Below, piece by piece: positions 1 to 37,579 of a stretch of DNA of 37,579 bases (position 1 is its first letter; every line of letters begins with the position of its first letter). Origin of the DNA: Syntrophaceae bacterium (GTDB lineage: Bacteria > Desulfobacterota > BSN033 > UBA1163). The translations under genes and the position numbers were made by a program. The notes under the pieces are model-generated. The model saw only the letters and a program-made list of their open reading frames with translations. It had not been told where the DNA came from and did no database searches. Location: NCBI GenBank assembly GCA_013388635.1, contig JACAEX010000065.1:1-37579 (forward strand), given 5' to 3'.

Positions 1-60
1 ACTCGAACCAACATAAAATTTATCTGTGCCTTCACTATACAAAATATAAACACAGGCCAT
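1..60 (-). CDS. GIY-YIG nuclease family protein, N-terminal 20 codons only (runs off the window)
   Basis: An ATG at 60 on the minus strand opens a frame that stays open to the window edge. The 20 visible residues contain VYIL followed ten residues later by YVGS, which is the GIY-YIG signature as found in small UvrC-like/YhbQ-like nucleases; the catalytic Arg and Glu would lie outside the window. No convincing Shine-Dalgarno precedes the ATG. The upstream DNA instead looks like part of a tRNA-Ser. Small free-standing GIY-YIG proteins of this type are common in uncultured bacterial genomes and their role is unsettled (repair or selfish nuclease). Identification rests on one short motif, so it is tentative. 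Confidence 0.6.
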   Translation of the reverse strand, partial: MACVYILYSEGTDKFYVGSS

Positions 61-80
61 CTTGAACCACTCTTACCAAG

Positions 81-158
81 ACCGGTTTTTCCGCCAAAGG
101 CGGACCCGCCTCTGGCGGCGGGCAAGACCGCCGCCTTAAACCACTCGGCCATCCCTCC
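81..158 (-). pseudogene. tRNA-Ser-like 5' half interrupted in the anticodon loop
   Basis: Read on the minus strand from 158, the sequence gives a class II tRNA start: acceptor strand GGAGGGA, then T8, a D-arm with GCCGAGTGG, and an anticodon 5' stem ending GCGGTCTTG. In a normal tRNA-Ser(UGA) this would continue AAAACC. Here a 32-base double palindrome (91-122) intervenes, then AAAAACCGG resumes the 3' side of the anticodon stem. No proper T-arm or 3' acceptor strand follows; the GIY-YIG start codon lies about 20 bases further on. It is either a broken tRNA-Ser or a 5' fragment captured by a mobile element. A functional tRNA is unlikely as it stands. Confidence 0.5.
91..122. repeat. GC-rich double palindrome inside the tRNA-Ser-like sequence
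   Basis: Two consecutive hairpins, CCGCC-AAA-GGCGG and CCGCC-TCT-GGCGG, are joined by two bases and followed by CGGG. The block sits exactly within the predicted anticodon loop. It resembles the short GC-rich palindromes scattered in many uncultured bacterial genomes; a related one with different sequence occurs at 23065-23083. Confidence 0.65.
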
Positions 159-187
159 GAAATCTTATCTATAATTCCTCCAGAAAT

Positions 188-234
188 CCTCACCCCTCAA
201 TCAACCACATTATAGATGGCGGAGAGAGAGGGAT
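188..234. repeat. 47-bp direct repeat, copy 1 (carries 18 bp of the tRNA-Ser 3' end)
   Basis: This block is identical over 47 bp to 322-368. Its last 18 bases (217-234) reproduce the CCA end, acceptor 3' strand and part of the T-stem of the intact tRNA-Ser. The two copies are 134 bp apart. The DNA between holds small GC-rich inverted repeats (around 265-285 and 295-310) but no gene. Confidence 0.8.
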
Positions 235-321
235 GTGCTCAGTCGCTTCGCTCCTTCCGCCTCCCCCGCCTCCGGCGAGGTCGCCGAACCCAATCCTGCT
301 TACGCAGGAAGGGTTCTCATC

Positions 322-368
322 CCTCACCCCTCAATCAACCACATTATAGATGGCGGAGAGAGAGGGAT
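322..368. repeat. 47-bp direct repeat, copy 2 (overlaps the tRNA-Ser 3' end)
   Basis: Second copy of the repeat at 188-234. The part from 351 on is the real 3' end of the tRNA-Ser gene, so copy 1 is probably the duplicate. Confidence 0.8.
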
Positions 369-445
369 TCGAACCCTCGATCCCGTTATTAGCGGGATAC
401 TCGCTTAGCAGGCGAGCCCCTTCGGCCAAACTCGGGCATCTCTCC
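351..445 (-). tRNA. tRNA-Ser(GCU)
   Basis: A complete class II tRNA reads on the minus strand. The acceptor arm GGAGAGA pairs with TCTCTCC, followed by discriminator G and an encoded CCA (351-353). The anticodon stem CTCGC/GCGAG encloses CTGCTAA with anticodon GCT at 407-409. A long variable arm (ATCCCG/CGGGAT) and the T-arm GAGGGTTCGAATCCCTC are present. It reads AGC/AGU codons. It begins 6 bp after the serS stop on the same strand, so the synthetase and one of its substrates are probably co-transcribed. Confidence 0.95.
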
Positions 446-451
446 GTTTTT

Positions 452-1789
<1,338 letters not shown>

Positions 1790-1925
1790 TCATTCCAGTA
1801 TTAAACCTTTGCCCGGTCTCAGCGATTCAGCATCCCTGGAGGAGGGCAGGCCTGCTCTCCCCACAGGGTGTGAGAATCGCTCGATTTAGGTTTCTTAGAA
1901 TATCACCAAATGTTTTACAAATCAA

Positions 1926-2507
1926 TTATTCTCTTCTGATTAAATCGGGTTTTGCCGGAATAGGCTGCCTTAAAGAGAGGTGGCCTGCAATGGTCTCCGC
2001 TGGCTTTCCCTCAATGAGGATTTGAACCCGCTTGATTTCAGGAAAGTTATGCGTGAGAGAATTGACAATGGAATAGACCGTCATCATCTCTGCCGAACTT
2101 CCCCCCGGATGATCCTTGGAGAGGGCCCTACTGAAATTGACCTTGCCCACCCCGTCTCGTCTCACCTCGAGGCCCAGCAATTCCGTCCGTGCAGGGAGGG
2201 TCGGGATGAGCTTTCCCCGCGGCCCCTTGATCAGCTCCTTGACAGCCTCCTTTGCCTCTTCGCCCACCTCGCCTTTCTTCACAATTCTTCGCTTCTCTCC
2301 GATCAGGTACTCTTCTTCCGGATCTGAAAAATAGAGGAGGATCTCCTTCTTCTCGGGGAGGATCTCTTTCTTCTTAACGGCCGGCTTAAGGGTATCGAAT
2401 ATCTCCTTCTGGAAAAAGAAGAAGGTCAACACCCCAAGTCCGATCACCACAAGGAAAAGTAGAAGCTTTCCAATCCTACTCTTCTTCCTCTTCGACTTCC
2501 GCTTCAT
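1926..2507 (-). CDS. GerMN-domain membrane-anchored protein
   Basis: A 193-residue protein with a short basic N-terminus, a single membrane anchor (residues about 15-33, rich in L, V, F) and a C-terminal GerMN-type domain (about residues 50-175). The domain shows the pattern VKELIKGP, then GVGKVNFS and a conserved stretch with MTVYSIVNSLT, as in GerM-like and lipoprotein GerMN domains. It is probably anchored in the inner membrane and faces the periplasm. In spore formers GerM acts on the cell envelope during sporulation; in non-spore-formers the role is unknown. I chose the ATG at 2507 (AAGGGG six bases upstream) over a TTG five codons earlier. It follows uvrA by 19 bp and is probably co-transcribed with it. 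Confidence 0.82.
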   Translation of the reverse strand: MKRKSKRKKSRIGKLLLFLVVIGLGVLTFFFFQKEIFDTLKPAVKKKEILPEKKEILLYFSDPEEEYLIGEKRRIVKKGEVGEEAKEAVKELIKGPRGKLIPTLPARTELLGLEVRRDGVGKVNFSRALSKDHPGGSSAEMMTVYSIVNSLTHNFPEIKRVQILIEGKPAETIAGHLSLRQPIPAKPDLIRRE

Positions 2508-2526
2508 TAAACACCCCTTCAAACTT

Positions 2527-5340
2527 CTAATTCATAACCCCGCAAAGCTTCCTTCGCAAGAAGTGGCCGGTATATGAGAACGGATTCTGAATCAACTCCT
2601 CAGGCCTTCCACACCCGACCACTTCGCCTCCTTTCTCTCCACCCTCCGGACCTAAATCAATGATGTAGTCCGCCGACTTGATCACCTCCATATTGTGCTC
2701 GATCACCAGCACGGTATTTCCTCTGTCCGTAAGCCGATTGAGGACATCAAGAAGCCTCTGAATATCTGCAAAATGGAGGCCTGTGGTCGGCTCATCCAAA
2801 ATGTAGACCGTCCTTCCTGTCTCCCTTTTACTCAACTCCCTGGCCAGTTTGATACGTTGGGCCTCTCCGCCTGAAAGGGTTGTCGCAGGCTGCCCTAACT
2901 GGAGGTAATCCAGACCGACATCGCTCAGGGTCTGGAGTTTTTGGTGGATTGCCGGGATACTCTTAAAGAAGTCATTGGCCTCCTCCACGGTCATGGCCAG
3001 GACATCCGAAATCGATTTTCCCTTATAACGGATGTCCAGCGTCTCCCGGTTGTAACGCTTTCCCTGACACTCCTCGCAGGTCACATAGACATCGGGAAGA
3101 AAGTGCATTTCAACCCGTAGGATTCCGTCCCCGCCACAAGATTCGCATCTTCCTCCTGCCACATTAAAGCTGAAACGGCCTGCCGAATATCCTCTTATCC
3201 TCGATTCTGGAAGCTGGGCAAAGAGCTCCCGGATGGGTTGAAAGACACCAGTATAGGTCGCCGGATTGGAGCGGGGCGTTCTCCCGATCGGCATCTGATC
3301 CACGTGGACGACCTTATCGACATGCTCCAGTCCCTCTATCCCCTGAACGGATAGGCAACGCCGGGGTGAACGGTGAAGTTTCTGAGCCAATAGGCAATAG
3401 AGGGTGTCGATGACCAGTGTCGATTTTCCAGAACCTGAGACGCCCGTGATACAGGTAAATAGGCCCAGCGGAATCTTCACATCGATATTCTTCAAATTAT
3501 TGGCCCTGGCACCGCGGATGATCAAATACTTATCCCCCATTGGCCTCCTCTGCTTCGGCAGCGGGATTGATCTCTTCCCGGAGAGGTACTGTCCGGTCAA
3601 TGAATGCTCTGCCCCCATCAAAGCATCAGGAGGACCGCTGAAAACCACCTCTCCTCCCCTCATTCCTGGCCCCGGCCCCATATCGATCACGTAATCGGCA
3701 GAGCGGATCGTCTCTTCGTCATGCTCTACAACGATGACGGTATTTCCCAGGTCTCTCAGATGCTTCAACATCGTCAGAAGCCGAATCTGATCCCTCTGAT
3801 GAAGACCGATGCTCGGCTCATCCAAAATGTAAAGGACTCCGACCAAGTTCGACCCGATCTGAGTAGCCAGACGAACTCGCTGGGACTCTCCACCGGCCAA
3901 CGTGGCAGCAGCACGGTCCAGGGTGAGGTAATCCAAACCGACCTCCACCATAAAACTTAGCCGCCCCTTCAATTCCTGCAGAACACCGTGTGCGATCTTT
4001 TGGGATCGAGGAGCCAGATCCAAATGGTTCAGAAAATCGAGGGCTTCCTTAATGGAGAAATGGGAGACCTCGGCGATCGACTTCCCTCCCACCTTGATCG
4101 ATAAGACCTCTTTCCTTAGCCGGGCCCCGTGACAGTCAGGGCAGGAGGCCTCATTCATAAACTCCTCAAACCCATCCGATCCATCTCCGTTCCCCTCCAA
4201 CTCTCTCTCCATCTCCGGGATCACCCCCTCAAACCTCTGACGAAAGAGATGCGATTCTCCTCCTCTTCTTATCCGAAAGGTCACCTCCTCTCCCGATCCA
4301 TAGAGCAGAAGATGCTGAATCGACTCAGGTAACCTGGAGAACGGCGTATCGAGATCGAAATCATAATGCCGGGCCAGCCCCTCGAGAACGGGCCGAAAAA
4401 AGGACTCTCCCCTCCTCCTCCATGGAAGGATCGCACCCTCTTTCAGCGAAAGGGATGGGTCTGGAACGATCAGCTCAGGATCAAAATAGCGTCTGATCCC
4501 CAATCCACCGCAGGCCGGACAGGCCCCCTGAGGACTGTTAAAGGAGAACATCCGAGGGGTGATCTCTGGAAAACTGAACCCGCACTCCGGACAGGAGAAC
4601 TTCTGACTGAAAACGATGGGAGGCGATCCCTCCCTTTCCACCTTCACGATCCCTCCGGAGAGCTGAGAAGCGATCTCTAAGGAGCCGGCAATCCTCTCCT
4701 GAGCTGCCTCCTTCACCGCCAGACGATCGACCAAGACATCGATGTCGTGATGTCTGTTCCGATCGAGCCGGATCTCTTCGCTGAGATCCCGGAGCTCACC
4801 GTCAATCCTTACCCTTATGAACCCGTCAGATCGAAGTTGGTCCAACTCCTTCCGATATTCTCCTTTCTTCCCTCTCACGATGGGCGAGAGGATGCTGAGG
4901 GCCATGCCCTCTGGAAGCCGGAGCAGCGCCTCAACCATCTGCTGAATGGTCTGAGAGGCAATGGGAGAGCCGCAATGGGGGCAGAACGGCTCTCCGACCC
5001 TGGCAAAAAGGAGCCGGAGGTAATCATAGATCTCTGTCACGGTTCCTACAGTGGAACGGGGATTTCGCGAGATGCTCCGCTGATCGATGGCAATGGCCGG
5101 AGAAAGCCCTTCCATCGATTCGACATCGGCCCTCTCCATCTGCTCCAAAAATTGCCGTGCATAGGCCGAAAGGGATTCCACATATCGCCGCTGCCCTTCG
5201 GCGTAAAGAGTGTCAAAAGCGAGGGTCGACTTCCCGGACCCGCTCAGGCCGGTGATAACCACCAGGCGGTCTCTCGGAATTTCAACATCAATATTCTTCA
5301 AATTGTGGACCTTCGCGCCCCGGATGACGATCTTTTCCAT
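2527..5340 (-). CDS. uvrA: UvrABC excinuclease ATPase subunit UvrA
   Basis: Damage-recognition ATPase of nucleotide excision repair; a UvrA dimer loads UvrB at bulky lesions. The 937 residues hold two ABC ATPase modules. Walker A motifs are GLSGSGKST (near residue 32) and GVSGSGKST (second half), and the signature motifs are LAGGESQR and LSGGEAQR. Zinc-binding cysteine pairs are visible (CPHCG, CPECG with CPACGG, and CESCGG with CEEC). The repeated EHD/EHN switch motifs are also intact. The length matches the family and nothing is missing. The start is an ATG at 5340. Hairpins lie just upstream (5367-5401). Confidence 0.98.
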
Positions 5341-5366
5341 GCTTTAAAAAGTAACAGAAAACCGCA

Positions 5367-5401
5367 GGGGTGTAAACCCCGCCCCCGCGTTGAAACGCGG
5401 G
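5367..5401. repeat. two tandem GC-rich hairpins upstream of uvrA
   Basis: GGGGT-GTAA-ACCCC (5367-5380) is followed by CCCGCGTT-GA-AACGCGGG (5384-5401, 8-bp perfect arms). Neither is followed by a T-run in either direction, so they do not look like terminators. A comparable hairpin occurs at 26783-26806. They are probably intergenic repeat units. Confidence 0.6.
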
Positions 5402-5499
5402 CCGTTCGGGTCCCTCGGTTTTAAAGCGTCCATTCCCACGACAAATCGTTCGGCTTTCTGCGGGGCAAACCCCTTGGAACGTTCCTTTGTAAAAAACGC

Positions 5500-5527
5500 T
5501 TGACAAACCGGAAAGAATCGTTATAAT
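5500..5527 (+). promoter_or_regulatory. sigma-70-type promoter of the carboxyspermidine operon
   Basis: A perfect -35 TTGACA (5500-5505) and a perfect -10 TATAAT (5522-5527) are separated by 16 bp. The same arrangement, including flanking AAC after the -35 box and GT before the -10 box, recurs at 9146-9173 before the regulator gene. Confidence 0.85.
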
Positions 5528-5533
5528 TTTGTC

Positions 5534-5569
5534 AGTTTAATTTATTAAACTAATTTCTTTGTATACTGT
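5534..5569 (+). promoter_or_regulatory. predicted operator of the polyamine regulon, site A
   Basis: The palindrome AGTTTA-N6-TAAACT (5534-5551) begins 6 bp after the -10 box, where transcription should start. It is followed by a conserved block ending TTTCTTTGTATACTGT. Both elements recur at 9182-9220, and the second again at 9226-9253. Placement over the start site suggests repression, plausibly by the XRE-cupin protein at 9266. Confidence 0.7.
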
Positions 5570-5603
5570 TCTCCTTTTTACGGAGAAACTCAGGGGATGG
5601 ATC

Positions 5604-6797
5604 ATGGCTAAGGTATTGATCATAGGAGCAGGCGGTGTCGGGACGGTGGTCGCTCACAAAGTCGCAAGGGTCCCACAGGTGTTTACGGACATCCTGCTGG
5701 CAAGCCGTACAAAAACGAAGTGCGATGCAATTGCACAGGCGCTCGGCGGCAATAAAATCAAGACGGCTCAAGTCGATGCAGATCATGTCCCCCAATTGGT
5801 TCAATTATTTAAAAGCTTTAAACCGGAAATCGTGATCAACGTGGCGCTCCCTTATCAGGATTTAACTATCATGGAGGCCTGTCTTGAGACCGGGGTGAAC
5901 TACTTGGACACCGCAAGTTATGAACCCCCCGATCTCGCCAAATTCGAATATAAATGGCAATGGGCCTACCACGACAGATTTAAGAAGGCAGGGCTCACCG
6001 CTATCCTGGGCTGCGGTTTTGATCCTGGCGTGACAGGGGTTTTCACCGCCTATGCCGCCAAACACCATTTCGACGAAATTCATTATCTCGATATCGTTGA
6101 TTGTAATGCAGGCGATCACGGAAAACCGTTTGCAACCAATTTCAACCCAGAGATCAACATCCGTGAAGTCACCCAGAGAGGAAAATACTGGGAGGACGGG
6201 AAATGGATCGAAACAGAACCCCACGAAATTCATAAGCCGCTCAACTATCCCGATATCGGGCCACGGGAGTCTTATCTGATTTACCACGAAGAATTGGAAT
6301 CGCTCGTTAAAAACTTTCCCACTCTGAAGCGAGCCCGGTTCTGGATGACCTTCAGCCAGGAGTACCTCACCCATTTACGCGTGATTCAAAATATTGGGAT
6401 GGCCAGTATCAAACCCATCCTGTATGAGGGCAAGGAGATCGTGCCTCTTCAATTCCTCAAGGCCGTACTGCCCAATCCGGCTGGCCTGGGGGAACATTAT
6501 TCAGGCGAAACCTCCATCGGTTGCCGGATTAAAGGCATAAGGGACCAAAAAGAAAGGACCTACTATATCTATAATAATTGTAAACATCAGGATGCCTACA
6601 GGGAAACCGGGGCACAAGCCGTCAGTTATACGACCGGAGTGCCAGCCATGATCGGGGCCATGATGTTTCTTACGGGGAAATGGCAGAAGGCTGGCGTATT
6701 TAACACTGAAGAATTCGATCCGGACCCCTTCATGGAACAGTTGCCCCTCCACGGACTTCCTTGGCACGAATTGCATGGTATCGATCTGGAGTTATAG
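5604..6797 (+). CDS. carboxyspermidine/carboxynorspermidine dehydrogenase (saccharopine dehydrogenase family)
   Basis: Condenses putrescine (or diaminopropane) with aspartate semialdehyde using NADPH, giving carboxyspermidine; this is the first step of the decarboxylated-SAM-independent polyamine route. The 397 residues start with a Rossmann motif (VLIIGAGGVG, residues 4-13), then the family pattern LASRT and the VINVALPYQD stretch. The central GCGFDPGVTGVF motif is typical of this subgroup of saccharopine dehydrogenase-like proteins. Start: ATG at 5604 with AGGGG seven bases upstream; an in-frame ATG at 5559 would add 15 poorly conserved-looking residues. The decarboxylase follows 199 bp downstream, which is what separates this call from true saccharopine dehydrogenase. 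Confidence 0.88.
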   Translation: MAKVLIIGAGGVGTVVAHKVARVPQVFTDILLASRTKTKCDAIAQALGGNKIKTAQVDADHVPQLVQLFKSFKPEIVINVALPYQDLTIMEACLETGVNYLDTASYEPPDLAKFEYKWQWAYHDRFKKAGLTAILGCGFDPGVTGVFTAYAAKHHFDEIHYLDIVDCNAGDHGKPFATNFNPEINIREVTQRGKYWEDGKWIETEPHEIHKPLNYPDIGPRESYLIYHEELESLVKNFPTLKRARFWMTFSQEYLTHLRVIQNIGMASIKPILYEGKEIVPLQFLKAVLPNPAGLGEHYSGETSIGCRIKGIRDQKERTYYIYNNCKHQDAYRETGAQAVSYTTGVPAMIGAMMFLTGKWQKAGVFNTEEFDPDPFMEQLPLHGLPWHELHGIDLEL

Positions 6798-6934
6798 ACG
6801 CCATTCTGGCATAGCTAAGTTTGTGAATTCCCTTCTCACCCCGTGCCGCGGAGGATTGTTACTATGGAAATCCGAAACAGGCACGAATGTGAAAATGGGC
6901 ATTGCCAAAAAAAGCTTAGAATTTTGAAAATTGA

Positions 6935-6979
6935 AATTTGTGAATTTGTTTCGAATTTCGAAATTCGGATTTCGAATTT
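6935..6979. repeat. dispersed AATTTCG-type intergenic repeat, copy R1
   Basis: An AT-rich stretch of alternating TTCGAATTTCG-like units lies between the two carboxyspermidine genes. It contains TGAATTTGTTTCG, shared with copies at 11241, 12491 and 19040. It sits inside an apparent operon and ends just before the decarboxylase start, where no good ribosome-binding site is seen. Confidence 0.7.
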
Positions 6980-6996
6980 AATGAGACAAAGATCCA

Positions 6997-8130
6997 ATGC
7001 CTATTGAGTTTCACAAAATCCCAACGCCATGTTATGTGATTGACGAGCTTCTGTTGCGAAACAACCTAAAATTGATGAAAGAGATCCAGGAGGCGGCCAG
7101 GATCGAGATCCTCGTTTCGCTCAAGGCCTTCTCAACCTGGCGTCTCTTTCCGATCTTTAAGGAATACGGTTTCGGTGCCTCAGCCAGTTCACTCCATGAA
7201 GCACGATTAGCCCTTGAGGAGCTCGGCGTAAAGGCGCATACCTATTCACCCGCCTTTGAAGAAAGGGACATGGCAGACATTTTAGAATATAGCAGCCGTG
7301 TCTCCTTCAATTCGATAAACCAATTCCAAAGGTATTTTAAGATCGCCAGTCAAAAAGGTGTTTCCGTCGGCTTGCGCGTCAACCCTGAATTTTCAAATTC
7401 CCCCTGCGACATTTACAACCCCTGTAAGCCCGGCTCCCGACTCGGCATCCCTGCCGGGCAGCTTGGCGATGACCTGCCGCAGGGGGTTGAAGGACTCCAT
7501 TTTCACGCCCTGTTTGAGGCGGATTCCTTCGCCTTAGAAAGACTCTTAGCCGTTTTCTTAAAAAGATTCGGCAAATTTTTGCACGGGCTAAAATGGGTGA
7601 ACATGGGCGGTGGTCATCTGATCACCAAAAGGGGTTACGACATCGATCATCTGGTCAAGATCTTAACCGATTTCAAAGATCGTTATGGCGTTGGCATTAT
7701 CCTTGAGCCCGGAAGCGCCTTTACCTATCAAACCGGTTATTTGGTCTCAACGATATTGGACATTGTTGAAAATGATGGGATCAAAACCGCCATCCTCGAC
7801 GTCTCCTTTACTTGCCATATGCCTGATTGTTTGGAGATGCCTTACAAGCCTGTGATCTTGGGAGCGACTGACGAAAGGCCAGGAAAGCCCACCTATCGAA
7901 TGGGAGGGATCAGTTGTTTGGCAGGCGACTGTATGGGAAATTGGTCTTTCGAAAAGGAACTCAGACCAGGGGATCAAATCGTATTTGATGACATGATCCA
8001 CTACACCACCGTAAAAACCACCATGTTCAACGGCGTCGGTCATCCTTCCATTGGAATCTGGAGCGAGAAATCAGGATTCAGACTGATCAAGGAATTTCGG
8101 TATGAAGATTACAAGAATAGACTGTCCTGA
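6997..8130 (+). CDS. nspC: carboxynorspermidine/carboxyspermidine decarboxylase
   Basis: PLP enzyme that decarboxylates carboxyspermidine to spermidine (or carboxynorspermidine to norspermidine). It is a fold-III decarboxylase of 377 residues. The PLP lysine lies in SLKAFS (about residue 43). FGASASSLHE, the glycine-rich WVNMGGGH, LEPGSAF (phosphate-binding EPG) and the C-terminal GDCMGNW motif follow. HALFEADS and SFTCHMPDC match the carboxynorspermidine branch rather than lysA or speA. The start is an ATG at 6997; the preceding GAGACA is a weak ribosome-binding site. Co-transcription with the upstream dehydrogenase is likely although a repeat separates them. Confidence 0.93.
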   Translation: MPIEFHKIPTPCYVIDELLLRNNLKLMKEIQEAARIEILVSLKAFSTWRLFPIFKEYGFGASASSLHEARLALEELGVKAHTYSPAFEERDMADILEYSSRVSFNSINQFQRYFKIASQKGVSVGLRVNPEFSNSPCDIYNPCKPGSRLGIPAGQLGDDLPQGVEGLHFHALFEADSFALERLLAVFLKRFGKFLHGLKWVNMGGGHLITKRGYDIDHLVKILTDFKDRYGVGIILEPGSAFTYQTGYLVSTILDIVENDGIKTAILDVSFTCHMPDCLEMPYKPVILGATDERPGKPTYRMGGISCLAGDCMGNWSFEKELRPGDQIVFDDMIHYTTVKTTMFNGVGHPSIGIWSEKSGFRLIKEFRYEDYKNRLS

Positions 8131-8262
8131 CCTTACAAGAAATATGCTCCACGATAAAACCGCAAGGTTATAATATCTTGACACCCCTGCCCTTTTTCGA
8201 TCCCATTCTATCTCAGAAACATCGAGGCTGCACCCTGGCAGGTCTTAGAAGAAGAGAGATTC

Positions 8263-8670
8263 TCACCGAATCTTGTAGGCCTTCAGGAATTGCTGAGGGG
8301 TTAATATCTTAATTCCCCTATATTCGCCAATCTTTTTTAATGCCTTATCCCCGGTGATAATGACTTCTGCTTTTAAGGCCACAGCACACTTTATAAATTT
8401 ATCATCATCAGGATCATCTTTAACCACTTTCAGCTTCGGTGTTTTTCTTGTAAAAATAATGTTGATCCCCTTCGCAAAAAGAGAAAGAAGCTCTTCAATC
8501 TCTCTTTCATCACCTAAGCCGACTCTCTGCAGAACGTCAACATGTTCATCAAGAATATCTTTGGAGAGGCACAGACTTATCTTTCCCTTTTTCCAGAGGT
8601 CGATAATCCTTTTGGGATTGCCCTCAAAAAAGGAGGAGACGAAGACATTGGTATCGATAACGACTTTCAT
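8263..8670 (-). CDS. PIN-domain ribonuclease toxin
   Basis: A 135-residue protein of the PIN (PilT N-terminus) superfamily, metal-dependent ribonucleases that act as toxins. It begins KVVIDTNVFVS, carrying the first catalytic Asp (residue 6), has a mid-chain LDEH, and then the DPDDDKFI and TGDKAL acidic motifs near residues 95 and 115. These are the usual four-acid set of the subgroup often labelled putative toxin component, PIN family. I chose the ATG at 8670, which overlaps the antitoxin stop codon as ATGA; a start at 8760 would overlap the antitoxin by 30 codons. It is AT-richer than flanking genes, consistent with acquisition. Confidence 0.9.
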   Translation of the reverse strand: MKVVIDTNVFVSSFFEGNPKRIIDLWKKGKISLCLSKDILDEHVDVLQRVGLGDEREIEELLSLFAKGINIIFTRKTPKLKVVKDDPDDDKFIKCAVALKAEVIITGDKALKKIGEYRGIKILTPQQFLKAYKIR

Positions 8671-8915
8671 CTTCGTCTTCTTCTTACCTCTTTGATTGCC
8701 CTCTCGATATCTCTCTGTCCCACCCCTTTGGATTTTAACTTCCCGCCGATTCTCTCCCACAGGTCATCGATATAAGTACCGATATCCCTCTCCTTGATAT
8801 ATTCTTCTATTAACTCTCTCACCACCTGACTTGTCGTCTTTCCCTCCACTCTGGCAAGCTTGTTAAATCTGTCCTTAACCTCGGGGTCTATCCTCACAAT
8901 CATTTGGGTTGTCAT
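8667..8915 (-). CDS. ribbon-helix-helix antitoxin
   Basis: An 82-residue protein whose N-terminus (MIVRIDPEVKDRFNKLA) matches a ribbon-helix-helix DNA-binding domain: a beta strand followed by two helices (TTSQVVRELIEEYI). The C-terminal 40 residues are charged and probably wrap the toxin. The gene precedes and overlaps the PIN gene by 4 bp (ATGA), the usual antitoxin-first order with translational coupling. It most likely represses its own promoter at 8940-8985. Confidence 0.88.
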   Translation of the reverse strand: MTTQMIVRIDPEVKDRFNKLARVEGKTTSQVVRELIEEYIKERDIGTYIDDLWERIGGKLKSKGVGQRDIERAIKEVRRRRR

Positions 8916-8939
8916 CGAGAGACCTCCATAATGGACCTT

Positions 8940-8985
8940 TTGTATATTTTGTATATATTGTATAGCTATTTCGGAAATTTGTCAA
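8940..8985 (-). promoter_or_regulatory. promoter and iterated operator of the toxin-antitoxin pair
   Basis: On the minus strand TTGACA (8985-8980) and TACAAT (8962-8957) are spaced 17 bp apart. The -10 region and start site contain three direct TATACAA-like units (read as TTGTATA on the plus strand, 8940-8964). Iterated short repeats over the start site are typical of ribbon-helix-helix operators. Confidence 0.75.
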
Positions 8986-9145
8986 TGGTTAAACCCATCG
9001 AATTGCCCGATTTGTTACGGGCCAGATTATCCAACTGATTGAAATACTTTGACATATTGCATCTGAAAATATGGCCCTTTATTAGTCGCCTCACAATCCG
9101 TGTAATCAAAGATATCAGACCCCTCCAAGATCTCAAAAAAAATAC

Positions 9146-9173
9146 TTGACAAACCCAAAAAGGGCGTTATAAT
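9146..9173 (+). promoter_or_regulatory. promoter of the regulator-arginine decarboxylase-agmatinase operon
   Basis: TTGACA (9146-9151) and TATAAT (9168-9173) are spaced 16 bp apart, a close copy of the promoter at 5500-5527. Confidence 0.85.
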
Positions 9174-9181
9174 TTTTTCTG

Positions 9182-9253
9182 AGTTTATTTTACTAAACTA
9201 TTTTCTTTCTATACTGTCTTACATATTATTAAACTAATTTCTTTGTATAGTGT
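9182..9253 (+). promoter_or_regulatory. predicted operators of the polyamine regulon, sites B1 and B2
   Basis: B1 is the palindrome AGTTTA-N6-TAAACT (9182-9199) followed by TTTTCTTTCTATACTGT. B2 (9226-9249) is 24 bases identical to 5542-5565 in site A, followed by GTGT in place of CTGT. The doubled site just before the regulator gene fits autoregulation. The TATACT/TATAGT ends could alternatively be extra -10 elements. Confidence 0.68.
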
Positions 9254-9265
9254 ACTTCGGGCCCG

Positions 9266-9802
9266 ATGAAGATTGGCGAACGCATTCGGAATTTGAGACA
9301 GTTGAGCAACTTGACCCAGGAAGAGCTGGCGGAGCGGGCCAATTTGACCAAAGGATTTATCTCCCAGGTCGAACGGGATCTGACGTCCATCTCCCTGGAC
9401 AGCCTGATCCAGATCCTTGACGCCCTGGACGAGGATATCTCCGACTTCTTCAAGGAGACCTCCGAGCAGAAGATCGTCTACCGCGAGAATGATCGGGTGG
9501 CGATCGAGAAAGAGAGGATCGAGAAGTTTGAACTTCTGGTCCCGGGTTCGACGAATCGGCGCCTCGAACCCATCCTCCTGACCCTCCGCAAGGGGGAGTC
9601 AACGCCAAAAGAGAGGCCTCATGAAGGGGAGGAGTTCGGCTTTGTGCTACGTGGGAGGGTCAACCTCCGGTTTGGAAGAGAGGTTCTGAAGCTGAAAAAG
9701 GGGGAATGTTTCTACCTCTCAGCAGAGAAGGAGCATTGGCTTCATAACAGTGGTTCGAAGGAGGCGGTAATCCTCTGGATCAGCTCGCCCCCTTCCTTCT
9801 AA
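9266..9802 (+). CDS. XRE-family regulator with C-terminal cupin domain, likely polyamine-responsive
   Basis: A 178-residue transcription regulator. Residues 1-60 form an XRE helix-turn-helix (IGERIRNLRQLSNLTQEELA, then TKGFISQVERDLTSISLDSL). A linker follows, then a cupin beta-barrel (residues about 105-175) with HEGEEFGFVLRGRV and the closing KGECFYLSAEKEHWLHN. This is the PuuR-like architecture used to sense polyamines or related amines. The gene heads an operon with arginine decarboxylase and agmatinase, and its upstream palindrome also precedes the carboxyspermidine genes, so it probably controls both. Start: ATG at 9266; only a poor ribosome-binding site (CGGGCCCG) is visible. Confidence 0.88.
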   Translation: MKIGERIRNLRQLSNLTQEELAERANLTKGFISQVERDLTSISLDSLIQILDALDEDISDFFKETSEQKIVYRENDRVAIEKERIEKFELLVPGSTNRRLEPILLTLRKGESTPKERPHEGEEFGFVLRGRVNLRFGREVLKLKKGECFYLSAEKEHWLHNSGSKEAVILWISSPPSF

Positions 9803-9845
9803 ATCTCATACCCATCGCCCAGATGGGTAAAAATGGAGAGACGCC

Positions 9846-10313
9846 GTGATCTTCAAGACCCCAACTCAATACTTTCTGGTCTCCGGAGCTTCGGACGGTT
9901 ACACCCCTCTGAATGCCTTTGACGGAGCCCTGCTCCAGGCAGGCATCGGGAACACGAACATCGTCAAGATGTCGAGCATCGTCCCACCACACTGTAAAGC
10001 GATCGCCCCCATCCCCTTGCCCCCGGGTGCTCTTGTCCCTGCGGCCTACGCCTGCATTACGAGCGACATCCCCGGAGAGATGATCTCGGCTGGCGTCGCC
10101 ATAGCTCTTCCAGAAGATGAAAATCAGAACGGGTTGATTATGGAATATTCGGCCAGAGGAGCTCGGCGCGAGATTGAAGAGATCGTCCGAAACATGGCCA
10201 TCGAAGGGATGAAACTTCGTGGATGGAAAATCAGAGATCTCAATTCGATCGCCATCGAATATAAGATAAAGAAGATCGGGGCAGCCTTGGCCGCTGTGGT
10301 CCTCTGGGGTTGA
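9846..10313 (+). CDS. pyruvoyl-dependent arginine decarboxylase
   Basis: Converts arginine to agmatine. The 155-residue proenzyme cleaves itself between Ser43 and Ser44 in KMSSIVPP, leaving a pyruvoyl group on the new alpha chain. Other family marks are the N-terminal [17 protein letters not shown] and the central [14 protein letters not shown], and a terminal [18 protein letters not shown] stretch. Start: GTG at 9846 with GGAGAG six bases upstream. It ends exactly where the agmatinase gene begins. This type is widespread in archaea and occurs in some bacteria including anaerobes; here it replaces the PLP-type SpeA. Confidence 0.94.
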
Positions 10314-11180
10314 ATGAAGCTTCCTTTCATCGAACAGAACTTTATCTCGGCCAGTGCACCCTTCAAGGAAAGCCGGATCATCCTGCTCGGATGTCCTTAT
10401 GACGGATCATCCTCCTTTCGGCCTGGTGCCCGATTCGGACCATCGGCAATTCGGAAGGCCTCGTGGGGAATTGAAACCTTCAGCCCATATTTTGAACGAG
10501 ACCTCGGCGAGATGAGAATTCACGACATGGGAGACCTGGAGCTCCCTCTGGGGGAGAAAGAGGCTTCCCTCCGTTCGGTTCGGAAGGCCATTCGCAAGAT
10601 CCTTTCCGAAAAGAAATTTCCTATCTCCCTGGGAGGAGATCATTTGATCACCCTTCCGATCATCGATGAGATCCGCAGGATCCACCCCGATCTCCATCTG
10701 GTTCAGATCGATGCCCACGCAGACTTGAGAGAGGAGTACTTAGGCGAAACCATTTCACACAGTACGGTCATCAGAAGGGTGGTTGATCTTCTGGGCAATG
10801 GGAAATTGACCCAGCTCGGAGTCCGCTCCGGAACGGAAGAAGAATTCAGATTCGCAAAAAAGATAAAGTCGATTGTCTCGACCGACCGGAAATCGCTCAG
10901 GGCTCTGGTCAGGCGGCTTAGAAACCGCCCGGTCTACATCACGCTTGATCTCGATGTGATCGATCCCAGCCTTCTCCCGGGTGTGGGGACGCCCGAGCCC
11001 GGAGGGCTCACCTTCCGGGACCTCATCTCTCTCTTGGAAGAACTTCAGCCCCTGCACATCGTTGGATTCGATCTCGTAGAGCTGACCCCTGACTATGATC
11101 CAACCCAGGTCTCCTCGCTCACCGCATCGGTCATCCTCAGAGAGATGATCCTCGCCTTCGCTCGAAATCCGAAGCACTAA
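10314..11180 (+). CDS. speB: agmatinase (arginase/agmatinase family)
   Basis: Hydrolyses agmatine to putrescine and urea with a binuclear manganese centre. All metal-binding motifs of the ureohydrolase family are present in 288 residues: GGDH (about residue 109), DAHADLR (about 132), and TLDLDVIDPS with GVGTPEPGG (about 215-235). ATG at 10314 directly follows the TGA of the arginine decarboxylase with no spacing, so the two are translationally coupled. Substrate choice (agmatine rather than arginine) is inferred from that neighbour. With the carboxyspermidine pair this completes arginine to spermidine without S-adenosylmethionine. Confidence 0.93.
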   Translation: MKLPFIEQNFISASAPFKESRIILLGCPYDGSSSFRPGARFGPSAIRKASWGIETFSPYFERDLGEMRIHDMGDLELPLGEKEASLRSVRKAIRKILSEKKFPISLGGDHLITLPIIDEIRRIHPDLHLVQIDAHADLREEYLGETISHSTVIRRVVDLLGNGKLTQLGVRSGTEEEFRFAKKIKSIVSTDRKSLRALVRRLRNRPVYITLDLDVIDPSLLPGVGTPEPGGLTFRDLISLLEELQPLHIVGFDLVELTPDYDPTQVSSLTASVILREMILAFARNPKH

Positions 11181-11240
11181 ATTCGAAATACGAGACAACA
11201 CTGAGAATCATAATGGCTTTGAGGTTATTTGGGACCTTGG

Positions 11241-11292
11241 TCATTCGATATTTGAATTTGTTTCGGGTTTCGATATCCGAATTTCGGATTTC
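11241..11292. repeat. dispersed intergenic repeat, copy R2
   Basis: About 51 bases starting TCATTCGATATTTG and ending ATTTCGGATTT match 12491-12541 with three mismatches. It lies between the convergent agmatinase and 4Fe-4S protein genes. No intrinsic terminator is evident here. Confidence 0.85.
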
Positions 11293-11298
11293 AGCATT

Positions 11299-12393
11299 TC
11301 ACAGACGTCCTTTTTCTTTCATCAATCGAACCATCAAATCTTTATAGGTCTCCGGTGGGATCACTTTCTTCTCCCTCTCCTCCATCTTCATCGCATCAGC
11401 CGGGCAGAAATGGGCACAGACCCCACATCCAAGACAGAACTCCTCATCGACCATGGGATAATCCCCCTCCATCCGGATCGCCTTGATCTGGCAGCGACTC
11501 TCACACTCCCCGCATCCGGTGCACTCCTCCCGGTCGGGTCTGGCAATGAAATGGGTCGTTGAAACGGCGTGTTTTAAATGGTGTTCGGTGATCCCTTGGA
11601 GAAATCCGCAGCAGCACCCACAGCAGTTGCAGATAAAGGTCGTCTGATCCAGAACGTTATCCCCGATATGGACCAATCCCAGATTCTCAGCCTTTCGCAG
11701 CGTATCCAATAGTTCCTCGACCGATGCCCTCCTCGCAAATCCCTGTTCGACCAAGAAGTCGGAGGAATTACCCAAGGTCATGCAGATATCTTCAATGGGT
11801 GCAGAACAGTTTCGTCCCAGATGCCAGGCCTCATGCCGGCAATAGCATTTGCCGAGACTTCCCCGCCCTGCCATTTTGATATATTCTGCGGCCTCTTGGT
11901 ACCGGAGAACTTCACTCCTGACAGGAGGAACGATATCGCTGTAGAGATAGACCCGGCCTCGGCTCGTCCCCGGCGCAAAAAATTCTTGGACAAATTCGGG
12001 CGTGTTCTTATAGACATGCATCAGCTCCGCTAACCGTTGCATCGGAAGAGACTCATCGGTCCGCATAAAAGTGAACTCGAAGAATCCCGTCATCCCCATC
12101 GAGAGGAGGTACCGGATCTTCCCGCCTCTTTTCGACGTGATGACCAATCCTTTCTTCATCATTCCCTTCAGAATTTCCTCCAAATCACTTCCCTGGATCC
12201 CAGTGGCACGCTCGATCTGCTCAAATGTCGCCAGGCCCATCGGAAACTGGGCCCCCACCTTCGCCTCCTTCTCGGTAAAAAGGATCGCCAATATCTCATA
12301 GATAGAGGTGTGTTCAGGAAGCCCGATCGGGTTCTGATGAATTCTCTCTCGCAGCCGCCTCAAAATCTCTTCCTTCCCAGAAAGATGTCCCAT
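11299..12393 (-). CDS. winged-helix and 4Fe-4S cluster protein of unknown function
   Basis: A 364-residue protein. The N-terminal half has a winged-helix-like region (about residues 15-100: FEQIERATGIQGSDLEEI, then GLVITSKRGGKIRYLL). The C-terminal half is cysteine-rich: CYCRHEAWHLGRNC, then CNCCGCCCG, then two ferredoxin motifs CTGCGECESRC and CLGCGVCAHFC followed by P. Iron-sulfur proteins with this layout occur in anaerobes; the exact role is not known to me and could be electron transfer or redox sensing. I chose the ATG at 12393, with AAGGAGG five bases upstream; the upstream in-frame extension to 12471 is encoded by a dispersed repeat and is unlikely to be protein. Confidence 0.85.
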   Translation of the reverse strand: MGHLSGKEEILRRLRERIHQNPIGLPEHTSIYEILAILFTEKEAKVGAQFPMGLATFEQIERATGIQGSDLEEILKGMMKKGLVITSKRGGKIRYLLSMGMTGFFEFTFMRTDESLPMQRLAELMHVYKNTPEFVQEFFAPGTSRGRVYLYSDIVPPVRSEVLRYQEAAEYIKMAGRGSLGKCYCRHEAWHLGRNCSAPIEDICMTLGNSSDFLVEQGFARRASVEELLDTLRKAENLGLVHIGDNVLDQTTFICNCCGCCCGFLQGITEHHLKHAVSTTHFIARPDREECTGCGECESRCQIKAIRMEGDYPMVDEEFCLGCGVCAHFCPADAMKMEEREKKVIPPETYKDLMVRLMKEKGRL

Positions 12394-12414
12394 CATCTCC
12401 TCCTTCCTTCTGAT

Positions 12415-12541
12415 GAAATCCGAAACACGAAATCCTAAATCCGAAACAATTCCAAAATCCAAATGTTCCAAACCGATTCAGAATTTTTGGTCCTTCGATA
12501 TTTGAATTTGTTTCGAGTTTCGATATTCGAATTTCGGATTT
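12415..12541. repeat. dispersed intergenic repeat, copy R3 (two units)
   Basis: A CGAAA-rich half (12415-12468) shares 27 identical bases (12442-12468) with 23084-23110. A TTTCG-rich half (12491-12541) is nearly identical to copy R2. The two halves are roughly inverted versions of one theme, so the unit may fold back on itself. Confidence 0.85.
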
Positions 12542-12547
12542 ACAAAG

Positions 12548-13480
12548 TTAGTAGCCTTTCTCGCGATCGACCAGACCGATCAGAGGCTCCCCTCTCACCC
12601 ACCTCCCGTAATTCCTAACGAACTCTTCACAGATCTCCTCGGGGATGTTGATCCCTGAAACATGGGGGGTGATGATCACGTTCTCCATACCCCAGAGCTC
12701 ACTTTCCCTGGGAAGAGGCTCGTTTTCAAAGACATCGAGCACGGCTTTGATCCTCTTTGTTTTGAGCACTCTAATCAGAGCCGCCTCGTCAATCGTCCTA
12801 CCTCTTCCGATGTTGAAGAGCAGAGATCCCTCTCTCAAGAGGCTGAGTTCCTTCTCTCCTAAAAGGTGGTAAGTTTCGGGCGTAAGGGGAAGGACGACGA
12901 CCAGGTAGTTGAGCAGAGGGATCATTTTCTCAAGGTCGTTTGGTCCGAAAACCTGATCGACATGCTCTACAGACCCGGGGATCCGCCTTACTCCAAGGAC
13001 ATCCATCCCAAACTGTTTTCCCTGTTTAGCAATCTCCTTCCCTGCTGAACCCAGGCCCACGATCCCCATCGTCTTCCCACGGAGCCGAACCGGCCGAATC
13101 GGCTCGCAAACCCTATTCCTCTGATCCTCAAAGTATTTCGAAAGGCTTCGAGCAAAGTAAAGGATATAGCTGAAGACATATTCGGCCATCATCTCGCCGT
13201 AGACCGTTGCCTTGGTCAGGATCACCGATTCCGATAGAGAGGGTTTTCTTATGAGATCCTCATTTCCTGCGGCCATTGAGGAGAACCAGACCAGCCTCTT
13301 CGCCCTTCTCAACAGATCGTCCGGGATATGCCAGGAGAGGAGTATATCGATCTCTTCGATGAAGTCGATCGCCTCCTCCGTTCGAACGGCTGAATGGATC
13401 TCCACATCGGGCAATCTTTTCAAAAGGATCTGTTCATAGATTTTCGCTTCCGGATGATAGATGAGAAGTCGATGGGGCAT
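12548..13480 (-). CDS. D-isomer-specific 2-hydroxyacid dehydrogenase
   Basis: NAD-dependent oxidoreductase interconverting a 2-keto acid and a D-2-hydroxy acid; the substrate is unknown. The 310 residues contain the Rossmann motif GIVGLGSAGKEIA (about residue 140), the NIGRGRTIDE segment with the substrate-binding Arg, DVFENEPLP with the catalytic Glu, and TPHVSG with the catalytic His. The N-terminal catalytic lobe is short but complete. I chose the ATG at 13480, giving MPHRLLIYHP; upstream in-frame sequence to 13567 is arginine/proline-rich and unlike the family. It follows the beta-hydroxyacid dehydrogenase by 93 bp and is probably part of the same transcript. Confidence 0.9.
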   Translation of the reverse strand: MPHRLLIYHPEAKIYEQILLKRLPDVEIHSAVRTEEAIDFIEEIDILLSWHIPDDLLRRAKRLVWFSSMAAGNEDLIRKPSLSESVILTKATVYGEMMAEYVFSYILYFARSLSKYFEDQRNRVCEPIRPVRLRGKTMGIVGLGSAGKEIAKQGKQFGMDVLGVRRIPGSVEHVDQVFGPNDLEKMIPLLNYLVVVLPLTPETYHLLGEKELSLLREGSLLFNIGRGRTIDEAALIRVLKTKRIKAVLDVFENEPLPRESELWGMENVIITPHVSGINIPEEICEEFVRNYGRWVRGEPLIGLVDREKGY

Positions 13481-13573
13481 AAACAAGGACCTGTTTCTTA
13501 ACGTTAATTGGGACGGCGCTCGGCCGGGATGATCTCTTCTCCTGAACGGTGGGACCATCCTTCTCAAAATGGA

Positions 13574-14458
13574 TCATTTATCCGCTTCGGTAATTCGTTC
13601 CACCACCTTCATCAGATCTGCACCCTCCTTTTCCTGAAGCCCAAGACCGAGCGCCTCGGCCGCAAGGAAGTATTGATATGCAGAAGTGGTCACATAGAGA
13701 GGTAGTTTGAGCTTCCGAGCTGTGTTTGAAACGATGCTGATATCCTTACACAGCTGTCCCAACCCTCCCGGAGAGGGTGTTTGATCGAGCACGCTTTTCG
13801 ACAAAAGCCGGAAATAGTCGCTTCCGGCAATCCCGCTCCCTACGATCTCGCAGACCCTGTGAGGATCAAGCCCAAGTTTCTTGGCGAGCAGGATGGTTTC
13901 CATTACAGCAGCGTGAGTGACGGAGACCAAGAGCTGGTTGCAATGCTTTACGGACTGTGCCACACCAGGGCTTTCGCCAACGTGATGGATCTTACCTAAG
14001 ACCTCTAATACCGGACGAACCTCCTCAACCAGGGAGGAGGCCGCGGCCACAATCAAAGTCAACGTCCCTTTCTCCACCCTCGCCGGACCGCCGGTAAATG
14101 GACAGTCCACGAAAGCAACCCCCTTTTCTTCACACCGCTTGGCCACCCACTCCAAATTGTCGCGGTTGATCGTGCTCATGCAAATCACTTTTGATCGACT
14201 CCCTGTGCCTTCCAGAATACCATTCCGACCGGTCGCCACCTCGATGACCTGCTCGTCGTTAAGGACCAGGATGATCACCGTTTCAGCCCTTTCAGCCACC
14301 TCTTTCGGACTGGAGGCCGCTTTGCCGCCCAGGGCTTTAAACCTCTCAATCACCTCCGGTCTCCGGCCGTAACCGACCACCTCATAACCAGCCCTGATGA
14401 ATGCCGATGTGCTGGGCATTCCGATTCGTCCTAGTCCGATAATCCCCACTCTCTGCAT
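13574..14458 (-). CDS. beta-hydroxyacid dehydrogenase (3-hydroxyisobutyrate dehydrogenase/tartronate semialdehyde reductase family)
   Basis: NAD(P)-dependent oxidoreductase of about 294 residues. It has an N-terminal Rossmann motif (GIIGLGRIGMPS), the family signature near residue 120 (DCPFTGGPARVEKGTL), and the catalytic lysine in SVKHCNQLL (about residue 170). The C-terminal helical domain has the usual GLDPHRV stretch. Preferred start: ATG at 14458, with a GGGGGG tract seven bases upstream. A longer frame starts at 14551, where ATG overlaps the TGA of the upstream gene (ATGA); it would add 31 atypical residues, but coupled initiation there cannot be excluded. The substrate is unknown. Confidence 0.9.
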   Translation of the reverse strand: MQRVGIIGLGRIGMPSTSAFIRAGYEVVGYGRRPEVIERFKALGGKAASSPKEVAERAETVIILVLNDEQVIEVATGRNGILEGTGSRSKVICMSTINRDNLEWVAKRCEEKGVAFVDCPFTGGPARVEKGTLTLIVAAASSLVEEVRPVLEVLGKIHHVGESPGVAQSVKHCNQLLVSVTHAAVMETILLAKKLGLDPHRVCEIVGSGIAGSDYFRLLSKSVLDQTPSPGGLGQLCKDISIVSNTARKLKLPLYVTTSAYQYFLAAEALGLGLQEKEGADLMKVVERITEADK

Positions 14459-14547
14459 CATGAGCCCCCCAGAAATCTGCCGAAACGTGCTGGCTTCCCC
14501 CGCGGCCCACCTCATCAGGCCGATCTCCATCCAAAACCCGATCCTGA

Positions 14548-15165
14548 TCATGGACGAACCATCTTTCTCAAAAGCTTCGCAGCCCGATGAGGGTTAAACA
14601 CGCCACACAGACAGGGCTTGGCCAGTTCGATGGCCGCTTTCTCAATCGTAATCTTTTTCTTTTCAATCTCCTCCACCATTTTCTTAACCAGATGACCCGA
14701 AACCAACCCATGACCGCACATGGTGACAAAATCGAGGATCTCAGGAGGCGAGATCTTCTCCTGATTGCCGTGAATGCCCAATGCAAATTCGACCAGTGGT
14801 GGATCGATTCCGGCCTTCTGGCAGCAGTCGAAAACCTCGTCAAACAGACCTGAGACCACCACGGATATCCCGATGTTTTTTTCCTTCAATTCTCTCATGC
14901 AGGCGATCAGGCTTGTCTTATCCTTGAACACCACCTGCCAGCCCACCGTATGTCTCTCCATGATCTCCTCGGCAGGCATCATAAATTGGTTTGCAACCTT
15001 ACAATCTCCGAAGTTCAGATCCGTGTATTTCCTCGCGATCTCGGCCATCTGCTTCAACCGTTCTCCCGCCCCCACATCATTGAACCCACGAGAGACGTGG
15101 GTCAACATCGGAAAATCTTCCCTCAAGTCTTCGATCTTCCCTGTACGGTGAAGTGTATGGGTCAT
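14548..15165 (-). CDS. conserved cysteine-containing protein of unknown function
   Basis: A 205-residue soluble protein I cannot assign to a named family with confidence. Visible marks are NFGDCKVANQ (about residue 52), the hydrophobic strand ISVVVSGLFDEVFDCC, LGIHGNQEK, then MCGHGLVSGHLVKKM and a C-terminal CLCGVFNPHRAAKLL. Cysteines in DCK, CC, MCGHG and CLCG could bind a metal or cluster, and the HG pairs look catalytic or ligating. Start: ATG at 15165 with AGGAGG nine bases upstream. It lies 18 bp after the ferredoxin-domain gene and its stop overlaps a possible start of the hydroxyacid dehydrogenase, so it belongs to this operon. Confidence 0.75.
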   Translation of the reverse strand: MTHTLHRTGKIEDLREDFPMLTHVSRGFNDVGAGERLKQMAEIARKYTDLNFGDCKVANQFMMPAEEIMERHTVGWQVVFKDKTSLIACMRELKEKNIGISVVVSGLFDEVFDCCQKAGIDPPLVEFALGIHGNQEKISPPEILDFVTMCGHGLVSGHLVKKMVEEIEKKKITIEKAAIELAKPCLCGVFNPHRAAKLLRKMVRP

Positions 15166-15183
15166 CCGATTCCTCCTTCATCC

Positions 15184-15909
15184 CTACCTGTTCAGAACCC
15201 TTCCCAATCCCAGATTGACCTTGCCGTTGGGATAGACCGGAAATCCCATCTCCCTTGCCACTCCAAGGGCAAACTCCTTCTCATCCGGGAAAGAAATCAG
15301 GTCGACGGAGAAAACAGTCTCCACCCTTTCGGAAGCTTTTCGCAATACTTCAAAAACGTCTTTGAGCTGATGGGGTTTTACGACGAATTCAATAATGGCA
15401 GAGAGAACCTTTTCTTCCCTCAGTTCCGGTTTGAGTTTCCCGGTCTTTGGATCCTCGAAGAGAAACATCACCGGGTTTTTGGGTTCAAAGAGAATCCCCT
15501 TCTCAGCCAGGGCCATGGCGATCGTTTCCAGATCTTTGAGCCTGGCCCCCACTCCGGGACGGCCCACTTCCACCGCCATTCCCCAGGAGCCCCGTTTGAA
15601 GCGACCGGTGACCTCATTGGTCTTCATCTCCTCGGTCCCTCTTCCCGGCACCCCGGTCTCTTTATGCTCAACCATCGGGTCGCTGAAGGCTCGACGCACA
15701 ATTCTCGGCCATCCAAGTTCGGGAAGATAAATGGCCTCCGGTTTGCAAACATTGGCTCTGAGGCAGACTCCGCATTCCACACACTCATCCTCATCAATCC
15801 AAGATCTCTTCTTGGTCTTGCCGCCATCTTTGCGAACGTGAATGGCCCCTACTGGGCAGTAACTCACACACCGCTCGCACCCCACACACTTTTCCTGATC
15901 GATACGCAT
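15184..15909 (-). CDS. ferredoxin-like protein with N-terminal 2x[4Fe-4S] domain and C-terminal unknown domain
   Basis: A 241-residue protein. Residues 1-65 carry two cluster motifs, CVGCERCVSYCP and CVECGVCLRANVCKP. The remainder, about 170 residues, has a conserved-looking stretch FSDPMVEHKETGVPGRGTEE, then MKTNEVTGRF, followed by an alpha/beta region that might be a ligand-binding regulatory fold. I do not recognise a named family for the C-terminal part. It is the first gene of the run transcribed toward 11299, which suggests it feeds electrons to or senses something for the downstream dehydrogenases. Start: ATG at 15909 with GAGGGAG upstream. Confidence 0.8.
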   Translation of the reverse strand: MRIDQEKCVGCERCVSYCPVGAIHVRKDGGKTKKRSWIDEDECVECGVCLRANVCKPEAIYLPELGWPRIVRRAFSDPMVEHKETGVPGRGTEEMKTNEVTGRFKRGSWGMAVEVGRPGVGARLKDLETIAMALAEKGILFEPKNPVMFLFEDPKTGKLKPELREEKVLSAIIEFVVKPHQLKDVFEVLRKASERVETVFSVDLISFPDEKEFALGVAREMGFPVYPNGKVNLGLGRVLNR

Positions 15910-16015
15910 CCAAATCTCCCTCTTTGCTACGAGACTCTGTCATCACTGACCGGAAACCACTTCGCTTGCAGCACGAAACAGGCATCCTCCCCCTATCACC
16001 ATTACCACACAGCCT

Positions 16016-16714
16016 CTACCCATGGTAGAGCAATGCTACTAAAGATTTCAGATAAAAGGCCAAAATAATCAACAGGAGGGCCGGTATCAGGTTTCCCACC
16101 TTCACCCTCTGGAGCCCGAGAATATTGACTCCGATCCCCATCACGATCACCCCGCCCACAGCAGTGAGTTCCTTAACCAAAGAAGGAGTAAACAAGGATT
16201 GAAGCTTCCAGGCCAATAAGGTCAACCCTCCCTGATACAACAGGACAGGAACGGCCGATCCCAGAACCCCTATTCCCATATTTGCAGCAAAAGGGATTGA
16301 GATGATCCCGTCCATCACGGCCTTTGTGACCAGGATCGAGCGATCCCCCTTCAGGCCGTCGGTGATACTGCCAACGATCGCCATCGATCCAACGCAGAAT
16401 AAAAGACTCGTATAGATGAATCCTCTGGCAGGGCTCTCCTCCGTTAAATTGAGACGTCTCTCCAACCAGGAACCCAGACCATCCAGGTGGCCTTCGATAT
16501 CGATCCACTCCCCTAAGATCGCCCCAAGGGCTAAACTGATCAAGACCATGATCAGCTCTTCTCCCTGAAGGGCCATGCTCACTCCGATGACAAAGGTGAA
16601 GAGGCCCATCACCTGGAGTGCGGTTTTTGCGATCCGTTCGGGAAAACCCCTGCGGAATAACAATCCCAATGCGCCGCCGGTCAGTATAGCGATAACATTG
16701 ATCATGGTTCCCAT
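16016..16714 (-). CDS. DUF554 family membrane protein
   Basis: A 232-residue integral membrane protein with about six to seven hydrophobic segments. It opens with GTMINVIAILTGGALGLLFR and contains the family stretch FCVGSMAIVGSITDGLKGD, then MDGIISIPFAANMGIGV, as in YdfK-like DUF554 proteins. The function is unknown; transport is likely. Start: ATG at 16714 with AGGAAGG six bases upstream; an in-frame extension to 16840 crosses the divergent promoter region and is rejected. It is transcribed divergently from the deacetylase gene. Confidence 0.9.
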   Translation of the reverse strand: MGTMINVIAILTGGALGLLFRRGFPERIAKTALQVMGLFTFVIGVSMALQGEELIMVLISLALGAILGEWIDIEGHLDGLGSWLERRLNLTEESPARGFIYTSLLFCVGSMAIVGSITDGLKGDRSILVTKAVMDGIISIPFAANMGIGVLGSAVPVLLYQGGLTLLAWKLQSLFTPSLVKELTAVGGVIVMGIGVNILGLQRVKVGNLIPALLLIILAFYLKSLVALLYHG

Positions 16715-16735
16715 CAAAAACCTTCCTGATCTGTC

Positions 16736-16754
16736 TGCACAATCTCGTTGTGCA
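16736..16754. promoter_or_regulatory. perfect inverted repeat between divergent genes
   Basis: TGCACAA-TCTCG-TTGTGCA lies in the 108-bp gap between the DUF554 and deacetylase genes, 21 bp from one start codon and 68 bp from the other. Position and perfect symmetry suggest an operator for an unknown regulator. Confidence 0.5.
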
Positions 16755-16822
16755 CAGGCGATTTTTTTGGTATCAGTATACAATATGGGGAAACCTCTTA
16801 CAACAGGGGAAAGGAGAATCCG

Positions 16823-17578
16823 ATGAAGGTGATTTTTCACCCGAGGTTTTATGAGGTCTACACCTCTGATCCAGCGGCCGCACCAGGAAGGATGGAGGCG
16901 ATCGTTAAGACGCTGGAGAGGGAGTTTGAATTGGTTGAACCGGAACCTGCGTCAGAGAGGGATCTCGAGAGAGTCCATGGAAAACAGCATATCGAATACG
17001 TCAAGAGAGAACCCATGGTCTATGAAGTCGGTTGCCTTGCAGCAGGTGGTGCCATTCTGGCAGGGAAACTCGCCTGCGAAGGCCAGCCTGCATTCGGTTT
17101 GATCCGTCCGCCCGGGCATCATGCCAGCCCGCATTCCTGCTGGGGATTCTGTTACTTCAATAATATGGCAGTGGCAATCAAAAAGCTTATCAGTGAGCGA
17201 AAAATCAAGAGAGCGCTGATCCTCGACTTCGACCTCCACTACGGAGACGGTACTGCAAATACCTTCAACGGATCAAAGGAGGTAACCTATCACCATCCCG
17301 AAGGAACGAAGCGAGAAGTCTTTATGAAAAATCTTGAACAGGTCCTTCTGGAGGAGAAGGGATACGACATCATCGCCATCTCCGCTGGATTCGACCGCCA
17401 CGAAGAGGACTGGGGAGGCCTGCTTAAGACGGAGGACTATCTCTCCATCGGAAGATCGGCTAAGGAATACTCGATTAAAAATTGTCAGGGAAGGCGATTC
17501 GGCGTCCTCGAAGGGGGCTACAATCACTCCGTCCTCGGAAGAAATGTGAAGAGCTTTCTTCAGGGTTTTAGTGACTGA
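16823..17578 (+). CDS. histone deacetylase-family amidohydrolase
   Basis: A zinc-dependent deacetylase of 251 residues. Active-site motifs are intact: RPPGHHA (tandem catalytic histidines, about residue 96), GFCYFNN, DFDLHYGDGT (zinc-binding Asp and His), AISAGFDRH and the closing LEGGYN. Bacterial members act on acetylpolyamines, acetylated proteins or unknown amides. An acetylpolyamine role would suit this genome, but the gene is not next to the polyamine operons. It is shorter than typical APAH enzymes (about 340 residues). Start: ATG at 16823 with AAAGGAGA upstream; a TTG-initiated extension from 16748 is rejected. Confidence 0.9.
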   Translation: MKVIFHPRFYEVYTSDPAAAPGRMEAIVKTLEREFELVEPEPASERDLERVHGKQHIEYVKREPMVYEVGCLAAGGAILAGKLACEGQPAFGLIRPPGHHASPHSCWGFCYFNNMAVAIKKLISERKIKRALILDFDLHYGDGTANTFNGSKEVTYHHPEGTKREVFMKNLEQVLLEEKGYDIIAISAGFDRHEEDWGGLLKTEDYLSIGRSAKEYSIKNCQGRRFGVLEGGYNHSVLGRNVKSFLQGFSD

Positions 17579-17656
17579 TACCCCTCGCTATTGACAAAGC
17601 TTCTTCGGCTTCATAAAATCCTGGCCAGCGTCATCATCAAGACTGGAGAGCAAAGA

Positions 17657-19006
17657 ATGGAGACCTTTAAAAAAAGAGAGGATCTTTACTGGAACCCCAT
17701 CATGGAGACCCTGCCACCGGAGAAACTGAGAGAGCTTCAGATCAAAAAATTCAAAAGGATCCTGAAATGGGCCTATGAGAAATCAAAGTTTCACCGGAGG
17801 CTCTATCAGGAGGCGGGCCTCGAACCTGATGATATTAAGACCATGGAAGATGTATGCAAGGTGCCCAAGGTCGAGAAGGCCATGATGAGGGACATTCAGA
17901 GAAAAGACCCCTTCCCCTATGGAGAGGCCCTCTGTGTTCCCCTCGAGGAGGTCACCGAATTCCGACAGACCAGTGGAACAACCGGAGTACCGGTTTATCA
18001 GCCCGACACCTGGCAGGATTGGGAATGGTGGTCAGAGGCCTGGGCCTACCTCCTTTATGCCCAGGGTTACCGAAAGACAGACAGGGTCTTTCTTCCCTTT
18101 GGGTACAATATCTTTGTGGCCTTCTGGGCTGGCCATTATGCGGCTGAGAAGATCGGTTGTGAGGTCGTTCCGGGCGGGGTACTCGATACAGAGGCGAGGG
18201 TTCTTAAGATCCAGGAACTTCGGGCCACGGCCATGATGGCCACTCCAACCTACGTCCTAGGAATGGCTGATACGGCCAAGAAGAAGTTAGGGATCGACCC
18301 TGCAAAGGATCTCACGATCAGGAAGATCACCTGTGCGGGCGAGCCGGGTGCCAGCATCCCGTCGACCAAAAAGAGAATGGAGGAGATCTGGGGAGCAAAG
18401 GTCTATGATCATGTGGGTGCCACGGAGATCGGAGCCTGGGGCTTTGAATGTACAGCTCAGCCCGGAGGTCTTCATGTGAACGAGGCCCTCTTTCTCGTCC
18501 AACTGGAGGATATCGAAACAGGAGAGATCCTCCAAGAACCGGGCCGGAAAGGAAAGGTCGTCATCACCGCTCTGGACCGCATTGCCCAGCCTTGCATCCG
18601 TTTTGACTCCAAGGATGTGGCAGAATGGGCAGAAGATCCCTGTCCCTGCGGAAGGACCTTCCGGATTATTAAAGGTGGGGTCGTTGGCAGGGCCGACGAT
18701 ATTACCAAGATCAAAGGCGTGCTGGTAGCCCCTTCTGCCATTGAGGAGGTTGTACGGTCCATCCGGGGTTTGGGCAATGAATTTGAGGTGGTGGTTACCA
18801 AGAAGGGAGATCTTGACGATATCACCCTCAAGATCGAGATCGTCCCAGAGGAGGAGAAGAACCGTGAGACGATCCTCACACAACTGAGGGATCAGCTTCG
18901 ATTGAAGACGAACTTAGGCTATAACATTGAGGTTCATCCTTACAATTCCCTGCCTCGTTATGAGGTTAAAGCAAAGCGATTCAAGGATCTGAGGAAACAC
19001 GGCTGA
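17657..19006 (+). CDS. phenylacetate-CoA ligase family protein
   Basis: An ATP-dependent acyl-CoA ligase of the ANL superfamily, 449 residues, similar in plan to PaaK. It shows the AMP-binding loop QTSGTTGVPVYQP (about residue 96), YDHVGATEIG for substrate and adenylate binding, and FDSKDVAEW with CPCGRTF before the C-terminal domain. GRADDITKIKGVLVAPSAIEE is the usual C-terminal signature. Substrate may be phenylacetate, another aryl acid or an unrelated acid; anaerobes often carry many paralogues for aromatic compounds or as indolepyruvate oxidoreductase partners. Start: ATG at 17657 after GGAGAG. A small gene lies downstream. Confidence 0.9.
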   Translation: METFKKREDLYWNPIMETLPPEKLRELQIKKFKRILKWAYEKSKFHRRLYQEAGLEPDDIKTMEDVCKVPKVEKAMMRDIQRKDPFPYGEALCVPLEEVTEFRQTSGTTGVPVYQPDTWQDWEWWSEAWAYLLYAQGYRKTDRVFLPFGYNIFVAFWAGHYAAEKIGCEVVPGGVLDTEARVLKIQELRATAMMATPTYVLGMADTAKKKLGIDPAKDLTIRKITCAGEPGASIPSTKKRMEEIWGAKVYDHVGATEIGAWGFECTAQPGGLHVNEALFLVQLEDIETGEILQEPGRKGKVVITALDRIAQPCIRFDSKDVAEWAEDPCPCGRTFRIIKGGVVGRADDITKIKGVLVAPSAIEEVVRSIRGLGNEFEVVVTKKGDLDDITLKIEIVPEEEKNRETILTQLRDQLRLKTNLGYNIEVHPYNSLPRYEVKAKRFKDLRKHG

Positions 19007-19011
19007 TGAAA

Positions 19012-19075
19012 AAATCCGAAGCACGAAATCCGAATTCCGAATTTGTTTCGGATTTCGATATTCACATTTGGAATC
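19012..19075. repeat. dispersed intergenic repeat, copy R4
   Basis: Directly after the ligase stop codon: AATCCGAAGCACGAAATCCG followed by GAATTTGTTTCGGATTTCG. It combines the CGAAA-type and TTTCG-type halves seen at R3 and ends 20 bp before a small gene. Confidence 0.8.
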
Positions 19076-19095
19076 TATCAAGTCAGGGGTAGACG

Positions 19096-19275
19096 ATGAA
19101 TCGGAGAGAAATTAGAAAGCTTGATGTCCACATCAAAACGATCAAGAAGGCAGCTCAAGAGCTGAAGGAAATCTCTGGTGGGATCCAAGCCGTTGACCGA
19201 AACGCCGAGCGCATCCTCGCCTCAGTGAAGATGCTCGAGATCAACATCAGTGACGTCCTCGACGTTAACCCTTAA
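19096..19275 (+). CDS. small helical protein of unknown function (59 residues)
   Basis: A short gene: ATG at 19096 with AGGGG about seven bases upstream, TAA at 19273. The product is 59 residues, charged and almost wholly helical, with a hydrophobic heptad pattern (IRKLDVHIKTIKKAAQELK, later ILASVKMLEINIS), suggesting a coiled coil or helical hairpin. It has no cysteine, signal or membrane segment. It follows the ligase gene by 89 bp and is convergent with glgC (9 bp between stops). Codon use matches the neighbours, supporting that it is real. Function unknown; a partner of the ligase is a guess. Confidence 0.7.
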   Translation: MNRREIRKLDVHIKTIKKAAQELKEISGGIQAVDRNAERILASVKMLEINISDVLDVNP

Positions 19276-19284
19276 CTCCAAACC

Positions 19285-20490
19285 TCAGAGCCGTATCCCT
19301 TTCGGCACGACCACGATCCCTGAGGCGGTCACAGTGAACCGTTTTGCATCTTCGTCGAGATCGTAACCGATCTCCATCCCCGATGGGATCTGAACATTCT
19401 TGTCGATGATCGTCCTCCGGATCTTGGCATGCCTTCCCACATCCACACCCTCCATCAGAATGGAATCCTCCACCTCCGCGTAACTGTGAACCGTCGCTCT
19501 CGGTGAGAGGAGCGACCTCCGGACGCCCCCGCCGCTGATGATGCAGCCGTTTGAAATGATCGAGTTGATGGCCGTCCCCACCCTTCCCTCTTCTGCCAGA
19601 ACCGTTTTGGCCGGCGGATACGTGGGCTGATAGGTCAGGATGGGCCATTGAGAGTCGTAGAGGTTGAGCTGAGGGGTGATGGAGACCAGATCCATGTTCG
19701 CCTCAAAGTAGGCATCGATCGTCCCGACATCTCTCCAATATCCTTTCCCTTCGCGATCGGCTTGCCTGAAATCGAAAGCGAAGACCCGATCCCTCCCGAT
19801 CATGGCCGGGATGATGTCCCTTCCAAAGTCATGGGTCGAATCAGATCGGGCATCCTCGATCAACCGCCGCACCAATATCTCCGTATTGAAAACATAGACC
19901 CCCATGGAGGCTAAGATCCCTTCTGGATCTCCGGGGATGGTCTTCGGTTCCTCCGGCTTCTCTTGAAATCCAAGGATTCGCCAGTTCTCATCCACCTCGA
20001 TCACACCGAACTCCCTGGACCATTTTCGGTCCATGCGAATTGCCGAAACCGTCAGATCCGCACCTGTCTCCAAGTGGAAATCGATCATCTTCCGATAATC
20101 CATCTTGTAGACATGGTCACCCGAGAGGATGACGACCAGGTCGGGCTTTTCCTGTTGAAGGGTATAAATATTTTGGAAAACGGCATCGGCCGTTCCTTGA
20201 TACCAGTGTTCGTCAATCCTCTGCTGGGCGGGAATCACTCCGATGAATTCTCCGAGAGGAGCGGAAAGGATGTTCCACCCGATCTGGATGTGGTGCTGAA
20301 GGGAGGTCGATTTATACTGGGTGAGGACGAAGATGCGTCGGATATCTGAATGGATACAATTGGAGAGGGTGAAGTCGATGATTCGATAGATGGCACCAAA
20401 GGGAACAGCGGGTTTGGCCCGATCCCTGGTGAGCGGGTAGAGCCTCTCTCCTCGTCCACCTGCCAGGATCATAGCGAGAGTTTTCTTCAC
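19285..20490 (-). CDS. glgC: glucose-1-phosphate adenylyltransferase (ADP-glucose pyrophosphorylase)
   Basis: Makes ADP-glucose from ATP and glucose-1-phosphate, the committed step of bacterial glycogen synthesis. The 401-residue protein starts MILAGGRGERLYPLTRDRAKPAVPFG, the nucleotidyltransferase motif with its activator/substrate Arg and Lys, quoted here across the ATP loop. GDHVYKMDY binds the metal, and FQEKPEEPKTIPG binds glucose-1-phosphate. The C-terminal 120 residues form a left-handed beta-helix. Start is a GTG at 20490 that overlaps the TGA of the receiver gene (GTGA), so translation is coupled. No other glg gene is in the window. Confidence 0.95.
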   Translation of the reverse strand: MKKTLAMILAGGRGERLYPLTRDRAKPAVPFGAIYRIIDFTLSNCIHSDIRRIFVLTQYKSTSLQHHIQIGWNILSAPLGEFIGVIPAQQRIDEHWYQGTADAVFQNIYTLQQEKPDLVVILSGDHVYKMDYRKMIDFHLETGADLTVSAIRMDRKWSREFGVIEVDENWRILGFQEKPEEPKTIPGDPEGILASMGVYVFNTEILVRRLIEDARSDSTHDFGRDIIPAMIGRDRVFAFDFRQADREGKGYWRDVGTIDAYFEANMDLVSITPQLNLYDSQWPILTYQPTYPPAKTVLAEEGRVGTAINSIISNGCIISGGGVRRSLLSPRATVHSYAEVEDSILMEGVDVGRHAKIRRTIIDKNVQIPSGMEIGYDLDEDAKRFTVTASGIVVVPKGIRL

Positions 20491-20852
20491 TCTTTCTTAC
20501 CCTTCTCCAAGAGCTCTCTCACCTTATCTTTTAGCTCCCCGAGGTCTGTCGACTTCGTCACATAGACGTCCGCTGCCCAGCTCATAAAATCCTGGCGATA
20601 CCCCGGATAAGAGGTGTTGAGGATGACAGGGATCTTTCTCTCTTTTCCAACGATCCGGCCCAACGTCTCCATGCCATCCATCACAGGCATGACGATGTCG
20701 AGGATGACCAGGTCTGGCTTCTCCTCCTCAAGCTTCTGGATCGCTTCCCTTCCATTTCGCGCGGTGAGGACCTCATACCCTTCCGCGGCCAACTCCTCCT
20801 CATAGAGAAGCCTCAACCCCTCTTCATCCTCTACAACTAATATCTTCTTCAT
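20487..20852 (-). CDS. single-domain response regulator (CheY-like receiver)
   Basis: A 121-residue stand-alone receiver domain. The acidic pair sits at Glu8-Asp9 in LVVEDEEG, the phosphoacceptor is Asp52 in LVILDIVMPVMDG, a Thr/Ser follows in VILNTSYPG, and the conserved Lys is in VYVTKSTDLGEL. There is no output domain, so it acts by protein contact. Start: ATG at 20852; upstream in-frame sequence to 21026 overlaps the DUF2180 gene and a repeat. The ribosome-binding site is weak. Its stop codon overlaps the glgC start, implying co-expression with glycogen synthesis. Confidence 0.92.
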   Translation of the reverse strand: MKKILVVEDEEGLRLLYEEELAAEGYEVLTARNGREAIQKLEEEKPDLVILDIVMPVMDGMETLGRIVGKERKIPVILNTSYPGYRQDFMSWAADVYVTKSTDLGELKDKVRELLEKGKKE

Positions 20853-20925
20853 AGGAATATTATCGGCGATTCCGGAATAAAAAACAATTCTTTTTTGCTC
20901 CGAACTCCCGACCCCGAACTCATAA

Positions 20926-21162
20926 CTATCTCTTTTCTGCCTTCTTCCTCTGATCAATCGCCAGCTTGCATTCCGCACAGATGAACCGGGGTAGGGGATG
21001 CGGGTATTCCACCCTCTCCTCGCCAAGCCCCCAATCGACGATGTCCCTTACCAACACCTCCTCCTTGAAGGCATGCCCCAAGCAGAGGCCCATTCCACAA
21101 ACGATGCAGATCGCCACTGCTTCTTCATCCACCCCCTGCTTTGCGCAGACATAACATTTCAT
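20926..21162 (-). CDS. DUF2180 family zinc-ribbon-like protein
   Basis: A 78-residue protein with paired cysteines: MKCYVCAKQG, then AICIVCGMGLCLGH, then FICAECKLAI near the C-terminus. This arrangement matches DUF2180, small probable zinc-binding proteins seen in archaea and deltaproteobacteria. Function unknown. Start: ATG at 21162 with GGAGGGG five bases upstream. The 73 bp between it and the receiver gene contain a GAGTTCGGGGTCGGGAGTTC-type short-period repeat (about 20895-20922). Confidence 0.8.
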   Translation of the reverse strand: MKCYVCAKQGVDEEAVAICIVCGMGLCLGHAFKEEVLVRDIVDWGLGEERVEYPHPLPRFICAECKLAIDQRKKAEKR

Positions 21163-21369
21163 CGGCTCCCCTCCTTGTCATCATTCGCTGAGTCATAAGG
21201 ATTTAGTATCATAGAAAAGTCCAAAAATCAAAGAACGGAATCCTTTTCCTTTCCTGAGATCCGTGTTATGATTGTTTTGATTTATTGTGATTCGTTTTAT
21301 TGGCTCAGGGTCTAATCCCTTTTTGAGAAAAATGCTTGAATGATGATAGGCTGAAAGGGAAAAGATTCA

Positions 21370-21525
21370 ATGGAAAAAGGAGAAAAAGACGAACTCGAAG
21401 AGGCCAAGGAGTTATTCAAAGAAGGCCTGAAGAATATCTTGAAAGCCACCAAGAAGGTCTCTGAGAAGGTGATCGAAGGCTTTCGGGAAGGTTACGCCAA
21501 AGACGTCACCAAAAAAGACGAATAA
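21370..21525 (+). CDS. small charged helical protein (51 residues)
   Basis: ATG at 21370 after AAAGGGA, TAA at 21523. The 51-residue product is Lys/Glu-rich and predicted helical (EAKELFKEGLKNILKATKKV, then SEKVIEGFREGYAKD), with an amphipathic repeat. There is no membrane segment or cysteine. It lies alone on the plus strand between the DUF2180 and tldD genes, which are on the other strand, so it needs its own promoter; none is obvious. Codon use looks like neighbouring genes. Function unknown. Confidence 0.62.
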   Translation: MEKGEKDELEEAKELFKEGLKNILKATKKVSEKVIEGFREGYAKDVTKKDE

Positions 21526-21566
21526 AAATTCTCCCCATCACCCTATCCCCCAATCTCCCCATCCAT

Positions 21567-23009
21567 TTACTTCATCACTCCCACCTGGACATTTCTGAAC
21601 CTTGCTGGTGCAGCACCATGTCCCACATGAGCGACCTGACCGGGTTCGCCTTTTCCGCAGTTGGGCGTTCCCCACATCTGCCAGTGGTCGCGATTTCCAA
21701 TGGCATCACAGGAGTTCCAGAACTGGGGGGTAATCCCCGTGTAGGTGGGATTCTTCACCATCTCTCCAATTTTCCCACCCTTAATCTCCCATCCGATCTC
21801 TGTCCCAAATTGAAAGTTGATTCTCTTGTCGTCGATCGACCAACTTCGATTGGTGCTTAAAAGAAGCCCTTCTTCCGTATCCGCCACCATCCCTTCTAAT
21901 GTCCATTCTCCGGGCTCTAAATTGATGTTCGTCATCCGGATCAGAGGGATTCGATTCCAACCGTCTGCCCTCATCGTTCCATTGCTCTCTTTTCCGAGAT
22001 GTCGGGCTGTCTCCCTCGATGTCAGGAGATTGACCAGAATCCCTTGAGCAATAATGGGTACCCTTTGGGCTTTAACCCCTTCGTCATCATAGCCAAAGGT
22101 CCCAAGACCTCCTGGAAACGTAGCATCGGCCACAATATTGACGATGGGGGATCCGTATCGAAAAGAACCCACCATCTCCAGCTTAACAAAACTGGTGCCT
22201 GCATAACTTGCCTCTGTCCCCAAGATTCGATCGAGTTCAACCGGGTGGCCGATCGACTCATGGATCTGGAGAGCAAGCTGCGAGCTGTCCAAGATCACGG
22301 TGGTCACCTTTGAGGGACAAGACTTTGCCATCAGAAGCTGGGCTGCTTCCTCGGCCACACGCTCCGCATGTTCGAGGAGTGCCAGACTCTCAATCCACTC
22401 ATATCCTCTGGTGGCAAAGTTTCCCCTGAAGGAATTGGGATAGGATCGAACCTGAACCTCTCCTCCCTCAATGGCAGTGGCTGCAATCCCTGCACCGCAT
22501 TCCACAATCTCCTGTTCGATGAAAGAACCTTCCGTAGAGGCAAAGGTCTTCTCCGTTTCATACGATCCCATAAAGGCCTCTGAGATCTTTACCTTCTTAT
22601 GTCTCCGCATGATGTCATCACAGCTCAGGAGGAGATCAACCTTTCTCTCCAGAGGGATGCTGAATGGATCAACCGCGATTGAGGTCTTAAATCGGTCGAT
22701 CTCTGGCGGCCGTGAAACAAAGAGAATCTCTTCCCCCCTGGCTTTTGAGCTGGCCCTCGCAATCTTCAGTGCCTTTCCGAAAACATCCTCCATCTCTTTT
22801 TTACGGATTTTTGAACTGCAGGCAAAGCCCCAGGCCCCTTTAAAAAGGATGCGGATGCCAAAGCCCATATCCTCATCATGGGTCAACGCCTCTACATTAC
22901 CGTTCTTCACCTCGATCTCTTGAACCTGACGACGCACAACCCGAATGTCAGCGTAATCCACCTTTTTTAGCTTGGCCAAGTCAAGAATGTTTTGGATAAG
23001 TTCCTTCAT
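21567..23009 (-). CDS. tldD: TldD family metalloprotease
   Basis: Catalytic subunit of the TldD/TldE heterodimeric protease, which in other bacteria matures microcin B17-type peptides and degrades unfolded peptides. The 480 residues include the HESIGH zinc motif (His-Glu-x3-His, about residue 240) followed by the family stretch ELDRILGTEA, with further conserved GTFGYDDEGV and NRSWSIDDKRINFQ. The companion TldE gene lies upstream in the same direction, separated by 206 bp that include a dispersed repeat. Start: ATG at 23009 with CGGAG upstream. No ribosomally made peptide precursor is seen nearby. Confidence 0.95.
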   Translation of the reverse strand: MKELIQNILDLAKLKKVDYADIRVVRRQVQEIEVKNGNVEALTHDEDMGFGIRILFKGAWGFACSSKIRKKEMEDVFGKALKIARASSKARGEEILFVSRPPEIDRFKTSIAVDPFSIPLERKVDLLLSCDDIMRRHKKVKISEAFMGSYETEKTFASTEGSFIEQEIVECGAGIAATAIEGGEVQVRSYPNSFRGNFATRGYEWIESLALLEHAERVAEEAAQLLMAKSCPSKVTTVILDSSQLALQIHESIGHPVELDRILGTEASYAGTSFVKLEMVGSFRYGSPIVNIVADATFPGGLGTFGYDDEGVKAQRVPIIAQGILVNLLTSRETARHLGKESNGTMRADGWNRIPLIRMTNINLEPGEWTLEGMVADTEEGLLLSTNRSWSIDDKRINFQFGTEIGWEIKGGKIGEMVKNPTYTGITPQFWNSCDAIGNRDHWQMWGTPNCGKGEPGQVAHVGHGAAPARFRNVQVGVMK

Positions 23010-23034
23010 CAGACTCCGATTCCTATACCTTTCT

Positions 23035-23125
23035 CGAAAAATACGAAATTCAAATGTCGAAATTCCTGCCTGCGGCAGGCAGGCGAAACAATTCCAAAAT
23101 CCAAATGTTCAAAATCTTAAACCAT
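23035..23125. repeat. dispersed intergenic repeat, copy R5, interrupted by a palindrome
   Basis: A CGAAA-type unit shares 27 identical bases (23084-23110) with copy R3. Between its two halves sits a 19-bp perfect palindrome (23065-23083), CCTGCCTGC-G-GCAGGCAGG. Further along, GCACG-GATTT-CGTGC (about 23187-23202) forms another small hairpin before the tldE stop. Confidence 0.75.
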
Positions 23126-23215
23126 TTTCTGTTTGGATCATTTGAGCATTAGTGCTTGTTTCGAATTGATCCCTGCCGGGATGCTTCGCACGGATTTCGT
23201 GCCTCGGACTTATTC

Positions 23216-24592
23216 CTATAACGCGGATACCCCTGAAAAGTTGAACCCATCTATTTTGATGGCAGGAGCCACCACCCCTGTGACAAAACGCCTTGAATAG
23301 ACCGTTCCTTCAGAGCAGACCCTTCGATCTCTGGAGACGGCGCTCACCCGGGAAAGGGCCCTTAGAACCGATTCGGTGAACCTGAGGTTTTTGACCGGTC
23401 TCTTGATCTCGCCATCCTCAATTAAGAAAGTCCCATCCCTGGTCATGCCGGTCAAAACAGCTTTCATGGGTTCGACCACATTAATATAATGAAACCGGGT
23501 CACATAAATCCCTTTCCGGACAGAACGGATCATCTCCTCCAAGGACGATTCTCCCCCCTTCATAAAAAGATTGATCGGGATCGGACCTTCGGTATTGGGT
23601 GCGATCAGGGCATGGCCCGTGGAGCTTTTACCCTCCCGGGCTGCGGTAAAGGAGTCATAGGTTACACCCCTCGCGACCCCCTCTTCGAAGAAGGTCACTT
23701 TCTGTTTTGGAATACCCTCGAAGTCAAAAGGAACCTGTAGCCCTTCCGGATCAAGACCGTCATCGTAAATCGTCACCTTCTCGTCCACCATCTTCTTGCC
23801 GAATTCCTCACAGAAGAAACTTCTCCCCTCCTGAACGGCCAATGCATGAAACCCCAGATAGCCGAGAAAGGAGATGAGTTCGCTTACGGCATAGGGCTCT
23901 AAGATAACTTCGTATTCTCCGGGCCCGATCTCGGTTGGTTCGCCCTTCGATACCTTTTCAATCGCCTCTCTGGCCAGAGAATCGATGTCCAATTGATCAG
24001 GATCCCTTGAAACGAAACTCGAATAACCGGAACCCATCTCGTTCTCCGCGATCAGATGAAAAAAGAGATCAGAATATCTTTGATAGGCCTCCACCCCCAA
24101 CGAATTGACCACCGCCAGTTCCACCTTCCCATGAGAAAAAGCGCCAGAAACGTGCAATCCTTTTCCCCTTACGATACTGAAAAGGTCTCGAATGATTCTC
24201 ACTTTCCTTTCCGGTGTAAGACGGTCAATTTTTTTAGAAAATGTATCCACATCAGGAATCGGTTTTGGTTCTGGCAATGAGATGAACGCCTCATTGGGAC
24301 GTTGGACCTCAGCAAGGGAGGTCGCCTTTTGAAGCGAATCCCTCAACGAGGAATATTTGAGGAGATTCGTAGTGACCACAGCGATCCTCTTCCCCAAAAC
24401 CACCCTGAGGATCAATGTCCCGTTGCGCTCTGCCACATGCTGATGGATGGCGGATTGAGTAAACCGGGTCAGCGATGAATCCTCTGTCAAGAGCACAGCC
24501 TCGGTCTGATCAGCAGAAGATTGTTGGACGATCTTTCTTAGGAGTGGTATGGACCTCTCTCTTCCTATCATCCTGGAAATCTGCCTTTCCAT
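23216..24592 (-). CDS. pmbA: TldE/PmbA family protein
   Basis: Non-zinc partner of TldD. The 458 residues have the same two-domain plan but lack the His-Glu-x3-His motif, having an EPYAVSELISFLGY stretch in its place. The family marks include FEEGVARGVTYDSFTAAREG and the C-terminal GTFLIEDGEIKRPVKNLRFTE, shown here as two fragments of the substrate-binding domain. The ATG at 24592 comes one base after the fprA stop, so it is translationally coupled to fprA. An ATG seven codons later (MIGRERS) is an alternative start. Confidence 0.92.
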   Translation of the reverse strand: MERQISRMIGRERSIPLLRKIVQQSSADQTEAVLLTEDSSLTRFTQSAIHQHVAERNGTLILRVVLGKRIAVVTTNLLKYSSLRDSLQKATSLAEVQRPNEAFISLPEPKPIPDVDTFSKKIDRLTPERKVRIIRDLFSIVRGKGLHVSGAFSHGKVELAVVNSLGVEAYQRYSDLFFHLIAENEMGSGYSSFVSRDPDQLDIDSLAREAIEKVSKGEPTEIGPGEYEVILEPYAVSELISFLGYLGFHALAVQEGRSFFCEEFGKKMVDEKVTIYDDGLDPEGLQVPFDFEGIPKQKVTFFEEGVARGVTYDSFTAAREGKSSTGHALIAPNTEGPIPINLFMKGGESSLEEMIRSVRKGIYVTRFHYINVVEPMKAVLTGMTRDGTFLIEDGEIKRPVKNLRFTESVLRALSRVSAVSRDRRVCSEGTVYSRRFVTGVVAPAIKIDGFNFSGVSAL

Positions 24593-24593
24593 T

Positions 24594-25778
24594 CTATGTG
24601 CTTAAAACCTTTTTCGCAAATTCCTTCCCAAACTCAATGGCCTTTTTCAACTCCTCTGGATCCGGGATGTATTGGATTGAAAGCTCTTTCTCCCAGACCT
24701 CAAACTTCTCCTCGGTAAGATACCCTCTCATCTCTTTGACTGCGCCTCCCCCCCATCCGTGCGATCCGAACAGACCAAAGATCTTTCCTCTGGGTCTCAG
24801 CCCTTTCATATAGGTGAGAAAATCTCCCATCGTTGGAAACATCCCGTTATTCAGTGTGGGAGATCCTAAAAGGACTCCCCGTGCTTCCAGCATCTCATGA
24901 ATAATATCACTCCGATGATTCGATCTAAGATGGAGAAGCTTTGCCTCCGCCCCCTCTCCGATCAATCCCATGAGGATAGCCTTCGCCATGGATTCTGTGC
25001 TCCCCCACATCGTATCGTAGACAACGAGGATCTTTCTCTGCGTCTTTCCCTGGCTCCAATCCATATAGGCACGAATGATCCGGTTCGGATCTTTTCTCCA
25101 GATGAGGCCATGGCTGGGCCCGATCATATCAATCGGAATTCCCATCTTCATCACCTCGTCGACCTTCTTTAAGATGAGGGGTGCCATGGGCCAGAGGATA
25201 TTGGCATAATACTTTGCCGCCTGTCTCATCACTTCATCTCCAACCTCATCCTCAAACCTCTGGCAGGAGGCCAAATGCTGGCCAAATGCATCATTCGGCA
25301 AGAGCAGCCGTTCCTCCTGAATATAGGTGAACATGCTGTCCGGCCAATGAAGCATCGGAGCTTCTACAAAGGTAAGGGTCCGACGGCCAATGGGAAAGGT
25401 ATCCCCCGTCTTCACAGTCCTGAAATTCATCGATTTCTGATAATGTTTCTCCAGACCCTTCTTTCCTCTCTCAGAGGTGATGACCAGCGGATTTCCAACC
25501 CGCTGAACGATCTGAGAGAGCGAACCCGAGTGGTCCATCTCCACATGGTTCGAAACAATCACATCGATCCTCGATGGGTCGATGATCTCAGAAATCCGGC
25601 CCAGCATCTCCAGATAAAAAGGGGCCTTCACCGTATCCACCAGGACGTTCTTTTCGTCGAGAATCAAGTAGGCATTATAAGTCGTCCCCGAAGGGATGGA
25701 ATACCCATGAAAGTCTCTTACATTCCAATCAATCGCCCCAACCCAATAAATTCCTTTCTTCAGCTCCACTCTTTCCAT
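24594..25778 (-). CDS. fprA: A-type flavoprotein (flavodiiron protein), oxygen or NO reductase
   Basis: A 394-residue soluble enzyme that reduces O2 to water or NO to N2O, protecting anaerobes. The N-terminal two thirds is a metallo-beta-lactamase-like domain with the diiron ligands HVEMDHSG (His-x-Glu-x-Asp, about residue 80), the LHWPDSMF and GPSHGLIW histidines. The C-terminal third is flavodoxin (ILVVYDTMWGSTESMAKA, the FMN loop), with GSPTLNNGMFP and FGSHGWGGGAV. There is no rubredoxin domain. I chose the ATG at 25778 (GGAGG six bases upstream); a GTG one codon earlier is possible. Confidence 0.95.
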   Translation of the reverse strand: MERVELKKGIYWVGAIDWNVRDFHGYSIPSGTTYNAYLILDEKNVLVDTVKAPFYLEMLGRISEIIDPSRIDVIVSNHVEMDHSGSLSQIVQRVGNPLVITSERGKKGLEKHYQKSMNFRTVKTGDTFPIGRRTLTFVEAPMLHWPDSMFTYIQEERLLLPNDAFGQHLASCQRFEDEVGDEVMRQAAKYYANILWPMAPLILKKVDEVMKMGIPIDMIGPSHGLIWRKDPNRIIRAYMDWSQGKTQRKILVVYDTMWGSTESMAKAILMGLIGEGAEAKLLHLRSNHRSDIIHEMLEARGVLLGSPTLNNGMFPTMGDFLTYMKGLRPRGKIFGLFGSHGWGGGAVKEMRGYLTEEKFEVWEKELSIQYIPDPEELKKAIEFGKEFAKKVLST

Positions 25779-25877
25779 CACAGACCTCCATCCTTATGAT
25801 ATGATTCACGAATCGTAACTTCCTCAGTGAGCCATATCTTAATAAAACATCCTTCTAAAAATCAGCTGACCTGTTGA

Positions 25878-25910
25878 ATAAAAATCCCATCGTCGAATGG
25901 ACTGATGGGA
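25878..25910 (-). terminator. intrinsic terminator after the lipoprotein gene
   Basis: Read on the minus strand: TCCCATC, a 12-base loop, GATGGGA, then TTTTTAT. It lies 29 bp past the lipoprotein stop and upstream of fprA, separating the two transcripts. Confidence 0.8.
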
Positions 25911-25938
25911 GAAAAAAGGCCCAAATCCCTTTCGCTAT

Positions 25939-26580
25939 TTATCTTCTCGGGACAATTTCAAAGGAATTTAAGATCTTTCTCATATCCTCACGATCGTTCT
26001 CCCCTTCCTTTTCCAGTATCATATAGAGAATAAAGATCTGATAGGGCTCTGAAAATCCGTAAATCCATCCCTGCTCCCGTTTCACCCCTTTCAGGGTATA
26101 GGTTGCGTATTTCTTTGCCGCATATTGAACACCCTTCAATGAAACCGCTTCTGTTGGATAGACATCCGCCTTCACATCTTTTCCATAATCCTGTTCCAGT
26201 TCTTCTTTCAAACTCCCCACAGCAGCCGTGGCGAGCCACTCGATCGACTCCTGGCTGAATCTCGCATACCGGCCTGCCGGCGTGAAATCGATCTGAATAT
26301 TTGATTGGGTAGAAGGATTATAGATAAAGACCTCCGATTCCTCCAGCCCTGGTCTCCCGTATCCCAATTCTTCCATAAACCTGGGTATCTCAACGCTGAT
26401 CTTCCAGGGAGAAGGCGCCGACACCCCGAAAGGATATCGAATCCCGGTGAATTGATTCCCTTCGATCTTACCAACCGGAAGGCTCAGATCCACCTTAACC
26501 GCTTCGCGAACAGGAACCCCGGCACACCCGATTACAAATGAGAAAACGAGAGTGATGATGAGTATTTTGCTCTTAATCAT
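25939..26580 (-). CDS. putative lipoprotein of unknown function
   Basis: A 213-residue protein with a classic lipoprotein signal: a short basic start, a hydrophobic stretch and a lipobox VIGC with the lipidated Cys at residue 19. The mature part is mixed alpha/beta and includes SAPSPWKISVEIPRF, IQIDFTPAGRYARFS and a C-terminal FILYMILE, then MRKILNSFEIVPR. This pattern of a strand-rich fold with a terminal SFE motif recalls small lipoproteins that carry stress-related folds, but I cannot name the family. Start: ATG at 26580 with AAGGAGCGG upstream. It has its own terminator, so it is monocistronic. Confidence 0.8.
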   Translation of the reverse strand: MIKSKILIITLVFSFVIGCAGVPVREAVKVDLSLPVGKIEGNQFTGIRYPFGVSAPSPWKISVEIPRFMEELGYGRPGLEESEVFIYNPSTQSNIQIDFTPAGRYARFSQESIEWLATAAVGSLKEELEQDYGKDVKADVYPTEAVSLKGVQYAAKKYATYTLKGVKREQGWIYGFSEPYQIFILYMILEKEGENDREDMRKILNSFEIVPRR

Positions 26581-27005
26581 AATCCGCTCCTTAAATGGTT
26601 TTTTTTAGTTAAGACAGATGACATATTTAACAATTTCTGCCTGCTAATATAGCCATAAAAACTCTTAGAAGTAAATGGGAAAGATAATGTATTTTATGAT
26701 AAAAAACACTGTATCTAACCTCCCCTCGGTCAAAACCGTCCACCTTACCAACCACTTCAAGTTAAAAATCAATCCCTCGACCAACCCCGGTCTAAAGCCC
26801 GGGGTTGCCTTCGGGCCAAGACTTCGGCGTGAGCTCAGTCGAATGCTCAGGCCGAGAGTTCAGGGTTTATACTGAGCGGCGCTTTCAACCCGTTTCTAAA
26901 GGCCGGTTTTTGCGCCGTCGGAGTATCAAATTAGAAAAATGGAATGAAAAAGCAAATTGACTCCTAAGAAACCAAATGATAATTTGAAAATCGAGGTGAA
27001 TTGAA
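26581..27005. repeat. 425-bp gene-free stretch with hairpin repeats
   Basis: The stretch separates divergent genes. It contains a perfect 8-bp-arm hairpin AACCCCGG-N8-CCGGGGTT (26783-26806), then a run of GC-rich imperfect palindromes with GAGCTCAGTCGAATGCTCAG and GGCCGAGAGTTCAGGG (about 26830-26872). I see no promoter that stands out and no credible gene. The rest is AT-rich. Confidence 0.55.
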
Positions 27006-27581
27006 GTGAAATCGGATCAGAAACGATGGGATGAAAGATTCAAGGGAAAGGAATTTGCTTTTGGCAAAGAGGCCAATCCCTTTCTTAGAAGGCATATGGC
27101 TCTTCTTCCAAAGGGGAAGGCCCTTGATATTGCGGCCGGGGAGGGAAGAAATGCGGTCTTCTTAGCCCTTCATGGATTTGATGTGGATGCTGTCGATATT
27201 TCAAGCATCGGTTTGAAGAAGGCTCGCGAATTGGCTGAGGAGATGGGTGTCAGGATCCACACCATTCATGCCGACCTCGATACGTACGATATCAAAGAAG
27301 GGCAGTACGACCTTATTACCAATTTCTACTTCCTCAGAAGAAGCCTCATTCCAAAGATAAGAAAGGGGCTTAAAAGGGGTGGGAGAGTGATCTTCGAAAC
27401 CTACACCCTTGACCAAAGAGAGCTTGGCACGGGCGGTCCAAAGCAGGCAAAATATTTTTTAAAGCCCAACGAACTCCTCCGACTCTTTAGAGATTTCCGC
27501 ATTCTCTTCTACCGAGAAGGAATTTTTAAGGAAGGCGGAAAGAGGAAAGCAATCGCCAGTCTTATCGCTGAAAAAATCTAA
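27006..27581 (+). CDS. SAM-dependent methyltransferase
   Basis: A class I methyltransferase of 191 residues resembling the TehB/small-molecule thiol methyltransferase group. The N-terminal WDERFKGKEFAFGKEANPFL is typical of that group. Motif I is ALDIAAGEGRNAVFLA (about residue 40), then VDAVDISSIGLKKA with the acidic ribose-binding Asp, and YDLITNFYFL as motif II/IV. The substrate is unknown; chalcogen oxyanions or thiols are possible from family resemblance only. It starts at a GTG (27006) preceded by GAGGTG. No neighbour is on the same strand. Confidence 0.87.
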   Translation: MKSDQKRWDERFKGKEFAFGKEANPFLRRHMALLPKGKALDIAAGEGRNAVFLALHGFDVDAVDISSIGLKKARELAEEMGVRIHTIHADLDTYDIKEGQYDLITNFYFLRRSLIPKIRKGLKRGGRVIFETYTLDQRELGTGGPKQAKYFLKPNELLRLFRDFRILFYREGIFKEGGKRKAIASLIAEKI

Positions 27582-27670
27582 GAAAGGGTTCGTGGGTTCG
27601 AGTAGTTAATTCTTAAATATTTGATGAGGGTTTTAAGATGTTCACTTGAACCCTTGAGTCCTTGAACCCT

Positions 27671-28000
27671 TTACACGACAAAACCCAATCCCCAGTAGAC
27701 CAGCATCCCTAAAATCACCGACCCCCACAAATTCTTCGTCTTCCAGGCGAAGCCAAAAACAGGCATCGCAGAAAAGAGATAATGAGGTTGGATTCCAAAA
27801 GCTCCTTCCGCATCAAAGAAGAGGATCGGGAAAACAATAGCACTCAAAATGGCAACCGGGATATATTCCAATCCCATTTTAATTTTCTCCGGGATCTCCC
27901 GCCGGGACAAAAAGGCGACCGGAAGAAAACGAGGGAGGAAGGTCACCAGTGCCATCCCTAAGATGAGCCATAAATTTTCATAATCCATATTATTACTCAC
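27671..28000 (-). CDS. azlD: AzlD family branched-chain amino acid exporter subunit
   Basis: A 109-residue membrane protein with about four hydrophobic segments, beginning WLILGMALVTFLPRFLPVAF, which is the AzlD pattern with its TFLPR motif. It is the small partner of AzlC in branched-chain amino acid (or azaleucine) export. It overlaps azlC by 8 bp. The start given is a GTG with GGCGGGGG upstream; an ATG at 27988 is an alternative. Downstream, 27585-27670 holds a TTGAACCC-type short-period repeat and no gene. Confidence 0.88.
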   Translation of the reverse strand: MSNNMDYENLWLILGMALVTFLPRFLPVAFLSRREIPEKIKMGLEYIPVAILSAIVFPILFFDAEGAFGIQPHYLFSAMPVFGFAWKTKNLWGSVILGMLVYWGLGFVV

Positions 28001-28733
28001 CCCCGCCCTCTCCCTCCCCGATCAATGCGGAGGCGGATGAATTTTTAAGCTTTGAGCCTTGAACTTTGAGCTTTATGACCATCCCGATCACCGAAGCAAA
28101 GAGGGTAGCCAGAAGAATGCACCAGTTACCAGGAAATGCCCATTTAAAGAAGAGGGAAAAGATCCCTGCCATCACCATGATCCCAACATGATCACGGCCT
28201 TTGATTTGAATCATAAGCAGGCAGATAAAGAGGGCTGGAAGGGCAAATGGAAGCCCGTATTTCCTGTGGTCAATCACGCTTCCAAAGAAGGCGCCTCCCA
28301 CGGAGCCACTGATCCAAGCAAGGTGGGAAGTGATTTGAAGCCCCAAAAGATAGAAAGGCCGATCTAAAATCTTAGACGTATCTGATACAGCCACTGCAAA
28401 GGACTCATCGGTCAACTGGGCAGAGAGGAGGCCGAGGGTCCAGATTCTACTTTTCTTGAGATAGACGGAGAGAGTCGAACTCATTAGAAGATGACGGAGA
28501 TTTACAAAAAAGGTGGTGAGGACGATTGGGAACCAGAGGATTCCCTTTGAAATCATCTCTACAGCGATGAATTGGCTTGCCCCGGCATAGACAAGGAGAC
28601 TCATCAAGCCGGTCTCGAAGGCGTTGAAGCCAGCTTTCCGAGCCAATATGCCAAAGGCAACCCCCACTGGAAGGTATCCCAAAACAACGGGAAGCGCGGC
28701 CTTGGCTCCATCTCTGAATGGGTGATCATCCAT
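27993..28733 (-). CDS. azlC: AzlC family branched-chain amino acid permease
   Basis: A 246-residue inner membrane protein with five to six transmembrane segments. Family marks are LPVVLGYLPVGVAFGILA at the start, LMSLLVYAGASQFIAVEM (the conserved AGASQF), LRHLLMSSTLS and LTDESFAVAV. It pairs with AzlD to export branched-chain amino acids. The last 20 or so residues (KVQGSKLKNSSAS and on) are encoded by a CAAAGTTCAAGGCTCAAAGC-type intergenic repeat, so the true family C-terminus has been extended by repeat DNA. Start: ATG at 28733 with a poor ribosome-binding site. Confidence 0.92.
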   Translation of the reverse strand: MDDHPFRDGAKAALPVVLGYLPVGVAFGILARKAGFNAFETGLMSLLVYAGASQFIAVEMISKGILWFPIVLTTFFVNLRHLLMSSTLSVYLKKSRIWTLGLLSAQLTDESFAVAVSDTSKILDRPFYLLGLQITSHLAWISGSVGGAFFGSVIDHRKYGLPFALPALFICLLMIQIKGRDHVGIMVMAGIFSLFFKWAFPGNWCILLATLFASVIGMVIKLKVQGSKLKNSSASALIGEGEGGGE

Positions 28734-28744
28734 TTAATTCAATT

Positions 28745-30058
28745 TCAAATTTTAAATGTGCGATTTGCAATCTGAGATCTGAAATGTTCTTTAGTCCTGT
28801 TAAAATAACCGAACTCGAGGGAGGGAAATTCTCTTTTCAGGATCTCGACCATCTTGGAAATTCCCATCCCACTGCCCTCTCCCATTTCTTTCAGATAGAG
28901 GTCGGGATCGATATTGAGGTTCCGCATCTGGATGAGATCGACCCTGGTCTTTCTGATCAGATCCAATAATCCTTGCACTTCTGATTCTCTATCTGTGAAT
29001 CCAGGGAAGACGAGGAGGTTGATAGAGGTGTAAACCCCTTTCTCCTTAGCCAAGATGAGGGTTTCCATCGCTTCTTTCAAGGTATATCCTTTAGGCCTGT
29101 GATAAAGTTTAAAATATTTTGGATGGGGACTATTGAGTGTGACGCGGATGCTATCGAGCCCAGCATCATATAATTTGGCAACATGCTTTGGCAAACTTCC
29201 ATTGGTATTGAGATTGATCGTCCCCCGATCAGTCTTTTCTCTTAGCTTATAAATCGATTTCTCCAAGAGTTGCCATTGCATCAATGGCTCTCCTTCACAA
29301 CCCTGACCAAAACTGACAATGGCATCCTCAGCCTCTTTTAGGTGAGGCAGGGCCACACCCAAAACCTCATCCACCGACGGGACGAACCTGATCCTTTCCT
29401 GAGAGGCAGGGCAACATTCAGAGGGTTGAAGAGAGATACAACCTAAGCAATCGGCATTACAGGTAGGAGAGGTGGGCAATGGACATTCCCATCTTCTAAA
29501 AAAGAGGTTCTTTGCAGCAAAACAATGATATTCTAAGGCGCATCTGGCAAGTTGTCGTAAGAGGCGATTATTTTGATCTCTCTTTAAAAAGGAATCGACA
29601 TTTTTAGCCAAAAGTTTGTCATTCTTAAAATATTTCGGGTTCCAGTGAGGATTGGAATCGATGAGCAGACCTGTGGTCCAAAACTTTCCACTTCTCCAGC
29701 CTACAGAGCTGTATGCCCACAGCGGAAGGGTTTGGGAGTTTGGCCTTAACTGGGTAGCAGGCAACAGCGTACGGACATAACCCGGGGGAAGGAAAGCCGC
29801 TACTGCCGTACATTCGATCTCCTTCCCGTTCACCCTTACCTTTTCGAGTGAAGTGAAGGTGTCTCTCTCTTCGTCCCAGCCGATAGGGATTCTCCCGGGC
29901 AGGGAGAAGAGCTGACTGCCCGCGGGCAGGGGCACCAGTTCAGACGGAGAGGGAAGAACCTTACGGTCTCCGGAGCGAGCGGCCATCTTCAAAAAAGGAT
30001 GATCAAAGATATTACCTTCAGGATCGGATAGGATCAGCCTGGGCAGCTCAAAATCCAT
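28745..30058 (-). CDS. radical SAM protein of unknown substrate (main frame)
   Basis: A radical S-adenosylmethionine enzyme. The 437-residue frame has about 180 N-terminal residues of unassigned domain, then the cluster motif CNADCLGC (Cys-x3-Cys-x2-Cys, about residue 208) and a partial TIM barrel with SFGQGCEGEPLMQW (the GGE-like motif), INLNTNGSLPKHV and IRVTLNSPHP. Substrate unknown; the layout resembles radical SAM proteins that also carry a distinct N-terminal module in deltaproteobacteria. The first ATG of this frame (30058) is probably not the real start: coding sequence appears to continue upstream to 30241 through two small frameshifts (separate entry). Confidence 0.85.
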   Translation of the reverse strand: MDFELPRLILSDPEGNIFDHPFLKMAARSGDRKVLPSPSELVPLPAGSQLFSLPGRIPIGWDEERDTFTSLEKVRVNGKEIECTAVAAFLPPGYVRTLLPATQLRPNSQTLPLWAYSSVGWRSGKFWTTGLLIDSNPHWNPKYFKNDKLLAKNVDSFLKRDQNNRLLRQLARCALEYHCFAAKNLFFRRWECPLPTSPTCNADCLGCISLQPSECCPASQERIRFVPSVDEVLGVALPHLKEAEDAIVSFGQGCEGEPLMQWQLLEKSIYKLREKTDRGTINLNTNGSLPKHVAKLYDAGLDSIRVTLNSPHPKYFKLYHRPKGYTLKEAMETLILAKEKGVYTSINLLVFPGFTDRESEVQGLLDLIRKTRVDLIQMRNLNIDPDLYLKEMGEGSGMGISKMVEILKREFPSLEFGYFNRTKEHFRSQIANRTFKI

Positions 30059-30241
30059 AAAACGTTGGCTGTTTAGAATGTCGCTGAAATATCTGAAAAG
30101 CCACTCTGCACCCTGTGCATAGGGCTCAGGGGTTGATCAGGAGGGATACTTCCTTTCCCCCTTTGATTTCCTTAAGGACCTCTTCACATTCTTTCTCTTC
30201 AGCGCCGCTTTCAATCGGTTCGTCTTGTTTCGTCTCCTCAT
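30059..30241 (-). pseudogene. frameshifted N-terminal part of the radical SAM gene
   Basis: An ATG at 30241 with GGAGG four to five bases upstream lies in the same frame as the main radical SAM frame. That frame is broken by a stop (30139-30137), yet another frame between 30239 and 30132 reads like protein: ETKQDEPIESGAEEKE, then VLKEIKGGKEVSLLINP. It joins the main frame at a CCCC run (30132-30129), giving NPEPYAQGAEWLFRYFSDIL. One missing base right after the ATG and one extra C would restore a single gene about 61 codons longer. This is either two sequence errors or real inactivating indels. Confidence 0.6.
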
Positions 30242-30298
30242 GTCGCCTCCGTCTACCAAATCCTTAAGGCTAAGCGCCTGGTGCTCGGGATACAGCAA

Positions 30299-30712
30299 TT
30301 ATTTGACCAACCAGACTCCTGCCACAATCAAAACCGTCCCGATCACCCGTGGCAGAGTAACCCCTTCTCTTAAAATGAGGGTGCTGAGAAGGGCAGTCAC
30401 CAGGGGATAACAGGCCGCAATCGGAACGATCTTAGAGGTGGCCCCCATTTTCAAAGCGGTAAAATAGGTCCACATCCCGGCAAGTCCGGCCATGAGGCCA
30501 CTCAAACCAAAAAGGAGGATGCTCCGGCCATCCACCTCAAGCAAAGTTCTCCCCTTGCCCAGAAGAAAGGTGAGGATGAGAAGGCCGATCGTCACGATTA
30601 CGCTACGGATGGTCACGCCAATTAAAGGCTCGACTCTTGCGAGACCGATCTTCTCAATGATCGGGGTCGCCCCCCACAACAGAGCAGTGATGATCAACAA
30701 AAGGCCGACCAT
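30299..30712 (-). CDS. half-size EamA/DMT-superfamily transporter
   Basis: A 137-residue membrane protein with one EamA unit (about five hydrophobic helices). It begins LLIITALLWGATPIIEKIGL and contains MWTYFTALKMGATSKIVPIAACYPLVTAL, split here by the family proline-rich turn, ending TLILREGVTLPRVIGTVLI. Single-unit members function as dimers; the substrate is unknown (metabolite or drug export). The gene begins 5 bp after the PHP-domain gene stop and shares its direction, so they are likely co-transcribed. Confidence 0.87.
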   Translation of the reverse strand: MVGLLLIITALLWGATPIIEKIGLARVEPLIGVTIRSVIVTIGLLILTFLLGKGRTLLEVDGRSILLFGLSGLMAGLAGMWTYFTALKMGATSKIVPIAACYPLVTALLSTLILREGVTLPRVIGTVLIVAGVWLVK

Positions 30713-30717
30713 CTGTT

Positions 30718-31584
30718 CTATCTTTCACCTCTCAACGCTCTATCCCTGGCTGCTTTGAGCTCCTCGACCAAACAATAGGGCAGTTTCATCTCTCCTCTCC
30801 CCACTCCGATATCCAGGCCGTTCTTCTCTATCCCGTGGTAATCTGTCCCACCGGTTATCACGAGGCCATATCTCTCGGCGAGGGCTTTATACTGGGCCAC
30901 CTCCAAGGCTGAATGCTCCGGATAATAGACCTCTATGCCTTTGAGACCCTCTTCGACCAGGCGGATGACGAGACCTTCCAGCTCTGAGTATCCATCCATA
31001 TCAAGGGTATTCGGATGGGCAAGCACAGCTATTCCCTTAGCCTCATTGATGAAATGGATCGCCTCCTTTGGCTCGAACCTGAATTTATCGACATAGGCAG
31101 GGGCTCCCTTCTTCAGAAACCGGTCAAAGGCCTCCTGAAACGTCCTGACGTAATTCTTTTCTAAGAGCACCTGTGCGAAGTGGGGTCGGCCGACCTGCCC
31201 CCCTCCGGATGCCTTCAGCACGTCTTGGTAAGTCAGATCGATCCCCAGCTGATTCAACTTCTCCACAATCCTTGGATTCCTTTGGGCCCTCGCCTTCTGC
31301 AGATAATCCAACTTCTCATTGAGCAGTGGGTGATGAATATCGATGAAGAACCCTAACAGATGCATGGAGCCCGGGGAATGTTCTGCGCTGATCTCGATTC
31401 CAGGGATCACCTCAAAACCGATCTTCTCACCCTCTGATAACCCTTCTTCCAAGCCCTCAATCGTATCGTGATCCGTAATGGCAATTGCCCGCAGCCCTCT
31501 GGCCTTTGCATACCTGACGATTTCCGATGGGCTCATCACACCATCGGAAGCAGTTGTGTGGAGATGGAGATCAACATAGGCCAT
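30718..31584 (-). CDS. PHP-domain metal-dependent phosphoesterase (RNase AM/YciV-like)
   Basis: A 288-residue PHP-family enzyme. Metal-binding motifs are VDLHLHTTASDG (His-x-His at residues 6-8), AITDHDTIEGL, IEISAEH, VLAHPNTLDMDG, and GTDYHG near the C-terminus. This matches the 3',5'-nucleoside bisphosphate phosphatase/RNase AM subfamily, which hydrolyses pAp or trims RNA 5' ends. I chose the ATG at 31584 so that the motif starts at residue 2; the 11 upstream in-frame residues are not conserved-looking. Confidence 0.92.
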   Translation of the reverse strand: MAYVDLHLHTTASDGVMSPSEIVRYAKARGLRAIAITDHDTIEGLEEGLSEGEKIGFEVIPGIEISAEHSPGSMHLLGFFIDIHHPLLNEKLDYLQKARAQRNPRIVEKLNQLGIDLTYQDVLKASGGGQVGRPHFAQVLLEKNYVRTFQEAFDRFLKKGAPAYVDKFRFEPKEAIHFINEAKGIAVLAHPNTLDMDGYSELEGLVIRLVEEGLKGIEVYYPEHSALEVAQYKALAERYGLVITGGTDYHGIEKNGLDIGVGRGEMKLPYCLVEELKAARDRALRGER

Positions 31585-31857
31585 CCATATCCCCGCTTCT
31601 TCTTCCGGAAAGGTCACTTGAAGGATAATTTTATATAAGAGAAGGTCTATTCAAAGTCAACCCTTCTATATCCCGTTAAGAGATGGGGGCCTTCGAGCCA
31701 GTCAATTAGAGGGTAGCCCTCTCGGAATTTGGGCGTGCATATTGACTGTTCTAAGGGGCGGAAAAAATAGTAACAAATCCTATATGAATTGGGTAAAATT
31801 TGCTTATTTCATTATAACCTATTGATATTTATATGAAACTCAAAAAATAAATATTTC

Positions 31858-31886
31858 TTGACAATGCGCCTTCTTTTGGATATATT
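31858..31886 (+). promoter_or_regulatory. promoter for the sigma factor gene
   Basis: TTGACA (31858-31863), a 17-bp spacer and TATATT (31881-31886). It predicts a leader of about 165 nt before the start codon. The preceding DNA from 31618 to 31857 is AT-rich, holds a small GAGGG-TAG-CCCTC hairpin, and shows no gene. Confidence 0.75.
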
Positions 31887-31995
31887 ATTTATTGATGAAA
31901 AGAATGTTCCACAAGCGGAGGAGGTTAGGATACAAGGTTCGCCATTCGACCGGAAGGGTTTTTGTATAAAGAGAAAAGAGAAGTCGAAAAGTATA

Positions 31996-32030
31996 CCCTT
32001 TCCATGCCTTAAGAATGGAAGGGGTTTTTT
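31996..32030 (+). terminator. intrinsic terminator within the sigma factor leader
   Basis: CCCTTTCCAT, a 9-base loop, and ATGGAAGGGG (10 pairs, one G-U) followed by six T. It ends 28 bp before the sigma GTG start, downstream of the promoter at 31858. It could attenuate sigma expression or end a short leader RNA. Confidence 0.75.
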
Positions 32031-32058
32031 GTTCTGCTAAGAAAGGGGCATAGAATCT

Positions 32059-33354
32059 GTGAAGCAAAATAAGACAAACGGTAAGAAAAGAGAAGAGTTA
32101 ACTCTCGAAACGTCTTCGCCGTCTCCGTTTTTCGCTGAAACGCAGCCTTCGGCCCCTCCAGTACAATCCACACCTTATGCTGAAGGTGGATGGGAAGAGG
32201 CCCTTGATGAGTTCGAACTTCAGCCGGATGAGGGGACAGTGGAGATCGAGGAAAAGGATGACGTCCAGTTTGGCGCCACCTCACAGGACGAGGTCTTTGA
32301 TTATCCCCGGGATATTACGCTCGAGTACCTAAAAGGCCTTGAAAAGATTTCACTCCTGACTCCGGAGCGGGAGGTTGAGTTAGCCAAGAAGATTAAAGAA
32401 GGCGAGCGCCAGATCAAAAGTCTGGAGACGAAAACCAACCGTCTGAAGGCAGAGCTCTCCCAATATGCGCTTTCAAAAAAAGGAAACAAGCGTTCCTATG
32501 CTGGAATCCGTTCGGGAAGCAAGCTTAAGGGAAGGAATGGGAAAAAACCAAAACTTACCCCATCCGAAATAAAGGAAAAGACCCTTCTCTACAAGAAGAT
32601 GTTGGACCGATATCAACAGGCTCTTCTCGAAACCCAGCAGGCGAAGAATGAATTGATCCAGGCCAATCTGCGGTTGGTCGTCAGTATTGCAAAACGGTAC
32701 TCGAACCGCGGCCTTTCGTTTTTGGACCTTATCCAAGAGGGAAACCTCGGCCTCATGCAGGCCATGGTTAAATTTGATTATACCAAAGGCTATAAATTCA
32801 GCACGTACGCCTCCTGGTGGATCAGGGCAGCCATTTTAAGGGCCTTTGCAGAGAAGTCCAGGACTATACGAATCCCCAACTATCTCTTCGAAATCAAAGG
32901 CAAGCTAATGAAATCCTTTAAGGACCAGGTAAAGAAATTAGGTAGGGAACCTACTTCACAAGAACTGGCAAGGGATAGTGGAATCCCTCTGCACGATGTC
33001 GAAAAGATTATCAACCTGATCGAAGAGCCAATCTCTCTGGATATGCCCATTGGCGAGGAGGATAGTACTTTGGAGGATCTGATCCCTGATGAAAAAGGCC
33101 TTTCCCCTACCGATTCCCTGCTTGAAAGGGATTTGATCCAGCAAACCCGCAAACTCCTTTCTGGGCTATCGCCAAGGGAAGAGAAGATCCTTAGACTCCG
33201 TTTCGGGATCGGGGAAGATGGTGAGTGTACCCTCGAGGAGATCGGCAGGCAGTTCGGTCTCAGCCGGGAAAGGATTCGACAGATTGAGGCGAAGGCGCTT
33301 GAACGGCTACGGGATCCTAATCGCTATAAAGAGATCAAAGAATATTTTGAGTGA
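32059..33354 (+). CDS. sigma-70 family sigma factor (group 1/2, RpoD/RpoS-like)
   Basis: A 431-residue RNA polymerase sigma factor. Region 1.2 begins near residue 85 (DITLEYLKGLEKISLLTPER). A lysine-rich insert (residues about 120-175) separates it from region 2, which carries NLRLVVSIAKRYSNRGLSFLDLIQEGN, quoted here as the 2.1-2.2 core, then KFSTYASWWIRAAILRAF (2.3-2.4). Region 3 has REPTSQELARDSG, and region 4 ends with TLEEIGRQFGLSRERIRQIE (4.2, -35 recognition). Region 1.1 is absent, which favours a group 2 or RpoS-like factor over the housekeeping one. Start: GTG at 32059 with AAGGGG ten bases upstream. Confidence 0.93.
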   Translation: MKQNKTNGKKREELTLETSSPSPFFAETQPSAPPVQSTPYAEGGWEEALDEFELQPDEGTVEIEEKDDVQFGATSQDEVFDYPRDITLEYLKGLEKISLLTPEREVELAKKIKEGERQIKSLETKTNRLKAELSQYALSKKGNKRSYAGIRSGSKLKGRNGKKPKLTPSEIKEKTLLYKKMLDRYQQALLETQQAKNELIQANLRLVVSIAKRYSNRGLSFLDLIQEGNLGLMQAMVKFDYTKGYKFSTYASWWIRAAILRAFAEKSRTIRIPNYLFEIKGKLMKSFKDQVKKLGREPTSQELARDSGIPLHDVEKIINLIEEPISLDMPIGEEDSTLEDLIPDEKGLSPTDSLLERDLIQQTRKLLSGLSPREEKILRLRFGIGEDGECTLEEIGRQFGLSRERIRQIEAKALERLRDPNRYKEIKEYFE

Positions 33355-33436
33355 ACCCCGAACCCCGTGTTAAAATGCGTGCTCATTAAAAAGGGGGAAG
33401 ATGGGGCAAATGGTCACAATCATCTCATAGAAATAG

Positions 33437-33475
33437 AAAAAGGGGCACCTCAGCAGCTGAGGCGGCCCCTTTTTT
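33437..33475. terminator. bidirectional intrinsic terminator between sigma factor and ferredoxin genes
   Basis: AAAAAGGGGC, CCTCAGC, a one-base loop and GCTGAGG, GCCCCTTTTTT form a long stem with A and T tracts on both sides. It sits between convergent genes and can serve both. Confidence 0.93.
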
Positions 33476-33487
33476 GTTCGGAGAGAA

Positions 33488-33676
33488 TCATTCCTCAATC
33501 TGAATTGCTTCCACCGGGCAATTCTCAGAAGCCTCCCGACAGGTATCGACCGCATCCTGAGGAACTTCGTCCACCTTGACACGGGCTTTATCGTCGTTCA
33601 TCTCGAATACCTCCGGGCACGTCTCTGCACAGAGTCCACATCCGATACAGGTTTCTTCATCAACGATCGCCCTCAT
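33488..33676 (-). CDS. [4Fe-4S] ferredoxin
   Basis: A 62-residue ferredoxin of the Desulfovibrio/Thermotoga one-cluster type. CIGCGLCAETCP (Cys10, Cys13, Cys16) with a distant CP (Cys53 in NCPVEAI) supply the four ligands; Cys20 and Cys46 may form the customary disulfide. It is an acidic, low-potential electron carrier. Start: ATG at 33676 after GAGGATGAG. It is likely a single-gene transcript. Confidence 0.94.
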   Translation of the reverse strand: MRAIVDEETCIGCGLCAETCPEVFEMNDDKARVKVDEVPQDAVDTCREASENCPVEAIQIEE

Positions 33677-33804
33677 CGCTCATCCTCCTTTCTTTTTCTG
33701 AGGCATTATTCATAATTACTTTCTCTAAATCAAGTCAGCCCTTTAAAAAAATTGATGTTCACTTCTGGCTTTTGATGCACTAAGGGAAAAAGCGTATTCT
33801 ACCG

Positions 33805-34452
33805 TCAAGAGGGACGGGTCTTTCTGAATTTATAATAGAGATAGAGAAAGGCCACCCCCATACCCACCAGCATCAAGACCGAGACGATCGTTTCAACCGA
33901 ATCTAAACGAGTGGCAACTCTTTCATAGGTTGCCCCGATCCACCATCCGAAAAAACCGAGGAAGAAGCATCGGAAGATCGACCCCAAAAACGTATAAAGC
34001 GTAAAAGGTTTAACAGGGATACGGAGAAGACCGGCAAAGATAGACACTAAAGATATAGGAAAGACCGGGATGGCCCGAGAGAGGAAGATGGTCAGGGCCT
34101 CCTTCTTCCCGTGAAATCTCCTCTCCAAATTTTCTATCTCGTTCCAATCCACACCCAGGAAACGCTGAAGGCGAATCACCAGCGCCTTTCCCCCATAAAA
34201 GCTGATCGTATATCCAATATACGAACCCAGTGTGGAGGCAATGGTCCCTGGGAGGACAACGATCCAGAGGATCTGAAGAAAAGCACCGGGGATGGAGAGA
34301 CCGGGGCCGATGAGGATGGCACCTGCCCCCATGATGATCAAAGGGGATGGGATGGGGACGATGATCTGTTCGATCATCACGCCGAGGAAGACCGCCACCT
34401 GTCCATGCGCCCTCATCGACTCCATGATCCACTGGGTAATCTCTGAAACCAA
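33805..34452 (-). CDS. DedA family membrane protein
   Basis: A 215-residue integral membrane protein of the DedA/SNARE-associated (VTT) family, linked to flipping of undecaprenyl phosphate or phosphatidylethanolamine. Family marks are VAVFLGVMIEQIIVPIPSPL at the start, the re-entrant GTIASTLGSYIGY, the FLSRAIPVFPISLVSIFAG stretch with the conserved Arg, and FLGSIFRCFFLGFFGWWIG near the C-terminus. The start is a TTG at 34452, supported by GGAGG five bases upstream. Confidence 0.92.
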   Translation of the reverse strand: MVSEITQWIMESMRAHGQVAVFLGVMIEQIIVPIPSPLIIMGAGAILIGPGLSIPGAFLQILWIVVLPGTIASTLGSYIGYTISFYGGKALVIRLQRFLGVDWNEIENLERRFHGKKEALTIFLSRAIPVFPISLVSIFAGLLRIPVKPFTLYTFLGSIFRCFFLGFFGWWIGATYERVATRLDSVETIVSVLMLVGMGVAFLYLYYKFRKTRPS

Positions 34453-34875
34453 CGGTTCCTCCCTGATTCACCATACTTCATAACTTCAGACAAACATCCC
34501 GTCAAGTGGAATCTTCAACCAGGAGCAATGGGCACTGAAGCATGGGAGAAAGCCGGCAATGGGGCAGAAATGTCTTCAAAAATCTTATCAAGCGCACGAT
34601 TTGGAATGAGGGTTGGCAAAGGCAACTTCTTACGTCATAATATAATCCTTCTATCTCTAAGGCATCCCTTTAGTCAAGGGACAGGCTAATGTTGCTGCTA
34701 TAAGATTTTTTCCAACACCCCTGCCCCATTCTGGTGAGTTTCCCTTGAAGAGTGAGGCCGTTCACTCAAGGACGAATTAACAGGATGGTCCCTTTGACCT
34801 GGAAACGGAAAAGGTGAACCCAATTAAGGTCTTCAGCGGTTTTCTAAATAGCCTGCAGCCAAAAAAAGAGGCATC
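34453..34875. other. 423-bp gene-free stretch between DedA and the restriction island
   Basis: No supported gene. It includes a TCCCTT-TAGTC-AAGGGA hairpin (about 34666-34682) without a T-run, and a short open frame of about 39 codons lacking a start on the minus strand (about 34505-34625). Base composition shifts from GC-richer to AT-richer across it, so it may mark the boundary of acquired DNA. Confidence 0.5.
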
Positions 34876-35409
34876 TCAATCAAAGCCATCATTCAAGTTC
34901 CTCGGCCTGATCTCATTGGATGTCGTCCGGTAGTAGAGCACGTCTTCAACTTGAGCACGTGGATTTTCAATCCCCTGTTCCTGCATTGCATCAAGAAGGT
35001 CGTTGTATGCTCGTTCAGCAGCATTAAAGAGCTGTTGTGCATTACTTTGCAATTTACCAACCCTGTAATCCCGACTCGCCCTCCGATAGGCATACCATTG
35101 ATCCAAACACTCCGCGGGTATTCCATTTACTAAACGGTTCACTACAAAATCCAGTTGTATAGGAACTGTCTGATTCCCTACGCCAACATCAGGTATCTGA
35201 ATTCTTGCTGCATACCCATTCTTATGGCAGGATATTGTGTGAGGCTGAAAATCAGGATTTGGCAAAGTCAATTCATAATTCCCATCAATATCTGTCTCTG
35301 CTTCTTGTTGGCCGCCATTACAGATTGGATAACAATCGTGCAAAATTCTCGCGCCTGCTATCGGCCTATTGGTTTGATCAGTCACTCTGCCTCGATATGT
35401 AGGTGGCAT
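34876..35409 (-). CDS. beta-sandwich (carboxypeptidase regulatory-like) protein of unknown function
   Basis: A 177-residue protein with no signal peptide or membrane segment. Residues 1-90 look like a carboxypeptidase D regulatory-like/transthyretin-like domain: TYRGRVTDQTNRPIAGARI, then the hallmark TDIDGNYELTLP and HTISCHKNGYAARI. The C-terminal half is helical and charged (LQSNAQQLFNAAERAYNDLL, then AQVEDVLYY). Start: ATG at 35409, only 5 bp after the methyltransferase gene ends, with GGGAG upstream, so it is the third gene of the restriction island operon. A cytoplasmic protein with this domain beside a restriction system is unusual. Function unknown. Confidence 0.72.
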   Translation of the reverse strand: MPPTYRGRVTDQTNRPIAGARILHDCYPICNGGQQEAETDIDGNYELTLPNPDFQPHTISCHKNGYAARIQIPDVGVGNQTVPIQLDFVVNRLVNGIPAECLDQWYAYRRASRDYRVGKLQSNAQQLFNAAERAYNDLLDAMQEQGIENPRAQVEDVLYYRTTSNEIRPRNLNDGFD

Positions 35410-35414
35410 ATTCT

Positions 35415-36705
35415 TTATCTCCCTGCCTGTAATACAAGAAATTTCGACTTGTACTTATAGTCGAATACTCCATCAATACCGACAAAGCCGTTTTTGATTA
35501 AATGAGCATTTATGAAAGTTTTGTTCCTCAGACAGAGATAGCAGAGCAGGTTATTTTCTTTATCGTACTTATCTGTGTCAAACTTCACAAGTACTTTCTG
35601 CCCCCGTGTCTTCTCTTCCAAGAACTGAATGGCTGCTGCGTTCTTCTCAGGTTTCTGCTTCACTCTATCAGCCTAACTTTCAGTCCGTCATCTAAAACCA
35701 GAACTTCTGGAGAAATGATTTCTTTTACGGAATGATATTTCTTCCTTTGAGAACCTGACTCTGCGGATATCTTTGAGCCAAACGTCAATTTTTAGGATCA
35801 ATCTTTTTATCAAACTTTATGGAATCTTTAAAAATATAGGGTAGCTTCTTGATTTCTTCTTTAAATTCCATTCTTGTCTCTTCTTGTCTGATTATCTCAA
35901 CAATTGCTTCCTTAAAAATGTCTTTCTGTTTCATTCCAAATTTTTCTTTTATGATTGGTAAAAAATCCTCGTTTATTTCGTAGCCAATGGAATTCCTGTC
36001 CAGATTCTTTTGCCACCAGAGAGGTTGTTCCGCTTCCAAGAAACGGGTCAAGCACAGTATCCCCAACAAAACTGAACATCCTGATAAGTCGCCTAGGTAG
36101 CTCCTCAGGGAACATCGCCAAGTGTTTATCCTGCTTTTCCCCGGGAAAGTTCCAGTGGCCGGTAAAGTATTGGCTCCATTCTACCTCTGTCAGTATCGAT
36201 TTTTCCTTGACTTCTTTTGTAACTTTAGGTGGGTCGCCATACTTCTTAAAAAGTAGGATGAATTCGTAGTCTAATTTAATAATTCCATTTCGCGGAAACG
36301 GGTAGGCCCCGTCACCGTTGCCCCAGCGGGGGTAAGGCAAGTAGTCACTTTTTGCCAGATAATAGCACCCATATAATCAAAACCAATGTTTTCGCAAAAT
36401 TTGGTGATTTCAGTTCGTATGGGGATGATCTTATACCTTCCATAGTAGGCGGACCGCGCAAATTGATCGCCTATGTTGACACAAGGTCGGCAACCTTCAT
36501 GTAAAACGCGATGACATTCATTCCACACCGAGTTAAGATTGTTAATGTACTCTTCATATGTGTCATTGAACCCAATCTGCTTCCCATTCCCATAATCTTT
36601 TAACTGCCAATAAGGAGGGGAGGTAATAATCAGGTGAATAGATTCGTCAGGAACCTCTTTCATCCATCTCGAATCCCCAATAATGATCTTATGGTGGGTT
36701 TTCAT
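35415..36705 (-). pseudogene. beta-class DNA methyltransferase fused to a staphylococcal-nuclease-like domain, broken by four frameshifts
   Basis: Four frames in order make one protein of about 430 residues. Frame 1 (36705 on) has LIITSPPYWQLKDYG, the catalytic motif IV of N4/N6 methyltransferases. Frame 2 has the FPRNGIIKLDYEF region and DPFLGSGTTSLVA (motif I, SAM binding). Frame 3 has RNSIGYEINEDF. Frame 4 gives LDDGLKVRLI, then GQKVLVKFDTDKYDKENNLL and FDYKYKSKF, a nuclease-like fold. The shifts lie near 36307 (one G lost), 36008 (one A gained), 35789 (one A lost) and 35665 (one G lost). The motif order is the beta class. Modification activity is probably lost unless these are sequence errors. 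Confidence 0.75.
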
Positions 36706-36713
36706 AGAAGTGT

Positions 36714-37520
36714 CTATTCGAGATTTCTAATTGTGTATTTCGCCAGCTCCTCAGGGGATAGATTATCTGGCTCAACTAAAAGGTAATGCTTCTCTGAAGA
36801 TATTCCTATTCGAGATGTGGTCTGTTCCAGTTCAAACAAGGCGATGAGATCGTCTCTCATAAACTGTGCCGCAATTGGTCTGCAGATCAAATTGGGGAAC
36901 TTCGAGCGACACATCGCCATATCCTGCTCAATCTGAACTACGCTAATCCTCTCCTTCGATCCTTTCGCTTGAACTGGAAAAACATAATGAACGCCTCTTT
37001 TGTCAATTCCAACGTAAATCTCGTCAGTCTCTATCTGACCTAAACTATCTACAAAAGTCCTCAAATGATTTTGAAGAGAATACCAGGTGACCCCGGTAAA
37101 GATGTCAATGAGTCTGTTATACCGCAATTTGGCAAGCAGGGCTTGCTCGTCGTTCAATGCATACATCGCTATGATTCCAGGGGTTGCGTCGGGTATCTTA
37201 GTCTCAACGAGGGGAATAGTTGGTTGAATCGTAGCTGCGGATGTAGTGACAAAAATATATTTGGATCTGCCTGCAGGACGAATAATCCATTCACACCCCT
37301 TAGGCGCCTTAGTTCTTATTGATTCTGGCAGCTGCGCCCTGTAACGGAAAGAGTAGATCACATCTCCAAGGTTTTTCGGTAATTTTATTCCAATTTTCTT
37401 AGCAATCCGAACAATGTCCTCCCGCGAGAAGGTAAGTTCAGTCGCTCCATTCTTGTATTTTTCAAGGAAGATCCGCTCAATAATCTGACTGTAACGATTT
37501 TGCTTAATAATAGCTTTCAT
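36714..37520 (-). CDS. probable type II restriction endonuclease
   Basis: A 268-residue intact protein directly upstream of the methyltransferase (8 bp gap, same strand). The N-terminal 70 residues resemble a winged-helix recognition region (ELTFSREDIVRIAKKIGIKL). The C-terminal half has a PD-(D/E)xK-like core: DEIYVGIDKRGVHYVFPVQAKG, where the acidic residues and the Gln-x-Lys lie on consecutive strands, followed by VVQIEQDMAMCRSKFP. The neighbour makes restriction the best guess; the recognition site is unknown. Start: ATG at 37520. The 59 bp beyond it show nothing I can name. Confidence 0.72.
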   Translation of the reverse strand: MKAIIKQNRYSQIIERIFLEKYKNGATELTFSREDIVRIAKKIGIKLPKNLGDVIYSFRYRAQLPESIRTKAPKGCEWIIRPAGRSKYIFVTTSAATIQPTIPLVETKIPDATPGIIAMYALNDEQALLAKLRYNRLIDIFTGVTWYSLQNHLRTFVDSLGQIETDEIYVGIDKRGVHYVFPVQAKGSKERISVVQIEQDMAMCRSKFPNLICRPIAAQFMRDDLIALFELEQTTSRIGISSEKHYLLVEPDNLSPEELAKYTIRNLE

Positions 37521-37579
37521 GGCTGATTTCTTTCCTTACCCAACTATTTCTATCCTGGCCAACGGAGAACTACCACCTC

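Follow-up and report, generated by a model that had tools for sequence, protein, structure and literature searches.

A small GIY-YIG nuclease gene in the anticodon arm of tRNA genes as a probable intron-less homing element

The start of a small GIY-YIG nuclease gene adjoins half of a tRNA-Ser(UGA) gene at one end of the window, the whole 37,579-nucleotide stretch of DNA that was analysed, and the arrangement probably represents an intron-less homing-type mobile element which consists of one small GIY-YIG gene, is lodged in a tRNA gene at the anticodon arm and restores a complete tRNA. The window (G000:C18:1-37579) is the entire contig C18 of a bacterial genome of 3.4 Mb in 106 contigs (G000), and its position 1 is an assembly end.

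Organization of the locus

All parts of the arrangement in the window lie on the minus strand. The tRNA-Ser(UGA) 5′ half, nucleotides 1-36 up to the anticodon loop, is found at positions 123-158 as a non-functional left copy and is identical in 36/36 positions to the intact gene at G000:C20:33-119. It is followed, within the anticodon loop, by a 32-bp double GC palindrome (91-122) that interrupts the anticodon arm between CTTG and AAAACCG; the sequence from 122 to 91 is CCCGCCGCCAGAGGCGGGTCCGCCTTTGGCGG, with its palindromes at 118-106 and 103-91, and comparison of its RNA fold with those of shuffled sequences gives a p of 0.01. The anticodon loop and the 3′ side of the stem are then resumed as AAAAACCG (83-90), after which the tRNA homology stops, and the nuclease gene begins with an ATG at position 60, its first 20 codons (1-60) being present before it is truncated by the contig end. 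The ORF, MACVYILYSEGTDKFYVGSS, shows 80% identity to GIY-YIG proteins (E 9e-4), and its 20 residues are likewise 80% identical to the protein of the related locus L094. Since two loci of related genomes, L046 and L094, can be aligned with the window column by column over the junction, palindrome and ORF, the palindrome occupying the same position, the combination of half tRNA, palindrome, resumption and ORF is, judged from the sequence, more than chance. The parts named in the earlier note, that is, the tRNA-Ser half, the 32-bp double palindrome, the resumed stem and the GIY-YIG start, are confirmed; the segment GTTGGTTCGAGT, which had been read there as resembling a T-arm, encodes the enzyme's conserved YVGSS motif. 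The pattern CCGCCWNWGGCGGDYCCGCC has three matches in the 3.4-Mb genome, every one within a tRNA-Ser half, two of them in the window and one at C20:1777. Also on the minus strand of the window lie an intact tRNA-Ser(GCU) (351-445; ARAGORN, Rfam tRNA 54 bits) and serS, encoding seryl-tRNA synthetase (452-1759; Pfam Seryl_tRNA_N and tRNA-synt_2b).

The intact tRNA-Ser(UGA) at C20:33-119, identified by ARAGORN, is the sole tRNA-Ser(UGA) in the genome. The contig C20 starts with the in-frame last 17 codons of a GIY-YIG gene, RRWIKEKFKFRRDGRVV, which overlap with this tRNA, and the subsequent stop codon falls within it. The complete orthologue in L094 has the C-terminal end GRRWIKESFKRRRDGRVV at the same place relative to its tRNA. 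Because C20 opens with the gene end and the L094 orthologue ends at the same place, C18 and C20 very probably adjoin each other, the assembly gap accounting for about 50 missing codons, and the full structure, with the two contigs joined, would consist of the palindrome-bearing tRNA-Ser 5′ half, the nuclease gene and the whole tRNA-Ser(UGA). An intact tRNA-Ser(UGA) elsewhere, which the earlier note would have counted against its reading, is indeed present, directly behind the nuclease gene.

The serS-linked locus in related genomes

In relatives, serS provides the syntenic anchor for this locus, and by eye a serS 3′ end of similar sequence precedes tRNA-Ser(UGA) in L183, L185, L094 and L046. 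The order of tRNA half, palindrome and GIY-YIG gene, the lack of which in other genomes had been named as the other point against that reading, is identical in L046 and L094, where complete orthologues are followed immediately by an intact tRNA-Ser(UGA), while in a third genome (L127) a contig opens with the 3′ end of the gene, followed by the tRNA. The locus is empty in L183 and L185 from the same family, contains a frameshifted remnant of the nuclease gene with stops in L186 and a pseudo-tRNA scar alone in L187; outside the family, L189-L191 have a tRNA-Ser(UGA) without an insert. The proposed nuclease-associated insertion at the anticodon loop is borne out insofar as the arrangement recurs and a single locus has alleles that are occupied, empty or decayed, but it is not an intron, and behind it a complete tRNA is restored.

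Anticodon loops are nevertheless classic sites of group I introns, and the sole NCBIfam match of the enzyme is to a group I intron endonuclease, below the cut-off of that model, which could point to a degenerate group I intron in the tRNA anticodon loop or to its leftover endonuclease. The complete tRNA that follows makes splicing unnecessary, however, and a permissive Rfam scan of six loci gave no match to a group I intron ribozyme core up to E = 1. This explanation is largely refuted and we give it next to no credence.

The insert in L046 is 344 bp long, with a single ORF, and has direct repeats of about 40 bp on both sides that contain tRNA nucleotides 1-36 and a few bases of the 5′ flank. 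The flank bases (AATTC, AAGAC, ATTTC) are the same in both copies of one genome but different between genomes, which suggests copying between the two tRNA copies of one genome.

The partial and whole tRNA copies could also be viewed as the attL and attR of integrase-borne elements that left remnants at tRNA att sites, with the nuclease as a passenger. Islands in tRNA genes generally duplicate the 3′ end of the tRNA, whereas the duplicated part here is the 5′ half. Furthermore, an insert of a few hundred bases with one ORF leaves no room for an integrase, the same gene family is found at four tRNA types, and no integrase-bearing version was noticed in the loci that were read. In common with such islands, the insert has a complete tRNA copy at one end and a partial one at the other, and the tRNA stays functional (PMC9897764), but unlike in the islands the key enzyme is a nuclease and an integrase is lacking, and we consider an origin of this kind quite improbable.

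Proposed mode of spread

In the homing element that we favour, spread would take place through DNA cleavage at the anticodon arm and repair of the gap. The nuclease would cut a tRNA-Ser(UGA) gene that lacks the element, within its anticodon arm or close to it, and the break would be repaired from an occupied copy via the upstream flank with the tRNA 5′ half and the tRNA 3′ half with the downstream flank. The repair would copy in the palindrome, the nuclease gene and a spare tRNA 5′ half, and the latter would join the 3′ half of the recipient to form a complete functional tRNA directly behind the nuclease gene, with the original 5′ half remaining in front as a pseudo-tRNA. The missing part of the tRNA would be supplied by the element, so that the essential tRNA would survive.

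Among the points against this reading, the intact tRNA adjacent to the gene does not differ in its anticodon arm from that of genomes without the element, and in the window the gene itself is truncated at the contig end, with its continuation on C20 very probable. A rescue tRNA recoded to resist cutting was considered and rejected, as genomes with and without the element have identical stems in the case of Ala and Asp, and an identical arm in that of Ser(UGA); the anticodon stem is not recoded in occupied loci, and a cleavage-resistant tRNA is therefore not the explanation.

Properties of the nuclease

The tRNA-linked proteins score clearly in the GIY-YIG family PF01541 (curated cut-off 22.6 bits), with 45-53 bits for the L094 and L046 orthologues and 62, 65 and 77 bits for the Ala, Asn and Asp types, respectively. 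The VYxL and Y(V/I)G motifs and the residues R28, H32, N33 and E64 are invariant in seven tRNA-linked proteins, and of these the N-terminal motifs alone are visible in the window copy. The proteins are only about 80-90 (81-92) residues long, and no extra DNA-binding domain is recognisable in them besides PF01541 and a weak overlapping T5orf172 match, which is another point against the homing element. The pairwise dN/dS is approximately 0.1 among the Ser-type as well as among the Ala-type genes, and the enzyme is under purifying selection. The closest solved structures by sequence are the UPF0213/YhbQ-like proteins 1ywl (E 1e-12) and 1zg2 (E 2e-10) in the PDB, which are single-domain proteins of unknown role and for which no tRNA-inserted context emerged from this analysis.

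A phage or plasmid vehicle was also considered and rejected: phage records contain no match to the Ser-type protein, viral contigs yielded one weak match to the nuclease, and the six matches in plasmids are below 60% identity and mostly annotated as ordinary GIY-YIG proteins.

Occurrence at other tRNA genes

The genome of the window carries two further such genes, at tRNA-Asn (L014) and tRNA-Ala (L015). In L014, the 5′ half of tRNA-Asn extends into the anticodon arm and is directly followed by the ATG, and the ORF runs into the intact tRNA, where it ends; in L129, from a single-contig genome, the anticodon GTT is the exact point at which the tRNA-Asn breaks off, ahead of the nuclease ATG. The pattern is found again in relatives, at tRNA-Ala(GGC), tRNA-Asn(GUU), tRNA-Asp(GUC) and tRNA-Ser, the loci including two Nitrospirota contigs (L160 and L162), and a narrow search of genome contigs gave 10 loci. 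The earlier suggestion that the element targets tRNA-Ser genes holds in that the Ser locus recurs, but the targeting is not Ser-specific, given the Ala, Asp and Asn clades and one clade beside tmRNA.

Two layouts can be distinguished. Type I consists of a pseudo-tRNA 5′ half, the nuclease gene and the intact tRNA (Ser, and Asn in L014 and L129), and type II of a pseudo 5′ part with the promoter, the intact tRNA, the nuclease gene and a pseudo 3′ part (Ala, Asp and most Asn); in these other nuclease clades the gene is located between the intact tRNA and pseudo-tRNA pieces with a hairpin anticodon arm. At the Ala locus, where the original promoter precedes the pseudo copy, full alleles are found along with clean ones (L166, L168), ones with an upstream scar only (L170, L171) and one with a downstream scar only (L173).

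In the type I loci L046, L094, L129 and L014 the nuclease ORF overlaps the tRNA with its stop codon inside it, and at tRNA-Asn the stop codon lies at the anticodon. With such an overlap, RNase P processing would cut the stop codon off the nuclease message.

The tRNA linkage was assessed with 86 small GIY-YIG genes from 59 relatives that were picked by Pfam family. An intact tRNA lies within 300 bp of 20/86 genes, and the 27 such tRNAs without exception share the strand of the gene; an assumed density of 48 tRNAs per 3.5 Mb corresponds to an expected linkage of about 1%, and none of the 20 UvrC control loci has a tRNA, with p-values for the linkage being indicative only, as related genomes are not independent. 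When the tRNA label is mapped on a tree of 99 GIY-YIG sequences, 12 changes are required compared to 38 with shuffled labels, and in a careful tree the Ala and Asp types each form a single clade (support 96/97 and 98/97, respectively), while single clades for Asn and Ser are not supported. The enzyme clade evidently matches the tRNA type. Counted against the homing element are the 59/99 sampled sequences without a tRNA link, most of which belong to other clades. The Ala clade contains sequences from both Nitrospirota and the phylum of the window; a transfer between the two phyla was considered and set aside, since a single group of the two Nitrospirota sequences is not rejected (p 0.41).

The constant orientation, the same strand in 39/40 tRNA-linked cases, together with the strong purifying selection, the overlap of ORF and tRNA and the tmRNA-linked sister clade, would also fit a host gene that is co-transcribed and works with the tRNA or tmRNA in processing, repair or quality control, the tRNA pieces being ordinary duplications. 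The distribution is patchy, however, with clean empty loci or decayed copies in sister species, the tRNA type is not constant between clades, and an operon gene is not expected inside an anticodon arm with direct repeats. We regard a host function of this sort as unlikely, and the homing element as the better account of these loci.

The tmRNA-linked sister clade (L084, L061 and L045, from three families of the phylum) has its GIY-YIG gene approximately 130-280 bp downstream of the tmRNA, in the order smpB-ssrA-GIY-YIG and on the same strand, and no tmRNA fragments were seen around the gene in these three loci.

Hairpin arms of the pseudo-tRNAs

The anticodon arm of the pseudo-tRNAs regularly takes the form of a hairpin with another sequence. 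The Ala-type arm, GTCGNATCGAC, is the same in both phyla, the Asp and Asn types have a TCCCG...CGGGA arm in which both sides of the stem carry changes, the Ser arm is CCGCC...GGCGG, and some Asn arms are CCTGCC...GGCAGG. Nearly all of 25 hairpin-arm segments, chosen by eye, fold better than shuffled sequences. These arms, which may originate through insertion, through break repair or under selection, may stop the pseudo-copies from acting as tRNAs or from being recut.

It had been supposed that the element carries or spreads GC palindromes. The motif CCGCCNNNGGCGG has 18 sites in the genome against 3 for a reversed control, and 15 of the 18 are outside the tRNA halves of the window and C20; because of this dispersal the CCGCC palindrome is a dispersed family that is not owned by the element. 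As element-specific cargo it is rejected also on account of the other hairpin families that replace it in other lineages, and what is left of the idea is that the pseudo-tRNA arm regularly contains a hairpin of one kind or another.

Hairpin-armed pseudo-tRNAs alongside the gene in several lineages might alternatively be transcribed decoys or antidotes to a toxin-like RNase that cuts the tRNA anticodon. However, the upstream pseudo copies, having neither a T-arm nor a 3′ acceptor strand, are unable to fold as tRNAs, and the solved GIY-YIG structures that match the enzyme (UPF0213, SLX1, I-TevI) belong to DNA nucleases or to proteins whose role is unknown, and none is known as an RNase. A toxin appears very doubtful on these grounds.

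In L038 (686-1309), six tandem 120-bp units precede an intact tRNA-Asn and a GIY-YIG gene, each unit consisting of a promoter and a pseudo-tRNA-Asn 5′ part with a TCCCGCCGATGGCGGGA arm.

Comparison with known systems

By analogy, SegB of the T-even phages would be the nearest in kind to the homing element proposed here. According to PMC13096335 (with Brok-Volchanskaya 2008 cited there), SegB is a free-standing GIY-YIG homing endonuclease of the phage tRNA region which cuts within tRNA genes; also described there are amplification of tandem units of tRNA and nuclease that involves the 5′ end of the tRNA and the 3′ end of the nuclease gene, no tRNA isotype preference in the link between segB and tRNAs in phages, and a proposed inefficient cutting of donor alleles. 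Both systems have a free-standing GIY-YIG gene adjoining tRNA genes, as an ORF of its own outside an intron or intein, and, as would be expected of a free-standing homing endonuclease, occupied and empty alleles are found here at the same site in related genomes; the tandem units are comparable to the pseudo-tRNA arrays described here, such as that in L038. Seg proteins consist of a catalytic domain and a separate DNA-binding region, and the latter is not seen in the present proteins, which suggests an enzyme that works like Seg and is not a member of the Seg family. New with respect to SegB are the chromosomal instead of phage setting, the tiny size of the genes (approximately 81-92 residues), the matching of each clade to one tRNA type, the position inside the anticodon arm with restoration of the tRNA, and the scars in the form of hairpin-armed pseudo-tRNAs.

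Endonucleases of group I introns in tRNA anticodon loops are known from tRNA-fMet (Bonocora and Shub 2001, as cited in PMC3984707), and there, too, the anticodon of an essential tRNA is the site where the nuclease gene is lodged, but the present loci have no ribozyme and have a second complete tRNA copy instead of splicing. No description of chromosomal tRNA-inserted GIY-YIG genes was found in the open literature searched. Tentatively, the loci may represent a distinct chromosomal selfish class, one that breaks an essential single-copy tRNA gene at the anticodon arm and brings along the replacement part, thus cleaving and rescuing without splicing, has hairpin arms built in and regularly renewed, and comprises lineages that are each devoted to one tRNA or tmRNA and extend across phyla, a possibility to which we give less than even weight.

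If the proposed mechanism holds, small bacterial homing elements would live as parasites in the best-conserved part of essential tRNA genes and would avoid lethality by rebuilding the tRNA, not by splicing or with an integrase. It would account for partial tRNA copies and tandem pseudo-tRNA arrays, which annotation pipelines can misread, and would offer a natural model for cleave-and-rescue drives, as well as a source of small nucleases with directly testable specificity, each of them apparently paired with a single tRNA.

Additional features of the locus

The contig break at window positions 1-12, where the sequence ends at ...GGTTCGAGT, has a counterpart in G006:C116 (L127, 1-14), which begins at TCGAGTAGAG, and the breaks of two separate assemblies fall at the same point of the orthologous gene. 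A further tRNA-Ser 5′ half, with a palindrome at the identical anticodon-loop position, is located on C20 (L009:1734-1814) about 40 bp before an intact tRNA-Ser(CGA); it differs from the 5′ half of that tRNA, has no nuclease gene and is possibly the scar of a lost element.

Behind tRNA-Ser(GCU), positions 217-318 of the window (minus strand) contain what is probably a pseudo-tRNA-Ser 3′ remnant with inserted hairpins, the assignment resting partly on inference; positions 217-265 are 94% identical to a remnant of the same kind at C20:186-236, and in both the T-arm is broken between GGTTCG and ATCC. The T-arm of these remnants (window 217-318 and L009:186-236) is split by a segment containing GGCGGAAGGAGCGAAGCGACTGAGCAC, and with similar T-arm-splitting segments in L094, L183, L185 and L187 it looks like another recurrent insert.
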